Shown here piece after piece: positions 1 to 64,000 of a stretch of 64,000 nucleotides of DNA; positions within the stretch are counted from its first letter, which is position 1, and every line of letters starts with the position of its first letter. Source of the DNA: Phycisphaerales bacterium (GTDB lineage Bacteria > Planctomycetota > Phycisphaerae > Phycisphaerales > SM1A02); assembly GCA_022446795.1 (NCBI GenBank), contig JAKVBX010000003.1, positions 113,056 to 177,055 on the forward strand, read 5' to 3'. Made by a program: the position numbers and the translations under genes. A model generated the notes under the pieces. That model saw only the letters and a program-made list of their open reading frames with translations, searched no databases and had not been told where the DNA came from.

Positions 1-87
1 TTTATTCACGATCACGAGACAACAACAGGAACGACTTCACGGACGAACGACCGAACCTGGAAGAGCCACGGAAGGCCAAGGTACGAC

Positions 88-3696
<3,609 letters not shown>

Positions 3697-3993
3697 TGAA
3701 GGAGAACGCTTGAATGACGGAGGCGGTCGGTCGGGCCAAGAGCCGACCGTTCTCCATCGGAGGGGATCCGGATCATGGAAGTTCCGATCCCGGGACGACT
3801 GAAAGGAGTTCGGTCGCCCCATCGCGGACACAGGACGTGTTCGCCGTCGGCGGGCCTCGTTCCCGTCTACATGGCTCCCCGTCCGTGACCCCGGGCGATT
3901 GATTCGCCCATCACCCTTGGCACCTGGAGAGGCGTGGCCCCCAATGTCGTACCTGGCGGGGGCCGAAATACGCTTCTTCCTCTCTTCCCTCCT

Positions 3994-4030
3994 CCCCGGG
4001 GTGGACCCACCACCGCCCCGGGGATTTTTT
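3994..4030 (+). terminator. Rho-independent terminator after nrdJ
   Basis: Two copies of CCCCGGGG (3994-4001 and 4016-4023) can pair as an 8-bp stem and are followed by six T (4025-4030). It would end the nrdJ transcript before nuoA. Confidence 0.7.
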
Positions 4031-4082
4031 CTGCCCCGGCCGACTCACTCCCCTCCCGCAGCAGCAATCCCGTCCGATCCCG

Positions 4083-4088
4083 TACACT
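4083..4088 (+). promoter_or_regulatory. Candidate -10 element for nuoA
   Basis: TACACT lies 9 bases before the nuoA ATG and there is no Shine-Dalgarno sequence, which fits a very short or absent leader. No clear -35 is seen. Confidence 0.35.
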
Positions 4089-4097
4089 TCGCCTTCG

Positions 4098-4499
4098 ATG
4101 ACTGCCTCGCCCGCCATCCTGGCTGAACTCAGTGGCTACCTGCCGGTCGCCATCATCGTGGTCATGGCCGTGATCTTCGGCGTGGTCAACCTCACCGGCA
4201 CCCACCTGCTGGGCCCCAAGCGAAGAGGCGATCGCAAGGAGCAGACCTACGAGTCCGGCATGGCCCCCATCGGGACGGCCCGCAAGCGATTCAATATCCG
4301 CTTCTACATCCTGGCGATGACCTTCCTCGTCTTCGACGTGGAGATCATCTTCCTGTATCCCTGGGCCGTCGACTTCACCCAGCTCGAACCCATGAGCAGT
4401 GAGTCGACGCTGTTCTTCGCACGAATCCTGTTCTTCATCCTCACGTCGATCGTCGCCTACGTCTACGCGTGGAAGAAGGGCGTCTTCCGCTGGGACTGA
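4098..4499 (+). CDS. nuoA: NADH-quinone oxidoreductase subunit A (orphan NuoA)
   Basis: Membrane subunit of respiratory complex I, close to the quinone site. The 133-residue product has three hydrophobic segments (about 12-34, 72-92, 102-122), as usual for NuoA/ND3. It carries the family's polar loop around residues 45-70 (ESGMAPIGTARKRFNIRFY) and FLVFDVEIIFLYPWA at about 75-90. Length and motifs are normal. What is odd is the context: no nuoB or other nuo gene follows; the next gene encodes a small membrane protein 6 bases away. The rest of complex I must lie elsewhere, or this is an extra copy. The start is set by family length and by the upstream TACACT. Confidence 0.93.
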   Translation: MTASPAILAELSGYLPVAIIVVMAVIFGVVNLTGTHLLGPKRRGDRKEQTYESGMAPIGTARKRFNIRFYILAMTFLVFDVEIIFLYPWAVDFTQLEPMSSESTLFFARILFFILTSIVAYVYAWKKGVFRWD

Positions 4500-4505
4500 T
4501 CGAAC

Positions 4506-4793
4506 ATGTGCTGCCTCATCGCAATCCTGGCGCTTGGTTTTCCACGCATTGCCCTGTTCCTGGTCTGGTTGTTCGACCCCGCGTTCCTGGACGCGGCCTA
4601 CCAGAACATGGCGGTACCGATCCTCGGATTCATCTTCCTGCCGTGCACGACGCTGGGATATGCCTGGACCGTCACCTTTGAAGGCGGCCCATCGTCCATC
4701 CCCGGGGTCATCGTGATCATCATCGCGGTTCTGCTGGACCTGGGAACCTACGGTGGCGGAGCGACTTCCCGGAAACGGCCGCAGTCCGCATAG
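4506..4793 (+). CDS. Small integral membrane protein of unknown function
   Basis: A 95-residue hydrophobic protein with about three membrane segments (roughly 2-24, 32-54, 66-84), starting MCCLIAILALGFPRIALFL and ending in a short basic, polar tail. It resembles small membrane proteins annotated only as hypothetical in many bacteria. It begins 6 bases after the nuoA stop with no Shine-Dalgarno of its own, so it is probably co-transcribed and translationally coupled with nuoA. No catalytic motif is visible. A role with NuoA is only a guess from position. Confidence 0.7.
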   Translation: MCCLIAILALGFPRIALFLVWLFDPAFLDAAYQNMAVPILGFIFLPCTTLGYAWTVTFEGGPSSIPGVIVIIIAVLLDLGTYGGGATSRKRPQSA

Positions 4794-4796
4794 ACT
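4791..4796 (+). promoter_or_regulatory. Candidate -10 element, leaderless start
   Basis: TAGACT ends exactly 6 bases before the ATG at 4803 and no Shine-Dalgarno is present. The same spacing recurs before 24807, 28691 and, on the minus strand, 53437. Confidence 0.4.
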
Positions 4797-4802
4797 GCCC
4801 GG

Positions 4803-7800
4803 ATGATCTCCATCCCACTTCTCGCGGTCTGCCTGCTTCCGTTGGCGGATGAACCCACTCCACTGTTTGATGGTGTCAGCCTCTCAGGATGGTCGGGCAA
4901 CCCGGAGACCTGGTGGGTCGAGGATGGCATGATCGTCGGTGCGTCCCGCGCCGAAGCGCCGCTGCCCCACAACGAGTACCTCTTCTGGGATGGGGTCGCC
5001 TCGGATTTCGTCCTCGAGCTGGACATCCGGCTGCTGGGCGGAAACAGCGGCATCCAGTACCGCAGCCGGCGGCGGGGCCAGCATGACGTCGAGGGCTACC
5101 AGGCCGACCTCGACGCCGACAACACCTACACCGGCATCCTGTACGAGACCGCCGGCCGTGGAATCATGAGCCGACGTGGTGAGAAACGCGCCTACCTGTT
5201 CCAGGACAACCACCGCGACCTGGGCATGATCCCCGGGACCGAGGACCCGCCCATCCAACCGCACGAGTGGAACCGCTATCGCATCGTGGCCGATGGCGCG
5301 ATGTTGAGCCACTACATCAACGATCGGCTGCTCAGCCAGGTCGTCGATGAGGATCCGGAGCGGCGCCGTCACGAGGGGAACATCGCCCTCCAGGTTCACA
5401 GTGGCCCGCCCATGCGTATCGAGGTCCGGAACATCTCGATCCAGCCGCTCAATGGCACGACGATCACACCACCATCGCCACAGCCGCATTCACTGGTGCA
5501 GGAGCCCGAGTGGATCTGGTGCAGCCAGAAGCCAGGTGATGATGAACAGTGCACGCTGACCCGCACGTTCCGGCTCGATGCCCCCGCCACTGATCTGCAC
5601 CTGAGAATCGCCTGCGACAACACCTTCACGGCCTCGCTGGATGGAACCGTCGTGGCCACGGGAACCGACTGGCAACGGCCCGTCTCCGTTCACCGGCGTG
5701 AACCACTGCCCGCGGGCGAACATGCGTTGACCATTGAATGCCGGAACGAAGGTGGCCCGGCCGGGCTGCTGGTCGAAATGACCTGGTCGACACCGTCAGG
5801 AACGGGCCGTCTCGTCTCCGATCCCGATTGGCGACTGGCCGGCTCCGGGGAGCGGGCAACCAGCTTTGGACCCGCCTCGAGTCCGCAGGGGCCATGGCCG
5901 GATGTCTTCGCAGGCGGCCGACCGGCCGCCACTGGACTCCAGGGTGACCTCCAGGTTCCCGAGGGATTTACCGTCGAGACCCTGTACGAAGCCGGGACCG
6001 GAGAAGGCTCGTGGGTGGCCATGGCCTTCGACGACACGGGTCGGCTGATCGTCTCCTCGCAATACGGCAAGATGTACCGGTTGACCCTGCCCGGCCCGGG
6101 CGGCAGCGACGTGCAGGTCGAACCCATCGACCTGGAGATCGGCGCAGCACAGGGACTGCTGTACACCAATGGCGCGCTCTATGCCATGGTGACCCGCAAG
6201 GGAGAAGATGGCGGAGGTATCTGGCGATTGAGGGATACCACCGGTGATGACCAGTACGACTCCATGGAACACCTGGCCGCCTGGGGCGCCGGCAATGAAC
6301 ATGGCAACCATGCCATGGTCCTGGGACCGGATGGATTGATCTACGTCATCCAGGGCAACCTCACACCACTGCCACCCGACATCAACCCGCGGTCCGCGTT
6401 TCGCAACTGGGCGGAAGACGATCTGCTCCCCCGGCTCTGGGATGCCAACGGCCACGCGGTCGGTGTGATGACTCCCGGTGGCGTCGTCATGCGCACCGAT
6501 CCTGAAGCCACGCAGTTCGAGATCGTTGCCGGAGGGTTGCGCAATGCGTATGACCTGGCCTTCAATGACACCGGCGATCTCTTCACGTGGGACTCCGACA
6601 TGGAGTGGGACCTGGGGACACCGTGGTACCGACCACCACGAGCCCTGCACGTGACCTCCGGTGGCGAGTTTGGATGGCGTGGCGGCACGGCCAAGTGGCC
6701 CGACTGGTACCCGGACAGTCTTCCCACCATGGCCCTCATGCCGCAGGGGTCGCCGACGGGAATGGTGTTCGGCGGCGACAGTTCCTTCCCGGAGCCCTGG
6801 AAGTCCGCGCTGTTCCTGGCTGACTGGACCTATGGCCGCGTGTTCGTGGTCCACCTGGAGGAAGATGGTGCTGGCTGGACTGGCCAGGAGGAGATCTTCG
6901 CCGCCGGTCGCCCATTCAACGTGAGCGACATGGCATTCGGCCCGGACGGTCACCTGTACCTGGTCACCGGAGGACGAGGGACGCACTCCGCCCTGTATCG
7001 AATCAACGGCACCTCGGCGCCCGCCGGGGTCGCCCCCGAGCGTTCACCGGAGGCCGCACGACTGCGGGCCCAGCGACAGTCGATGGAATCCCTGCATCAT
7101 GCCCCCGCTCCCGGTCGAATCGGCGATATCCAGGCTGCCCTGCGAAGTGATGATCGACTGGTTCGATACGCCGCACGAGTGGCCCTGGAACGACAGCCCG
7201 TGGAGCAGTGGCGTGACCTGGCCCTGTCCGAACAGCACCCCGCGGCCGCCCTGGAGATGCTGCTGGCCCTGTCACGACAGGACACCGCCAACAGCGACAG
7301 GGTGAACCAGGTCATCACGAGGGCCCTGCAGATCGGCGAGTCCAGCACGTCCGCTGATCGGCAACGGAATGCAATGCGGGTCATCGCCCTGGCCATGGCG
7401 CGATACGGCCCCCCATCGGAACCGACGCGTGATGCTGCCCGTGACTGGGTCAGACAGTTGTCACATCGTTCGGATATCAACACGAAACGGTTGGCGATGG
7501 AGCTGTTGGTGAGGCTCGAGTCTCCCTCGCTGCCCGCCGAACTGGTGGCCGTCATGGAGTCCGCTCCGACCCAGGAAGATGCCCTGCATGCTGCGTTGCT
7601 CCTGCGATTGGTCCCGGATGACTGGTCAGACGATCTCCGCCGTCGGTACCTTCAGTGGCTGTACGACCATCGATCCATCACGGGAGGTCGCAGCATTGGC
7701 GGCTTCGTCAAGGCGATCGAGGCCGGCGCCAGGGAAACCTGGGGCCCGGACCACAGCGCCCGCATCGAGAAGTTGGTCCAGGAGCAGCCACCAGCCAGCC

Positions 7801-8336
7801 GGGAGTCCCATCCACGGGTCAACTCATGGACCGTGTCGGCCGTCGAACCGCACCTGCCCGAAATGGAGTCCGGGCGAGACTTCGCCAGCGGACGCCGAGC
7901 CTATCGGCAAGCCCGCTGCTTTGACTGCCACCGATTCCACGGCACTGGCGGCAGCACGGGCCCGGACCTGACGGGCATCGGCAGCCGGTTCACGGACCGG
8001 GACCTGCTGGAGGCCCTCATCGAGCCCTCGAAAGTCATCGCGGACCAGTATGAGGCGACCATGGTCATCCGAACCGACGACACCATTGACACGGGGCGTC
8101 TCCTGGAATCCAACGAGAACCAGGTGATCCTGAACGTCGATCCCTATGGCTACGAGACCCTGGCCATCCCCCGGTCAGAGGTCGCCGAAATGCTGCCATC
8201 GCCGGTTTCGACCATGCCAGTGGGGTCCCTGGATGTCCTCGAACTCGAGGAGATCCTGGACCTGATGGCCTACCTGCAATCCAGTGGCGATCCGTCCAAT
8301 GCTTCCTTTGCTCGGTCCGGCGCCGACCCGCGGTAG
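4803..8336 (+). CDS. Secreted DUF1080 / beta-propeller / HEAT / PVC-type haem-binding protein
   Basis: A 1177-residue exported protein of a planctomycete-expanded type, presumably oxidising or processing sugars outside the cytoplasm. In order: a short signal peptide (MISIPLLAVCLLPLA); a DUF1080 (3-keto-disaccharide hydrolase-like) domain at about 18-225, with LFDGVSLSGW and GNSGIQYRS; a beta-sandwich region at about 235-350; a PVC-type dehydrogenase-like propeller at about 385-745; HEAT-like helices at about 760-990; and a C-terminal cytochrome-type domain with haem motif C1039-F-D-C1042-H1043, ending in the LMAYL of TIGR02603-like domains. Residues 245-330 resemble a sugar-binding sandwich. 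Substrate is unknown. It starts just after the small membrane gene, probably from its own leaderless promoter. A second DUF1080/propeller protein lies at 32438-34921. Confidence 0.85.
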   Translation: MISIPLLAVCLLPLADEPTPLFDGVSLSGWSGNPETWWVEDGMIVGASRAEAPLPHNEYLFWDGVASDFVLELDIRLLGGNSGIQYRSRRRGQHDVEGYQADLDADNTYTGILYETAGRGIMSRRGEKRAYLFQDNHRDLGMIPGTEDPPIQPHEWNRYRIVADGAMLSHYINDRLLSQVVDEDPERRRHEGNIALQVHSGPPMRIEVRNISIQPLNGTTITPPSPQPHSLVQEPEWIWCSQKPGDDEQCTLTRTFRLDAPATDLHLRIACDNTFTASLDGTVVATGTDWQRPVSVHRREPLPAGEHALTIECRNEGGPAGLLVEMTWSTPSGTGRLVSDPDWRLAGSGERATSFGPASSPQGPWPDVFAGGRPAATGLQGDLQVPEGFTVETLYEAGTGEGSWVAMAFDDTGRLIVSSQYGKMYRLTLPGPGGSDVQVEPIDLEIGAAQGLLYTNGALYAMVTRKGEDGGGIWRLRDTTGDDQYDSMEHLAAWGAGNEHGNHAMVLGPDGLIYVIQGNLTPLPPDINPRSAFRNWAEDDLLPRLWDANGHAVGVMTPGGVVMRTDPEATQFEIVAGGLRNAYDLAFNDTGDLFTWDSDMEWDLGTPWYRPPRALHVTSGGEFGWRGGTAKWPDWYPDSLPTMALMPQGSPTGMVFGGDSSFPEPWKSALFLADWTYGRVFVVHLEEDGAGWTGQEEIFAAGRPFNVSDMAFGPDGHLYLVTGGRGTHSALYRINGTSAPAGVAPERSPEAARLRAQRQSMESLHHAPAPGRIGDIQAALRSDDRLVRYAARVALERQPVEQWRDLALSEQHPAAALEMLLALSRQDTANSDRVNQVITRALQIGESSTSADRQRNAMRVIALAMARYGPPSEPTRDAARDWVRQLSHRSDINTKRLAMELLVRLESPSLPAELVAVMESAPTQEDALHAALLLRLVPDDWSDDLRRRYLQWLYDHRSITGGRSIGGFVKAIEAGARETWGPDHSARIEKLVQEQPPASRESHPRVNSWTVSAVEPHLPEMESGRDFASGRRAYRQARCFDCHRFHGTGGSTGPDLTGIGSRFTDRDLLEALIEPSKVIADQYEATMVIRTDDTIDTGRLLESNENQVILNVDPYGYETLAIPRSEVAEMLPSPVSTMPVGSLDVLELEEILDLMAYLQSSGDPSNASFARSGADPR

Positions 8337-8679
8337 CGACATTTCAAGATCTCAAGAATTGCCAGATTGAGACTTGTATCAAGGGGCCCAGGAGCGATAA
8401 GGTGAGGGACTGCATCGGAGGAGATCGCTGCTTCGGCACTGCCGAGGCGAGCTCCTTGAGGGGGGATCGGATTTCTAATCAAGATCCGGACATCGACTCG
8501 GGAGGCACTGCCTCCCGTTGTCGTTGTGCGCCCACCGAGCATACCGCCCCTCCCAGGACGCAAATCGCCTGAATCCAAACCCGCCTTTCCAACGGATAAC
8601 CATTTGGGCCGTAGGATTGCTGCGCCGACTGCCGCAACGCCTCCACCGAGCCACCGGGTGTGACACAGGAGCCGATCAG
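8337..8679. other. Intergenic region before the first GH81 gene
   Basis: About 340 bases without a supported gene. It contains a short perfect hairpin, GGGAGGCA/TGCCTCCC at 8500-8516, without a U tract, and the GH81 ribosome-binding site at its end. An open frame extends upstream of the GH81 start from 8518 but reads as non-protein-like sequence. A riboswitch was considered but no known consensus was recognised. Confidence 0.5.
8667..8671 (+). promoter_or_regulatory. Ribosome-binding site that fixes the GH81 start
   Basis: AGGAG lies 8 bases before the ATG at 8680, choosing this start over the in-frame codon at 8518. Confidence 0.7.
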
Positions 8680-11550
8680 ATGCCACGAGGCCACTTTTCC
8701 ACCGTTGGAATATCGACCGTCCTGTTGAGCCTGGCACCGATCAGCCTGGCGGCTATCGATCCGGAACCCGTCGGTTCCGGGTCCTACTGGGCAGCCCTCC
8801 CCGAAGGCACAGCCGGACCATCCAACATCTCCGGCGAGGCCGTCACGCCCCAGGTGACCGACGACTTCAACGGACCGGTGCCCACCAACACCTGGTGGTC
8901 CTCCCTGGTCTGGCCACGGTATGCCGACAATCCATTCGGCCAACCGATGCACCCGCACCCCCTGTCTGTCCAGGCCGAGTCTGCTGGATTGCGGATCGGC
9001 CATGTCGCCACTCCATCGCCGACCGGCGCCGGCTACGGATATCACTTCACCAGCGGCACCCACGCCTTGACCATTGGCGTGCAGGATCTCCAGGCACCGG
9101 ACGTCCGAGTCGCCGCTGCCGGTGACTGGACCGTCACCGCTGCCTGGTCTGATGGCAACCGGTCGATGCGGGCCACCTTCGGTCGTGGTCTGCCGACCGT
9201 CCTGGCTGAAGTTGAATCGGGCGTCCCCACGGTCACCATCAACCCTGGTTCAGGTGGCGCCTCATCGATCTCGATCGAAGGCCGCCGCGTGATCATGACG
9301 ATCGGCGGCCAGACCTGGGGGCTCTTTGGACCCGAGGGAACGACCTGGACACAAACCGGTGACACGTTCACGGCCGCCGGTGCCTCGAGAATCTCCACGG
9401 CGGTCCTGCCCGATGCCTCACCGGAGACGATCCAGCGCTTCACCGATCGCGCCCTCGTGGCCGTACGGGATACGAGAGTGTCCTGGACATGGAATCCAGG
9501 GTCACGAACGGTCGACACGACGTACACGTTCATCACCGATTCCAGATCTGAACCGCTGGTCTGCCTGTACGGACATCATGTTGCCCACAGCAACCAGGAT
9601 GGTGGCGTTGATGACTGGGGCCAGTACCAATCGGCCCGTGGTCCCATGACGCTCACCAGCACCGCCGCCTTCACGGTGGCCGTGCCCTGCCCGCCGGTTC
9701 TCCCCCTGCTGCCAGACACCGGGACTGTTGATACGAATCAACTGCAGAACCTGCTGAACACCGAACTGGCTGGCGAGACGCCCACCTTCCCCGGCGACAC
9801 CTACTGGTGCGGCAAGGCGCTGGGCCGTCACGCGCAATTGGCACTCATTGCAGATGAGCTCGGCGATGTCCTCGCTCGGGAACGCCTGCTTGATGAGATG
9901 AAGGCCCAACTGGAGGCGTGGTTCACGGCCTCCAGTGATGATGGTCTCACCGCCGCTGATCGACTCCAGGCCGAGGAGGCCACTGACAGCCAGGGCGTCA
10001 TCATGGAACGCGTCGCCGGTGCCGAGGGCCAGGCGGCCACCGGCTTCGGCGCCGGTGACTGGATTCGCCTCACCGATGTCGAGTTCCCCGCCGAACTCCC
10101 CACCCGGGCCGTGATGCGATTCGCCTCCGGCACCGCGGGCAGCGCCATGGTGTCACTGCGACTGGACAGCCTGGATGGCCCCGTGATCGCGGAAGCGGCG
10201 CTGGGCAGCACCGGTGGCTGGACGACGTGGACCGAACTGGCCATGGGCATGTCGATCACCGATCCGTCACAACTCGAGGGCATGCACGATGTGTACGTCA
10301 CCTGCGACACGCCCTACACCGAGGACATCCTCTCGCTGGACTGGTTCACCTTCGACTACCCCGGGGGCGGCACCACCCAGCAGTTCTTCGCCCACGACTC
10401 GACGTGGTCGACACTGATCGGCTATCCCGCCTCCTACGGCGCCGATACCGAGCTGAACGATCACCATTTCCACTATGGCTACTTCATCATGGCCGCCGCC
10501 GTCATTGCCCGCTTCGATTCGGACTGGGCCGATGCCGGTGCCTGGGGTGGCATGGTCGAACTGCTCATCAGGGATGCCGCCAACTGGGATCGGGCCGACA
10601 GTCGGTTCTGCTTCCTGCGGCACATGGAGCCCTACGTCGGGTACTCCTATGCGTCGGGCCATGCGGGCTTCGCCGCGGGCAACAACCAGGAGTCCTCATC
10701 AGAAGCGCTCAACTTCGCAACCGCCTGCGTGATGTGGGGCGCCCACACGAACAATGATGACATCCTGCAACTGGGACAGTTCCTCCTGGCACTGGAATCC
10801 ACCGCGGTGGAACAGTACTGGTTCGACGTTGACGAGTCCGTCTTCCCGGACGTGATGCCGCACCCGGTTGCCGGCATCGTGTGGGACAGCGGCGCCGACT
10901 ACGCGACCTGGTGGACGGGCAACCCCGAGGAGATCCACGGCATCAACGTGCTCCCCGTCACGGGTGGCTCCCTGTACCTGGGGCAACGACCCGATGCCGT
11001 CACCCGGATCTGGAACCACTTCCTCGATCAGAACGGTGGCGAGCCCACGGTCTGGCAGGACATCCTCTGGTCCTACCTGTCATTCGCCGATGCGGATGCC
11101 GCCCTGGAGATGATGCACTCCAACCAGGACTATGGTCCGGAAGCCGGTGACTCCAGGCCACGCACCTACCACTGGCTTTCCGCGATGACTGGGCTGGGCC
11201 AGGTCAACAGCGCCATCACGGGAGATGCCCCACTCTCGGCCGTCTTCGTGGATGGTGACGTCACGACCTACGTCGCGCATAACCCGTCAACGAAGCGAGT
11301 TGAAGTCACCTTCTCGGATGGCCAGACGCTCTGCGTTCCCGCGGGCGAGACCTACTGGGCGCACACCAACCAGGATGGCGATTGCCCAGCGACCGCCGAC
11401 ATCAATGGTGACGGCCTGGTGAACATCTCCGACCTGCTCATCGTGCTTGATGCCTGGGGACCGTGCGACGGTTGCCAGGCCGATATCGACGGTGACGGCG
11501 TTGTTGCCGTCAACGACCTGCTGGTGCTGCTGGCGGCCTGGACGCCCTGA
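8680..11550 (+). CDS. Secreted GH81 endo-beta-1,3-glucanase with nested CBM6 and dockerin-like tail
   Basis: Hydrolyses internal beta-1,3-glucosidic bonds (laminarin, curdlan or fungal wall glucan) outside the cell. The 956-residue protein has a signal peptide (residues 1-26). The GH81 N-terminal beta-sandwich contains NTWWSSLVWP. The helical catalytic part has NDHHFHYGYF at about 591-600, the EPYVGYSYASGHAGF region, and NNQESSSEA, which carries the presumed catalytic glutamates. Residues about 429-566 (LQAEEA to LDWFTF) look like a complete CBM6 inserted between the two GH81 parts. The C-terminus has two D-x-N/D-x-D-G-type repeats with DLLIVLDAWG and DLLVLLAAW, a dockerin-like module. Start at 8680 is chosen from its ribosome-binding site and signal peptide. 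It is the first gene of the glucan locus and is followed by a terminator. Confidence 0.9.
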   Translation: MPRGHFSTVGISTVLLSLAPISLAAIDPEPVGSGSYWAALPEGTAGPSNISGEAVTPQVTDDFNGPVPTNTWWSSLVWPRYADNPFGQPMHPHPLSVQAESAGLRIGHVATPSPTGAGYGYHFTSGTHALTIGVQDLQAPDVRVAAAGDWTVTAAWSDGNRSMRATFGRGLPTVLAEVESGVPTVTINPGSGGASSISIEGRRVIMTIGGQTWGLFGPEGTTWTQTGDTFTAAGASRISTAVLPDASPETIQRFTDRALVAVRDTRVSWTWNPGSRTVDTTYTFITDSRSEPLVCLYGHHVAHSNQDGGVDDWGQYQSARGPMTLTSTAAFTVAVPCPPVLPLLPDTGTVDTNQLQNLLNTELAGETPTFPGDTYWCGKALGRHAQLALIADELGDVLARERLLDEMKAQLEAWFTASSDDGLTAADRLQAEEATDSQGVIMERVAGAEGQAATGFGAGDWIRLTDVEFPAELPTRAVMRFASGTAGSAMVSLRLDSLDGPVIAEAALGSTGGWTTWTELAMGMSITDPSQLEGMHDVYVTCDTPYTEDILSLDWFTFDYPGGGTTQQFFAHDSTWSTLIGYPASYGADTELNDHHFHYGYFIMAAAVIARFDSDWADAGAWGGMVELLIRDAANWDRADSRFCFLRHMEPYVGYSYASGHAGFAAGNNQESSSEALNFATACVMWGAHTNNDDILQLGQFLLALESTAVEQYWFDVDESVFPDVMPHPVAGIVWDSGADYATWWTGNPEEIHGINVLPVTGGSLYLGQRPDAVTRIWNHFLDQNGGEPTVWQDILWSYLSFADADAALEMMHSNQDYGPEAGDSRPRTYHWLSAMTGLGQVNSAITGDAPLSAVFVDGDVTTYVAHNPSTKRVEVTFSDGQTLCVPAGETYWAHTNQDGDCPATADINGDGLVNISDLLIVLDAWGPCDGCQADIDGDGVVAVNDLLVLLAAWTP
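9964..10375 (+). other. CBM6-like domain nested inside GH81
   Basis: Within the GH81 gene, this stretch encodes a module starting LQAEEA and containing GDWIRL, LRLDS, GGWTTWTEL and the closing LDWFTFDY, the usual landmarks of family 6 carbohydrate-binding modules. GH81 sequence resumes immediately after it (FFAHDSTWSTLIGYPASYG). Confidence 0.8.
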
Positions 11551-11576
11551 ACCAGCCAGATTTCTGATCACCCCAC

Positions 11577-11605
11577 CCGCCCCGGCCACCTGGCCGGGGC
11601 GGTTT
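11577..11605 (+). terminator. Terminator after the first GH81 gene
   Basis: A perfect 12-bp inverted repeat (CCGCCCCGGCCA/TGGCCGGGGCGG) with a 2-base spacer is followed by TTT. The GGCCA..TGGCC core recurs, with variation, after the genes ending at 14546, 18717 and 22696. Confidence 0.75.
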
Positions 11606-11717
11606 CCTGTTGGCGTGACCGATTCGGTTGATTGCTGGTCGTCCCCGGGCCCCTTCCAGCTAGGATGAGGGCATCACGACGACCCTGCTTCGGGGTCTCG
11701 ACATGGGAGGGGGATCC

Positions 11718-14546
11718 GTGCAACAACCAAGCATGCTGTCCAAGCGTCTGTTCCTGGCCACGACCGTCACGGTCTCGGCCTTCGCCATCGGCTGCCAGAC
11801 CCGTCCGGCGGCCACGAGCCCAACGGCCAGCCAGCAGGCTTCGGCACTCCAGACCGAGGCCATTCTGCAACCGAACCAGAAGACCTACATCGCCTACTGG
11901 CAACGGATCAACCAGGACCAGGATGGTCGGATCATCTATGACGACATCCTGCGTGCGCGTGACCAGGCCGAGCGAAACCGGGCCTGGTCGGCCACGGCCG
12001 ACGCCTCACGCGACCTGCCCTGGTGGCTCCAGGAAACCAAGTGGGTATTCCGTGGGCCGACCAATATCTCCGGCCGAACGCGGACCCTGCTCTTTGACCC
12101 GAACAACTCGGACAGCATGCTGATGGGCGGCGTGACCGGTGGACTCTGGAAATCGACGAACCAGGGCGTCAACTGGGTGGAAGCCGATCCGCAGTTGCCG
12201 GCGCTTCAGGTCTGTTCACTGCAGCGGGATCCGTCCGACGATGACATCATCTACGCCGGAACCGGCGAAGGCCCACTGAAGTACATCATGCCGGATCCGA
12301 CGGATGGGTGGATTTCCAATTACCTCTTTGGCGGTGATGGCATCTTCAAGTCCGAGGACAACGGAGCGACCTGGACCCAGTTGAACGCGACGGCCGGATG
12401 GGCTGCCGTCGCCCAGATCGCGGTCACGAACCGCAATGCCAGTGGTGACCAGCGGATCTTCATTGCTGGAGAATCCATCATTGGAAACTACAACGGCTAC
12501 CTGGACTTGCGCAATGGCATCGCCTGGTCGGAAGACGGTGGTGCGTCCTGGACACTCCCGGCAAACGTCTCGGTCAACTCGAGTGGAAACGGCATGGATG
12601 TCGCCCTCCTGGAGACCGACGGAGACCAGGAGCTTGTCGCCAGCGTGATTGACAACAGTTACAAGGGCAGCGTCTTCTACTCCGAGGACTCCGGAACGAC
12701 CTGGACACAGTCGTCCATCATTGACAGCGGTGGCGGGTCATCCAGCTTCCGACTGGATGTCCAGCGCATTCGGTTCGCCACCGGGCCCGCGAGCCTCCTG
12801 GACGGCGGCGTGGTCCTGGCCATCGCCGGCAAGTGGCAAGGTGATACCTGGGGCGGAACGGTCTACCTGTCGATGGACAGCGGACAGACGTTCTACCAGG
12901 TCAGCGACGACTGGGAGATTGATGGTTGCGATTACTGGAAGTCAGCCATCTGGATCTCCCCGACGCCCGTGGATGGCAATTACGTCATCTGCGGAGGAGG
13001 CGTCGACGTCATGCGCACCCTCGTTCCCGCTGCCCAATTCGATCCGGACTCACCCCCGACCTCCTCGTCGTGGACGTGGAGTTCGATCACGAATTGGCAG
13101 AACTACAACCCACCGGACTTCAACCTGCCTCACGCCGATTACCACGTGATCACGGCGGACCCCGGGTTCAATGGCACGGACAACAAGAGAGTCTGGTTCA
13201 CCACGGATGCCGGCCTCTGGACCACGGCGGACATCTCGACGGCCACGACGACCACCGGTTGGAGTCGACGTGGCGATGACTACGCCACCACCCAGTTCTT
13301 CGGCCTGGATGCGCAGCTGACGACCCCCTACGACTCCACCGGCAGCATCAACATGATGCTCTCGGGCGGACTCCAGGACAACGGCACCCTGATGGTCAAC
13401 AGCAACAGCAGCAGTTCGATGACCACCAACACGAATACCAGCGCCATCCAGGCGGGCTGGGGTGACGGCGTCATGGTCGCCATCCATCCCGTGAAGCCCA
13501 AGTATGTCTTCGGCGGGTACACCGACGGTGATCTCTGGCGATCCCGCGACCATGCCCAGGACCAGACTCATGACTACCTGTTCTTCGGCCCCAGCATGAG
13601 CGGCCAGAACTGGGTCTTCCCGATGGTGCTCGACTCCGATGAAACGGATCCGAAGCTCCTCGTCGGCGGCACCTCGCTCCATGTCCTTGATGATCCCACG
13701 GAGTCACAGGTGTTCGTGCACGACTGGATCGAAATCGGCAGCGCATCCGACATGGAATGGACACCCAACTCTCCGGTCAGTGCCATCGCCACGAATCCGA
13801 AGAACCCGGCCGAGATCTGGGTGGGATTCAACAATGGCGAGGTCGTGGCGACCAAGAATGGACTCGCCCGCCCCGGCGATCCCGATTGGCCGGTGAACTG
13901 GCTCATCGCCCATTCCGGAACGATGCCACCGGGCCGGTGCGTGACCCGGATCGTGTTCGATCCAAGCAAAGCCGTCGAGACGGCCTTCCAATCCCCCCTC
14001 TACGTCGCCACGGGCGGGTACGGCGCCGGGAACGTCTCTCGATTCCAGATTGATGAAGGTGATCAAGGATGGACGGACGTCACGGGCAGCGGCGACAGCG
14101 CCCTGCCGAGTCTTCCCGTGATCGGCCTGGCGGTCCATCCGAAGGAACCGGCCATGATCTTCGCCGGAACGACGCTCGGCCTGTACCGGACCATCGACGG
14201 CGGTGCGACCTGGTCGATGTTCGACGAAAGCGGCCCCGGGCCGGTCAACATCAATGGACTGCACTTCGCCACTGATGCCCCCAAGGAGGTCGACGGGGAC
14301 ATGACCCGCGGCGATCTCTCCACGATCCTGGCCGTTGGGACCCACGGTCGCGGCATCTGGACGATCGATACCGGTTTGTACTTCACGCTTGACTTCGATC
14401 GGGACTGCGATGTCGACATCGAGGACCTGCTCAATGTCATCTCCGCCTGGGGTACGCCCGACGGTGACGTGAATGGTGATGACCAGACGAACATCACCGA
14501 CCTGCTGTACGTGATCGAGAACTGGGGCATCTACTGCACCCAATGA
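11718..14546 (+). CDS. Asp-box (sortilin/VPS10-like) beta-propeller lipoprotein with dockerin-like tail
   Basis: Probable surface-anchored carbohydrate- or protein-binding protein. The N-terminus has a hydrophobic stretch ending in FAIGC, a lipoprotein signal with acylated Cys at about residue 26. The body carries many Asp-box motifs of the S-x-D-x-G-x-T-W type (SEDNGATW, SEDGGASW, SEDSGTTW, SMDSGQTF, TIDGGATW), which mark beta-propeller blades as in sortilins, sialidases and GH74 enzymes. The end has paired D-x-D-x-D/N repeats with DLLNVISAWG and DLLYVIENWG. No catalytic set could be assigned. The GTG at 11718 is preferred because GGAGGGGG lies 4-5 bases upstream; ATGs at 11703 and 11733 are alternatives. 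A 1074-aa paralogue lies at 15493. Confidence 0.8.
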   Translation: MQQPSMLSKRLFLATTVTVSAFAIGCQTRPAATSPTASQQASALQTEAILQPNQKTYIAYWQRINQDQDGRIIYDDILRARDQAERNRAWSATADASRDLPWWLQETKWVFRGPTNISGRTRTLLFDPNNSDSMLMGGVTGGLWKSTNQGVNWVEADPQLPALQVCSLQRDPSDDDIIYAGTGEGPLKYIMPDPTDGWISNYLFGGDGIFKSEDNGATWTQLNATAGWAAVAQIAVTNRNASGDQRIFIAGESIIGNYNGYLDLRNGIAWSEDGGASWTLPANVSVNSSGNGMDVALLETDGDQELVASVIDNSYKGSVFYSEDSGTTWTQSSIIDSGGGSSSFRLDVQRIRFATGPASLLDGGVVLAIAGKWQGDTWGGTVYLSMDSGQTFYQVSDDWEIDGCDYWKSAIWISPTPVDGNYVICGGGVDVMRTLVPAAQFDPDSPPTSSSWTWSSITNWQNYNPPDFNLPHADYHVITADPGFNGTDNKRVWFTTDAGLWTTADISTATTTTGWSRRGDDYATTQFFGLDAQLTTPYDSTGSINMMLSGGLQDNGTLMVNSNSSSSMTTNTNTSAIQAGWGDGVMVAIHPVKPKYVFGGYTDGDLWRSRDHAQDQTHDYLFFGPSMSGQNWVFPMVLDSDETDPKLLVGGTSLHVLDDPTESQVFVHDWIEIGSASDMEWTPNSPVSAIATNPKNPAEIWVGFNNGEVVATKNGLARPGDPDWPVNWLIAHSGTMPPGRCVTRIVFDPSKAVETAFQSPLYVATGGYGAGNVSRFQIDEGDQGWTDVTGSGDSALPSLPVIGLAVHPKEPAMIFAGTTLGLYRTIDGGATWSMFDESGPGPVNINGLHFATDAPKEVDGDMTRGDLSTILAVGTHGRGIWTIDTGLYFTLDFDRDCDVDIEDLLNVISAWGTPDGDVNGDDQTNITDLLYVIENWGIYCTQ

Positions 14547-14598
14547 TGACGGACCCGCCCGTCGTCGACAGGACCATGTCGATCAGCTGATTGCACAC

Positions 14599-14631
14599 CA
14601 CCGCCCCGGCCAACTGGCCGGGGCGGTGTTT
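14599..14631 (+). terminator. Terminator after the first Asp-box lipoprotein gene
   Basis: A 14-bp perfect inverted repeat (CACCGCCCCGGCCA and its complement) separated by AC is followed by TTT. It belongs to the same family as the terminator at 11577. Confidence 0.75.
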
Positions 14632-14736
14632 CACTGGTGATTTCAGGCTGGCGATTCCGATCGCGGCTTCTGGCGGCTCGCCGCCCAACCGGCCGATACA
14701 TCGTCCCATCAGGAACGCCCCAGGGACCACCAGGCC

Positions 14737-15261
14737 ATGACGTCATTCAAGTTCTTCTGGACGACCCACAAGTGGACCGGCATCGTGATCGCCGTACTGC
14801 TCGTGATGTCCGCGGTCACCGGCTTCCTGCTGCTGATCAAGAAGGACTTCGACTGGATCCAGCCCCCCACCGCGACCGCCAGCCAGGGCACGATCCAGGA
14901 CTTCGCCCCGATCCAGGACGTGGTCGCGACCATCATCGCCCAGGATCACCCCGACTTCCAGACACCCGAGGACATCGATCGAATCGACACCCGGCCGGAC
15001 AAGCGGCTGCACAAGGTTCGATCACGACATCACTACACGGAGTACCAGGTCGATGCGATCACGGCCCAGATCATCAGTGGTCCCGATCGCCGAATGAGTG
15101 ACCTGCTGGAGTCCATCCACGATGGCTCGTTCTTCGCGGGGTGGTTCCAGAACTGGATCATGCCGATCGTCCCGATCGCGATCCTCTTCCTGGTCTTCAG
15201 CGGATTCTGGCTGTGGCTGCAGCCGAAGATCAGGCGGGCCAGGCGACGGCGAAGTCGATAA
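14737..15261 (+). CDS. PepSY-associated transmembrane protein
   Basis: A 174-residue inner-membrane protein of the PepSY-TM type. It has an N-terminal segment FFWTTHKWTGIVIAVLLV with the usual histidine before the first helix (about 10-37), a periplasmic PepSY-like domain of about 90 residues (RSRHHYTEYQVDAITAQII), and a second helix (about 143-163) followed by an Arg-rich tail. Members of this group are linked to iron or redox processes, but the role here is unknown. It follows the Asp-box gene after a terminator. A decayed copy lies at 22839. An 11-base direct repeat inside this gene (15080 and 15169) explains the deletion in that copy. Confidence 0.8.
   Translation: MTSFKFFWTTHKWTGIVIAVLLVMSAVTGFLLLIKKDFDWIQPPTATASQGTIQDFAPIQDVVATIIAQDHPDFQTPEDIDRIDTRPDKRLHKVRSRHHYTEYQVDAITAQIISGPDRRMSDLLESIHDGSFFAGWFQNWIMPIVPIAILFLVFSGFWLWLQPKIRRARRRRSR
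15080..15090 (+). repeat. Direct repeat, first copy
   Basis: GTCCCGATCGC, repeated 89 bases further on (15169-15179) inside the PepSY gene. The paralogous pseudogene lacks the material between the repeats. Confidence 0.7.
15169..15179 (+). repeat. Direct repeat, second copy
   Basis: Second copy of GTCCCGATCGC, 89 bases from the first. Confidence 0.7.
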
Positions 15262-15492
15262 CCAGACCTCGTATCGAAACAGCGGCATTCTCCATCCTCG
15301 GCGGATTCCGGGGACCTGGGGACCATGATCCGCATCGCGTTGAGCGGTTCCAATTGACCGCCCTGCTGCACTGGCCTACTGATCCTCAAGGCCAGTGATA
15401 TCAATGGATTTCATGGCACGTCCACGAAAGCTGAGCACTACCATGGCCAGTTGAACCGATTCACTGAACCTCGGGCCGTGGAGAGCATCACC

Positions 15493-18400
15493 ATGTGGGG
15501 AAGAAACCAGATCGTCCTGACCCTGGGGCTCGCAGCCGTTGTCGGCACCGTCTTGGGCTGCCAAGCAACGACGCCATCTCCATCCACGATCTCTGCGCAG
15601 GAACGACTGCTCCCTACGGCTGGCAAGGTCTACGTCCATTGGCAACGACTTCGAAAACTGGATGAACACGGGCAGATCGACATCGAGGATGCCATGAAGG
15701 CTCGTCGTCAGTTTGAATACAGTCGCCAACTGGCGAGGACGAGCGACGAGCCCACAGACGGCTGGGTATCACAAGGACCGACAAATGTTGGTGGACGCAC
15801 GCGATCACTGCTGATCGATCCCGACAATCCATCAATCATGCTTGCCGGCGCTGTCTCCGGCGGGATCTGGCGAACAACGGATGCCGGCCTGAACTGGACT
15901 CAAGTTGGCAGTGACATGTCTACGCTTGAGATCGGATCGATGGTCCGAGATCCCAACCACTCCAATATCATCTACGCCGGAACCGGTGAAGGACAACTCA
16001 AGACCCTGGGCCAAGATGACACTGGACAGTGGATCGGCAGCATGCTCTTTGGCGGCAATGGCATCTACAAATCCACCAACAGAGGACTGACCTGGACCCA
16101 CCTCTCAAGTACCAAGGATTGGCCTTGCGTCACGATGATGGCGATTGAAAAGACTGATCGTGACACACCTCGGATCTTCGCCGCTGGCAGTGGTCTAGGA
16201 TCCCCCGACATCTGGGGCGCCCAGAATCCGATCAACGGCCTGCTGTACTCCGACGACGGTGGCTCCACGTGGCAGGCGCCGGCAACAGCCAGCGACAGCG
16301 ATCCGACCACGAACGGTCTTGAAGTTCACTATCTCAATTCACCGGACGGCAACTGGCTCGTCGGTTCGATGAGATCCAGTGACTATCGTGTGAAGGGGCT
16401 CTACAGTTCTGACGGTGGGAGTACATGGCAGGTTCCAACGCTCATCAATGCCAATGGAACCAGCATGCCAATGGATAATGCCCCGAGAATCGCATTCTGC
16501 CCCGGCCCTGCTGATCTGTTGGCTGACCGAGGCAACCCTGGATCGGTCGTGGTCGCGATCTGGTGCCAGAGCGGCAATTCCGCGGGCATTGTCTACTTGT
16601 CCCGGGATTTCGGGCAGACCTACTACCAGGTCAGTCCAGTCAATGAGATTGACCAGACGGACTACTGGAAGGCCCAGGCCTGGATATCACCGACCGCTAC
16701 GAGCGATGGCGACTACATCCTCTGCGCCGGAGGCATTGACTTGATGCGGGCGAAGATATCCGTGGCGGCTTTGATGGACCCCAACCCACCGGATGTACTT
16801 GATTGGGAACCCATCTCGAATTGGGTAAAGTACGACACGGCTCCGGATCCACCACGCAACGAGTCCCTTCACAATCTGCCGCATGCAGACATGCATCCAC
16901 TCGTTGCCGATCCCGGGTATGACGGCGTCTCGAACCGATCGGTCTGGGTCACCAATGATGCTGGCCTGTTCTTCGCGAATGACATCGCCAATGTCAACTC
17001 CACGCTCACCTACCTCGACAATCCGACCGTGGGATGGGAACGTCGCATCAATGGATACCAGACGACCCAATTCTTTTCAGTCGCCGGACAGATGATCACA
17101 CCACTTGCTGAAGCTGACGTACATGGTGTGAACATGCGACTGATCGGTGGACTCCAGGACAATGGCGTCCTGGTCATCAATAGCAACAGCAACAACACGA
17201 CCTCGAGCAACAGCAACACATCGGCCTTCTATGCCTCGACTGGAGACGGCGGAGCCGTTGTTATCGATCCGCTGAACACCAATACCGTGTTCAGCCAAGG
17301 CACCGGACTCGGACCCGTCTGGCGATCACGGGATGGTGGCTTGAACCGGGACAACTGGTACAAGCCTGAACTCGGCCAGAACGGTTCAGATGCCACGATG
17401 CAAGGCAACTGGGTTGCCCCTCTCATCATGGACTTGGATCCCAGTTCCCCTCGATTACTCGTCGGTGGTTTTTTCGGCACTACTCCCAAGGACAAGGATA
17501 CTGACATGGGAGCCTGTTGCATGGGATCCTCCTGCGAGATCATGAGCTATACGGATTGCACCGATCTTGGAAGTGAAGTCAACTGGCTTGGACCGAACAC
17601 GATCTGCTTGCCTGGACACTGCGACCGAGTCGACAGATCACCAGCCCTCTGGGTTCTGGATAACCCGAACCAAATCGTGACGGATGAAACAATCGGGGCC
17701 TGCTGCACGGACTTGGCCAACGCCAACTGCACCGTGACCACCCTCAGCGATTGCAAGGACCGTCAAGGTCGGTTCCTTGGCCCGGGATCGACATGTGACG
17801 GAACCCCATGCACCAGCGTGCCTGGCAGCAATGGCTACGCCTGGCTTCAAATCGGCGCCAAAATCGGAGACAACGGATGGCCGGCAGATCCTTCAACCGC
17901 CGCCGTGGGTGCCATCGCCGTCAATCCGATCAATCCTGCCGAGATCTGGGTCGGCATGAACACCGGCGAGATCTACATGACCTCACAAGGGCTCGTCCGA
18001 CCCGGTGATTCCGCATGGCCACCCACCTGGACGCAGATGAACCTGAATACGAGCAGCGGTGAATCCCTCACCCCTGCTCGATGTGTCACCCGCCTCGTGT
18101 TTGATACCGGTGACCTGGATACCACCCCCTTATGGTCGGGCGTCTATGCCTGTTTCGGCGGATTCACGTACGACAATATCTACCGCTACCCCGGCCCAGG
18201 GGCCCCGGAGAAATGGGTGCGGAAAACAGGAACAGGATCCACCGCTGACTGCACACCAATTCCAGGTGGCCTTCCGTGCGCCCCGGTCATGTCGCTTGCC
18301 ATCCATCCCGAGGATTCCGATCGACTCTATGCCGCCACGAACATGGGACTCTATCGATCAACAGACGCTGGCGACAACTGGCAGTACTACAGCAGCCATG

Positions 18401-18717
18401 GACCTGGGCCGGTCGAGATCGACCAACTGGCCTTTGTCCGGGATGCACCTGTTCCGAATGAGAACGGTGTGTTGACCGCATCCGACCTGACCGGCATCCT
18501 GGTCCTGGGAACCCACGGCCGCGGCATCTGGACCCTGGATGAAACCATTCCGACCGTCTACGGCGACCTCGATGGTGACTGCGATGTCGATATCGAGGAC
18601 CTGCTCACCCTCATCGCGAACTGGGGTGGATTCGGCGGCGATGTCGATGGAGATGGTGATACCGACATTGAAGATCTGCTCCATGTCATTGAAGCCTGGG
18701 GCGATATCTGCGACTGA
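15493..18717 (+). CDS. Asp-box (sortilin/VPS10-like) propeller lipoprotein with GACC repeats and dockerin-like tail
   Basis: Paralogue of the protein encoded at 11718, 1074 residues long. A lipoprotein signal ends at VLGC (Cys about residue 23). Asp-box motifs include STNRGLTW, SDDGGSTW, SSDGGSTW and STDAGDNW, and blocks such as GLQDNG and RCVTRLVFD match the paralogue closely. Unlike it, this protein has two cysteine-rich GACC repeats at about residues 672-776 (GACCMGSSC and GACCTDLANANC), inserted in the propeller region. The C-terminus again has dockerin-like DLLTLIANWGG and DLLHVIEAWG repeats. The ATG at 15493 starts a proper signal peptide; the frame is open from 15451. Its GC content looks lower than that of the 11718 gene. 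Function beyond surface binding is not known. Confidence 0.8.
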   Translation: MWGRNQIVLTLGLAAVVGTVLGCQATTPSPSTISAQERLLPTAGKVYVHWQRLRKLDEHGQIDIEDAMKARRQFEYSRQLARTSDEPTDGWVSQGPTNVGGRTRSLLIDPDNPSIMLAGAVSGGIWRTTDAGLNWTQVGSDMSTLEIGSMVRDPNHSNIIYAGTGEGQLKTLGQDDTGQWIGSMLFGGNGIYKSTNRGLTWTHLSSTKDWPCVTMMAIEKTDRDTPRIFAAGSGLGSPDIWGAQNPINGLLYSDDGGSTWQAPATASDSDPTTNGLEVHYLNSPDGNWLVGSMRSSDYRVKGLYSSDGGSTWQVPTLINANGTSMPMDNAPRIAFCPGPADLLADRGNPGSVVVAIWCQSGNSAGIVYLSRDFGQTYYQVSPVNEIDQTDYWKAQAWISPTATSDGDYILCAGGIDLMRAKISVAALMDPNPPDVLDWEPISNWVKYDTAPDPPRNESLHNLPHADMHPLVADPGYDGVSNRSVWVTNDAGLFFANDIANVNSTLTYLDNPTVGWERRINGYQTTQFFSVAGQMITPLAEADVHGVNMRLIGGLQDNGVLVINSNSNNTTSSNSNTSAFYASTGDGGAVVIDPLNTNTVFSQGTGLGPVWRSRDGGLNRDNWYKPELGQNGSDATMQGNWVAPLIMDLDPSSPRLLVGGFFGTTPKDKDTDMGACCMGSSCEIMSYTDCTDLGSEVNWLGPNTICLPGHCDRVDRSPALWVLDNPNQIVTDETIGACCTDLANANCTVTTLSDCKDRQGRFLGPGSTCDGTPCTSVPGSNGYAWLQIGAKIGDNGWPADPSTAAVGAIAVNPINPAEIWVGMNTGEIYMTSQGLVRPGDSAWPPTWTQMNLNTSSGESLTPARCVTRLVFDTGDLDTTPLWSGVYACFGGFTYDNIYRYPGPGAPEKWVRKTGTGSTADCTPIPGGLPCAPVMSLAIHPEDSDRLYAATNMGLYRSTDAGDNWQYYSSHGPGPVEIDQLAFVRDAPVPNENGVLTASDLTGILVLGTHGRGIWTLDETIPTVYGDLDGDCDVDIEDLLTLIANWGGFGGDVDGDGDTDIEDLLHVIEAWGDICD

Positions 18718-18750
18718 TCGATCAGCCTGGCTCTTCAAGCTCTAATCACA

Positions 18751-18780
18751 CCTCCCCGGCCATCTGTCCGGGGCGGTTTT
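18751..18780 (+). terminator. Terminator after the second Asp-box lipoprotein gene
   Basis: CCTCCCCGG pairs with CCGGGGCGG with one mismatch and is followed by TTTT. It is a diverged member of the locus terminator family. Confidence 0.6.
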
Positions 18781-18955
18781 CATACTTGATTGCCTGGCTT
18801 TCAAAAACTAGCCAGCTTACCTATTGCATCCACAATGGCCTACGCTGGCCTTATCTAGCACAACTACCAAGATCTAACGATTGACTAAACTACATAAGAT
18901 CCGATTATGCTGGCACCAAGTCAGAATCAAACCCAAAGCTACCGAGGAAGAATGC

Positions 18956-21900
18956 ATGTCTTATTTGACTCCTGATCGTAATGACACCGTTAATAGAAGT
19001 CAGTTCGACAAGGAATCTGCGAGACGCAGACATACACGATTGTCCTCCATTCAAGCTGCACTGTTGACGACTGCAACAGCTACAGTTTTCCTCCTTGCAT
19101 TGGCAACACAACTCCATGGCTTTCAGCCAGAAGCCGGCTCGACATGGGGCTGGACGTACGAACAACTCGATGCTCAAGACTACAGCCCTATCAAGCCAGG
19201 GAAATATGGCTACCCGCCACTGGTTCAACCTGGAACCCTTGACCCCGCATGGTCAGGACATGAATGGCAAAATTCAAACTGGACCGGTTATCAGGATCAA
19301 TACATGAACATCCTGTCGCCCAACGTTTCGCCTGGGATAGCTGGAGGACCAGTTCCATTGGCCAAGTGGTTCAGCACGATGACCTATCCAGCCACAGAAA
19401 GCAAAGATCCCACCCCCTACACCAGAAGTTTAGGGGGGGACGCTGTTACTTATTCTGGGGATTTGGACAGGCTTTACTTTGGAAGTGATCTTGCCGCTGG
19501 TCCACTTACCTTCAAGTGCCAGCCTTGGGGCCTCTTCCTTGGCGGCTCACCCTCGATGTTCACTGATCCTCGTGGCCCCAGCTATACAGAACATGGGATG
19601 CCTGCGTGCTTTGATGGTCACCCTCCCTACATGATGACCCCTAATTTGAGTGCCATGTTTCCCCAGTCGGACCCTGAACATTCGTTCGCCGGTGAAATGG
19701 GCCAGACCTCTGATTTCGCGCCCGGGACTATATCGCCCAGTCTTCAGAATTATCCCATCCAGATAAGCTTCAGCGTGGAAGGTCATCGCGATAATCCTCC
19801 GGAGTGGGGGTATCACTATGTGTCCCCATTTGCAGAGAACGCAACCGTCAGCCGCATAAGCGAACATGGCGCCAGAGACATCAGCATTGACTGGAATTGC
19901 AACTCCACCGCCGCACCACCAGTCACAGCAACGATCGGGCGGGGCCTGCCATTCGTCTGGTTAACTATGGCCCCGACTGTTGCCAATGCCAACATAACTG
20001 GCCTCTGGAACCTCCAGAACGCTATCAATGACCTGCAAAACGTGTCCATTGCTGAAAACGTCTGGTCTAATGACGACTCGAGCACAATAGTGCTTAAAGT
20101 CACAAGCTATGGCCGTCAACAATATTCTGCCGACAACCCCAACACAAGCTACGTGCAGTCCACAGAGTACTACGCTGCCTTCGCTTCTGGCGAGACCACG
20201 ATTGACACTAAAAATGTGTATGCCTTTGGAGGGCCAGGTGGAAGCCACCCGACAGACGCCCTAGTCGCCACTCCCAAAACTCCTGGTGTTGAATGGAACC
20301 TGTGTGTAGGCATGTTGCCGAGCAACTATTCCGACACTGGCGGCTTTATTGATGACGCAGATAACACTCCGACTGACGAATGGTTCAGTGCTGTTACAAC
20401 CATGATGCAAACAGCTGCCCTCGCCGAAGTCGAAGGCACATCGTTGACACCGTCACTCAATAACAACGTTGTCACATGCGAAAACAAGGTGGAATTGGGT
20501 GGCACTGGAACAGATTTTTTCCAATCCATTCTGCCCCACGATTGGCGAGATCTCGATGCTGCCAGCCAAGGACTCTTGGCCACAGTTAATGGGAACCAAC
20601 TTGCCTACAAGACAATTCGTGGCCCCGCCAAATGCATCACGTCTACAACCTATACCACCGAGCGAAACTTCATTGCGCCGTTGGCATTTTTACCCTCAGA
20701 GCAAGACACCGACTATGAAATGCCTGGTGATTCTCCAGATGATGACGGGTATACCTATGGTCATACCATGCAGAAACTGACTCATTTCTATGGCATGCTT
20801 TCAAATCCAGATAACAAAGACTTGTTAAATGAAAATGGCAACTGCATTGCTTCATGCCTGAGATATGAGACTGATTCCAACACCTATGGTGTTGGAATCG
20901 GGACCTACATCTGTGCCAAAGATGCTGTCATGGCCTATCACTGGGCCAACCAAAATGGCAGTTATCCGATGCAAGCACAAAACATCAATTCAATGCTGGC
21001 CTATGTAGATGCACGTATGAATTTGTGGACAAGCACCAGTAGTTCCGGCTCGCCTTTCCCGCCCAGCACAATGTGCGATGCAAACGGCCAAGCAGGTCCA
21101 AATCAAAATGGCACGACTAGAGCCGCATTTCTTAAATTTGAATCGCCTAACGCCGCTAGCACAAGTGCATACTGGAAAACGCTGATTGGATATCCCGCCG
21201 GATATGGTTCCAACGTTGGCAATGACCATCACTTCCACTACGGATATTGGCTCAACGCACTCTACCTGCGAAAGATGCTCGGCAAGAGCATTGATCCGAC
21301 ATCAACAACGCTTAATCAATGGGATGATGTCGCGAATGAAATGATTCTCGATGTGGCCAACTGGACACCAAAGCAAGGAACGACCACTCTCACTTACCCC
21401 ATGCTTCAGTACTTTGATCCATGGGAAGGACATTCCTGGGCCAACGGCTACGGTGGAACCAACATGGCCAATGGCGGCACTGATCAGGAATCGGTGGCTG
21501 AAGCCCTCCATTTTTATGCCGGCATGTATTTCTGGGCAGATCTCCAACTACAAAGCCAAGATCGTGATGATGCGATCGACTACGCAGGCATGAAGACCTA
21601 CGCTGCCTATCTTTTCACAAGTGAATCCCGCACACGTGATCTGTATTGGTTCAACAATGAACAAGACGCATGGGATCCAACTACGTTCACACTGGACAAT
21701 GCGTTGAACATGCCCGCAGCAGATTACGGCCCGGAAAATGATCTCCTTAATGGTCTTCCTGATAGAAAAATTCCATTCATTGCTGTCGTCAAGGGATTCC
21801 AATCAAAGTTCAGCATCCTGTGGGCAGCCGGCAATTACAATTGCACGGAAGTCACAAGTTTGGCAACACCACTCCTGGCTTTCGGCATCAATCGCCTCTC

Positions 21901-22696
21901 TCTTCCGGGGCATGACACCCAGGACTTCACAAAACGGGACAGCGACTGGGATTGGGCCAAAACTGCTGATGATGTTATCTACGACAACTGGCAAAGTGGC
22001 GGAGGTGGAACACAGCTTGGGACTATCAACATGACAGCATTTGATGATTGGAGTGCGGCCTGGGCCGCCACGCTGTCCGGAAGTTCTCATACCAAAGATG
22101 ACGCAACAATGGCCTATCAATCTGAGGTCGTTCTTGGAAACATCAAGAGGGCAATGGGCGACTCAGAATTTGGATGTGTACGAGATCGTCTAGCTGGTGG
22201 CATGGATCGCCAGACGAATGTCGGGTTCGGTCACGTGACACTGCTGGAAGCAGCATATGGCTATGCCAATCGGGATAAGATGGGACTGCCCGTCAAGGGA
22301 TTGACTGCATCTGCAAACCGTGAAGACATCGATTTTCTTTACTATGCCTATGATCGGACTGCAGACGCAGGCCAAACACGACGAACATACATCGTTCTCA
22401 ACCATGGACAACTAGCAGAAAATGATGTCGTAACATTCAGTGATGGTGGAACTGTGGACATCGGCTCAATTTTAGTCGGGCATCACACCAACACACGCGA
22501 CCACTCCTGCCAGTCCGATGTAGATGGCAGTGGCTTGGTTGACATCGAGGATCTGTTGTCGGTGATCGCTGCATACGGAGCATGCGGTGACGATTGTGAA
22601 AACGATTTTACTGGACAAGACGGCCAATCAGATGGCCAGGTCGATACATTTGAAATTCTGATGGTCATCGGCCAATGGGGCTTATGCAACAACTAG
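18956..22696 (+). CDS. GH81-family endo-beta-1,3-glucanase, low-GC second copy, dockerin-like tail
   Basis: Second extracellular beta-1,3-glucanase, 1246 residues. An N-terminal hydrophobic segment (about 33-55) follows a basic stretch, fitting export. The GH81 core shows NDHHFHYGYW, FDPWEGHSWANGYGG and GGTDQESVAEALHF, which correspond to NDHHFHYGYF and NNQESSSEA of the first copy. It lacks the nested CBM6 but has a much longer N-terminal part and Asn-rich stretches. Two D-x-D-x-S/Q-G repeats with DLLSVIAAYG and EILMVIGQWG close the protein. Base composition is unlike its neighbours: I count 63 G+C in 120 bases sampled at 20101-20160 and 21241-21300. The start at 18956 follows GAGGAAG 5 bases upstream; the frame is open from 18881. 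Acquisition by transfer is likely but not proven. Confidence 0.85.
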   Translation: MSYLTPDRNDTVNRSQFDKESARRRHTRLSSIQAALLTTATATVFLLALATQLHGFQPEAGSTWGWTYEQLDAQDYSPIKPGKYGYPPLVQPGTLDPAWSGHEWQNSNWTGYQDQYMNILSPNVSPGIAGGPVPLAKWFSTMTYPATESKDPTPYTRSLGGDAVTYSGDLDRLYFGSDLAAGPLTFKCQPWGLFLGGSPSMFTDPRGPSYTEHGMPACFDGHPPYMMTPNLSAMFPQSDPEHSFAGEMGQTSDFAPGTISPSLQNYPIQISFSVEGHRDNPPEWGYHYVSPFAENATVSRISEHGARDISIDWNCNSTAAPPVTATIGRGLPFVWLTMAPTVANANITGLWNLQNAINDLQNVSIAENVWSNDDSSTIVLKVTSYGRQQYSADNPNTSYVQSTEYYAAFASGETTIDTKNVYAFGGPGGSHPTDALVATPKTPGVEWNLCVGMLPSNYSDTGGFIDDADNTPTDEWFSAVTTMMQTAALAEVEGTSLTPSLNNNVVTCENKVELGGTGTDFFQSILPHDWRDLDAASQGLLATVNGNQLAYKTIRGPAKCITSTTYTTERNFIAPLAFLPSEQDTDYEMPGDSPDDDGYTYGHTMQKLTHFYGMLSNPDNKDLLNENGNCIASCLRYETDSNTYGVGIGTYICAKDAVMAYHWANQNGSYPMQAQNINSMLAYVDARMNLWTSTSSSGSPFPPSTMCDANGQAGPNQNGTTRAAFLKFESPNAASTSAYWKTLIGYPAGYGSNVGNDHHFHYGYWLNALYLRKMLGKSIDPTSTTLNQWDDVANEMILDVANWTPKQGTTTLTYPMLQYFDPWEGHSWANGYGGTNMANGGTDQESVAEALHFYAGMYFWADLQLQSQDRDDAIDYAGMKTYAAYLFTSESRTRDLYWFNNEQDAWDPTTFTLDNALNMPAADYGPENDLLNGLPDRKIPFIAVVKGFQSKFSILWAAGNYNCTEVTSLATPLLAFGINRLSLPGHDTQDFTKRDSDWDWAKTADDVIYDNWQSGGGGTQLGTINMTAFDDWSAAWAATLSGSSHTKDDATMAYQSEVVLGNIKRAMGDSEFGCVRDRLAGGMDRQTNVGFGHVTLLEAAYGYANRDKMGLPVKGLTASANREDIDFLYYAYDRTADAGQTRRTYIVLNHGQLAENDVVTFSDGGTVDIGSILVGHHTNTRDHSCQSDVDGSGLVDIEDLLSVIAAYGACGDDCENDFTGQDGQSDGQVDTFEILMVIGQWGLCNN

Positions 22697-22726
22697 ACGA
22701 GCTTCTTCTAAGGTGAATTGAACTTG

Positions 22727-22754
22727 CACCCCGGCCAGATGGCCGGGGTGTTTT
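22727..22754 (+). terminator. Terminator after the second GH81 gene
   Basis: An 11-bp perfect stem (CACCCCGGCCA/TGGCCGGGGTG) is followed by TTTT. Same family as the other three, but this one is GC-rich next to a low-GC gene. Confidence 0.75.
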
Positions 22755-22838
22755 CATGCTGCCAAAGCCCTTGTGGCGAGGGCCCACGGCCTCTGCCGTT
22801 ATATGGAGCAGCACCCTCATGCATCGGATGAACCCTAC

Positions 22839-23283
22839 ATGGGCTCCTTCAAGTTCTTCTGGACAACCCACAAGTGGACTGGCATCGTAATTGCCGTATT
22901 GCTGCTCATGTCAGCAACGAGAGGCTTCCTCCTGCTGATCAAGAAGGACTTCGACTGGATCCAGCCCCCCACCGCGATCGCCAGCCAGGGCACGATCCAG
23001 GACTTCGCCCCGATCCAGGACGTGGTCGCGACCATCATCGCCCAGGATCACCCCGACTTCACCTCGCCCGAGGACATTGATCGCATCGACACTCGGCCGG
23101 GCAAAAGGCTGCACAAGGTGCGCTCACGTCATCACTACACCGAGTAACAGGTCGATGCCAACACCGCTGAGATCGTCGTCGGCCCCGATCGCGATCCTCT
23201 TCCTGATCTTCAGCGGATTCTGGCTGTGGCTGCAGCCCAAGATCAGGCGGGCCCGACGCCGACGTCGATCTGCTCGGCCATAG
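22839..23283 (+). pseudogene. Decayed PepSY-associated membrane protein gene
   Basis: Near-copy of the gene at 14737. The first about 100 codons match closely (SFKFFWTTHKWTGIV and KKDFDWIQPPTA). The codon equal to TAC (Tyr, in HYTEYQVD) is TAA at 23145-23147. The segment between the two GTCCCGATCGC-type repeats is then missing, which removes 89 bases and shifts the frame, so the last helix (PIAILFLIFSGFWLWLQPKI) is encoded in another frame up to 23283. Flanking DNA is GC-rich like the intact copy. A shortened product of about 100 residues from 22839 could still be made but would lose the second membrane helix. Confidence 0.85.
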
Positions 23284-23398
23284 GTAGATTGCTCTCATGC
23301 ATCGAATAAAATGAAGCATGGCGGGCCAATATTCGTCCTTGACTGGGAATCAGCACATCAAGGATGCCCGGCTGTCGCAACTGGATGCCGGATCACGC

Positions 23399-23404
23399 TA
23401 CAAT
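23399..23404 (+). promoter_or_regulatory. Candidate -10 element of tRNA-Pro
   Basis: TACAAT ends 10 bases before the tRNA 5' end. No good -35 hexamer was found at normal spacing. Confidence 0.4.
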
Positions 23405-23414
23405 CTTCGCTTCG

Positions 23415-23488
<74 letters not shown>

Positions 23489-23573
23489 TTCGGCGGGACC
23501 AGCACACTGCTGGGCCCGCCAATTCTCTACCTGGAACGCTCCGTACGGCCACCTGGACCGGGACCCTGCCCCA

Positions 23574-24728
23574 ATGAAGACCGAGCCCAAGCGCGTCCTC
23601 CGAGCAACCTGTGCGCCAGGACTCGCCCCCTGGCTCAAGGCCGAGGTCGAGGAGATGGGCTATGACATCGACTCCACCGACCACACCGGGGTCGAGATCC
23701 GAGGTCAGTTGGTCGATGCCATGCGGCTGCTGCTTCGGCTGCGGACAGCCTTCCACGTGCTCCAGCGATTCGCCGACCTGTATCCGAAGAACGCCGATGA
23801 CCTGTATGAAGGTGCCAGCGGTCTCCCCTGGGAACGCGTGATCCCGGCGGATGGCTACCTGACCGTGGTCTCGACCGTGCGTAACGACACGATCCGGAAC
23901 TCCATGTTCGCCAACGTCCGGCTCAAGGATGCCATCGTTGATCGGCTCCAACGGGTTCACGGACGTCGACCAGATTCAGGCCCACGAGGCGATCGCACCG
24001 TCGTGCACATGTTCTGGAAGGACGACCAGTGTCGCCTGGCCCTGGACCTGTCAGGTCGCAAGCTCTCCGATCGCGGCTATCGCCGAATGCCCGGCCGGGC
24101 GCCGATGCGAGAGTCCATTGCCGCTGCGGTCCTGGCGGAGACCGGGTACGACAGCAACAAGCCACTGGTCATTCCCATGTGCGGCAGCGGAACGCTCGCC
24201 ATTGAAGCGGCGCTACTGGCCACGGGCCGTGCCCCGGGTCTCCTGCGACCGAACTTCGGCATCAAGCACCTGCTGACGTTCGACGAGACCACCTGGGGCC
24301 AGGAACGACTCGCTGCGAAGAAACTCCGCCATGACCGAGCACCGGCCCCCATCATCGCAAGCGACATCGACCCGGCGGCAACAGATGCCGCCCGGAAGAA
24401 CGCCGTCACGGCCGGGGTTGACCATCTCATCGAGTTCCACGAGTGCGACTTCGCGGACACGCCGCTGCCCGAGACCCCCGGCACCATCATCCTGCATGGC
24501 GAGTATGGCGAGCGGCTGGGTGATCTCGAGCAACTCAAGCAGACCTACGGCCGCATCGGTGATTTCCTGAAGCAGCGGTGCGGTGGCTGGAACGGCTGGG
24601 TCTTCACCTCGCGTGAACTGGTTGGTTCCATCGGCCTCAAGTCGACCCGCAAGGTCCCGTTCGAGAACGTGGAAATCGACTGTCGCCTGGCTGGGTTTGA
24701 ACTCTACGCAGGCTCCCGATCGACCTGA
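23574..24728 (+). CDS. THUMP-domain RlmL/TrmN-like RNA guanine-N2 methyltransferase, atypical motif IV
   Basis: Likely SAM-dependent RNA methyltransferase acting on 23S rRNA or tRNA guanines. The 384-residue protein has an N-terminal ferredoxin-like/THUMP part (about 1-150) and a Rossmann methyltransferase domain. SAM motif PMCGSGT is near residue 200 and the acidic SDIDP motif near 262. The catalytic motif of this family is normally NPPY(G), but here the equivalent segment reads HGEYGERLG (about 307-315). The C-terminal LKSTRKVPFENVEIDCRL matches RlmL-type ends. The ATG at 23574, 85 bases after the tRNA, gives a family-like N-terminus; the frame is open upstream through the tRNA. Activity is uncertain because of the altered motif. 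Confidence 0.8.
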   Translation: MKTEPKRVLRATCAPGLAPWLKAEVEEMGYDIDSTDHTGVEIRGQLVDAMRLLLRLRTAFHVLQRFADLYPKNADDLYEGASGLPWERVIPADGYLTVVSTVRNDTIRNSMFANVRLKDAIVDRLQRVHGRRPDSGPRGDRTVVHMFWKDDQCRLALDLSGRKLSDRGYRRMPGRAPMRESIAAAVLAETGYDSNKPLVIPMCGSGTLAIEAALLATGRAPGLLRPNFGIKHLLTFDETTWGQERLAAKKLRHDRAPAPIIASDIDPAATDAARKNAVTAGVDHLIEFHECDFADTPLPETPGTIILHGEYGERLGDLEQLKQTYGRIGDFLKQRCGGWNGWVFTSRELVGSIGLKSTRKVPFENVEIDCRLAGFELYAGSRST

Positions 24729-24794
24729 GAGGACCTCACGGGCGTTTCCAGATCATCTCCCCAGGCGGAGCTTCCACGGTCGACCATCGTCGGC

Positions 24795-24800
24795 TAGGTT
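24795..24800 (+). promoter_or_regulatory. Candidate -10 element, leaderless start
   Basis: TAGGTT ends exactly 6 bases before the ATG at 24807, with no Shine-Dalgarno sequence between them. Confidence 0.4.
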
Positions 24801-24806
24801 GAAGCC

Positions 24807-26159
24807 ATGCGTTCAGCGATTCCAAGCCTGCTGCTGATTGTCTCGGCCCACGCCCTGGGCGCCGGCGCCGTGACCCGCTTCATTCCCCATGAACTGCCCA
24901 AGCTGGACCTCCCGGGGAATATCTTCACCAGCCCACAGGCGATCAATGATGCCGGCATGGTGACTGGCGAAAGCGGATCGTCCCAGGTCACGATCGGCAT
25001 GCATGCCTTCTCCTGGTCGCTTGGCCAGCCGATGCTCGATCTTGATGAAGGCAGTTGGCCGGCCACCGCAGGGCTCAAGATCAACCAGGCCGGGACGATT
25101 GCCGGCGATGCGACGTTCTGTCCTCAGCAGGATGGCGCCTGCGCCAGCCAGCCCATCGTGTTCCTGCTCGATGGCACGATCGTCGAACTGGAGCCCGTAT
25201 ACACCGGCTATCTCGTGGTCACCGGGATCAACAACAACGACCAGGTCATCTTCAATCGCGTGCAGACACCAGGATCATCGAACATCTCGCCTCGATACTG
25301 GTCCCCCATGGATGGAACCACCATTCTGCCCCTGCCTGGCACGGCGTTCTCAGGCTACGCCCTGGACCTGAACGACTCGGGTCAAGCTGTGGGCTACTCG
25401 GTCGGCGGCGGGTACACCGCGCACATCTGGACTGACGGAACCATCTCCTCGCTCCAGGTCGAGCCCGGCGGCGATGCCAAGGCCCAGGCGATCAACAACA
25501 TGGGCGTGATCGTCGGCGAAGCAGACTTCGACGGAACCCGGCACGCCGTGCGATGGTTGAATGCCCAGGCCGCGCCTGAGCAACTGGTCACGGATCCCGC
25601 CGCGGTCCGGAGCACGGCCACGACGATCGAGGGAGACGGCACCATCCTGGGAACCTGGACCGACTCGGACAATCGGAATCTGCCGTTCCGAATCGCACCC
25701 GAAGGGACGGTCGACTTGTTGACGCCACCGGACCATCCCGGCGGGACGTTGGAACTGGTTCCCGTGGGCGGAACGCCCGGGGGCTGGTTGGTCTGCCTGC
25801 ACATGAGCAGCTTCTACGAACTCCAGACCGCCGTCTGGGTTCCGGGCGAGGGCTGGATCTTCGTCAACGACCGGCTGGTCGGGCCCGGCTCCCATACCTC
25901 GCAGGCACCGGTCGACTGCAATGCCAACGGCCAGATCATCACGCGGGGTGCCGTCTGGACCACCCCGACGTTCCTCGATCCGATGCCGCCGGGCGACGTT
26001 GATGGTGACAAGGTCGTGGGGATCAATGACATCCTGGCCGTGCTGGCCGGATACGGCCAGTGCCCGCCACACCCCAGCCGGCTGTGCGAGGCCGACGTGA
26101 CCGCCGATGACCAGGTCGATATCGACGACATCCTCGGCGTGATCGACAACTGGGACTGA
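24807..26159 (+). CDS. Secreted HAF-repeat protein with dockerin-like tail
   Basis: A 450-residue exported protein with a signal peptide (MRSAIPSLLLIVSAHALGAG). The body repeats motifs of the extracellular HAF type: INDAGMVTGES, INQAGTIAGDA, INNNDQVIF, LNDSGQAVGYS and INNMGVIVGEA, likely forming a propeller. The end has GDVDGDKVVGINDILAVLAGYG and DVTADDQVDIDDILGVIDNW-type calcium-binding, dockerin-like repeats matching those in the glucan-locus proteins. No enzyme function is assigned. It probably has its own leaderless transcript. Confidence 0.75.
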   Translation: MRSAIPSLLLIVSAHALGAGAVTRFIPHELPKLDLPGNIFTSPQAINDAGMVTGESGSSQVTIGMHAFSWSLGQPMLDLDEGSWPATAGLKINQAGTIAGDATFCPQQDGACASQPIVFLLDGTIVELEPVYTGYLVVTGINNNDQVIFNRVQTPGSSNISPRYWSPMDGTTILPLPGTAFSGYALDLNDSGQAVGYSVGGGYTAHIWTDGTISSLQVEPGGDAKAQAINNMGVIVGEADFDGTRHAVRWLNAQAAPEQLVTDPAAVRSTATTIEGDGTILGTWTDSDNRNLPFRIAPEGTVDLLTPPDHPGGTLELVPVGGTPGGWLVCLHMSSFYELQTAVWVPGEGWIFVNDRLVGPGSHTSQAPVDCNANGQIITRGAVWTTPTFLDPMPPGDVDGDKVVGINDILAVLAGYGQCPPHPSRLCEADVTADDQVDIDDILGVIDNWD

Positions 26160-26216
26160 TCCGCACAAGGACTCGACTGCAGGCGAAAAAGGGCATCCAC
26201 CCCTCACCGGGTTCGC

Positions 26217-26222
26217 TATCAT
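26217..26222 (+). promoter_or_regulatory. Candidate -10 element for the first DUF481 gene
   Basis: TATCAT lies 8 bases before the ATG at 26231. No Shine-Dalgarno is present. Confidence 0.4.
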
Positions 26223-26230
26223 TCCGCCCC

Positions 26231-27358
26231 ATGTCACCATATCTTTCCATCGCCGCACTCCTCCTCGTGCCGTCCATGGCCCTCGCTGACGAGGTCACGC
26301 TCACCACGGGCGAACGATTGGAGGCCCCCGTCCAGTTGATCGACTGCGGGCAACTCCGGCTGACCCACCCCATCCTTGGTCAGCTGAACATCCCGACATC
26401 CAACGTCGCCAGCCTGGTCCTCGTCCTCCCCGATGGCCGTTCAATCGCCGGGACCATTACCGGGTGCGACCACAACCGCTGGACCATCCAACCGGAATCC
26501 GGTGACGCCATCGAGATCGTCACCAATCCCGCCGGCCTCCCCCGCCAAGCTGACCAGGACGTCGATCCCACGACGCCCAGCGGCGACGCACCCGTGGACA
26601 CGCCTGTTGACGCCACGGCGTCCCCGGCCACCGGGGAATCCGATGAGGCCCTGCCGGAAGTCCCGGCGGAGTCACCCTGGAGCGGCAATCTCAGCGCGGG
26701 CGGAACGCTGTCCCAGGGGACCTCGGATGCGGCCAATCTGCTGCTGGATGTGTCACTGGTCCGGACCACCGAGTCTGCCAAGACCAACATCGGTGCGTTC
26801 TACGTTCTGAACACGAGCGCTGGCGACATCACCCAGAACTGGTTCCAGGCGGATGTTGACCAGGAATGGCTGCTGCCCGGGTTCGATCAGCGGCTGTTCT
26901 TCGCAGGTGGGACCACTTTCGACTACCAGGAACAGGCCGACTGGGAACAGCGAGTCAATGCCAACGTGGGACTGCGATACACCGTAGTCGACTTCTCCCG
27001 ACCGGCCTCCGATGGATGGCTGCAGCGGCTTCGACTGACAGGCATGGTTGAGCCGGGTATCCGCAAGGAGTTCGCCGGTGACTTCACGGATCCGGCCCTG
27101 GAACTGTTGCTGGGCGGCGCCGTGGACATGGACCTGTTCGATCGCATCACGCTGCGGGCAGATGGTCGAGTATTCCCAGACTTGACCGATACCAGCCAGG
27201 TTCGGGCCACCGCCAGCGCGAAGGCGTCGGTGCACCTGGACGAACTGAAGTCCTGGGCCGTGGGACTGGAGTTGAAATACCAGTACCAGTCACGGGTGAA
27301 CCCCGGGACGCCGAATGATCTCTTCGTCCTCGCGGGAACGCTCGACTACTCGTTCTGA
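26231..27358 (+). CDS. DUF481-family outer-membrane-type protein
   Basis: A 375-residue protein with a signal peptide (MSPYLSIAALLLVPSMALA). A small N-terminal domain (about 20-95) has two-stranded repeats on the theme V-x-L-x-x-G-x-x-L-x-G-T. A Pro/Thr/Asp-rich linker follows (about 97-150). The C-terminal half is a DUF481 (YdiY-like) beta-rich domain, starting near WSGNLSAGGTLSQGTSDAAN and ending LVLAGTLDYSF-like with a terminal Phe, typical of a beta-barrel. Role unknown. It faces its paralogue, encoded at 27374 on the other strand, tail to tail with 15 bases between stop codons. Confidence 0.8.
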   Translation: MSPYLSIAALLLVPSMALADEVTLTTGERLEAPVQLIDCGQLRLTHPILGQLNIPTSNVASLVLVLPDGRSIAGTITGCDHNRWTIQPESGDAIEIVTNPAGLPRQADQDVDPTTPSGDAPVDTPVDATASPATGESDEALPEVPAESPWSGNLSAGGTLSQGTSDAANLLLDVSLVRTTESAKTNIGAFYVLNTSAGDITQNWFQADVDQEWLLPGFDQRLFFAGGTTFDYQEQADWEQRVNANVGLRYTVVDFSRPASDGWLQRLRLTGMVEPGIRKEFAGDFTDPALELLLGGAVDMDLFDRITLRADGRVFPDLTDTSQVRATASAKASVHLDELKSWAVGLELKYQYQSRVNPGTPNDLFVLAGTLDYSF

Positions 27359-27373
27359 GAACCAGCAGGACGA

Positions 27374-28561
27374 TCAGAAGCTGTACTGGACCTTTCCGGA
27401 GACCACCAGCAGGTAATCCTGTTGACCGGGATCAACCTGGGATTGGTACTGGAACTTCAGGTCAAGCCCGACCGAGACTCCTTCAAGCGACTCCAACGCC
27501 ACCATGAAGCTCGTATTGGCCGTCACGCGAAACTCGCCGATCTCACTCAGATCCGGGTAGACCTGCGCATTGCCCGTGAACGTCACGCCTTTGAGAAACG
27601 TGATATCCCAGGTGCCACCAAGCAGGACTTCCAAGGCCGGATCCGTGAAGTCACCGGCGAACTCCTTGCGAATACCCGGGCCCGCCCGAGCTCGCAGTTT
27701 AAGCCTCTGGAACCAGTCGGACCCTGGATCTCGAGTCGCATCAACCAACAGGTACTGGGCACCGATGTTGGCGTTGAACCGCTGCTCCCAACTGGCCTGT
27801 TCCTGGTAGTCGAAGACCGCCAGTCCGAACAGCCCCCACCGCCTGGCCTTGTCGATGAAGTTCCAACTGTGATCAATGCTGCCCTGGAACCAGTTCTGGG
27901 TCGTGCTGTCTCCATCCGTGTTCAGGATGTAGAACGCCTTGATCATGGTCTTGGAGTCGGGCACCTCGCGGGTGAGGCCCACGTCCAGCAGGAGGTTGGC
28001 CGCATCCGAGGTGCCCTGGGACAGTGAGCCCCCGAGACTGATCGTCCCCGTCCACGGCGTCTTGAGTTCCTTCTGGGCATCGGCGATGACCTTCTTGGCA
28101 GCCGAGATCCGTGCCTTGGCCGCCTCGCGCATCTCCTCGGTCACTTCCTCGGATCGCGTCGCGGTCGCCTCGTCATCCGCCCCCACCGGTTCCGTTCCGG
28201 CCGCCACGGCGTCATCCGGCTCATCCACGACCCGGGACAGTGAGCCATCATCCGCAACGACCAGGGAAACCGTCGGCAGATCCTTGGGCTTGACGAGCCA
28301 ATGGCCCTCGGACCAGCCCACCAGTGTTCCCGACACCGTTGAACCATCCTGGAGCGTGACAGAGACGGTCCCGCCCGTGATCAGCTCCGACTTGATGTCC
28401 AGTGTTCCAAGGTTGTCATGCGTGAGCCTGACCTGGCCAGCGGACTCGAGGGTAACGGTCCCCTTCAACTGGTCACCGTTCTTCAGCAACAACGTGTCGC
28501 CAACCACCACCGGCTGGGCGGCAAGCAACGCGACGAACAGGATGGCAAGCAGGCGTTTCAA
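27374..28561 (-). CDS. DUF481-family outer-membrane-type protein, paralogue
   Basis: A 395-residue paralogue of the protein at 26231, from the TTG start at 28561. It has a signal peptide (KRLLAILFVALLAAQPVVVG), a duplicated small beta domain with GDQLKGTVTLESAGQ and GSTVSGTLVGW, an acidic/Lys-rich helical linker (about 130-190), and a DUF481 barrel with ISLGGSLSQGTSDAANLLLD ending VSGKVQYSF. The frame extends upstream to 28633, but that N-terminus does not look like a signal peptide. TAGGCT (28575-28570) lies 8 bases before the TTG, which supports the shorter form. Confidence 0.75.
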   Translation of the reverse strand: MKRLLAILFVALLAAQPVVVGDTLLLKNGDQLKGTVTLESAGQVRLTHDNLGTLDIKSELITGGTVSVTLQDGSTVSGTLVGWSEGHWLVKPKDLPTVSLVVADDGSLSRVVDEPDDAVAAGTEPVGADDEATATRSEEVTEEMREAAKARISAAKKVIADAQKELKTPWTGTISLGGSLSQGTSDAANLLLDVGLTREVPDSKTMIKAFYILNTDGDSTTQNWFQGSIDHSWNFIDKARRWGLFGLAVFDYQEQASWEQRFNANIGAQYLLVDATRDPGSDWFQRLKLRARAGPGIRKEFAGDFTDPALEVLLGGTWDITFLKGVTFTGNAQVYPDLSEIGEFRVTANTSFMVALESLEGVSVGLDLKFQYQSQVDPGQQDYLLVVSGKVQYSF

Positions 28562-28569
28562 GGGGGCAA

Positions 28570-28575
28570 AGCCTA
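28570..28575 (-). promoter_or_regulatory. Candidate -10 element for the second DUF481 gene
   Basis: On the minus strand TAGGCT ends 8 bases before the TTG start at 28561. Confidence 0.3.
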
Positions 28576-28678
28576 CCCGAATCCCGCTTGCCCGTGGCTG
28601 TTTGGCAGGCCGGAACGACAGATCCCACACCACTCATCCACGCGGCCGGGATCCGGCCACCGCTCGTCGACGCCGTGG

Positions 28679-28684
28679 TAGCCT
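28679..28684 (+). promoter_or_regulatory. Candidate -10 element, leaderless sbcB start
   Basis: TAGCCT ends exactly 6 bases before the GTG at 28691. No Shine-Dalgarno sequence is present. Confidence 0.35.
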
Positions 28685-28690
28685 GACCAC

Positions 28691-30166
28691 GTGCCCAGGA
28701 CCTTCCTGTTCTATGACTTCGAGACCGATGGGGCCCAGCCCTCGGTCTGCCGTCCCGTGCAGTTCGCCTGCCTGCGCACCGATACTGAACTGAACCCGAT
28801 CCCCGGGGAGGATGGAACGGTGCTCTGGTGTCGACCGGCGGTCGATCGACTCCCCGCCCCGGAAGCCTGCCTGGTCACGGGAATCACCCCGCAGCAAGCC
28901 GCCGCGAGAGGCACCTCCGAAGCGGAGTTCCTGCACGAGATCCACGGGCTCATGACCGCCCCGGACACGACGTCCCTGGGCTGGAACTCGCTTCGGTTCG
29001 ATGACCTGGTCTGCCGATTCGGCTTCTGGCGGACCTTTCATGACCCGTACGCACACGGCTATGCCCGAGGCTGCACCGCATGGGATCTGATCGACCTGGC
29101 CCGGGCCGCCCAGGCGCTTCGGCCGGACGGCATCACCTGGCCCACTCGGGAGGACGGGGCACCGTCATTCCGGCTCGAGCACCTCACCGAGGCCAATGGC
29201 ATCGCCCACGAGGATGCCCACGACGCGCTCTCCGATGTCCGAGCGACGGTGGCCTTCGGACAACTGCTTCGAGCGCACCAGGGCGACCTCTGGGCCTGGG
29301 GCGAGTCCCTCACGGACACGGACCTGGTCGAGCGGAAACTGCAGGGCCCCGACCCGCTGGTCCATGTCAGCGCACGAATTCCAGCCCAACTGGGCTGCAC
29401 GTCACCGATCCGGGTCATCACAAGGCATCCCCTCAACAAGCGTTCATGGATCTGCTGGGACCTGCGTCATGATCCCGGCCCACTGCTGGAGGCCTCCACC
29501 GAAGAGATCACCCGCCGGGCCTTCACCGCCGAGGCCAGCCTGCCCCCCGGCGAAAGTCGGTTCGCCCTGAAGGAGATCAAGAGCAACCGATCTCCGTTCA
29601 TCGCACCAGCCGGTGTGCTGAACGACGCTGACACCGATCGGCTGGAACTTGATGAATCCACGTGGCGCCGACACGACGCCATGCTGACACGAGATCCGAA
29701 GGCGCTGGCTGAACTGCAGTCGAAACTGGAGAAGGTCTACGCCACGACACCCCCAGCGGCAACCGATGTGGACGAGGCGATCTATGACAACTTCGTTCCC
29801 CGGGGTGATCAACGCGTCCGCGATCGCGTACACCGGACCCGACCCGGGAAGCTGGCGGAACTGGCGGCCGATTTCGAGGATCCCCGCCTGCCGGAACTGC
29901 TCTTCCACTACCGGGCCCGCAATCACCCCGAGACCCTGGACGCTCACGAGCGACAGGAGTGGCAGGAGCGGTGTCGCAATCGCCTGCTTCATCCTCCCGG
30001 TCGAGATGACCTTGCCTGGACCGAGTGGCTGTCCCATGTCAAGGCGTTGGCAACGGACGCTGGCTGCCCCGCGGACCACCGGCAGATTCTCAAGGCCGTC
30101 GAGGACTGGGGGCTCGACCTGGCCGCCTCCCATGGACTGTCCGTCGAATCAGGCGCTCGGACCTGA
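28691..30166 (+). CDS. sbcB: Exodeoxyribonuclease I
   Basis: Degrades single-stranded DNA 3' to 5' during recombination and mismatch repair. The 491-residue length is close to E. coli ExoI. DnaQ-type DEDDh residues are visible: D9 and E11 in FYDFETDG, an Asp in GWNSLRFDD (about 106), and His/Asp in HDALSDV (about 181-186). The SH3-like and helical C-terminal regions follow (GDQRVRDRV, LLFHYRARN, EWQERCRNRL). The start is GTG at 28691. The 3' end overlaps the convergent globin gene by 18 bases. Confidence 0.92.
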   Translation: MPRTFLFYDFETDGAQPSVCRPVQFACLRTDTELNPIPGEDGTVLWCRPAVDRLPAPEACLVTGITPQQAAARGTSEAEFLHEIHGLMTAPDTTSLGWNSLRFDDLVCRFGFWRTFHDPYAHGYARGCTAWDLIDLARAAQALRPDGITWPTREDGAPSFRLEHLTEANGIAHEDAHDALSDVRATVAFGQLLRAHQGDLWAWGESLTDTDLVERKLQGPDPLVHVSARIPAQLGCTSPIRVITRHPLNKRSWICWDLRHDPGPLLEASTEEITRRAFTAEASLPPGESRFALKEIKSNRSPFIAPAGVLNDADTDRLELDESTWRRHDAMLTRDPKALAELQSKLEKVYATTPPAATDVDEAIYDNFVPRGDQRVRDRVHRTRPGKLAELAADFEDPRLPELLFHYRARNHPETLDAHERQEWQERCRNRLLHPPGRDDLAWTEWLSHVKALATDAGCPADHRQILKAVEDWGLDLAASHGLSVESGART

Positions 30167-30589
30167 GCCCTCGGCCCGATTGCGCATGAAGTCGGCCACG
30201 TGCGCAAACCTCGCATCCAGGAAATCCCGAATCGGTCCGCGTACATCGCAGGCATCAAGTGCCTCGGCCATGCAGGCCAGCCACTGGTCACGCTCCGACT
30301 CACCGATGGGAAAGGGCGCATGCCGCATCCTCAGCCGCGGATGACCGTACTGCTGGACATACAGCTGAGGCCCCCCGAGCCAGCCACTGAGGAACTGGCG
30401 GAACTTCTCCTCGGCAGTGGACAGATCCGCCCCATGCAGTTCCCTGATCCCGGCATAGGCGGGATTCCGATCCATCGTCTCGTAAAAGGCCTTCGCCAGT
30501 TGGCCAACGGCCGCCTCCCCACCCAACGCCTCATAGGGCGTGTGGTCGGCACTGAATGCTGGTTGTCCAGGCCCGGGACCAGCAGTCAT
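30149..30589 (-). CDS. Group II truncated haemoglobin
   Basis: A 146-residue haem globin of the TrHbO/2-on-2 group, binding O2, NO or peroxide in the cytoplasm. It has YEALGGEAAVGQLAKAFYE at the start of the globin fold, the proximal-His region RMRHAPFPIG (about 103-112), and the conserved Trp in RDQWLACM. An N-terminal extension of about 18 residues precedes the fold. Its ATG shares one base with the stop of the receiver gene (TGATG), so translation is probably coupled. It is the last gene of a co-directional chain with a PAS histidine kinase, suggesting a part in gas or redox signalling; that is inference. Confidence 0.88.
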   Translation of the reverse strand: MTAGPGPGQPAFSADHTPYEALGGEAAVGQLAKAFYETMDRNPAYAGIRELHGADLSTAEEKFRQFLSGWLGGPQLYVQQYGHPRLRMRHAPFPIGESERDQWLACMAEALDACDVRGPIRDFLDARFAHVADFMRNRAEGSGPSA

Positions 30590-30969
30590 CAGGCAGCCTG
30601 CCCGCCGACGATGTGCGACTGAACAGCCTCCGCGAGACTCTCACGGTTCATCGGCTTGTGGTACAGCGGCTTCTCCTGGAGCGATTCGTCGACCAGGTTG
30701 GCGTTGTTGTACCCGGTCAGGAAGAAGAACGGTACGTTCTTGTCCACCAGGAAATCCGCCACCGATTCAGACGTCTCCCGCCCGAGGCTCACGTCCAGAA
30801 TCGCGCCATGGCAGACTTCCCGCTGCAGCAGCGACATGGCCCGGGCCGAACTTGGTGCCGGGCCGAGGACCTCGTACCCCATCTGCTCCAGGGACATCTT
30901 GAGATCCATGCCGATCAGGAAGGCATCCTCCACGATGAGAATGCGAAGAGGCTTTCCGGACGCACTCAT
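30589..30969 (-). CDS. Single-domain response regulator (receiver only)
   Basis: A 126-residue CheY-like receiver with acidic residues E14/D15, phospho-acceptor D59 in AILDVSLG, a conserved Thr in FFLTGYN (about 85) and K105 in YHKP. There is no output domain, as in regulators working with HWE/HisKA_2 kinases. Its start overlaps the kinase stop by 4 bases (ATGA) and its stop overlaps the globin start by 1 base. It most likely receives phosphate from that kinase; the downstream target is unknown. Confidence 0.9.
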   Translation of the reverse strand: MSASGKPLRILIVEDAFLIGMDLKMSLEQMGYEVLGPAPSSARAMSLLQREVCHGAILDVSLGRETSESVADFLVDKNVPFFFLTGYNNANLVDESLQEKPLYHKPMNRESLAEAVQSHIVGGQAA

Positions 30970-32441
30970 GAGGACGTGCCCTCGTCCGATGCATGCCCGC
31001 GAAGACGACCGATTTCATACTGGCAATTCGACAGCGGAATGCTGGCATCGAATCGAAAACCCTTGTCTTGAAACTCAACCGTGACCTCGCCCTCCAGTTC
31101 GTAGGGAATCATGCCCTCGATCAACTGCATGCCGAAGTTCTTCTGCTCCGGCTCCACAACGCTGCCCTGGGGGACGGACTCCCGCCACGACAACAGCAGT
31201 TGGGCCTCCGCCTCCTCGCCCTCGATGGACCAGTTCACGACGACACCGGATCCGTCGGGCGACAGACCGCCGTACTTGGCAGCATTGGTCATCAACTCGT
31301 TGATGACCGAGCCGATGGTCATGGCGGCATCTACCCCGACCTGGAGTTCGGGCCCGTCACATTGAATGGGGTTCTGGTCGGACTCACTGATCATGGCTCG
31401 ACCACCACCTTCGACCAGTTCCTTCAGACTGATGGGCTTCCAGGCCCGCTCTGCGAGCATCTGGTGCACCATGGCCATCGAGGCGACGCGTGACGTCAGG
31501 CTCACGATCCGGTCCCGATCGATTACCTCGCCTGCTGCAGCCAGTTCGCACTCGCCCAGGATGATCTGGAGGTTGTTCTTCACGCGGTGATCCAGTTCCC
31601 TCCGCAGCATCCGTTCACGCTGCTCACTGCGCCGAGCATCGGTCATGTCCTCGATGCTCCCCACGAGTTCCCGTTCACCATTCGACAACGTGATGACCCG
31701 CTGCGATTCCCGGATCCAGCGAATCCGGCCGCTCAGATCGATGATGCGATATTCGAGCTGGCCCTGGCCCTCGGCCCAGATCTCCTCCCGGGCCCGGACA
31801 ACCATTGGCAGGTCATCGGGATAGAGGTGTTCATCCCACGTGTACTCATTGGTTTCCAGGGCCGTCGCGTCGAATCCCAGGATCGTGGAGATGTTGGGGC
31901 TGATCCAGGCCAGCACGAGTTCCTGTTCCCGGCGACGGACGACGAAGAAAACGGTTGGACCGTAGTTGGAGACGTCATCCAGGTAGCCACGAACACGGTC
32001 GAGTTCCGCCTCACGCGCCTTGAGCTGTGTCAGATCTCGCAAGGTCGCTACGAAGACCGGTTCACCATCCACTTCCTCCGCTGCAATCGCCAACTCGACC
32101 GGGACACGCTCCCCATCCTTGCGTATACCCTCGATCTCGATTCGCTGTCCAAGGACGGGACCGACACCATGCGCGAGAAAGTGAGCCAAGCCGGCCCGAT
32201 GCGCCTCACGAAACTCGTCCGGGACAATCAACTCGGCCAGTTCACGTCCCAGGGCTTCGCGCTGCTCGTATCCGAAGATCTCCGTCGCCCGCTTGTTGAA
32301 TTCGACCACGTTTCCGTGGTGATCCATCACGATCATGGCATCCAGCATGCATCGATAGACCACCTCCGCAAGGCCCTTGTTGACCAGGGAATCATCACCT
32401 CGTGGATCAATCGATGAATTGGTGGGATGATCGTCTGTCAC
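30966..32441 (-). CDS. PAS-PAS HWE/HisKA_2-type sensor histidine kinase
   Basis: A 491-residue cytoplasmic kinase with no membrane segments. An N-terminal PAS domain (about 25-140: MIVMDHHGNVVEFNKRA, then a PAC region with FVATLRDLTQ) is followed by a second PAS (about 150-270). The dimerisation helix carries H285 in RELDHRVKNNLQII. The ATPase part has NELMTNAAKYGG and ends before a short variable tail. This arrangement is typical of light- or redox-sensing HWE/HisKA_2 kinases, but no flavin or haem ligand in the PAS domains could be assigned. Its start overlaps the upstream gene by 4 bases. Confidence 0.88.
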   Translation of the reverse strand: MTDDHPTNSSIDPRGDDSLVNKGLAEVVYRCMLDAMIVMDHHGNVVEFNKRATEIFGYEQREALGRELAELIVPDEFREAHRAGLAHFLAHGVGPVLGQRIEIEGIRKDGERVPVELAIAAEEVDGEPVFVATLRDLTQLKAREAELDRVRGYLDDVSNYGPTVFFVVRRREQELVLAWISPNISTILGFDATALETNEYTWDEHLYPDDLPMVVRAREEIWAEGQGQLEYRIIDLSGRIRWIRESQRVITLSNGERELVGSIEDMTDARRSEQRERMLRRELDHRVKNNLQIILGECELAAAGEVIDRDRIVSLTSRVASMAMVHQMLAERAWKPISLKELVEGGGRAMISESDQNPIQCDGPELQVGVDAAMTIGSVINELMTNAAKYGGLSPDGSGVVVNWSIEGEEAEAQLLLSWRESVPQGSVVEPEQKNFGMQLIEGMIPYELEGEVTVEFQDKGFRFDASIPLSNCQYEIGRLRGHASDEGTSS

Positions 32442-34921
32442 GGCTGCTCCGAACGTACTGGGCCGAGTGGGCGGATCTTGAGGTTCCGGAACGCGACAAC
32501 GTCGCCATGGTCCTGCAGCGCGATGTGACCACGTGTTCGACGGCCATAATCAGGCATGCCTCTGAACTTGCTGTCGGCGACGCGTCTTTCCCAGTCGGGT
32601 GAGGACAGGACATACTCGACGATCTTCACACCGTTGAGCCAGTGCTCGACCTCATCGCCTCGCATCACGATACGGGCCCGGTTCCAAGTCCCGGGCGGCC
32701 CGGTTGTATCCCAGGCCGGCGGATGCAATGCATAGTTTGAACCCGCCGAAGTCAAGGGGCTCCGTCCGTCCGCATGCCCCTTGTTGTCGAGGACCTGCAT
32801 CTCCGGCCCGGTGGCCCAGACGGCATTGCCGCCCTCGTCCACGTTGTAGAAGATCCCACTGTTACCAGCAGACTCGACACGCCACTCGAGCGACAGTTCA
32901 AAGTCATCGAACTGATCCCGCGTGATGATGTCGCCGCCGGGTCCGGTTCGGACGATCGCGCCATCGATGACCGACCACCCCTCTGGCATGGTGTCCTTGC
33001 GGAATCCGCGCCAGTGATCCGCCGAGGTGCCATCGAAGAGCAGTTGCCACCCTTCCGCTTCCTCACGCGGGGTCAGGACATTGGCTTGCGGCGGTCGATG
33101 ACTGGAACTGGAGTCGATGGAGAAGTGGCGACGAGGAACGCGGTGCATCGTGTACCACGCGTCCGTACTGTGCGGCAGACCATGACCGGTGCTCGACCAG
33201 GGACCGACCAACTGGACATGCACCATGGTGTTCGGTCGCAGGCCGGGAATCGACAGGAAGACGGACTCCTCACCGGACCGGACCGTCGCATGCTCGACCG
33301 CGAGACGTGTCACGTCACCGGTCCCAAGGTCACGAGCGCGAACATGCCAGGCCGCTGGATCAGACGCCACAACTCGTTCAACGGGATGGGAGAAGCGGAC
33401 GTCCAGGCCGTTGGCCCACGCCGCGACATGCGTCATCTCGAAGGGCCGATGGCCGCTGTCTTCCAGGCGATGGATGACCGGACCGTCATCATGATGTCCA
33501 ACGACCCAGGTGTGCCCCAGCGGCCCAGTCGCCACCGCGTTCACGTGGTCGCCGAGTCCCTGGCTGCATCGGAATACCGTGCCCTGGACCCCATCACCCG
33601 TGTCATCCAACTGCATGCGATGCAGTCCTCCCCCACCGCACGCCAACACATGACCGGCCCATGGGCCCGCTGACACGTGCGTCGCCGACGTCGGCCCGCC
33701 TTCGTCCGCTCCCGGCCAGACCACGCCATGCCGGCCTGGTGAATCCTGGCGTCCATGGAGCATCGAAATGCCTCCCGTCGCCGCCGGATCGATGATGGCC
33801 ACGTTGCCCGGGAGATCCTGCACGAAGCCGGTGGGTTCCACCAGGCCATCGGCGATGATCTCCCAACTGCCATCGCGTGAAAGCCGAAGGACACTGCCCC
33901 GGTGCTCACTGCCCACGGATGCACCATCGGCGTCGCGTGTCCGCCCGAGCATCGCCAGGAAGTCACTCCCGTCCGCCACCAGGCCACGGGCCGGTCCCCG
34001 ATCCGCACCGGCGACGGGCCACCCCGTGGCCATCGCCTCGTACTCGTCGATCCGGCCATCGCCCGTCGTGTCCCGCAATCGGGTCAACTCCTCGCGCTGG
34101 ATCACCCACAGTCCATCATCCGCAACCACCAGGCCACCGGGATCGTCGAGCCCCTCGGCCATCACGCCAAGGTCCAGTTCCCCAGTCTGCCGGTCCATGC
34201 CACGGACAAGCCAGAGCGTGCCGCCATCGGTCAAGAGCACCATGCGATCGTCCGCCAACCAGTCCATCGCGGTCACCGACCCGTCGAGGCCCGGCACCGG
34301 GTGCCGATGCGCCTTGAGTCCCGAATGCACCGCTACCAGCGGACTGCCATGTCCGGGATAGCGAGAGAGCGTCGGACGAACGATCTTCTTCCGCCCGGGC
34401 CGACTCGGCATGTTCGGATCCAGGCGCGTTCGCAGCACCTCCGCCGGAATGACCGTGAAGTCATGAGCCAGTGGCGGCTTCCACTTCAGGGCCAGCACCT
34501 CGTCCCCGGTGTTCTCGAAGAACTTCACCTGGAATGGATGGGTTCCGATCTCCAGGGGGATCCGACCGCTCTTGCCTTCCGCTGAGTGCAGGCCCCCGTG
34601 GTCAATGACCTGGGTCCCGGCAATCCAGAGTTCCGACCCGTCGTCACTCGTAAGTTCGAATTCGTATGTCCCGGGCTTGCTGATCACGAGCGAACCGTCA
34701 GCCATCAGGATGAAGTGATCATCAAATCCCCTGAAGTCCTGTGGCCCGGCGAGATCGAGGGTCGGCACGACCATGACGGCATTGGGCAACTGCCCAGGCT
34801 CCAGTTGATGAAGCGTGGTCATGGAGTCACCGATGTCCCAGATGCGAATCGTGACGCCCGGTGTCTCGGATGTGGCGGCAGTCAACGCACAGGCGGAGAG
34901 CAAGGAACAAGCGAAGATCAT
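32438..34921 (-). CDS. Secreted PA14 / beta-propeller / DUF1080 protein
   Basis: An 827-residue exported protein. It has a signal peptide (MIFACSLLSACALTAA), a PA14-type carbohydrate-binding domain (about 20-165, with GTYEFELTSDDGSELWI and HPFQVKFFENTG), a PVC-type propeller (about 200-500), a linker or fibronectin-like part (about 500-610), and a C-terminal DUF1080 domain (about 625-820, LLFDGTSADHWRGF and GNSGIFYN). It lacks the C-terminal cytochrome of the related protein at 4803. Sugar metabolism outside the cytoplasm is probable, substrate unknown. It overlaps both neighbours by 4 bases (ATGA), placing it firmly in the operon ahead of the kinase. Confidence 0.8.
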   Translation of the reverse strand: MIFACSLLSACALTAATSETPGVTIRIWDIGDSMTTLHQLEPGQLPNAVMVVPTLDLAGPQDFRGFDDHFILMADGSLVISKPGTYEFELTSDDGSELWIAGTQVIDHGGLHSAEGKSGRIPLEIGTHPFQVKFFENTGDEVLALKWKPPLAHDFTVIPAEVLRTRLDPNMPSRPGRKKIVRPTLSRYPGHGSPLVAVHSGLKAHRHPVPGLDGSVTAMDWLADDRMVLLTDGGTLWLVRGMDRQTGELDLGVMAEGLDDPGGLVVADDGLWVIQREELTRLRDTTGDGRIDEYEAMATGWPVAGADRGPARGLVADGSDFLAMLGRTRDADGASVGSEHRGSVLRLSRDGSWEIIADGLVEPTGFVQDLPGNVAIIDPAATGGISMLHGRQDSPGRHGVVWPGADEGGPTSATHVSAGPWAGHVLACGGGGLHRMQLDDTGDGVQGTVFRCSQGLGDHVNAVATGPLGHTWVVGHHDDGPVIHRLEDSGHRPFEMTHVAAWANGLDVRFSHPVERVVASDPAAWHVRARDLGTGDVTRLAVEHATVRSGEESVFLSIPGLRPNTMVHVQLVGPWSSTGHGLPHSTDAWYTMHRVPRRHFSIDSSSSHRPPQANVLTPREEAEGWQLLFDGTSADHWRGFRKDTMPEGWSVIDGAIVRTGPGGDIITRDQFDDFELSLEWRVESAGNSGIFYNVDEGGNAVWATGPEMQVLDNKGHADGRSPLTSAGSNYALHPPAWDTTGPPGTWNRARIVMRGDEVEHWLNGVKIVEYVLSSPDWERRVADSKFRGMPDYGRRTRGHIALQDHGDVVAFRNLKIRPLGPVRSEQP

Positions 34922-35571
34922 GGTGTCGGCTCCTTCGTCGCCTTGGCCGGCGGGTCAGCCCAATGCCCGTTGAAGATGGTCGTGATCACGGTGGACCCCG
35001 TGGCATTCATGGTCACATCGGCCAGAAGATTGTCATCCGCACCACGCGGGTGCAGCGTCCCCGTGGTACGGACCGGAAGTGTCAAACCTCCGACAGTACC
35101 TGTGCGGATCCGCTTCACCACGCCTGACTCCCCGGCCGGTGTCATCGTGAACGTGCGCTGCAGGGACAGCAATCCTCCCGGGCCGATCACGGTCTCGGGA
35201 CGTTCCTCAACCTGCAGTCGCTGGCCACTGGGCGCCAGGAGTTCATAGCGAAGGACGGCACGGCCATCCCGGATGCGATAGCCCAACCAGCGACAGGTCA
35301 GCGGCGAGGAACCGGTCTGATCCAACTCGATGAACCAGGACGGCGGTGGCGGCCCCGTCACCAGGATCTCACCACCAAGCGTTACGCGATCCAGCGTGCC
35401 CGTTCGGACGTCCCACGTGGCCTGGACACCGTGTCCGGTCCGGACGGTCACCAGACCCGGTCGGCCATCAGACGTTCCACGCTGCACGAGCGGTCCGGCA
35501 GCCATGGCCATGACCGTCACGACCAGCAACAGACCACGACCCAACATGCTTCGACCATTGGTACCGACCAC
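34918..35571 (-). CDS. Exported protein of unknown function
   Basis: A 217-residue protein with an N-terminal hydrophobic segment (about 9-30) fitting a signal peptide, then beta-rich sequence (VTVRTGHGVQATWDVRTG, ILVTGPPPPSWFIELD). I do not recognise a family. The GTG at 35571 is supported by AAGGAGG 8 bases upstream (35586-35580); an ATG at 35547 is an alternative. Its stop overlaps the PA14/DUF1080 gene by 4 bases, and similar beta-sandwich segments accompany DUF1080 proteins, so it may be a partner of that protein. Confidence 0.65.
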   Translation of the reverse strand: MVGTNGRSMLGRGLLLVVTVMAMAAGPLVQRGTSDGRPGLVTVRTGHGVQATWDVRTGTLDRVTLGGEILVTGPPPPSWFIELDQTGSSPLTCRWLGYRIRDGRAVLRYELLAPSGQRLQVEERPETVIGPGGLLSLQRTFTMTPAGESGVVKRIRTGTVGGLTLPVRTTGTLHPRGADDNLLADVTMNATGSTVITTIFNGHWADPPAKATKEPTP

Positions 35572-35579
35572 GCGACAGA

Positions 35580-35586
35580 CCTCCTT
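35580..35586 (-). promoter_or_regulatory. Strong ribosome-binding site selecting a GTG start
   Basis: AAGGAGG on the minus strand, 8 bases before the GTG at 35571. Confidence 0.65.
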
Positions 35587-35637
35587 GAGCCAGCAGAGGA
35601 GCAGCGTACCACTTGACTCAGGAAAGCTGCAGCCGAC

Positions 35638-36255
35638 TCAGCGGCGGGTCGCCCGGACGCCGCCATCCAGCCGGACCAGCAGATCTCGAGCAGCCAGGAG
35701 GCTCATGCTGGCCTCCCCGGCCAGCGTGCCTCGACCATCGACCAGCGCCAGCGTGATCATGGCCTGCGGCGTGGAATCGGTCGGGGTCCGGACCTGGCGG
35801 ACCTTCCAGTGCCCCCCGTTCACGATCACCCGATCCTGGTCGCCCTCGGGTTGCATCTTGAGGCTCACCCGGATCGGGCGGGCCGACGCCGTGGCGTTCG
35901 GCTCAAGGGTATCAAGCGCAACGAGTTGCTCCAGCATGCTGGTCAACTGAAGGCCCGATTCGTCATCCAGTCGCGCGTCCATGACCCACGTCGCCCGACC
36001 GGGATCGACGATCGCCAGGGTCGTTCTCGGATCGATGCTCTTGTCGGTCCCCTGGGGCGACTGGTCGTACGTGGGACGAGCAACGATGAAACGCAGTTCC
36101 TCGGATGGCCAGCGATCACCGTTCGCCGCTTCCGGCAGCCGACTCACACGGGCATCGGGCCCGGCGCGTTCAGGCGTGCGTGGCGGCGCCGAACAGGACA
36201 GCGGCATCGCCGCGGCCATGACCAGCCCGATGAGCGGAACCCATCGATCACTCAA
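35638..36255 (-). CDS. Predicted lipoprotein of unknown function
   Basis: A 205-residue protein with a lipoprotein signal: MSDRWVPLIGLVMAAAMPLSC, Cys21 acylated. The rest is a soluble domain with segments such as LRFIVARPTYDQ, ATWVMDARLDDESG and ASMSLLAARDLLVRLDGG. I do not recognise it. Its start overlaps the stop of the 835-residue protein gene by 8 bases and its stop lies 66 bases before the next gene in the same direction. Confidence 0.65.
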   Translation of the reverse strand: MSDRWVPLIGLVMAAAMPLSCSAPPRTPERAGPDARVSRLPEAANGDRWPSEELRFIVARPTYDQSPQGTDKSIDPRTTLAIVDPGRATWVMDARLDDESGLQLTSMLEQLVALDTLEPNATASARPIRVSLKMQPEGDQDRVIVNGGHWKVRQVRTPTDSTPQAMITLALVDGRGTLAGEASMSLLAARDLLVRLDGGVRATRR

Positions 36256-38755
36256 CGCTCATCTCCACCTGGGCTGCCTCAGCCGCGTCCTCTCCGACGA
36301 TCTCGGAATAGAGGCCGGGGACCTCGACGGCACGCTCTTCACCGAGCATGAGCATCATCCGGGTCCGGGTCCGGTTGTTGAGTTCACCGCGACCGTACTG
36401 GAGCTGCTCGGACTTCATCCACGAATCCATCATGCCCCCGTCCGGCGGCCAGGAGAAGTTGGCCGTTGACTGCGTCTTGGCGAGCGTGAGCATCTGGTCC
36501 GTGTAGTCACGGTACTGGCTGCGATGGTCCAGGATCAGGGCCTCGACTGACTGGCGTTCCGCCGGGGTCAGCGACTGCAGTTGCAGAACCTCCTCGAAGG
36601 TCTTGTCAAGCGAGTTGGAATCGCGGAAGACAGAGGGATACGCGGCCTTGTCATAGTCTTCACGCAGTGGCCATCCAGCATCCTCTGGCAGTGCTTCAGC
36701 CAACTTGTTCATCACCTCACGATTGGCTTCGATGAGGCGGACCGCGGTGTCGTTGAGTTCCTCGCGACGCTTCTGGCGGAGTTCCTCCATCTTGGAGCGA
36801 ACCTCTTCCTCGTACTCCTCGCCGGACCACAGCCGCTGCTGGATGCTCTGGACCTTCTCCATCTGCTCCTCGAGCAGCTCGATATTCCCGACAACGACCT
36901 CCTCGTAGTCCTTGAGAAGGTCCACGACCTTGCCGCGGGTCTCCACGTCGATCGAAGCAGGATCGGAGGCCAGCACGAGGGCCCCCACGTCGATGAACGA
37001 CTCCGGACGCTGTCGGAGTACCCAGTCGCCCTGCTGCTGTCCCACGCGGGTCCGGGCCCGCTCCTGGGCACGGCGAATGGTCGCGACAATCTCCGGATCG
37101 ACACCCTCGGGCATCGAGATGGCGAACTCCTCGAAGAACTGGTTCTCCCGCTCGCCAAGCTTCACCTTGTAGACATCCGTCACCTCGACTCGCGCATCGC
37201 GACGCTTGAGCCACTGGCGACCGCCCTCCTCGGACTCGATCGACTCGTACCGCGCTTCCAGGTCCTGGTCATAGGACTTGGCCATCGCCTCGTAGTCGGA
37301 CATGTAGCCCTCGTGCAGGATCTCGATGAGCGGCTGCTCCGACTCGGGAACACCCACCCAGAGGGAGAACTGGATCACCTGATCCTTCGACATCGGAGGA
37401 ATCGGGAAGTCGCTGCTTCGCTGCCATCGTGAACTCCCGGAACTGGAGCCACCCCGGCCGGTACGACCACCGCCCCGTCGAGACCATCGAGAGCCCCGGT
37501 CTTCCTCCTTGGATTCCGCTGAATTGGCGGCTTCCAACTGTTCCTCGGTCAGCAGTTGCTCGACCTGCTCCGTCGCCGACTCGGCCATCTTGGTGACTCG
37601 CTCACGGTAGCGATCGATGGCCTCCTGGTACTTGTTCAGTGACTCATCCTCGAACTCGTCGATCGTCCGGTAGGCCCGCTTCTTCTCGTAGGCCTTGGCC
37701 ATCTTGCCGGAGACGGACTGGAACTCCATGTTGAGCCCGTCGAGAATCTGCGCCATCTGTTCCTGGCGTTCCGGGCTGATGGACGGGAGGTCCATGGCTC
37801 GCTTGATGAAGGCGCGAGCCTTGAAGACATCATTGCCTGAACCCCTGTAGACGTCGCGGAAGTACCGCTCCTGGAAATCCAGCGCCTTGTCCGGCGGAAG
37901 CACGGGGTAGATGCGCTCGTAGGTGTCCCAGTTCAATTCACTGATCTTGGCCGACGCTTCCTGGAGCGGAACGGACTGCTGGTCGAAGATGGCCTTGAGA
38001 TCGTTCTGCCGTTCCTCGTCGGCGAAGAACGTCATCATCTCCATCATCTCCATGTCCCGCACGCCCATCCGATCGACCTCGTCGAGCAGCATGTCGACAC
38101 CCTCGAGCATCCGGTCCTGGAGCCGGTCACAGAGCCGCCCCAGATTCCGCTCGTATCCCAGCATGGGAACGTGAACGGCCTCGGTTTCCAGCGCTGTCAG
38201 GTCCAGGCGTTCCACCATGCTGTGCAGGTCGGCGCCGGCGCCCCGGTTGAAGTTCTCGACGAACCGAAGATGGATCGTGCGGTAGGCCTCTGCCTTGCGG
38301 CGACCACGAACCCGTTCGAGTGCCGGCAGCTGGTCCTCGTGCAGGAGCCCCTGGACCTGGTTGAAGAACTGGTTGTCGATGCGTTCAAAGGCGTCCCAGA
38401 CATTGACGGCGGCATCGATGACCGCCTCGATCTCCTTCCGGGGCGGAATCTCGAAGTTCCGGCCGCCCATGAAGTTCATGTTTCGGGACATCGAGATTCC
38501 CTGGTCGACCAGCTCCTTCAGCTCGCCCTCCTGGAGCTCATTGAACTGACGGCCATAGGTCTCATGAATGGTCAGCATGGCCTCGGCCTGGCTGGGAGAG
38601 AGCTGCAGTTCCTCCTGCATTGGGCGGAGGTCCTGGACCGAGATCGGCTGGACGAAGAAGGGATACCGCTGGGCCTGGGCAACACCCGGTGTCAACAGCA
38701 GGCTGGACACACCGAGGATCAACAGGGCCATGAGCGACTGGACTCGAGGAAGCAT
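36248..38755 (-). CDS. Large exported helical protein, unknown function
   Basis: An 835-residue protein with a signal peptide (MLPRVQSLMALLILGVSSLLL to VAQA). It is rich in Glu, Arg and Gln and looks almost wholly alpha-helical. Several segments recall LTxxQ/Spy-type helices, such as LSPSQAEAMLTIHETYGRQF and LTPAERQSVEALILDHRSQY, so it may be a periplasmic chaperone-like or stress protein with repeated units. A short Gly/Ser/Arg-rich spacer interrupts it (about 430-460, SRWSRRGGGRTGRGGSSSG). The start at 38755 follows GGAG 8 bases upstream; the frame is open to 38803. It heads the seven-gene chain. Confidence 0.7.
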   Translation of the reverse strand: MLPRVQSLMALLILGVSSLLLTPGVAQAQRYPFFVQPISVQDLRPMQEELQLSPSQAEAMLTIHETYGRQFNELQEGELKELVDQGISMSRNMNFMGGRNFEIPPRKEIEAVIDAAVNVWDAFERIDNQFFNQVQGLLHEDQLPALERVRGRRKAEAYRTIHLRFVENFNRGAGADLHSMVERLDLTALETEAVHVPMLGYERNLGRLCDRLQDRMLEGVDMLLDEVDRMGVRDMEMMEMMTFFADEERQNDLKAIFDQQSVPLQEASAKISELNWDTYERIYPVLPPDKALDFQERYFRDVYRGSGNDVFKARAFIKRAMDLPSISPERQEQMAQILDGLNMEFQSVSGKMAKAYEKKRAYRTIDEFEDESLNKYQEAIDRYRERVTKMAESATEQVEQLLTEEQLEAANSAESKEEDRGSRWSRRGGGRTGRGGSSSGSSRWQRSSDFPIPPMSKDQVIQFSLWVGVPESEQPLIEILHEGYMSDYEAMAKSYDQDLEARYESIESEEGGRQWLKRRDARVEVTDVYKVKLGERENQFFEEFAISMPEGVDPEIVATIRRAQERARTRVGQQQGDWVLRQRPESFIDVGALVLASDPASIDVETRGKVVDLLKDYEEVVVGNIELLEEQMEKVQSIQQRLWSGEEYEEEVRSKMEELRQKRREELNDTAVRLIEANREVMNKLAEALPEDAGWPLREDYDKAAYPSVFRDSNSLDKTFEEVLQLQSLTPAERQSVEALILDHRSQYRDYTDQMLTLAKTQSTANFSWPPDGGMMDSWMKSEQLQYGRGELNNRTRTRMMLMLGEERAVEVPGLYSEIVGEDAAEAAQVEMSVE

Positions 38756-38865
38756 CGTCAATCTCCATTCAGAGGCTGGGGCAAGGGTTCTCTGGCCCCC
38801 CATGATAGCCCCCTATCCGCAGGACTCCATGGGGCCATTACACAATCCCCCGCATGGCCACGTGC

Positions 38866-38903
38866 GAAAAAGAAGGGGCGGAATCAACGGATTCCGCCCC
38901 TTC
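38866..38903 (-). terminator. Terminator of the B12-binding protein gene
   Basis: A 13-bp perfect stem (GAAGGGGCGGAAT/ATTCCGCCCCTTC) with a 6-base loop; on the minus strand it is followed by TTTTTC. It separates the gene starting at 39635 from the seven-gene chain. Confidence 0.8.
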
Positions 38904-38930
38904 GGGTCCAAATAGCGTTCGAGATGGCGA

Positions 38931-39635
38931 TCAGGCGGCCAGGGCGTCTCCCCGGCGGCGGCCCACGGTCCGCTGTTCGGGCGTCGCCCGCCGGTCCGCC
39001 TGGGACTCCAGCGAGGCGATCAGCTCGCGGGGCGTCCGGGCCCAGACATCCGCACCGATTTCCTCGGCCAGTCCCTCGGCTCGATTGAAGACGCCGCCAC
39101 CGACGGCAATCTGCATGTTGGGGCAGGCACCGATATCACGGACCGTATCGATCAGGATCCGGATATTCGGTGCGTCGGCCGCTGCGGAGGAGAAGAGCAG
39201 CAGGACGTCCGGCGTGCGGGAATTGACCTCTTCCATGATCTCATCCCAGCTGACGCCACCACCGCCGAATGAGACGCTGTAGCCGTCCGCCTCGGCCAGG
39301 TCCGCCACCATCTGGGCCGCCAGGTCATCGACCTCGGTCGCACCACAGAAGAGCATCACGCTTCGACCGCGAGCCTCCTTCTGCGTATAGCCCGCCTGGG
39401 CCTGATCAACGAGGCTTCGAAGGAGCCGTGTCGCGTAGTGGTGAGCCAGGCTCGCCATCTTGTCCTCGCGATACAGCGTGTTGATCATGTCCAACAGCGG
39501 CCAGTAGCACTCGTGCGTGATGTCCTCGGGGCAGGCGCCCATCTCGAGGTACTCGTTGATGATGGACCGGGCACCCATTCGATCACCCGTCACCAGCATC
39601 GGAAACAGTCTTTCCTTCATCGCTTCGCTGTTCAC
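38931..39635 (-). CDS. Cobalamin-binding-domain protein without the usual His ligand
   Basis: A 234-residue protein with the two-part build of MetH/CarH-like B12 modules. A helical cap domain (about 1-85) includes REDKMASLAHHYATRLLRSL, and a Rossmann B12-binding domain (about 95-215) includes LAEADGYSVSFGGGGV and IAVGGGVFNRAEGLAEEIGADVWA. The cobalt-coordinating D-x-H-x-x-G motif is expected just after the first strand, but the sequence there is ATEVDDLAAQ, without His. No DNA-binding or enzyme domain is attached, so it is likely a sensor or regulator. The GTG at 39635 follows AAGGAG; the frame is open to an ATG at 39656. It stands alone between two terminator-like hairpins. Confidence 0.75.
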   Translation of the reverse strand: MNSEAMKERLFPMLVTGDRMGARSIINEYLEMGACPEDITHECYWPLLDMINTLYREDKMASLAHHYATRLLRSLVDQAQAGYTQKEARGRSVMLFCGATEVDDLAAQMVADLAEADGYSVSFGGGGVSWDEIMEEVNSRTPDVLLLFSSAAADAPNIRILIDTVRDIGACPNMQIAVGGGVFNRAEGLAEEIGADVWARTPRELIASLESQADRRATPEQRTVGRRRGDALAA

Positions 39636-39843
39636 CTTTTCGCTCCTTACGCCCACTGGCGTCTAGTCCAGGTTCCCTGTCCGCGGGCCGTCTCGCCGGG
39701 GCCCCTAGCCACCGGTGCCCTCGTCGCGGCAACCGCGTCCAAGGGTGACAATCGAGTGCATGGGCGTTCATGCTGGACAAAGTGGGAAACAGACCGCGAA
39801 AGGCCGTTACCGGACCCGAAACGCGCAGGTTTTGCGGGCTGGA

Positions 39844-39883
39844 CAGGGGGCCCAGTGCCCTTCTCCGCGGTCTCGGCCCCCTG
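39844..39883 (-). terminator. Possible stem-loop at the end of asnS
   Basis: CAGGGGGCC (39844-39852) pairs with GGCCCCCTG (39875-39883) just past the asnS stop. There is no T run, so it could be a weak terminator or an mRNA 3' end hairpin. Confidence 0.35.
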
Positions 39884-39889
39884 GTGAGC

Positions 39890-41314
<1,425 letters not shown>

Positions 41315-41504
41315 GGTGCTGCTCCTCGTCCTGGCGGTGCTGCCAGAGCCGCGGAGTATCTCCCCCAGGCCCCCGACCGGCAAGGGTCTCTCCGCCAATA
41401 TGGCAGGCCCCGGGTGGCCTCACGAGGGTCACTGACAGCAACCGGCGGGCGAACCAGCCTTGGAGGGTCCCCAGGGGCGGTGGCCAGGTGAGGCCGGAGG
41501 CACG

Positions 41505-42077
41505 ATGCTTGCCACACCAAAACCGTCTTCAAGACGGACAGGAAACGGATCAGGAATGATGTCTCGCGGCTGGAACACGATCGAAGGGATCGACAGCCTC
41601 GGCTCGAGCCCCGCTCGCCCGAGGCTCAATCTCCTTTTGACCTATGGCGGCTGGCGGGACATGCCCGCCGTGCTGCAACTGCCCAGGCTGCTGGCCCCGA
41701 TGGGCATTCGGGCCATGCAGGCCGAGACGGGTGACGAGGCCGCCCGGATCATCGATCGTGAGTCCGTCCACATCGCCGTCGTGGACCTGGAAATCCCGCT
41801 GGACTCCAAGCCGACGCACGCCTCGCCCCGCACCGGTGGACCACGGCTGCTGCAGTTGCTCAAGCGGCTCGAGACGCCGCCCCCGACGATCGTCGTCAAG
41901 CCGCGACAGGGCTCGACCCGCGATCACGCTCGCAGCCTGTCGCAATCGCTGCGTGAAGGTGCCTTCGCGGTACTTGATCGCCCCCTGGAACTGGAATCAC
42001 TGCTGGAAGTGCTCCGACGAGTGCTTCGCCGGCATTACCGAGACGGCTGGCCCACCCCGGGTCAGCCCACCACGTGA
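41505..42077 (+). CDS. Receiver-like protein upstream of groES
   Basis: A 190-residue protein whose last about 150 residues follow the CheY/receiver pattern: LLLTYGGWRDMPAVL, then AVVDLEIPL with a possible phospho-Asp, TIVVKPRQG, and FAVLDRPLELESLLEVLRRVL, a K/R-P-type end. The usual D-D pair at the first strand is not clear, so phosphorylation is uncertain. The ATG at 41505 is selected by GGAGG 4 bases upstream. It lies 71 bases before groES in the same direction and may share its transcript or regulate it. Confidence 0.6.
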   Translation: MLATPKPSSRRTGNGSGMMSRGWNTIEGIDSLGSSPARPRLNLLLTYGGWRDMPAVLQLPRLLAPMGIRAMQAETGDEAARIIDRESVHIAVVDLEIPLDSKPTHASPRTGGPRLLQLLKRLETPPPTIVVKPRQGSTRDHARSLSQSLREGAFAVLDRPLELESLLEVLRRVLRRHYRDGWPTPGQPTT

Positions 42078-42148
42078 GAGTAGAGACCATGACCCGTGAC
42101 TCCCACCCGGGGTGATCGCGGAGAGAAGGAAACAGGAGGAACCACGCC

Positions 42149-42442
42149 ATGAAGGTCAAACCACTGGGTGACAAGTTGATCGTGAAGCGGTCCGAGGCCG
42201 CCGACCGAACCGAGTCCGGGATCTACCTGCCCGAGTCCGCGAAGGACAAGCCCCGTGAGGGCAAGATCGTTGCCGTCGGCAACGGCAACCTCAACCGGGA
42301 AACCGGTGAGTACCTTCCCTTCACCGTCAAGAAGGGCGACCGCGTGATCTTCTCCTCGTACGCCGGTACCGAGATCAAGATCGACGGTGCGGACTATCTC
42401 ATCATGACCGAGGACGACATCCTCGGCACCATCGATGGCTGA
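42149..42442 (+). CDS. groES: Co-chaperonin GroES
   Basis: The 10-kDa lid of the GroEL folding chamber, 97 residues, full length. It starts MKVKPLGDKLIVKRSE and has the mobile loop around residues 16-33 (AADRTESGIYLPESAKDK), GDRVIFSSYAGTEIKIDG and the C-terminal DDILGTI. A good ribosome-binding site (ACAGGAGGA) precedes it. No CIRCE operator is seen between 42078 and 42148. Confidence 0.97.
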   Translation: MKVKPLGDKLIVKRSEAADRTESGIYLPESAKDKPREGKIVAVGNGNLNRETGEYLPFTVKKGDRVIFSSYAGTEIKIDGADYLIMTEDDILGTIDG

Positions 42443-42473
42443 CTGACGTTGACGCCACAGGAGAACAGGTGAC

Positions 42474-42701
42474 ATGGAACGTGGACCGATCATGCGAGTG
42501 CTGAAGGAGATGAAGGGCACTGCCCTGGAACTCGATCTCGTGCTCCAGGGACAGGCGAAGGCCATGGAGATTCGCAATGTCCAGGATGTCACGGAGCTTC
42601 ACAGCGCCAATGGCATCGAGATCACCACGCTCCAGAATCACATCTGGCTCGACGCGAGCCATGTCTCCGCGATGTGGCAAACCAGGGACGACGGCCGCTG
42701 A
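42474..42701 (+). CDS. Small conserved-looking protein between groES and groEL, unknown
   Basis: A 75-residue soluble protein (MERGPIMRVLKEMKGTALEL) with its own AGGAGAACAGG ribosome-binding sequence just upstream, 31 bases after groES and about 95 before groEL. Codon use is like its neighbours. I recognise no family, and most groESL operons have no gene here. Sequence of the type HSANGIEITTLQNHIWLDASH suggests a small alpha/beta fold. It could be a chaperonin accessory factor, but this rests only on position. Confidence 0.6.
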   Translation: MERGPIMRVLKEMKGTALELDLVLQGQAKAMEIRNVQDVTELHSANGIEITTLQNHIWLDASHVSAMWQTRDDGR

Positions 42702-42758
42702 GGCGCGTCCGGAGCATTCCCGGCGTCCCGGATGGGCCGCCACGACCAACGGATTCGC

Positions 42759-42774
42759 CGCGGCCCAGGCCGCG
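42759..42774 (+). other. Hairpin ahead of groEL
   Basis: CGCGGCC/GGCCGCG separated by CA (42759-42774), 21 bases before the groEL start. It may be an mRNA processing or stability element. No U tract follows, so it is not a standard terminator. Confidence 0.35.
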
Positions 42775-42795
42775 TGTTAAGGAAGGAAAAGAACA

Positions 42796-44427
<1,632 letters not shown>

Positions 44428-44456
44428 GCCATGCCATCCGATCCATGATTCCAGGC

Positions 44457-44492
44457 GAGGCCGCGTTCCCGGAACGCGGCCTCGTTTCCTTT
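44457..44492 (+). terminator. Terminator after groEL
   Basis: A 12-bp stem (GAGGCCGCGTTC/GAACGCGGCCTC) with a 3-base loop is followed by a T-rich stretch (GTTTCCTTT). Confidence 0.75.
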
Positions 44493-44526
44493 CCCGGGAA
44501 ACCCGTCACTCGACGACGGTCCCCGG

Positions 44527-44532
44527 TACAGT
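44527..44532 (+). promoter_or_regulatory. Candidate -10 element for RNase D
   Basis: TACAGT lies 13 bases before the ATG at 44546, right after the groEL terminator. Confidence 0.35.
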
Positions 44533-44545
44533 GCGGCCCAGCCCC

Positions 44546-45844
44546 ATGGCATCCAGCAAGCGGTCATCCAGAGGACGCAGCCGAACGCGGCATCGCGACC
44601 GGCAGCACCAGGCGTCCCATGACGAGGGCAACGGACCAGGTCCGGTGCCCGACCTGCCGATGGTGCCCAAGGAGACCCCCCCGCCGATCACGACTCCAGA
44701 GGCCCTCGACGCGGTCCTGGACCACATTCGGTCGGAAGGGACATTCGCCTACGACACCGAGTTCATCGGCGAAGAGACCTACTTCCCCCAGTTGTGCCTC
44801 ATCCAGTTGGGAACGAGCCAGCAGGTCCACCTCGTTGATCCCATGGCGATCACGGATCTCACTCCCCTGTGGGAACTGATCATCGACCCGGACATCCTGA
44901 CGCTGGTTCATGCCGGCCACCAGGACCTGGAACCCATCTACCGGATCATGAACACGCCAGCAGCGAACGTGATCGATACGCAGATCGCCGCCGGACTCGT
45001 GGGCATGCCCTACCCGTGTTCACTGAATCGACTGATCCTGACCGAAACCGGTGCCGAATCAGGCAAGGGCATGACCTTCACCCGGTGGGACAATCGACCA
45101 CTCTCGGAGATGCAGTGCCGGTACGCCGCCGACGATGTGCGTTACCTCCCACTCGTCTGGTCGCAACTGGAGAAGAAACTCACGGAGAACGGTCATCTCG
45201 ATTGGGTTCGCGAGGAATGCCAGGGACTGTGCGAACCGGCTTCCTATCGCCCGGACTTCGAGGCGCAATCCAATCGACTCCAACGCAATCGAACCATGCG
45301 CACGGTCCAGCGGGCCATGCTCTACCGCCTGCTGGTCGCCAGGGACGAATCCGCTCGTGAATCCAATGTTCCACCGCGGACGCTGATGGCCGATGAAGTC
45401 GTGATGGGCCTGCTCAAGCGCAAGCCAGCGAACATCGATGACCTGGCGGCCATGCCCGGGATGCCTCGTCCCGTTGCCCGCCGGTACGGAGAGCGGTTCG
45501 TGGAGGCCATCCAGTCCGACGAGATGCCCAAGCTGAGTGGTCCCAAGACCCGCCTGGCCGAGGAGACCGTCGAACAACGCGTCACCATCGACAGCCTGTG
45601 GGCCGCCATCACGGCGGCCTCACTGGCGGGCGACATCTCACCGGCCCTGCTGTCCTCCCGAAGCCACATTGCCGCCTGGTACCTGCGACAACCAGCAGGG
45701 GCCCCGCTGACCCCGCCTGAGCTACCCGGCTGGCGGGGACAGTTCATGCAGGATTCACTGGGCGACTTCCTGGCCGGGGAACGTACACTGGACCTGTCGT
45801 GGCACCAGGGCCGGCTGAGCAGACCGGACCGTGCGACGGAGTGA
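44546..45844 (+). CDS. rnd: Ribonuclease D
   Basis: 3'-5' exoribonuclease that trims tRNA and other RNA ends. The 432-residue protein has a DnaQ-like DEDDy domain: YDTEFIGEETYFPQL (Asp and Glu), HAGHQDLEPIY, and YAADDVRYLPLVW with the catalytic Tyr/Asp pair. An HRDC domain follows (about 250-330, ADEVVMGLLKRKPANIDDLAAM). The first about 38 residues (MASSKRSSRGRSRTRHR) are basic and not typical; the ATG at 44660 (MVPKETPPPITTPEALDAVL) is an alternative start. It is followed at 20 bases by ruvB, probably in one operon. Confidence 0.88.
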   Translation: MASSKRSSRGRSRTRHRDRQHQASHDEGNGPGPVPDLPMVPKETPPPITTPEALDAVLDHIRSEGTFAYDTEFIGEETYFPQLCLIQLGTSQQVHLVDPMAITDLTPLWELIIDPDILTLVHAGHQDLEPIYRIMNTPAANVIDTQIAAGLVGMPYPCSLNRLILTETGAESGKGMTFTRWDNRPLSEMQCRYAADDVRYLPLVWSQLEKKLTENGHLDWVREECQGLCEPASYRPDFEAQSNRLQRNRTMRTVQRAMLYRLLVARDESARESNVPPRTLMADEVVMGLLKRKPANIDDLAAMPGMPRPVARRYGERFVEAIQSDEMPKLSGPKTRLAEETVEQRVTIDSLWAAITAASLAGDISPALLSSRSHIAAWYLRQPAGAPLTPPELPGWRGQFMQDSLGDFLAGERTLDLSWHQGRLSRPDRATE

Positions 45845-45863
45845 CCGCCGGCAAGGATGGCCC

Positions 45864-46907
45864 ATGGCGAAGGACCGCATCATCACCCGTGACTCGCACC
45901 CGCTCGATGCCCCGGTCGAAGCCGAGGCCGCACGAGCCCTTCGTCCCCAGTGCATGGATGACTATGTCGGCCAGCCCCAGTTGCGGGCCCGGCTGGGGAT
46001 TGCCCTCGATGCCGTCAAGCAACGCAAGGAACCCATGGAGCACATCCTGCTTCACGGTCCGCCGGGTCTTGGCAAGACGACCCTGGCCCACATCATCGCC
46101 AAGGAGATGGGCACGCGAGCCTACGTCACGTCGGGGCCGGCATTGACCAAGGGCGGCGACCTGGTCGGCACGCTCACGCGGATGCAACCCGGTGACATCC
46201 TCTTCATTGACGAGATTCACCGCCTGCCCGCCGCCGTCGAGGAGTACGTCTACCCGGCGATGGAAGACTTCAAGATCGACTTCACGCTCGATGCCGGTGT
46301 TCATGCCAAGGTGATCACCTATCACCTCAAGCCCTTCACACTCATCGGTGCCACTACTCGCGCCGGCCTTCTCACGGGCGCCCTGCGCAGCCGCTTCGGT
46401 CTGACGCATCGCGTGGACTACTACGAGCACGAGGAACTGGTCGAGATCCTCCATCGGGCGCTGGCCCGACTGGGAATCGATGGTGTCCCAACCGATGCCG
46501 TCAACGAGATTGCCAAGCGTAGTCGTGGCACGCCCCGGATCGGATTGCGGCTCATGCGGCGGGCGCGTGACTTTGCGCAGGTCAAGCGCGACGGTCGACT
46601 CGATGTCGAGGTCGTCGCGGAAGCCCTGGCCCTGGAGGGCGTTGACGACCAGGGACTCGATGCCCTGGACCGGCTCTACCTCTCGACGCTGATCAGCACC
46701 TACGAGGGTGGCCCTGCGGGACTGGAGGCGATCGCCGCAACGATGGGCGAAGACCCGGGGACGCTCGAGGATGTCGTCGAGCCCTACCTGCTGCAGATCG
46801 GTTTCCTGGCACGCACGCGGCAAGGTCGACAGGTCACGCCTGCCGGGCGTGACTGGCTGGGGGCACCACCGCCCACGGGCACGGACCGCTCGCTCTTTTC
46901 GGGCTGA
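45864..46907 (+). CDS. ruvB: Holliday junction branch-migration ATPase RuvB
   Basis: Hexameric AAA+ motor that drives branch migration with RuvA. The 347-residue protein has a RuvB leader (LRPQCMDDYVGQPQLRARL), Walker A GPPGLGKTT, Walker B LFIDEIHRL, sensor 1 in LIGATTRAGLL, arginine finger LRSRFG, and winged-helix C-terminus (YLLQIGFLARTRQGRQVT). The ATG at 45864 follows AAGGATGG; the frame is open to 45831. ruvA and ruvC are not beside it. Confidence 0.97.
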   Translation: MAKDRIITRDSHPLDAPVEAEAARALRPQCMDDYVGQPQLRARLGIALDAVKQRKEPMEHILLHGPPGLGKTTLAHIIAKEMGTRAYVTSGPALTKGGDLVGTLTRMQPGDILFIDEIHRLPAAVEEYVYPAMEDFKIDFTLDAGVHAKVITYHLKPFTLIGATTRAGLLTGALRSRFGLTHRVDYYEHEELVEILHRALARLGIDGVPTDAVNEIAKRSRGTPRIGLRLMRRARDFAQVKRDGRLDVEVVAEALALEGVDDQGLDALDRLYLSTLISTYEGGPAGLEAIAATMGEDPGTLEDVVEPYLLQIGFLARTRQGRQVTPAGRDWLGAPPPTGTDRSLFSG

Positions 46908-47301
46908 CCGGGTCAACCGACGTACGAACTCCGACGAATTACCGCATCAATCCGGGGAACGACCTCTTGATCGCGGATGCTGTTGTTGGCCAGAGGAAGT
47001 CCGAGACACGTGATCTCGGCCTTCCAGTTCCCCGGCAGGCTTCTGGCCGCATGTCTTCGGCCTGCCACGATCAACAGGACACTCTTCACCGAGCGTCCAC
47101 CTGATCGCGCCGACGCCTCGTGCGGAGAGGCCGCTACGGCGGTTCCGGGCTTGTCCCGGAGGTGAGGGACATCGTGCTGGAGAGAGAGGCTCGACACGGA
47201 GCCTGACATGGTCGCGCGCGCCCCAGGACGGACACTTTCGGCATCTCGAAGAGCCTGTCGAACCAGCGGAACACCTGTGTTCCGCATGAAGGGACCGTCA
47301 C
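46908..47301. other. Non-coding region before the first prepilin-like gene
   Basis: About 390 bases with no supported gene. Holds the first copy of a structured sequence block (46987-47104) that recurs before the second prepilin-like gene. Confidence 0.6.
46987..47104 (+). ncRNA. Candidate structured 5' leader RNA, copy 1
   Basis: Three predicted hairpins. First: GGAAG..CGAGA / TCTCG..CTTCC (46995-47025). Second: GGCAGGC/GCCTGCC (47034-47040 with 47060-47066), with an alternative inner pairing GGCCG/CGGCC. Third: GGACaCTC/GAGcGTCC (47077-47098) with one A-C mismatch. The second and third are kept in copy 2 (48895-49000). It lies about 200 bases before the prepilin-like start, on the same strand, so probably in its leader. 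Function unknown. Confidence 0.45.
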
Positions 47302-48552
47302 ATGAAACACAAGAAGGCCTTCACGCTTGTTGAACTACTTGTCGTGATCTCCATCATCGCTCTGCTCGTGGGCATCCTGCTGCCTGCCCTGAGCCGGGCC
47401 CGTGATGCCGCCATGATCAATGCCTCCAAGAGCAACATCCGCAACGTCTACATGGCCAACCAGAACTACAACACCGAGTGGAAGGGCGCCCAATGGGTCG
47501 GCGCGCCGCACAACCTCGCCAAGTACGGCAACACCCTGAGTGACGCGATCGCTGGCTACGCACAGCACTATGGCCTGTACGGCAACAACCCCACGGGTGG
47601 CTTCACGCCGGGGCCGGGTGTCCAGTTCGGGGAAACGGCCACGGGCCAGGTCTGGTTCCCGGGAAACGTGCCGGTCTATATCGCACCCTATTGCTGGGCA
47701 ACCGGCCCCACGCGTGCACCAGAGGCCCCCCGCCATGGCACCTTCCTGTATCCCAATACCAGGCAGATCGGCGAATACATGGAAGACCAGGTCTACAACA
47801 AGGCCTTCTTCGCACCAAAGGACACCATCGTCCTCGATGCCCTCAAGGACTGCTTCAGTTCCACTGGCAACCTGTGCCCCGGCGACAACGACTACCCCGG
47901 GTACTCGGGCGACTACGCCACCTTCGGTATCGACCAACTCGGTGGCTACTCGTTCCCGCCGTTCCTGCATCCATCCAGCTACTGCTACTCACCCGCCAAC
48001 ATGGTGAACCCGGATGTCTATGACGCGGACTTCAACGAGGAGAACTTCGGCTTCAAGGACCCCTGCACCTTCAACACCGGCTTCCGCGCCCCCACGCTGG
48101 ACCAGAGCAAGTACTCCTCGCTCAAGTCCTATCTCATGGAGCACCACTGGCTCCAGAGCGTCACCGGCAGCAGTTGCCATCCCCGCTGGGATGCCGCCGA
48201 CTACTCCACCTACAGCCCGGCGAATGACAGCGGCTGGCACTGGGGTGGGTGCTACCCGTCCCTGGCCGTGCACTCCTTCCGTTCCGTTCCCGTGACCTGC
48301 TTCAACGATGGCCATGTCGCGATGATGGACATCAACTCATGCGACAAGGCGGACAACATCCTCATGAACGCCAACATCAAGGAGTACGACGAGTCCTACC
48401 AGGTCGGAACCTGGCATCGATTCACGCCCGATGGCAGCAATGGCTACTGGCTGGAAGCCAGCACCGACTGGATGGACGTGAGTCCCCACACCCACACGAC
48501 CCACGGCAGCAATGGCCGCGATGTCATCGCGGATGTCCTGAGCATCCAATGA
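47302..48552 (+). CDS. Prepilin-like (type II secretion/DUF1559-like) protein, copy 1
   Basis: A 416-residue protein with a class III signal: basic KHKK, then the prepilin cleavage site before FTLVELLVV, followed by the hydrophobic helix IISIIALLVGILLPALSRARD-like that anchors pseudopilins. The long C-terminal domain is rich in Tyr, Trp and Gly (WFPGNVPVYIAPYCW, TFGIDQLGGYSFPPF, HWGGCYPSLAVHSFRSVPV) and ends in HTTHGSNGRD. Such long prepilin-like proteins are typical of planctomycetes and may be fibre or surface components. It is very similar to copy 2 over nearly its whole length. It is preceded by GAAGGGA and by the leader block. Confidence 0.85.
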   Translation: MKHKKAFTLVELLVVISIIALLVGILLPALSRARDAAMINASKSNIRNVYMANQNYNTEWKGAQWVGAPHNLAKYGNTLSDAIAGYAQHYGLYGNNPTGGFTPGPGVQFGETATGQVWFPGNVPVYIAPYCWATGPTRAPEAPRHGTFLYPNTRQIGEYMEDQVYNKAFFAPKDTIVLDALKDCFSSTGNLCPGDNDYPGYSGDYATFGIDQLGGYSFPPFLHPSSYCYSPANMVNPDVYDADFNEENFGFKDPCTFNTGFRAPTLDQSKYSSLKSYLMEHHWLQSVTGSSCHPRWDAADYSTYSPANDSGWHWGGCYPSLAVHSFRSVPVTCFNDGHVAMMDINSCDKADNILMNANIKEYDESYQVGTWHRFTPDGSNGYWLEASTDWMDVSPHTHTTHGSNGRDVIADVLSIQ

Positions 48553-48586
48553 CCCACTGATCTCGACAACGATCCGGCCGATTCGC

Positions 48587-48618
48587 ACGGTCGGCCCTTC
48601 CCTCACGGGGCCGACCGT
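48587..48618 (+). other. Stem-loop after prepilin copy 1, no U tract
   Basis: ACGGTCGGCCC (48587-48597) pairs with GGGCCGACCGT (48608-48618). It matches in position the terminator after copy 2 but has no T run, so read-through into copy 2 is possible. Confidence 0.5.
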
Positions 48619-48894
48619 CGGATCGGCCAGCCTGCTCCCCCCGACGGGACCTGGAAATCGCTCTGGCGAGCCCCCAGGGGCTGGCCGAGCTCATCAGGCC
48701 ATTGAAATGACCCCGCCAAGGCCGCATTACCCTGTGAACCATCGGTTTAGAGGCCGGTCAGACGCCCCCGGGACTCCCGGAAGCCCTCCAAATGAGCCCT
48801 GGCGGAACCGCCAAGGGGCCCTGGTAGTTCTGGAAAGGGGCAGAAAAAGGGCCTCGAACCTTGTCATTTGGGGTCAATCACGGCATTCTATGAG

Positions 48895-49000
48895 TGGCCA
48901 GAGGGATTTCTGATCCCAAACCTCGGCAGGCTTCTGGTCGCATGTCTTCGGCCTGCCATGATCGTTGTCGCGACACTCCTTCGCTGAGCGTCCACTTGAT
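48895..49000 (+). ncRNA. Candidate structured 5' leader RNA, copy 2
   Basis: Matches copy 1. GGCAGGC/GCCTGCC (48925-48931 with 48951-48957) is unchanged. The alternative inner stem is GGTCG/CGGCC, where a C-to-T change keeps pairing as G-U. The second hairpin GACaCTC/GAGcGTC (48972-48992) is also kept. Sequence between and around these elements differs from copy 1. Confidence 0.45.
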
Positions 49001-49206
49001 GTCCGGGGCACCCGCTTCTGAAAGCGGATCTGCTGTCCGGGTTGCAGGAGACCTGATTCACCGATTCTCAACACATCTTTTTCAGATGTGAGAGTATCGT
49101 GAGGAGCCAGGACAACCTGTATCGCGTATCAGGTTGGGTCACCGTGTGGTGCGAAGAGAATGTCGGAATTGCGGGTCGAGAAGACCCTGAAGTGAGGATT
49201 CGCCAA

Positions 49207-50454
49207 ATGAACAATCGCAAAGGTTTTACGCTCGTCGAGCTGCTGGTGGTGATCTCCATCATCGCGTTGCTCGTGGGCATTCTGCTCCCCGCGTTGAGTC
49301 GTGCCCGTGACGCGGCAATGATCAACGCCTCGAAGAACAACATCCGCAACGTCTATGTAGCCAACCAGAACTACATGGGCGAGTGGAAGGGTGCCCAGTG
49401 GGTTGGCGCTCCGTCGAACCTGTCCAAGTACGGTGACACCCTCGGTGCCGCCATCCAGGGCTACCTCGACAACATGTCCGCCTACGGCGACGAAATCGGC
49501 GGCGGCTGGTCGCCCGGCCCTGGTGTGCAGTTCGGCGAAACCGCCACTGGCCAGGTCTGGTTCCCCGGCAACGTCCAGGTCTACATCGCCCCCTACTGCT
49601 GGGGTTCCGGCCCGACGTCTGCTCCGCAGGCCCCTCGTTACGGCACCTTCATGCACCCCAACACGCGTCAGCTCGGCGAGTACATGGAAGACCAGGTCTA
49701 CAACAAGGCCTTCTTCGCTCCCAAGGATGACATCATCCTCGACGCCCTCAAGGACTGCATGAGCTCGACCGGCAACCTGTGCCCCGGCGCCACCGGCTAC
49801 GGCGGCTACTCCGGTGACTATGCCACCTTCGGCATCGACAAGTTCGGCGGCTATTCGTTCCCGCCCTTCCTGCACCCCTCCAGCTACACCTACTCGCCGG
49901 CCAACATGGTGAACCCAGACGTCTACGACGTCGATGGCAATGAAGACAACAACGGGTTCAAGGACCCTTGCACCTTCAATACCGGCTTCCGCGCCCCCAC
50001 GCTGGACCAGAGCAAGTACTCCTCGCTCAAGTCCTACCTCATGGAGCATCACTGGCTTCAGAGCGTCACGGGCGAGTCCTGCCACCCCCGCTGGGACTCT
50101 GCCGAGTATGACTGGCGTCACACCAACAATACGTCCGGTGGCTGGCACTGGGGCGGCTGCTACCCGTCGCTCGCGGTCCACTCCTTCCGCTCGGTCCCGG
50201 TGACCATCTTCAACGACGGCCACGTCGCCATGATGGACATCAACTCCTGCGATAAGGCGGACAACATCGTGATGACCGCCAACGTCGATGAGTACGACGT
50301 CGAGACCGGCACCTGGCACCGTTTCACCTGGGACGGAACCGCTGGCTACTGGCTCGAGGCCGGTACCGACTGGATGGATGTGAGCCCCCATTACCACACG
50401 GCGTTCGGCAGCAACGGGCGTGACATCACGTCTGACGCCGTCGGCATCCAGTGA
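49207..50454 (+). CDS. Prepilin-like (type II secretion/DUF1559-like) protein, copy 2
   Basis: A 415-residue paralogue of the protein at 47302. The N-terminus is MNNRKGFTLVELLVVISIIA, with the prepilin cleavage site after the Gly. The C-terminal domain keeps the copy 1 landmarks (TLDQSKYSSLKSYLMEHHWL, YPSLAVHSFRSVPVT) and differs in loops (for example EYDWRHTNNTSGGW). The frame is open upstream to 49099, but the start at 49207 is required for the prepilin signal. A strong terminator follows. Confidence 0.88.
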   Translation: MNNRKGFTLVELLVVISIIALLVGILLPALSRARDAAMINASKNNIRNVYVANQNYMGEWKGAQWVGAPSNLSKYGDTLGAAIQGYLDNMSAYGDEIGGGWSPGPGVQFGETATGQVWFPGNVQVYIAPYCWGSGPTSAPQAPRYGTFMHPNTRQLGEYMEDQVYNKAFFAPKDDIILDALKDCMSSTGNLCPGATGYGGYSGDYATFGIDKFGGYSFPPFLHPSSYTYSPANMVNPDVYDVDGNEDNNGFKDPCTFNTGFRAPTLDQSKYSSLKSYLMEHHWLQSVTGESCHPRWDSAEYDWRHTNNTSGGWHWGGCYPSLAVHSFRSVPVTIFNDGHVAMMDINSCDKADNIVMTANVDEYDVETGTWHRFTWDGTAGYWLEAGTDWMDVSPHYHTAFGSNGRDITSDAVGIQ

Positions 50455-50490
50455 TTCACTGATCCTGATTCGACAACGATCTGACCGATG

Positions 50491-50523
50491 CGGCCGGCCC
50501 CCCCGTGGGGCCGGCCGTTTTTT
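50491..50523 (+). terminator. Terminator after prepilin copy 2
   Basis: An 11-bp stem (CGGCCGGCCCC/GGGGCCGGCCG) with a 5-base loop is followed by six T. Confidence 0.85.
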
Positions 50524-50544
50524 CATGGCTTCCGCTTGGCCCGC

Positions 50545-50550
50545 TACAAT
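50545..50550 (+). promoter_or_regulatory. Candidate -10 element of the transsulfuration genes
   Basis: TACAAT lies 19 bases before the ATG at 50570, right after the prepilin terminator. It is identical to the hexamer before tRNA-Pro. Confidence 0.4.
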
Positions 50551-50569
50551 CGCCGCCCGGAAGCCAACT

Positions 50570-51982
50570 ATGGACTCAACAACCTCATCCAATCCGAAGC
50601 GGCCGCCGATCGCCCCCGTCTACGACGATGTCCTCGACCTCGTCGGAAACACCCCGATGCTGGAGATACGCCGCATCGACACCGGGCCCTGCCGCCTGCT
50701 GCTGAAACTGGAATCACAGAACCCCGGCAGTTCGATCAAGGATCGCATCGCGATCTCGATGATCAACGAGGCAGAAGCGAGCGGCGCCCTGAAACCGGGC
50801 GGGCACATCGTGGAAGCCACCGCAGGCAATACGGGCATTGCCCTGGCACTCGTCGGCACGCAGCGTGACTACAAGGTCACCGTCGTTGTCCCCGACAAGA
50901 TGGCGGCCGGCAAGATCGCCCACCTTCGTGCCATGGGGGCCTCGGTCGTCATGGCCCGCTCCGACGTCGAGAAGGGACACCCCGACTACTACCAGGAAGT
51001 CGCCGATCGTATCGCGAAGGAACAGGGCGCTTTCTACGTCAACCAGTTTGCCAACGAGGCCAACGTCAAGGCGCACTATGAAACCACCGGGCCGGAGATC
51101 TGGGCCCAGACCGACGGACAGGTGGACGCGATCGTCGTGGGCGTCGGATCCGGCGGTACCGTCACCGGCCTGGGTCGCTACCTCCGGGAACGAAACCCCG
51201 ACCTGAAGATCGTGCTGGCGGACCCGGTTGGATCGGTGCTGGAACCACTGGTCAACGAGGGACGCGAGGTCCAGGCCGGCTCCTGGCTGGTCGAGGGCAT
51301 CGGTGAAGACTTCATCCCGCCAATCACCGACATGTCGCTCATCGACGAGGCCATCGCCGTCAGTGACAAGGACGCCTTCCTGGCGGCCCGAGATCTCCTG
51401 AAGATCCAGGGCCTCCTGTCGGGTTCTTCAAGCGGCACGCTCTTCGCTGCGGCCGTGGAATGGTGCCGACGGCAGACGGAGCCCAAGACCGTCGTCAGTT
51501 TCTCCTGTGATCACGGGGCCAAGTACCTGGACAAGATGTTCAATGACCACTGGATGACCGACCAGGGGTTCATCGAGCGGGAGAGGCATGGCAACCTGCG
51601 TGATCTCATCTCGCGACGACATCGACTGGGCGAGGACTACACGATCCGGGAGGACCTTCCGCTGATACAGGTCGTCAAGGCCATGCAACTGCATGACATC
51701 AGCCAGATGGCCGTTCTCGATGCTGACCAGCAGGTCCGTGGCATCATCGATGAGTCTGACGTCCTGCTGGCCCTGACACGTGACGATGACAGTTTCAATG
51801 AACCCGTCTCCGCGTTCATGACCAGTCGCCTGGAGACCGTTTCCCCCGAGGCGCCCATCGATGATCTCCTGCCGATCTTCCGATCGGATCAGGTCGCCAT
51901 CGTCATGGACCAGGGCGAGTTCTTCGGGCTCATCACCCGCATCGACCTGATCAACTACCTCCGCATGAAACTGCTGCGCTGA
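50570..51982 (+). CDS. Cystathionine beta-synthase (PLP enzyme with CBS domains)
   Basis: Condenses homocysteine with serine to cystathionine, the first step of reverse transsulfuration. The 470-residue protein has a type II PLP fold: LVGNTPMLEI, the Schiff-base Lys in SSIKDRIA (about 58), EATAGNTGIALAL, GVGSGGTVTGLGRYL and GSSSGTLFAAAVE. The C-terminal third has two CBS domains (about 345-470: LIQVVKAMQLHDISQMAVLD and AFMTSRLETVSPEAPIDDLL). This CBS pair favours cystathionine beta-synthase over plain cysteine synthase. The next gene, 13 bases on, encodes the second enzyme. The start is ATG 50570; the frame is open to 50420. Confidence 0.88.
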   Translation: MDSTTSSNPKRPPIAPVYDDVLDLVGNTPMLEIRRIDTGPCRLLLKLESQNPGSSIKDRIAISMINEAEASGALKPGGHIVEATAGNTGIALALVGTQRDYKVTVVVPDKMAAGKIAHLRAMGASVVMARSDVEKGHPDYYQEVADRIAKEQGAFYVNQFANEANVKAHYETTGPEIWAQTDGQVDAIVVGVGSGGTVTGLGRYLRERNPDLKIVLADPVGSVLEPLVNEGREVQAGSWLVEGIGEDFIPPITDMSLIDEAIAVSDKDAFLAARDLLKIQGLLSGSSSGTLFAAAVEWCRRQTEPKTVVSFSCDHGAKYLDKMFNDHWMTDQGFIERERHGNLRDLISRRHRLGEDYTIREDLPLIQVVKAMQLHDISQMAVLDADQQVRGIIDESDVLLALTRDDDSFNEPVSAFMTSRLETVSPEAPIDDLLPIFRSDQVAIVMDQGEFFGLITRIDLINYLRMKLLR

Positions 51983-51995
51983 CCACGGACCCATC

Positions 51996-53204
51996 ATGAG
52001 TGACGCATCTACCCATCCCGATACCGCTGTCGTCCATGCCGGACAGTCCTGCTGCGGGCTCACCGGGGCAGTCATGCCCCCCGTGTACCTGACCTCGACC
52101 TACGCCCAGGCGTCACCTGGCGTCCACCAGGGATTCGAGTACACCCGGAGTCACAATCCCACGCGATACGCCTTCGAGCGATGCATCGCCCGCCTGGAGG
52201 GCTCCACGCTGACCGAGGAGCAGGATGCCTCCTATGGCGGCTTTGCCTTCTCCAGTGGCCTGGCGTCAATCGGCACGCTGCTCGATACGCTCACGGCCGG
52301 CGACCATGTCGTCGCGATGGACGACCTCTATGGCGGAACACATCGGCTGTTCAACAAGGTCCGTGCCCGGTCCGCCGGTCTGCGATTTACTACCGTTGAC
52401 ATGACCGATATTGACCAACTGGCTGCGGCCATCACGCCCGAGACGAAACTGGTCTGGGTGGAGTCCCCCACCAACCCGATGCTCAAGGTCGTTGACCTTG
52501 AAGCCGTTGCGGCGATGTGTCGGGAACGCGGCATTCTCGCGGCCTGTGACAACACCTTCGCCTCCCCGATGCTCCAGCAGCCGCTGGGCCTGGGCTTCGA
52601 CATCGTGATGCACTCCGCCACCAAGTACCTCGGCGGACACAGCGACATGGTCGGCGGCGTGCTGGTGACCAATGATGCCGATCTGGCGGAGACCCTCCGC
52701 TTCCACCAGAACTCGGTTGGATCCGTCCTGTCACCCTTCGACTCGTACCTGGGACTGAGAGGCATCAAGACCCTCGGACTCCGGATGCGGCGCCACTGCT
52801 CGTCCGCCGCTCGACTGGCGGCCTGGCTTGAGCAGCATGCCACCGTCGATTCCGTGATCTACCCGGGCCTGGCGTCCCACCCGCAACACGAGACCGCCTC
52901 GCGGCTCATGACACTGGATGGCCAACCTGCAGGCGGTGGGATGATCACCCTCACGCTGAATTCGGATCTCGCTGGGTGCCGGCGGTTCCTGGAGAATCTC
53001 ACGGTCTTCGCCCTGGCCGAATCCCTCGGAGGGGTCGAGTCTCTCGTGAATCACCCCGCGATCATGACCCACGCCTCGGTGGATCCCGAGGTTCGGGCCC
53101 AGTTGGGAATCGAGGACACGCTCGTACGACTCTCGGTTGGAATCGAGGATGCCGAGGACCTCCAGGCGGACCTGGATCGGGCCCTCGCAGCAATGACGGC
53201 CTAG
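51996..53204 (+). CDS. Cystathionine gamma-lyase / Cys-Met metabolism PLP enzyme
   Basis: A 402-residue type I PLP enzyme of the gamma-family. It has the PLP-phosphate site YTRSHNPTRYAFE, AMDDLYGGTHRLF, WVESPTNPMLKVVD, DNTFASPMLQQPLG, and the Schiff-base Lys in HSATKYLGGHSD (about 206). The end is LVRLSVGIEDAEDLQADL. In this pair it most likely cleaves cystathionine to cysteine, but cystathionine gamma-synthase cannot be excluded by sequence. Its stop codon overlaps the convergent FmdB-like gene by 4 bases. Confidence 0.88.
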   Translation: MSDASTHPDTAVVHAGQSCCGLTGAVMPPVYLTSTYAQASPGVHQGFEYTRSHNPTRYAFERCIARLEGSTLTEEQDASYGGFAFSSGLASIGTLLDTLTAGDHVVAMDDLYGGTHRLFNKVRARSAGLRFTTVDMTDIDQLAAAITPETKLVWVESPTNPMLKVVDLEAVAAMCRERGILAACDNTFASPMLQQPLGLGFDIVMHSATKYLGGHSDMVGGVLVTNDADLAETLRFHQNSVGSVLSPFDSYLGLRGIKTLGLRMRRHCSSAARLAAWLEQHATVDSVIYPGLASHPQHETASRLMTLDGQPAGGGMITLTLNSDLAGCRRFLENLTVFALAESLGGVESLVNHPAIMTHASVDPEVRAQLGIEDTLVRLSVGIEDAEDLQADLDRALAAMTA

Positions 53205-53437
53205 TGCCCGCAGCCTCCGCCTCCGGGATGACAGGCGCATCCACCCCGTGGAGCAGCAGCAGCAGCCTGGCCGGTGCTGGTCGGTGCTGAGGTCTCCACC
53301 TGGAAGACGCTGTGCACTCGATGGAACGCGCGACCACGCCCCGCGGGATCCTCGACGGGATCATCAGCCTGTGCCATGGGTCGCAGGAGCGTAACCAGGT
53401 CACCATCCTCGTCGCAGCGATATTCGTACAGCGGCAT
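53201..53437 (-). CDS. FmdB-family-like small protein with degenerate zinc ribbon
   Basis: A 78-residue protein beginning MPLYEYRC, the signature of FmdB zinc-ribbon proteins. The two C-x-x-C knuckles of that family are not kept: the first reads CDEDG and the second DPAGRGR. A C-terminal tail has a new Cys/His-rich stretch (GGCACHPGGGGCGH). Function is unknown. The MPLYEY start at 53437 is exactly 6 bases after TATACT, giving a leaderless transcript; GTG 53443 and ATG 53440 are possible alternatives. Confidence 0.65.
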   Translation of the reverse strand: MPLYEYRCDEDGDLVTLLRPMAQADDPVEDPAGRGRAFHRVHSVFQVETSAPTSTGQAAAAAPRGGCACHPGGGGCGH

Positions 53438-53443
53438 CATCAC

Positions 53444-53449
53444 AGTATA
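53444..53449 (-). promoter_or_regulatory. -10 element of the FmdB-like gene, abutting the fliC hairpin
   Basis: On the minus strand TATACT ends 6 bases before the ATG at 53437. Its first base is also the last base of the fliC hairpin stem. Confidence 0.45.
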
Positions 53450-53477
53450 GGAGCCCGCGTCATGGACGCGGGCTCCT
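53449..53477 (-). terminator. Stem-loop terminating fliC
   Basis: A perfect 13-bp stem (AGGAGCCCGCGTC and its complement) with loop ATG, 33 bases after the fliC stop. There is no clear T run on the minus strand; the next bases are the TATACT promoter element. Confidence 0.6.
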
Positions 53478-53509
53478 GAAAGTTCTGAACAGGATCAACT
53501 GTCGGGCAA

Positions 53510-54991
53510 TCAGCCGTTGAGCAGGTTGAGCACCTGCATCGGCTGGCTGTTGGCCAGCGCCAGGGCCTGCATGGCGGACTGGGACAGGATCTGGCTCCGC
53601 GCCAAGGCCGCCGTCTCCCAGGCCAGATCCGCATCACGAATGCCTGACTCGGCCGCGGTCACCTGCTCGAGCGTCTCGCCCAGTGTGTTGCGGGCCGACT
53701 CCAGCGTGTACCGCATGAAATTGCCCAGGCGTCCCTGCGTCCGCGAGAGGTCATCCATCACGTCGCTGACGATTCGCTGGGCCTTCAGGAGGTCGCCACC
53801 ATCGATGGCGGCTTCGCCGCCGGAACGAAGTTCATCCAGCACACCGTCAACACCGCTCAATGAGCCCGTTGACATGGAACGAATACCGAGCGTGGCCAGT
53901 TCGGATCGACTGCTGCCCGTCGCCACGTCGAAGAAGGCGCCGCCAGAGACGATCTCGAAGTTCATGGAACCAACCACGTTGGAGTCTTCCGTCAAACGAA
54001 GTTCCACGTCGAATCCATTGGCCACCACGCGGGCTTCCAGGCCGTTCACATTGGCGATCTGGCCGTTGATGATCATCTGGGCATCTTCACCGAAATCGGT
54101 GTGCTCGTTATCCGGCTCGAAGACCCAGTTGCCGGCACTGAAGGCCCGGACGAACGGACCACCATTGGAATCCTGACCGTTCGCCTCGGTGACGCGAACG
54201 GTCACCATCTTGTCGCTGCCGTATTCCCGGGTATTCAGGATCAACTCGTCGTTGGAAGACAGGTCCACCGTGATGCCGAGTTCCTCGGCGAAGGTGCTGA
54301 TCGCCGCCTCCATCTCCAACTTGTTCGTGCCATCGGCGAAGGTGAACTGCTGGATCCCGTCGGGACCCGCGATCTCGAAGGTGACCGAGAGGCCCATGGA
54401 GGTCGAGAAGACACCATTGTCGAGCGTGATACCCGCCGTTGCCTGTTCGGCCGCAACCAGGACGTCTGCATGCACGTCGAGGGGCTCGCCCGTCGTGCCC
54501 AACCGGGCGCTGTTCACGTGTACCCAATCCAGGTTCGCCAGATCCGTTCCACGGATCTCGTAATCAAGACTGCCGTTGAGCAGTTTGTTCCCACCAAACT
54601 CCGTACCGTTCGCAATCCGGTCAATCGATTCGAGGATCATGTTGATCTCGGCTTGCTTCGCAACGCGTTCCTCTTCACCAAGACCACTCTGGTTCCCGGC
54701 CTCGGTCACGAGCGCCTGCAGTTCGAGCATGAGGGCGTTGATCTCCGCGAGGGCCCCCTCGGCGGTCGCGATGATCTGCTCGCCGCGTGAGATCGAATCC
54801 ATGGCTGAATTGATGCCCACGATCTCGGATCGCAGATGGTTGCTTGCCACCATGCCTGCGGGGTCATCCTTGCTGGATTCCACACGCAATCCCGTGCTGA
54901 GATGCCGGAGGCTCGTGTACATCCGGTCGTTATGCATCGACAGTGCCCGGTGGGCCATGAAGGCAGCGATGTTCGTATTGATGCGGCTCAT
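53510..54991 (-). CDS. fliC: Flagellin
   Basis: Filament subunit, 493 residues. The N-terminal D0/D1 region (about 1-150) starts MSRINTNIAAFMAHRALSMH and has LSTGLRVESSKDDPAGM and NGTEFGGNKLLNG. The C-terminal D0/D1 region ends QSAMQALALANSQPMQVLNLLNG-like, with the usual hydrophobic pattern. The central part (about 160-400) is variable. It is the last gene of the flagellar block, with its own sigma-28-like promoter and GAGGAG ribosome-binding site 8 bases before the ATG, next to fliW and csrA, which normally control its translation. Confidence 0.95.
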   Translation of the reverse strand: MSRINTNIAAFMAHRALSMHNDRMYTSLRHLSTGLRVESSKDDPAGMVASNHLRSEIVGINSAMDSISRGEQIIATAEGALAEINALMLELQALVTEAGNQSGLGEEERVAKQAEINMILESIDRIANGTEFGGNKLLNGSLDYEIRGTDLANLDWVHVNSARLGTTGEPLDVHADVLVAAEQATAGITLDNGVFSTSMGLSVTFEIAGPDGIQQFTFADGTNKLEMEAAISTFAEELGITVDLSSNDELILNTREYGSDKMVTVRVTEANGQDSNGGPFVRAFSAGNWVFEPDNEHTDFGEDAQMIINGQIANVNGLEARVVANGFDVELRLTEDSNVVGSMNFEIVSGGAFFDVATGSSRSELATLGIRSMSTGSLSGVDGVLDELRSGGEAAIDGGDLLKAQRIVSDVMDDLSRTQGRLGNFMRYTLESARNTLGETLEQVTAAESGIRDADLAWETAALARSQILSQSAMQALALANSQPMQVLNLLNG

Positions 54992-54996
54992 GCCGG

Positions 54997-55044
54997 ATTC
55001 TCCTCTGCGCCCTCACAAGCACGAAGCCGAGGGCTGATCTCCAA
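54997..55044 (-). promoter_or_regulatory. Possible CsrA-binding sites in the fliC leader
   Basis: GGA motifs lie in TTGGAGATC (55044-55036) and in the ribosome-binding site GAGGAGAAT (55005-54997). Blocking of the latter by CsrA is the usual mode of flagellin repression. Confidence 0.4.
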
Positions 55045-55072
55045 CTACGGGTGTTTCACATTCGTCCCCCAT

Positions 55073-55100
55073 CTATCGGCTGGCTGAAGTCGCGGATTCA
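55073..55100 (-). promoter_or_regulatory. Sigma-28 (FliA)-type promoter of fliC
   Basis: GCCGATAG at 55080-55073 (7 of 8 match to GCCGATAA) with TGAA at 55100-55097, spacer 16. Transcription would start about 75 bases before the fliC ATG. Confidence 0.55.
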
Positions 55101-55223
55101 GTGGCTTCGGTCTTCCGCGTTACCGGTCTCGCCGCCTCGCCTGGAATGGCCACGAGCCCGCATCCAGCGCATGTTCTGCGCTCGGGTGCGGGCTCGTCAG
55201 TCCACTCGACGTTCAACGAGTCG

Positions 55224-55505
55224 TTATTGGACGCTGTCTCGGATACGCGTCCCGGCGTTTCCAGCCTTTCCGCCCCCCGACGGTCGATCCTCGGGGTGAA
55301 TGGCACCGATCGGATTGCAGGACAGGCTGCTGGCCTGTTCGTTCTCCTTGCGGATCGCCTCGTAGATCTCGCGGCGATGCACCGCGATCTCCGCGGGGGC
55401 ATTGATCCCCACTCTCACCTTGTCCCCTCGGATGTCGACGATGGTGATCTCCACCGAGTCGCCGATCATGATGGCTTCGTCACGATGTCGCGACAGCACG
55501 AGCAT
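55224..55505 (-). CDS. csrA: Carbon storage/flagellin translation regulator CsrA
   Basis: RNA-binding dimer that blocks translation of GGA-containing leaders, here most likely fliC. The start is MLVLSRHRDEAIMIGDSVEI with the usual five-strand core (VRVGINAPAEIAVHRREIYEAI). The protein has 93 residues, with about 35 extra C-terminal residues (SCNPIGAIHPEDRPSGGGKA) beyond the core. The start at 55505 is set by the family; the frame is open to 55526. It lies between fliW and fliC, as in many spirochaetes and bacilli. Confidence 0.93.
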   Translation of the reverse strand: MLVLSRHRDEAIMIGDSVEITIVDIRGDKVRVGINAPAEIAVHRREIYEAIRKENEQASSLSCNPIGAIHPEDRPSGGGKAGNAGTRIRDSVQ

Positions 55506-55600
55506 GTCTGGTTCCTTCCGTGGCATTCGGATCCGATCCTGGACCCGCGGGTGACTCCGTTCACCCCTTGACTGTTCGTGGTTTCAACAGGCGTCTGGCG

Positions 55601-56047
55601 TCACGCGGTGGCACTGGCCCGGGCTCCCGCCAGGCGGGCGATCTCGTGACGGGTTGTCCACTGCCGGTCAGCAAGCACCAGTTGCATGCCCTGCTGGTTG
55701 GCCAGGTTGACGACCAACGGTCCCTGGAAATTCGCCGTCAGCGTGTTGTCGTACTTGTTCACGATGACGAAGAGCTGTGCCTCATCGATGGCCCGCATCC
55801 CCATGGCGTCGAGTTGTTCCTGGCGGATCACCGCCTGGTACTCGTCGGCCCAGAGCCGTGGGTCAGTCACCACGAAGGCCAACTCCGGCGTATCCACCGA
55901 CTGCAGCCAGTAGAAGACACCTTCTTCATCGGGTTGCAACAAGACGAATCGCCGGTAGCTGGCGAATCCCAGCAACCCCGACGAGAAATTCAAGACTCGA
56001 TCTTCCGCCACCTCTACCGTTCCGAAACGCGTCGTCTGTACCTGCAT
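55601..56047 (-). CDS. fliW: Flagellar assembly factor FliW
   Basis: CsrA antagonist and flagellin-binding protein; 148 residues. It starts MQVQTTRFGTVEV, then NFSSGLLGFASYRRFVLL, FYWLQSVDTPELAFVVTDP, and near the end TANFQGPLVVNLANQQGMQLV, all typical of FliW. GGAGG lies 6 bases before the ATG. When flagellin is exported, FliW is freed and releases CsrA repression; this is family knowledge. Confidence 0.93.
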   Translation of the reverse strand: MQVQTTRFGTVEVAEDRVLNFSSGLLGFASYRRFVLLQPDEEGVFYWLQSVDTPELAFVVTDPRLWADEYQAVIRQEQLDAMGMRAIDEAQLFVIVNKYDNTLTANFQGPLVVNLANQQGMQLVLADRQWTTRHEIARLAGARASATA

Positions 56048-56167
56048 TCGGACCTCCGTCCTGATGGGCCTGCCGTCGCCCGGCCAGTCCCGTCACATCC
56101 TGCGACGGGTGGGCATCCTGCCAAGATCTCGTGAGCCCGGCCCGTTGGGCCCACGCCTCTCCTCCAC

Positions 56168-58129
56168 TCAGAGGTAATCGAGGAGCGTCATCGATACCGA
56201 GCGAGCCGCGGTGGCCAGCCCGGCCTGGAGCTGCTGCTGGAGGGTCGCGAAGCGGATGCTCGCCTCCGTGTAGTCCAGGTCGAGAATCCTGCTTCTGAGT
56301 TGCTCATCCATGATGATCGTGTCCTCGTTCCTCGCCAGGGCGTCCGAGATCCGTCCGCTTCGAATCCCGACCTCTCCCTGGACCTGCGTCAGGCGATCGA
56401 TATCGCCCTCCAATCGATCTACTGCAAGTGCAATGCCGGGCACGTCGTCGCCCAGCAGGGCATCGCGAAGGTCCATCAGGTGCGTAAACAGCCCCTCGAC
56501 GGCAACCATTGCGCGGTCTTCACCCACGATCGTTGCGCCCGTGGGCTCGACCATCAGGCCCAGGTCCGCCAGGGCATCTGACCCATTGAGAGGTTCCAGC
56601 GTGATCTGGCCACCACCACCGGAGGCATCGACCATCCGGATGCCGTTGCCCTCCAGGGCCAGTCCGATGTCGAACAGCCCCGGATCAGACAGGGCGGAAT
56701 CCGCTGCGGCCCGGATGCGATCGAGGACCTGACCGACCGTCTCACACCCGGCCAGGTCGACCTCGAATCGCTCGCCGTTGGCCAGCGTGACCGCGAAGTC
56801 CAGGTCGAGCGTCGGGTCCGGGGCACCAGTCACCGGGTCGGTGTTGCCCGAGAGAATCGAAACGCCCAACCCACGGTTGAAATCAGACAGCAGCGTCTCG
56901 CGATCCATGCTCCGGATGCCCAGGTCCGTAGCCGTGGTGCTCCCGACGACCTCCCCGACGCTCATCATGCTGCCGGACCGGAGGTTCACCGCATCAAGCC
57001 GGTCCCCCAGTTCACTCAGGTCCAGCCGGATACCCATGTCCATCTGCTCGACCTGGATTCGAACATCGCCGATCGTCTCGGCCGAGGAGAGATCCAGATC
57101 GACGGTGCGGAGCCCGTTGCTGAACCGGATGGTCTCGAGCGGAAAATCCAGGGCCGAGACCGGCGTGTTGTCGGTCAGACGACGATCGAGATCAGCACCG
57201 ACCTGCCCGACCGGTCCGGAGTACACGTCGGCAATACCCAGGTCCTGCGCTGCGCGACCACCGGCAGGATCGCTGATCGTGACCGTCTCGCCATCGGGAA
57301 CGGATACGAAGAGACCTCGACCACCGATGTCGATCGTGACATCCAGGCCCGCCGTGGTCCGGAAGGTGTCGATCACGTCCTGGAGCGTCCAGGCGTTCGT
57401 CAGATCGACCTGGATCGTCTCCCCCGGTGGATTCCGGAACACCTCGACGACACCCAGCGAGACGCCTTCACCCGTGGCCCCATTAAGTTCATTGATGAAG
57501 GTCCCGCCATCGATGGTCGGGTCCAGGTCACGGTGTCCTTCGACCCGGGTCGAGACCGCCCCGAAGACCTCTTCGCCACCGAGGGTCAGGGGGACCCCCG
57601 ACGCCAACCCCAGGTCCGTAATCAGGCCAGCGCCCTGTCCCAGGTACTGGATCATGCCGTTGATATCAACGTACGGACTCCGGGCCGTCGCGCTGCCACC
57701 GAACAGGTGAACGCCCTGCTGAGCCGTGTTCCCGATGTCGAACACTCGACTCAGGATCGCGTCGATGGCTTCAGCCTGGGCCTGACGTTCCGAACTGCTC
57801 ACGCCACTCGTGCTCTGATCAAGCCCGATCCCCTTGGCTTCCAGGAGCAGGCTCATGGCCTCGGACAGTGAACCGTCGATGCCCCCGAGCATCGCCTCCC
57901 CGTGGGCGAGGTTTCGACTGCGCTGGCGATGCGCTTCCAGCAGGCCATCAAGCGTGCTGACCGATCCGGCGCCCAATGCATCATCCGAAGGACGCAGCAT
58001 GGAACGACCGGTCGCCAACTGGATCTGGACCTCCGCCAGCGCTGACTGCCCACGGCCAAGGCTGGCCGCGGCATGCTGCCACTGCAGAAGGGTTGGTGTT
58101 CGACCGTATCCGGTGTGGATCATGTTCAT
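56168..58129 (-). CDS. flgL: Flagellar hook-associated protein 3 (FlgL), enlarged
   Basis: Hook-filament junction protein. The N-terminus (GRGQSALAEVQIQLATGRSM, RPSDDALGAGSVSTLDG) and C-terminus (LDYTEASIRFATLQQQLQAG, ending SMTLLDYL) are flagellin-like, as in FlgL. It has 653 residues against about 300 in E. coli, the excess forming a repeated middle part (about 140-560) with TIGDVRIQVEQ-type units. It starts 12 bases after the flgK stop. Confidence 0.9.
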   Translation of the reverse strand: MNMIHTGYGRTPTLLQWQHAAASLGRGQSALAEVQIQLATGRSMLRPSDDALGAGSVSTLDGLLEAHRQRSRNLAHGEAMLGGIDGSLSEAMSLLLEAKGIGLDQSTSGVSSSERQAQAEAIDAILSRVFDIGNTAQQGVHLFGGSATARSPYVDINGMIQYLGQGAGLITDLGLASGVPLTLGGEEVFGAVSTRVEGHRDLDPTIDGGTFINELNGATGEGVSLGVVEVFRNPPGETIQVDLTNAWTLQDVIDTFRTTAGLDVTIDIGGRGLFVSVPDGETVTISDPAGGRAAQDLGIADVYSGPVGQVGADLDRRLTDNTPVSALDFPLETIRFSNGLRTVDLDLSSAETIGDVRIQVEQMDMGIRLDLSELGDRLDAVNLRSGSMMSVGEVVGSTTATDLGIRSMDRETLLSDFNRGLGVSILSGNTDPVTGAPDPTLDLDFAVTLANGERFEVDLAGCETVGQVLDRIRAAADSALSDPGLFDIGLALEGNGIRMVDASGGGGQITLEPLNGSDALADLGLMVEPTGATIVGEDRAMVAVEGLFTHLMDLRDALLGDDVPGIALAVDRLEGDIDRLTQVQGEVGIRSGRISDALARNEDTIIMDEQLRSRILDLDYTEASIRFATLQQQLQAGLATAARSVSMTLLDYL

Positions 58130-58141
58130 CGTGAGCTTCCG

Positions 58142-59812
58142 TCAGACCATGGCCAGCAGTGTCTGGATCGTCTCGTCGAGCACCTCGATGTACCGGGCGG
58201 CCGCCTGGTACTGGCGTTCGTAGGTCAGGAGGTTGATGGACTCTTCGTCAACGGAAACACCGGAGACGGACTGGACCTGCGCGGAGAGACCGTTCCGAAC
58301 CAGCGATGCGGCGCCATAGGAACCGGCGGCTGCGTTGGTCTGTACGGCGAGGGATCCCACGGCACTGCTCCAGTACGCCGTGAGACTCTGTCCCCCCAGG
58401 GCGTCCACGACCGTATCCCGCAGGCCCGCGATCGCCAGCGCCATGTCCGCCGATCCCTCGACGTTGCCGCCGGCTGCGACCACGAATGACGAATCGCCAC
58501 GAACCAGATCACCGACGGCGATGTCTCCGGCGGATGATCCGGTAAAGAACGTGTTGATCTCCAGTGCCGCGAGGACGCCGGCGGAGTCTTCCGAGAAGGT
58601 GATCTCACGCCCTGCCGAAGTGGGCTCCAACTGCAGCCGACCGTCACTGGTGATCGTGACGTCAATCTCGCCGGCAGTCTCCCAGCCGATGGCCTGCCTC
58701 AGGTCATCAAGTGACATCGTCGACCCGTCGACATCGATCGTCCAGGAGTCCACGATCTCTCCGGTGTCCGGGTCACGCAGGTGCATTGAGAAGCTGCCGT
58801 TGGCGATCGGGTAGTCCAGCAACTGATTGAGGGGGGTGTCGATGTCCTCCAGGGCAATGCCGGACGTCACCGATGTGAAGCCCGCGAGCCCCTGCCCCTG
58901 GGAATGCAGACGATTGACCTGCCAGATCAGTTCCCGCGCGAAGGTCTCCAGTGTCTCGATCGCCGGAATCACCGTATCCGCCCGTTGCCGCAGGAGTCCG
59001 CCAAGCGATCCGCTCGTCACCTGGATTGACGTTCCGTCAGCCTGCACGCGAATCGAGGCTTCCGCCAGTCCGTGCGGCCCGTTCTCGAAACGCGCCTCGA
59101 TCCCACGGGCCTCGGTTCCCAGGACCAGCGGTACCGATCCCACCAGGACATCCGTCATGCCGGATTCCTGCTGGATGACGGCCACGTCCATGTACTGGGA
59201 CAGTTCGGTCAACAACAGGTCACGCTCGTCCATCAGCACCGAGTCATCGGTACCGTCTTCCGCGACGATCTGCTCGTTGAGTTCCGCGATCCGGGTCAGC
59301 AGCGAGTTGACCTGCTCCACGGTTGAGTCAATTGACGTCGCGATCTCGTTCCCGAGATCCTGGTACTGATCACGCAGATCATTGATGGCACCTGACAGGG
59401 CCACGCCATGCTCCACGACGAGCGTTCGCAGCGATGTGTCGGATGGCGTATTGGCCAGGTTTGAGAACGCGTTGAAGAACTCGTTCAGCGCCGAGGACAT
59501 GTCGGTGTCGCCCAGTTCATTCTGCAAGGCCTCGATCGCACCGAGAAACCGCTGGTCAATCGACGCACTGGTCTCGCGACTGATCGCATCACGGAACCTG
59601 GCCTGGAGCGCCAGATCGATCTCGCGACGAGCGGCACTGAAACCGACACCCTGGCCGACACCGCCCCAGCCCTGGAGGGCGGAGAGGTGAATCGTCCGGC
59701 GAGAGAACCCCGGTGTCACCGCATTGGCCATGTTGTTGCCTGCGATCCGCATCGCCAACTGGGAGGTCAACAGGGCCGAACGGCCGATCTCAAAGGCGCC
59801 ATGAAGACTCAT
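58142..59812 (-). CDS. flgK: Flagellar hook-associated protein 1 (FlgK)
   Basis: First hook-filament junction protein, 556 residues. It starts MSLHGAFEIGRSALLTSQLA with the flagellar rod/hook motif AGNNMANAVTPGFSRR, and ends with the matching motif SINLLTYERQYQAAARYIEVLDETIQTLLAMV-like region. Central domains are variable. A GGAG sequence precedes the ATG at 59812; the frame is open to 59830. Confidence 0.93.
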   Translation of the reverse strand: MSLHGAFEIGRSALLTSQLAMRIAGNNMANAVTPGFSRRTIHLSALQGWGGVGQGVGFSAARREIDLALQARFRDAISRETSASIDQRFLGAIEALQNELGDTDMSSALNEFFNAFSNLANTPSDTSLRTLVVEHGVALSGAINDLRDQYQDLGNEIATSIDSTVEQVNSLLTRIAELNEQIVAEDGTDDSVLMDERDLLLTELSQYMDVAVIQQESGMTDVLVGSVPLVLGTEARGIEARFENGPHGLAEASIRVQADGTSIQVTSGSLGGLLRQRADTVIPAIETLETFARELIWQVNRLHSQGQGLAGFTSVTSGIALEDIDTPLNQLLDYPIANGSFSMHLRDPDTGEIVDSWTIDVDGSTMSLDDLRQAIGWETAGEIDVTITSDGRLQLEPTSAGREITFSEDSAGVLAALEINTFFTGSSAGDIAVGDLVRGDSSFVVAAGGNVEGSADMALAIAGLRDTVVDALGGQSLTAYWSSAVGSLAVQTNAAAGSYGAASLVRNGLSAQVQSVSGVSVDEESINLLTYERQYQAAARYIEVLDETIQTLLAMV

Positions 59813-59866
59813 GTCGATTCTCCGGAGCAATGTTCCTGCCTGTTCATCACGTGTGCTCCCTGGCGT

Positions 59867-60394
59867 CTACCGCCGGACATCCAGCATGGCGTGCCGAACA
59901 TCCGGTGAGTCGATTCGGCCACCAGGCCCGTACGTCGGGCCCGTGGCAGAAAGGCTTGCATTGACGGTCTGGATGACGCCGCCAAGGTGACGACAGAGCG
60001 TCGTCGCGGCGGCGCGAAGAACGGCGCTTCGGCGACCGGTCTCCTCGGCCAACCCTCGCAGGCGACCGGATGCCTCTTCCAGTTGCGGGCGATAGGCCTC
60101 GGGAAGCTGACGACACAGATCGATCATCCGAATCGGCGACGTGTCCCGCGTCCCCGGACTCACCGCCTCCCTGATCCGATTCAACAGATCCTGGCGATGT
60201 CGTTCCAGTTCCTGCAGGCGAGCGGCAATGACCCGCTCCTCTCGGCAGGTGTCCAGCAGCCGCTTCACGTCGGCGGTTCGCACGGCCTCTTCGCCATCGC
60301 CGATGTGCCTGAGCAGGCGACCGAAGTCCGCTGACTGGGCCGACAGGATCTCGACAAGCGACTCGACCAGTCTCGGCAGGGCCGTCTCAATCAT
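59867..60394 (-). CDS. flgN: Flagellar export chaperone FlgN
   Basis: Keeps FlgK and FlgL unfolded before export. The 175-residue protein is nearly all helical, with LRHIGDGEEAVRTADVKRLL and ERVIAARLQELERHRQDLL, and a flexible tail (NASLSATGPTYGPGGRI) that carries the usual hook-protein-binding end. It overlaps flgJ by 4 bases and lies just before flgK. Confidence 0.8.
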   Translation of the reverse strand: MIETALPRLVESLVEILSAQSADFGRLLRHIGDGEEAVRTADVKRLLDTCREERVIAARLQELERHRQDLLNRIREAVSPGTRDTSPIRMIDLCRQLPEAYRPQLEEASGRLRGLAEETGRRSAVLRAAATTLCRHLGGVIQTVNASLSATGPTYGPGGRIDSPDVRHAMLDVRR

Positions 60395-60744
60395 GCGATC
60401 ACCTCGATTCCCGGCCGCGGTGACAACCGATCGGTCAGGACATCAACCAGTCCGAAGTTGGAACTGGAGACGATCCGGTCCGACAGGTGGCGATGCAACA
60501 GTGGCGTGAACCGCTCTTCGATCGGCCCTGGGGCGAAGATCCCTTCCTGGAAGGGTGACTTCGTCAACGACGCCAGGATCGGCTGCACCAACGACGTCGC
60601 AACAAGTTGCTCGGCCGCTTGCCGGATCTTGCCCGAGTCGGTCGTCGCGGACACGCGACCCAACGCCGATGTAAATCCGGAATCCACTGGTACCGTGGGC
60701 GCCCGCAGCGCTGCCATCGACGGGTTGATCGAGCTGGTGATCAC
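60391..60744 (-). CDS. flgJ: Rod-binding protein FlgJ, N-terminal domain only
   Basis: Rod-assembly protein, 117 residues. It has the FlgJ rod-binding region KIRQAAEQLVATSLVQPILAS with LLHRHLSDRIVSSSNFGLVD. No muramidase domain follows, as is common outside gammaproteobacteria. The start is a GTG that overlaps the flgI stop (GTGA at 60744-60741), and its own stop overlaps flgN (ATGA). Confidence 0.8.
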   Translation of the reverse strand: MITSSINPSMAALRAPTVPVDSGFTSALGRVSATTDSGKIRQAAEQLVATSLVQPILASLTKSPFQEGIFAPGPIEERFTPLLHRHLSDRIVSSSNFGLVDVLTDRLSPRPGIEVIA

Positions 60745-61853
60745 TCGTGAATCACCTCCGCGTGCAGGGCGCCGCTTCGCTGGAGTTCGTAGATGATCTC
60801 GATCTGGTCGCTGACGGGGACGTTGAACTGACGCAGGGCTTCCAGCAACGTGTCCAGGTGCGTCGTCGCCACGCCGTTTCGCGGGGTCTTCTCGGCATTG
60901 ATCGACAGCCACGTGCTCTGCTGGATCTCCGGTGCCAGGGCCGATGCCTGGGGCTCCGGCGTCATGGTGGTGATCGTCAGTCCGGCATGGGAGATGGCCA
61001 CGGGCCCGATCTCGACATCACTCGTGACCAGGATGGTCCCGGTCCGCTCATTGATGACGATCCGGGCCTCGGTCTCGATCAGCGATGGATCCACCGGGAT
61101 GCTCAGGAGCGCGGCGATGAACTGGGCTGGAATCTGGCGCTCCGAGTTGGGAACCGTGACCTGGACGCTCGCCGCGTTCTCGGCCACGGCCAGTCGATCC
61201 ACGCCCTGGAACTCCATGGTCGAGTTGATCAGTTCGGAGATCCGCGCGGCCATCGGGTAACCCGCGTACTGCTGCTTGATGACCAGTTGCAGGCGTCCAT
61301 TGGCATCGACCGGATTGCGGCGAATGTCCCGGATGATCTGGCCGCCGCCACGGACCCGCGCACTGGTCTTGTCCGTCCCCTCGAGAACCAGCGGACCACT
61401 GGCAAAGGCCATGATCGGAGGATTGTCACGATGGGGCCGCGGAAGCCGCAGCGGCGAGAAGACAAGCCGTCCACCCTCGAGACTCTCGGCATTGAACAGG
61501 GTGTCGACGGAGACATCGAGCCGGGAGCCATCCATCGCACCAGTCGGGGGAATCTCCATCTGTACGAGCACGATGGCGAAGGCGCCTGACTTGGAGAGCT
61601 CGTTCAGCCCGGATACCGGATCACCGAGGTTGCCCAGCAACTCGGCATAGGGCCGCACCGCGACGAAGGAGTCCTTGGAGGTATCCCCGGTCCCGTCCAG
61701 GCCGACCACGATGCCCAGTCCCTGCAGGACCACCCGATCCTGGCCCCTGAGACGGACCAGATCCTGCAAGTCGGTGGCCTCGGCAATTCCTGCGCACAGC
61801 GCAAGGCCGACCAGTCCTGCCAGCCAGTGATACCGCGTTGAAAGCCCGAGCAT
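60741..61853 (-). CDS. flgI: Flagellar P-ring protein FlgI
   Basis: Forms the periplasmic P ring around the rod. The 370-residue protein has a signal peptide (MLGLSTRYHWLAGLVGLALCAGIAEA), then VRLRGQDRVVLQGLGIVVGLDGTGD, IPPTGAMDGSRLDVSVDTLFNA-like and INERTGTILVTSDVEIGPVAISH. The C-terminus is slightly extended. The start at 61853 follows GAGGAGA; the frame is open to 61979. It heads the flagellar operon and shows that the cell is diderm-type. No flgH is adjacent. Confidence 0.93.
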   Translation of the reverse strand: MLGLSTRYHWLAGLVGLALCAGIAEATDLQDLVRLRGQDRVVLQGLGIVVGLDGTGDTSKDSFVAVRPYAELLGNLGDPVSGLNELSKSGAFAIVLVQMEIPPTGAMDGSRLDVSVDTLFNAESLEGGRLVFSPLRLPRPHRDNPPIMAFASGPLVLEGTDKTSARVRGGGQIIRDIRRNPVDANGRLQLVIKQQYAGYPMAARISELINSTMEFQGVDRLAVAENAASVQVTVPNSERQIPAQFIAALLSIPVDPSLIETEARIVINERTGTILVTSDVEIGPVAISHAGLTITTMTPEPQASALAPEIQQSTWLSINAEKTPRNGVATTHLDTLLEALRQFNVPVSDQIEIIYELQRSGALHAEVIHE

Positions 61854-61905
61854 CGGCGATCTCCTCAATCCTGCCCATGCGGAGAGCAGGTCCGAACCCA
61901 GACCA

Positions 61906-61921
61906 TGCAAACCCCCTGCCA
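61906..61921 (-). promoter_or_regulatory. Sigma-54 (RpoN)-type promoter of the flgI operon
   Basis: On the minus strand TGGCAGGGGGTTTGCA matches TGGCACGN4TTGCA at all but one position. GG and GC are correctly spaced. The start would be about 40 bases before the flgI ATG. Confidence 0.6.
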
Positions 61922-61952
61922 AGCCCCGGTGGGCCCCTGGATGGGATCCCGG

Positions 61953-61981
61953 TTGACACGGGAGCGGATCACGATTCACCT
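61953..61981 (+). promoter_or_regulatory. Candidate promoter of the parvulin-like gene
   Basis: Perfect TTGACA at 61953-61958, 17-base spacer, weak TCACCT at 61976-61981, which ends 6 bases before the ATG at 61988. Confidence 0.4.
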
Positions 61982-61987
61982 ATCGCG

Positions 61988-62953
61988 ATGCGAACCGGCC
62001 CGATCATCCTGGTGACCCTGGCCCTGGCTGGATGCCAGGGGCACCAATCTGTCAATGTCCCCACCCGGCCCAGCCGCCAGCCGTCTGCATTGCCGGCCAC
62101 GGCCCCTTCAGACGCCCGCCCCCTGGCCCTGCTGGACCAGGACCCCGTCGCCCTTCGTGACATGCGGGTGCGACTGCTGGAAGCCTCCGGCGGCGAGGTG
62201 ATCCGGGAGCTCCGGCTCGAGCATGCCCTGCAGACGCAACTGGACCGGGAGTCGATCGAGATCACGGACGCCGCAATCGAGGCAGAAGAGGCCAGGCTCC
62301 TCGCCGAACTGGATGATGACCGGGACGTGGCGCTCCGCTTGTTGCAGAACATCCGTGACGCCCAGGGCCTGGGGCCCGCACGCTATCGCAGCCTGCTCTG
62401 GCGCAATGCGGCACTCCGCGCCCTGGTCCAACCACATGTCGCCGTGGACGAGGACGCCATGCGGCTGGTCTGGGAAATCAGCCATGGCCCGAAGGTCCGG
62501 GTCCGGGTGATCGCCGTGTCCTCCTTCTCACGAGCCGCCGCGATTGCCGAACAACTGGAACAAGGCGCCCCCTTCGACCGGCTTGCGGTCGACTGGTCCA
62601 CCGACCCAAGTCGTGATCGTGGTGGACTGCTCGACGTGTTCAGCACGGCCGACCCCAGCTTCCCGACGGCCCTGCGCCAGGCGATCGACGAGTTGGAATC
62701 GGGCGAACACACCAACCCGGTTCTCCTTGGCGATCGATACGTGGTCGCATTGCTGGAGGAACGCCTCCCTGCCGACGCGGTGACCTTCGATTCCATACAG
62801 GGCGAACTGCAAACCCGCACTCGTCTCTCGCAGGAACGACTCCTCATGCAGGAAGAGGCATATCGCCTGCGAAACGAACCGTCGATGCGTCTGTTTGACG
62901 AGACGCTGGAAGCGTCGTACCTGGCCACTGATCCGGAACGGCCGAGCCCGTGA
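61988..62953 (+). CDS. Parvulin-like (SurA/PrsA-type) peptidyl-prolyl isomerase lipoprotein
   Basis: Likely periplasmic or surface folding factor. The 321-residue protein has a lipoprotein signal (MRTGPIILVTLALAGC, Cys16). A helical SurA-like N-terminal region follows (about 50-180). A C-terminal parvulin-like part has SRDRGGLLDVFS and ALRQAIDELESGEHTNPVLLG, typical of the rotamase domain, ending DRYVVALLEERLPADA. The start at 61988 fits the promoter and the signal peptide; the frame is open to 61838. The ABC gene starts within its stop codon (GTGA at 62950), so they are probably co-translated. Confidence 0.8.
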   Translation: MRTGPIILVTLALAGCQGHQSVNVPTRPSRQPSALPATAPSDARPLALLDQDPVALRDMRVRLLEASGGEVIRELRLEHALQTQLDRESIEITDAAIEAEEARLLAELDDDRDVALRLLQNIRDAQGLGPARYRSLLWRNAALRALVQPHVAVDEDAMRLVWEISHGPKVRVRVIAVSSFSRAAAIAEQLEQGAPFDRLAVDWSTDPSRDRGGLLDVFSTADPSFPTALRQAIDELESGEHTNPVLLGDRYVVALLEERLPADAVTFDSIQGELQTRTRLSQERLLMQEEAYRLRNEPSMRLFDETLEASYLATDPERPSP

Positions 62954-63903
62954 GCGAATCGGCAGCCACTCCATCCCCGGGAACTCCTGCACAACCAGGT
63001 GCAGCCCTCGATGTCCGCGACCTTTCAGTCGCGTATCGCCAGCGCGGACAGATGCGGCAGGCCCTGGCTGGTTTGACCCTGGAGATTCCCCGCGGCCGTT
63101 GGGTCGCCCTCCTGGGCCCCAACGGGTCGGGCAAGTCGACCCTGCTTCGCGTCGCCTCCGGTCAGCAACGACCCGATTCGGGTGACTGTCATGTCCTGGA
63201 TCAACCGGTCTCCAACGTCAATCGACAGCAGTTGGGCGTCATCTTCCAGTCCACTGCGCTCGATCCCCGGCTCAGTGTCCGCGAGAACCTCCACGATCTG
63301 GCACGACTCCAGGGCCTTGATCCAGGCACGGCGCGCCAGCGAATCGAAGTGGAATTGACCGGGCTGGGCATCCAGGATCGCGCGAATGACCGGGTGGCCA
63401 CGCTCTCCGGTGGCCTGGCCCGTCGGGCCGACCTGGCCCGGGCCCTGCTGCACCACCCCGACCTGCTGCTTCTTGATGAACCCACCACTGGGCTGGACCC
63501 ACTCGCTCGTGAGGCGGTTCTCAACCGGCTTGCGGAAGCACATCGCCAGGGCCGGTCCATCATCATGAGTACGCACCTCGTGGAGGAAGCCGCCCGCGCC
63601 CAACGGGTCATCATGCTGCACGAGGGTACGTGCGTCGCTGATGGTGCACCGGAAGACCTCTGTCATGAACTGGGCCCTCGGATGGTCCGGGTGTCCCAGG
63701 AGGGATTCACGCCGGATCAGCCGGAAGGCTGGGTCCAGCGCGGAGGAACCTGGACACGCACCCTCTCCAGTGGTCCCGATCCCGTGCTGGAGAACCTCCT
63801 GGCCGCGGGGATTGACCTGGCGGTGACAAGGCCCACCCTCGCTGACGTGTTCGCTCAACGCAGCGGATCGGTTCTTCACGCGGAACAGGAGGTGGCGACG
63901 TGA
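62950..63903 (+). CDS. ABC transporter ATP-binding protein (CcmA/NatA-like)
   Basis: ATPase of an ABC-2-type exporter, 317 residues. It has Walker A GPNGSGKST, Q-loop VIFQSTALDPRLSV, ABC signature LSGGLARRADLARAL, Walker B LLLLDEPTTGLD and H-loop STH (MSTHLVEEAARA). The C-terminal extension (about 235-317) is typical for drug or polysaccharide exporters of this group. The GTG start overlaps the parvulin-like stop, and the end overlaps the permease start by 4 bases (GTGA). Substrate unknown. Confidence 0.9.
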   Translation: MSESAATPSPGTPAQPGAALDVRDLSVAYRQRGQMRQALAGLTLEIPRGRWVALLGPNGSGKSTLLRVASGQQRPDSGDCHVLDQPVSNVNRQQLGVIFQSTALDPRLSVRENLHDLARLQGLDPGTARQRIEVELTGLGIQDRANDRVATLSGGLARRADLARALLHHPDLLLLDEPTTGLDPLAREAVLNRLAEAHRQGRSIIMSTHLVEEAARAQRVIMLHEGTCVADGAPEDLCHELGPRMVRVSQEGFTPDQPEGWVQRGGTWTRTLSSGPDPVLENLLAAGIDLAVTRPTLADVFAQRSGSVLHAEQEVAT

Positions 63904-64000
63904 CCTCCTCCCCCGCGGGAATCACGACCAGCACCGGGATCATCTTCCGCCGGGAGGTCACGCGTTTTCTCCGTCAGCGCAGCCGGGTCATTGCCGCCGT
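63900..64000 (+). CDS. ABC-2-type permease, partial
   Basis: The first 33 codons of the gene are in the window (MTSSPAGITTSTGIIFRREV), GTG start at 63900 overlapping the ATPase stop. FRREVTRFLRQRSRVIAAV is a typical ABC-2 permease N-terminus. The rest is beyond the window edge. Confidence 0.75.
   Translation, partial: MTSSPAGITTSTGIIFRREVTRFLRQRSRVIAA

Follow-up and report, generated by a model that had tools for sequence, protein, structure and literature searches.

Truncated haemoglobins are widespread, and the role of most of them is unsettled. Several described systems resemble the kinase–receiver–globin row reported here. H-NOX-linked kinases of the HahK type also adjoin a separate small haem protein and a receiver, and H-NOX proteins bind and regulate kinases, according to the accessible part of PMC8738867. 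In our locus, by contrast, the haem protein is a truncated globin, no HNOBA domain was found in the kinase, and binding between the two is hypothetical. Globin-coupled kinases (AfGcHK, and NmpU with NmpRST) likewise bring a globin, a kinase and a receiver into one locus, and the autophosphorylation of AfGcHK is O2-dependent in the available text of PMC6211767. There, however, a protoglobin-type sensor domain is fused to the kinase, whereas our locus encodes a separate 2-on-2 globin; globin and transmitter occupy separate reading frames in 6/6 genomes of the genus, with no globin-coupled sensor fusion. MrrA and SdrG, single-domain FATGUY receivers, share with our receiver the lack of an output domain and the company of an HWE/HisKA_2-class kinase, as far as the excerpts of PMC5964349 and PMC9981736 go; action in a general stress response would be hypothetical for our receiver, which keeps the FATGUY motif only in part. 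YjbI of B. subtilis, encoded in the yjbIH operon, is named a group II truncated haemoglobin, and its Y63, which aligns with the invariant Y77 of our globin, is required for peroxidase-like activity (both from the accessible portion of PMC9536834); the gene that shares a transcript with yjbI encodes an Spx adaptor, not a two-component pair. In Thauera sp. Sel9 (L110), an OmpR-type regulator, a RisS-like sensor kinase and a group II globin stand in a row, the kinase stop at 4014 overlapping the globin's candidate ATG at 4004, but that kinase is unrelated (RisS periplasmic domain, HAMP, HisKA) and its regulator binds DNA. The first-pass annotation knew no named system of such make-up. Among the papers listed by literature searches, no kinase–receiver–truncated-globin system was found, which is weak evidence of absence.

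The locus lies on the minus strand of the window, that is, the whole stretch of 64,000 nucleotides analysed. The probable head of a run of overlapping genes from 38803 to 30149 encodes an 851-aa protein (36248..38803) that has no Pfam match above the cut-off and a homologue kept in related genera. The run continues with a 205-aa protein (35638..36255) and a 217-aa protein (34918..35571), both of unknown family, the latter gene overlapping by 4 nt the start of a gene for an 827-aa protein with PA14 and 3-keto-disaccharide hydrolase domains (32438..34921; hereafter, the enzyme). These are followed by genes for a histidine kinase of 491 aa with a GTG start (30966..32441), a single-domain receiver (30589..30969) and a group II truncated haemoglobin of 146 aa (30149..30589). 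On the plus strand, a convergent exodeoxyribonuclease I gene (28691..30166) overlaps the globin stop by 18 nt. An ATGA (30966..30969) joins the kinase stop to the receiver start and a TGATG (30587..30591) joins the receiver stop to the globin start; the first-pass annotation had described both overlaps, and its coordinates are exact. Its co-translated trio nevertheless proved too short, the upstream enzyme gene having been overlooked: because the kinase GTG falls within the end of that gene (GTGA, 32438-32441, a 4-nt overlap), the putative co-translated unit comprises at least four genes. With gene starts called mechanically, overlaps occur at 5/6 junctions of the run versus 1/31 of the other same-strand junctions of the window, so overlapping genes are not typical of the stretch as a whole.

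A profile scan of the kinase matched PAS_9, PAS_3, HWE_HK and HisKA_2, giving an architecture of a first PAS domain (PAS1) with His81 at the FixL haem-histidine position, a second PAS domain (PAS_3), and a dimerisation and ATPase part of the HWE/HisKA_2 class. HWE_HK scored 38.6 bits against a cut-off of 22.8 and HisKA_2 nearly equally, 37.3 against 22.3. W419 and E421 of the WxE at 419-421, which we take to be the HWE-kinase motif, are invariant in 6/6 genus kinases. The N-box His, presumably the criterion of strict HWE kinases, is absent from the genus kinases, in which N381-E382-L383 is invariant instead; the kinase is therefore filed only as HWE/HisKA_2 class. Its candidate phospho-His is His285, assigned by position. 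No transmembrane stretch was found in it (highest 19-residue hydropathy 1.19), and it is predicted to be soluble. The receiver carries Response_reg (4e-7) as the sole domain of its 126 aa, and the domain scan detected no output domain, DNA-binding ones included. Its E14/D15 acidic pair, D59, T85 and K105 are invariant in 6/6 genus sequences. Its FATGUY-like motif reads PFFFLTGY, of which F-L-T-G-Y is kept in 6/6 genus receivers and is followed by N, D, G or S; the A of FATGUY is replaced by L, and the final Y is missing.

The globin matches Bac_globin (PF01152, E 2.5e-36), and its best PDB relatives are the 2-on-2 haemoglobin 2xyk and YjbI (1ux8), with 4uur also among them; the group labels of these relatives are in part our assumption. 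Y36, H52, Y77, H90 and W103 are invariant in 17/17 aligned rows, and we take Y36, H90 and W103 to be Tyr B10, His F8 and Trp G8. As a group II truncated haemoglobin, the protein is unremarkable. Genus-special globin residues marking a new interface were also considered and rejected: among positions fixed in the six rows of the genus, none is missing from the remaining 11 rows, so there is no sign of such an interface.

The order enzyme–kinase–receiver–globin is kept in 6/6 genus genomes examined. With gene starts as chosen here, the 4-nt overlap of enzyme and kinase genes occurs in all six, although in G064 the contig cuts off all but the last part of the enzyme gene; kinase and receiver overlap in 5/6, with an 8-nt gap in G086, and the 1-nt overlap of receiver and globin is likewise found in 5/6, with a 6-nt gap in G035. 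The linkage from which the first-pass annotation had proposed a gas module is thus real and genus-wide, with the other genus kinases sharing 47-53% identity with that of the window, but it is not kept outside the genus. Moreover, the genus neighbourhood is syntenic to the contig limits; since the surroundings are syntenic anyway, the argument from linkage is weakened, and adjacency alone is no proof of function.

Sampling beyond the genus was consistent with this restricted distribution. By listed places, globin and kinase matches occur together in 16/151 genomes of the family sample and are neighbours in six, all of this genus. In the class sample, both PF01152 and PF07536 are present in 20/327 genomes and are neighbours in two, both of this genus; the neighbouring pair with globin was found in 0/18 of the other class-sample genomes having both families. 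Among the 80 closest globin loci of named genomes, the kinase–receiver pair occurs at two, both records of this genus, and at 0/78 of the others. Ten proteins from these loci were domain-scanned, and receiver and kinase models were run on all frames of at least 60 aa with E up to 1; these models may miss kinases of other classes. The triplet, which the earlier annotation had suggested looking for in other Phycisphaerae, is therefore present in the six genus genomes and in no others among those sampled, and a widespread Phycisphaerae system was rejected. Conversely, the 12 kinase loci fetched include a receiver in eight and a globin in none (0/12), so kinase–receiver pairs without a globin are common.

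In the relatives examined outside the genus, globin and kinase are unlinked, which the first-pass annotation had named as evidence against its reading, and three related genera (G047, G065 and G034) have the enzyme and globin adjacent with neither kinase nor receiver. The gap between the two genes is at most 8 nt in G047 and at most 26 nt in G034, and an overlap is possible in G065; the convergent exodeoxyribonuclease I also follows the globin in G065 and G034, where the pair is absent. A tree built for the 851-aa family yields three supported groups, among them the genus, and the pair occupies that place in the genus alone. Given these three genera, the pair was most likely inserted rather than lost elsewhere, and the globin probably stood beside the enzyme before the kinase arrived. 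We therefore favour, with a probability of roughly 0.55, a co-expressed phosphorelay pair that was inserted between the enzyme and an older neighbour, a globin with an independent role. The soluble PAS-PAS HWE/HisKA_2-class kinase and the single-domain receiver would form a phosphorelay input pair that entered, in the genus ancestor, between the 3-keto-disaccharide hydrolase protein and the group II truncated haemoglobin, and that would now share a transcript with the two and be coupled to them in translation. Sensing would fall to the PAS domains of the kinase, with PAS1 perhaps responding to haem, redox state or oxygen, and the kinase would phosphorylate the receiver at Asp59. Lacking an output domain, the receiver may hand the phosphate to unlinked partners or bind them, in the manner of MrrA and SdrG. 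The chemistry of the globin, on O2, peroxide or NO, would be separate; it would share expression with the pair without being a required component of the phosphorelay. If the globin is a passenger, the locus still exemplifies a kinase–receiver cassette moved into an unrelated operon. Several observations stand against this reading: the four-gene order and most overlaps persist despite the divergence of the kinases, an unrelated sensor kinase likewise overlaps a group II globin in Thauera, and the tree bearing on insertion is rooted by midpoint only.

Instead of being independent, the globin may serve as a haem partner of the kinase, an alternative that stays in serious contention. The truncated haemoglobin may bind the kinase and control it by bound O2 or NO, or set the local gas level read by the kinase, in a system resembling an H-NOX-controlled kinase but with the globin in the role of H-NOX; we regard this as possible, if somewhat improbable. 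Apart from the coupling kept in the genus and the known regulation of kinases by H-NOX proteins, it draws on same-clade kinases from genera g5, g35 and g36, which adjoin an H-NOX gene (L084, L085, L210 and L211), and on the HNOBA domains of four related-genus kinases (L082-L085). H-NOX (PF07700) was matched in 80/151 family genomes and in 0/6 of the genus; together with the H-NOX-linked kinases, this is how a swap of haem partner would be expected to look, which also tells against an independent globin. However, 71/151 family genomes, including the related-genus G047 and G050, have no H-NOX match, so its absence from the genus is not special, and only 4/20 fetched H-NOX loci contain an HWE-class kinase. 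HNOBA had no match in the window kinase or in two others scanned (3/6 genus kinases), the globin shows no genus-specific residues, and it probably adjoined the enzyme before the kinase did. The kinase tree also does not group the genus with the H-NOX-linked clade and disfavours a direct offshoot from it, a grouping not rejected at 0.05 by the AU test (p 0.059); p was 0.137 for grouping with GFO-linked kinases and 0.157 with Cache-type kinases. A more specific proposal, that the truncated haemoglobin replaced H-NOX as a stand-alone haem sensor and, gas-bound, docks on the kinase to gate phosphoryl flow to the receiver, seems decidedly unlikely; if true, this would be a two-component system with a separate 2-on-2 globin as sensor subunit. 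With a globin gene translationally coupled to those of a receiver and a soluble kinase, and with H-NOX-linked kinases of the same clade in the family, the locus offers a cheap and concrete test of a truncated globin as a separate signalling subunit.

A linked gas-sensing role for kinase, receiver and globin is a testable possibility; two points speak for a gas link, namely that some same-clade kinases of related genera are H-NOX-linked and that PAS1 keeps the FixL haem-histidine position. This position also underlies the suggestion that gas is sensed by a haem-PAS domain within the kinase, as in FixL or DosP, with the co-expressed globin as a matching detoxifier or oxygen buffer, which we consider unlikely. 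FixL (4.3e-15) and DosP (2.1e-13) are the best PDB matches of PAS1, and His occupies the haem-ligand column in 6/6 genus kinases and 8/8 related PAS rows; by eye, the two other PAS_9 proteins found in the genome are without the motif. Nevertheless, at the column of the FixL distal arginine (presumably Arg220), the residue is Ile in 6/6 genus kinases, and each of the 14 rows has Ile, Val or Leu there, with an Arg one residue earlier in 13/14. The histidine is also kept in kinases without a globin neighbour, and such a histidine is frequent in PAS domains without known haem binding. The kinase class differs from that of FixL and DosP as well, and haem in PAS1 would be putative.

GFO/IDH/MocA oxidoreductases are of a type that works in 3-keto-sugar routes. 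That the pair controls the operon's 3-keto-disaccharide hydrolase branch, the globin being a mere downstream passenger, is very improbable. The kinase and enzyme genes overlap in 6/6 genomes and a related kinase of genus g8 follows a GFO/IDH/MocA oxidoreductase in 2/3 loci (L081 and L087), but the receiver has no DNA-binding output, and the third g8 locus (L089) instead has a divergent peptidase-like gene upstream of the kinase. Related globins elsewhere adjoin LepA, MetH, OmpH-like or DMT (DMT_YdcZ) genes.

Gene calling placed the kinase (32441-30966; 491 aa, GTG start; Pfam PAS_9, PAS_3, HWE_HK and HisKA_2), the receiver (30969-30589; 126 aa; Response_reg, 4e-7) and the globin (30589-30149; 146 aa) on the minus strand at the same coordinates as the first-pass annotation, and the ATGA and TGATG overlaps described there as joining them are both present in the window sequence. 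The overlapping unit is nevertheless longer than the three genes proposed: directly upstream, the minus-strand gene of an enzyme with PA14 and 3-keto-disaccharide hydrolase domains (34921-32438) overlaps the kinase start by 4 nt, and further genes carry the run to 38803. Across the run (38803-30149) five of six junctions overlap; elsewhere in the window, 1 of 31 same-strand junctions does so. Exodeoxyribonuclease I is convergent to the globin and overlaps its stop by 18 nt. The head of the run (34918-38803) comprises 217-, 205- and 851-aa genes, none with a Pfam match above the cut-off; the 851-aa family is retained in several genera.

The arrangement is real and conserved, and in the samples searched it is restricted to this genus. 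Kinase, receiver and globin occur in the same order in all six genomes of the genus set, with identities to the window proteins of 47-53%, 66-75% and 66-70%, respectively. The enzyme/kinase overlap is kept in 6/6 (in G064 the contig holds only the enzyme's end), and the kinase/receiver and receiver/globin overlaps in 5/6 each. Because the genus neighbourhood is syntenic to the contig limits, including exodeoxyribonuclease I, a DUF481 gene, the enzyme and the 851-aa protein, the genes would be expected to stay adjacent whether or not they are functionally tied.

The same triplet had been suggested as something to seek in other Phycisphaerae, but beyond the six genus genomes no such neighbours were found in samples of the family (151 genomes) or the class (327 genomes). 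In the family sample, the globin was present in 103 genomes and the kinase, at E up to 1e-30, in 24; among the matches listed, both occurred in 16 genomes and were neighbours in six, all of this genus. In the class sample, PF01152 was found in 96 genomes, PF07536 in 55 and both in 20, two of which, again of this genus, carried them as neighbours. Among the best 80 globin loci in named genomes, with flanks of up to 4 kb that were often stopped by contig ends, an HWE-class kinase and a receiver adjoined the globin in two (G086 and G035, both of this genus). Linkage of globin to kinase fails in relatives outside the genus, where the globin adjoins the enzyme or other genes (LepA, OmpH-like, DMT_YdcZ or MetH) without the kinase pair. 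The same 80 loci include one from Thauera sp. Sel9 (L110:1698-4426) with an OmpR-type regulator, a kinase and a group II globin in a row, where the kinase gene, with its stop at 4014, and the globin gene, with its candidate ATG at 4004, share 11 nt. This is an independent kinase-globin coupling, albeit with a candidate globin start; its kinase is RisS-like, whereas the window kinase is HWE-class. As far as searched, the window locus is a new arrangement of known parts.

Related genera suggest how it arose. In G047 (genus g5), G065 (g36) and G034 (g35), the globin comes immediately after an enzyme homologue, with no kinase or receiver between, and in the latter two a convergent exodeoxyribonuclease I follows; in two g8 genomes (G050 and G075) an opposite-strand gene separates enzyme and globin. 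The midpoint-rooted tree of the 851-aa family has three supported groups, namely the genus, g5 with g8, and g35 with g36. A single insertion of the kinase pair along the stem leading to the genus is a simpler account than multiple losses and is the likely order of events.

The nearest PDB structures to the kinase C-terminus are the blue-light-activated kinases 6ph4 and 5epv, which we take to be of the HWE/HisKA2 type. In the genus alignments, kinase His285 and receiver E14, D15, D59, T85 and K105 are invariant. The most probable mechanism is PAS-controlled autophosphorylation of the kinase at His285, followed by phosphate transfer to receiver Asp59. The receiver would then serve as a phosphorelay intermediary, like the single-domain receivers of HWE/HisKA2 kinases described in Caulobacter and Sphingomonas (PMC5964349, PMC9981736). 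The best matches of PAS1 among solved structures are FixL and DosP. At the position of the FixL haem-ligand histidine, 6/6 genus kinases and 8/8 related PAS rows carry His, a count excluding L088, L090 and L091, whose rows could not be aligned as equivalent PAS domains; the column that we take to be FixL Arg220 is Ile in all six. It is possible that PAS1 binds haem. The window's genome yielded two further PAS_9 proteins, and by eye both lack the FixL-type motif.

The globin was correctly assigned to group II (Bac_globin, 2.5e-36; nearest PDB relatives 2xyk and YjbI, 1ux8), and in its own genome it matched only itself at E up to 1. Y36, H52, Y77, H90 and W103 are invariant in the globin alignment, and the protein has the residues expected of a working group II haemoglobin. 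Among them, by alignment, is the tyrosine that YjbI requires for peroxidase-like activity (PMC9536834). We propose that the globin would act as an independent haem protein co-expressed with the pair.

The chief rival reading draws on H-NOX, a protein that binds kinases and regulates them (PMC8738867); on this analogy, the globin would partner the kinase in a gas-dependent way. The analysis covered twelve related-kinase loci, of which ten belong to other genera and two (L090, L091) are the genus's own second kinase-receiver pair; a receiver occurs in 8/12 and a globin in 0/12. They include HNOBA-PAS-HWE kinases (L082-L085), single-PAS kinases of g8 (L081, L087, L089) and Cache-HAMP kinases (L086, L090). 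In g8, the kinase-receiver pair lies directly downstream of a GFO/IDH/MocA oxidoreductase at L081:4352-7919 and L087:2975-6575. An intact H-NOX gene adjoins the kinase at L084:3406-5404 and L085:4564-6556, and H-NOX is also paired with a kinase of the window kinase's clade in g35 (L210:2777-4781, L211:2505-4515); among the loci with H-NOX matches, the HNOBA scan covered L082-L085. A divergent single-domain receiver lies at L084, L210 and L211, and L084, L085, L210 and L211 appear to encode phosphorelays built on H-NOX, all in related genera within the family. Such neighbours argue mildly for functional unity at the window locus, but the likely insertion of the pair beside an older enzyme-globin argues mildly against it. 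H-NOX was found in 80/151 family genomes, and gave no match in the six genus genomes or in 65/145 others; an HWE-class kinase occurs in only 4/20 fetched H-NOX loci, so neither H-NOX absence nor its pairing with a kinase is a rule. In the kinase tree, the genus kinases form a separate branch, and grouping them with the H-NOX, GFO or Cache kinds gave AU p values of 0.059, 0.137 and 0.157; therefore, no single kind is fixed as their origin. Of the proposed gas module, then, the arrangement stands and is kept in the genus, while its functional unity is unproven.

Other features were observed in passing. In g8, H-NOX is paired at L208 and L209 with a quite different HWE-class kinase outside the window kinase's clade. 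H-NOX matches beside the HNOBA kinases at L082:3782-4285 and L083:5770-6141 are in pieces, being decayed genes or assembly errors, and tandem H-NOX gene pairs occur in other genera of the family (L224:3236-4422, L227:3496-4929). Elsewhere in the window, a 1271-aa open frame (18881-22696) has a C-terminus that looks dockerin-like by eye, and the preceding 1088-aa frame ends in a similar stretch.
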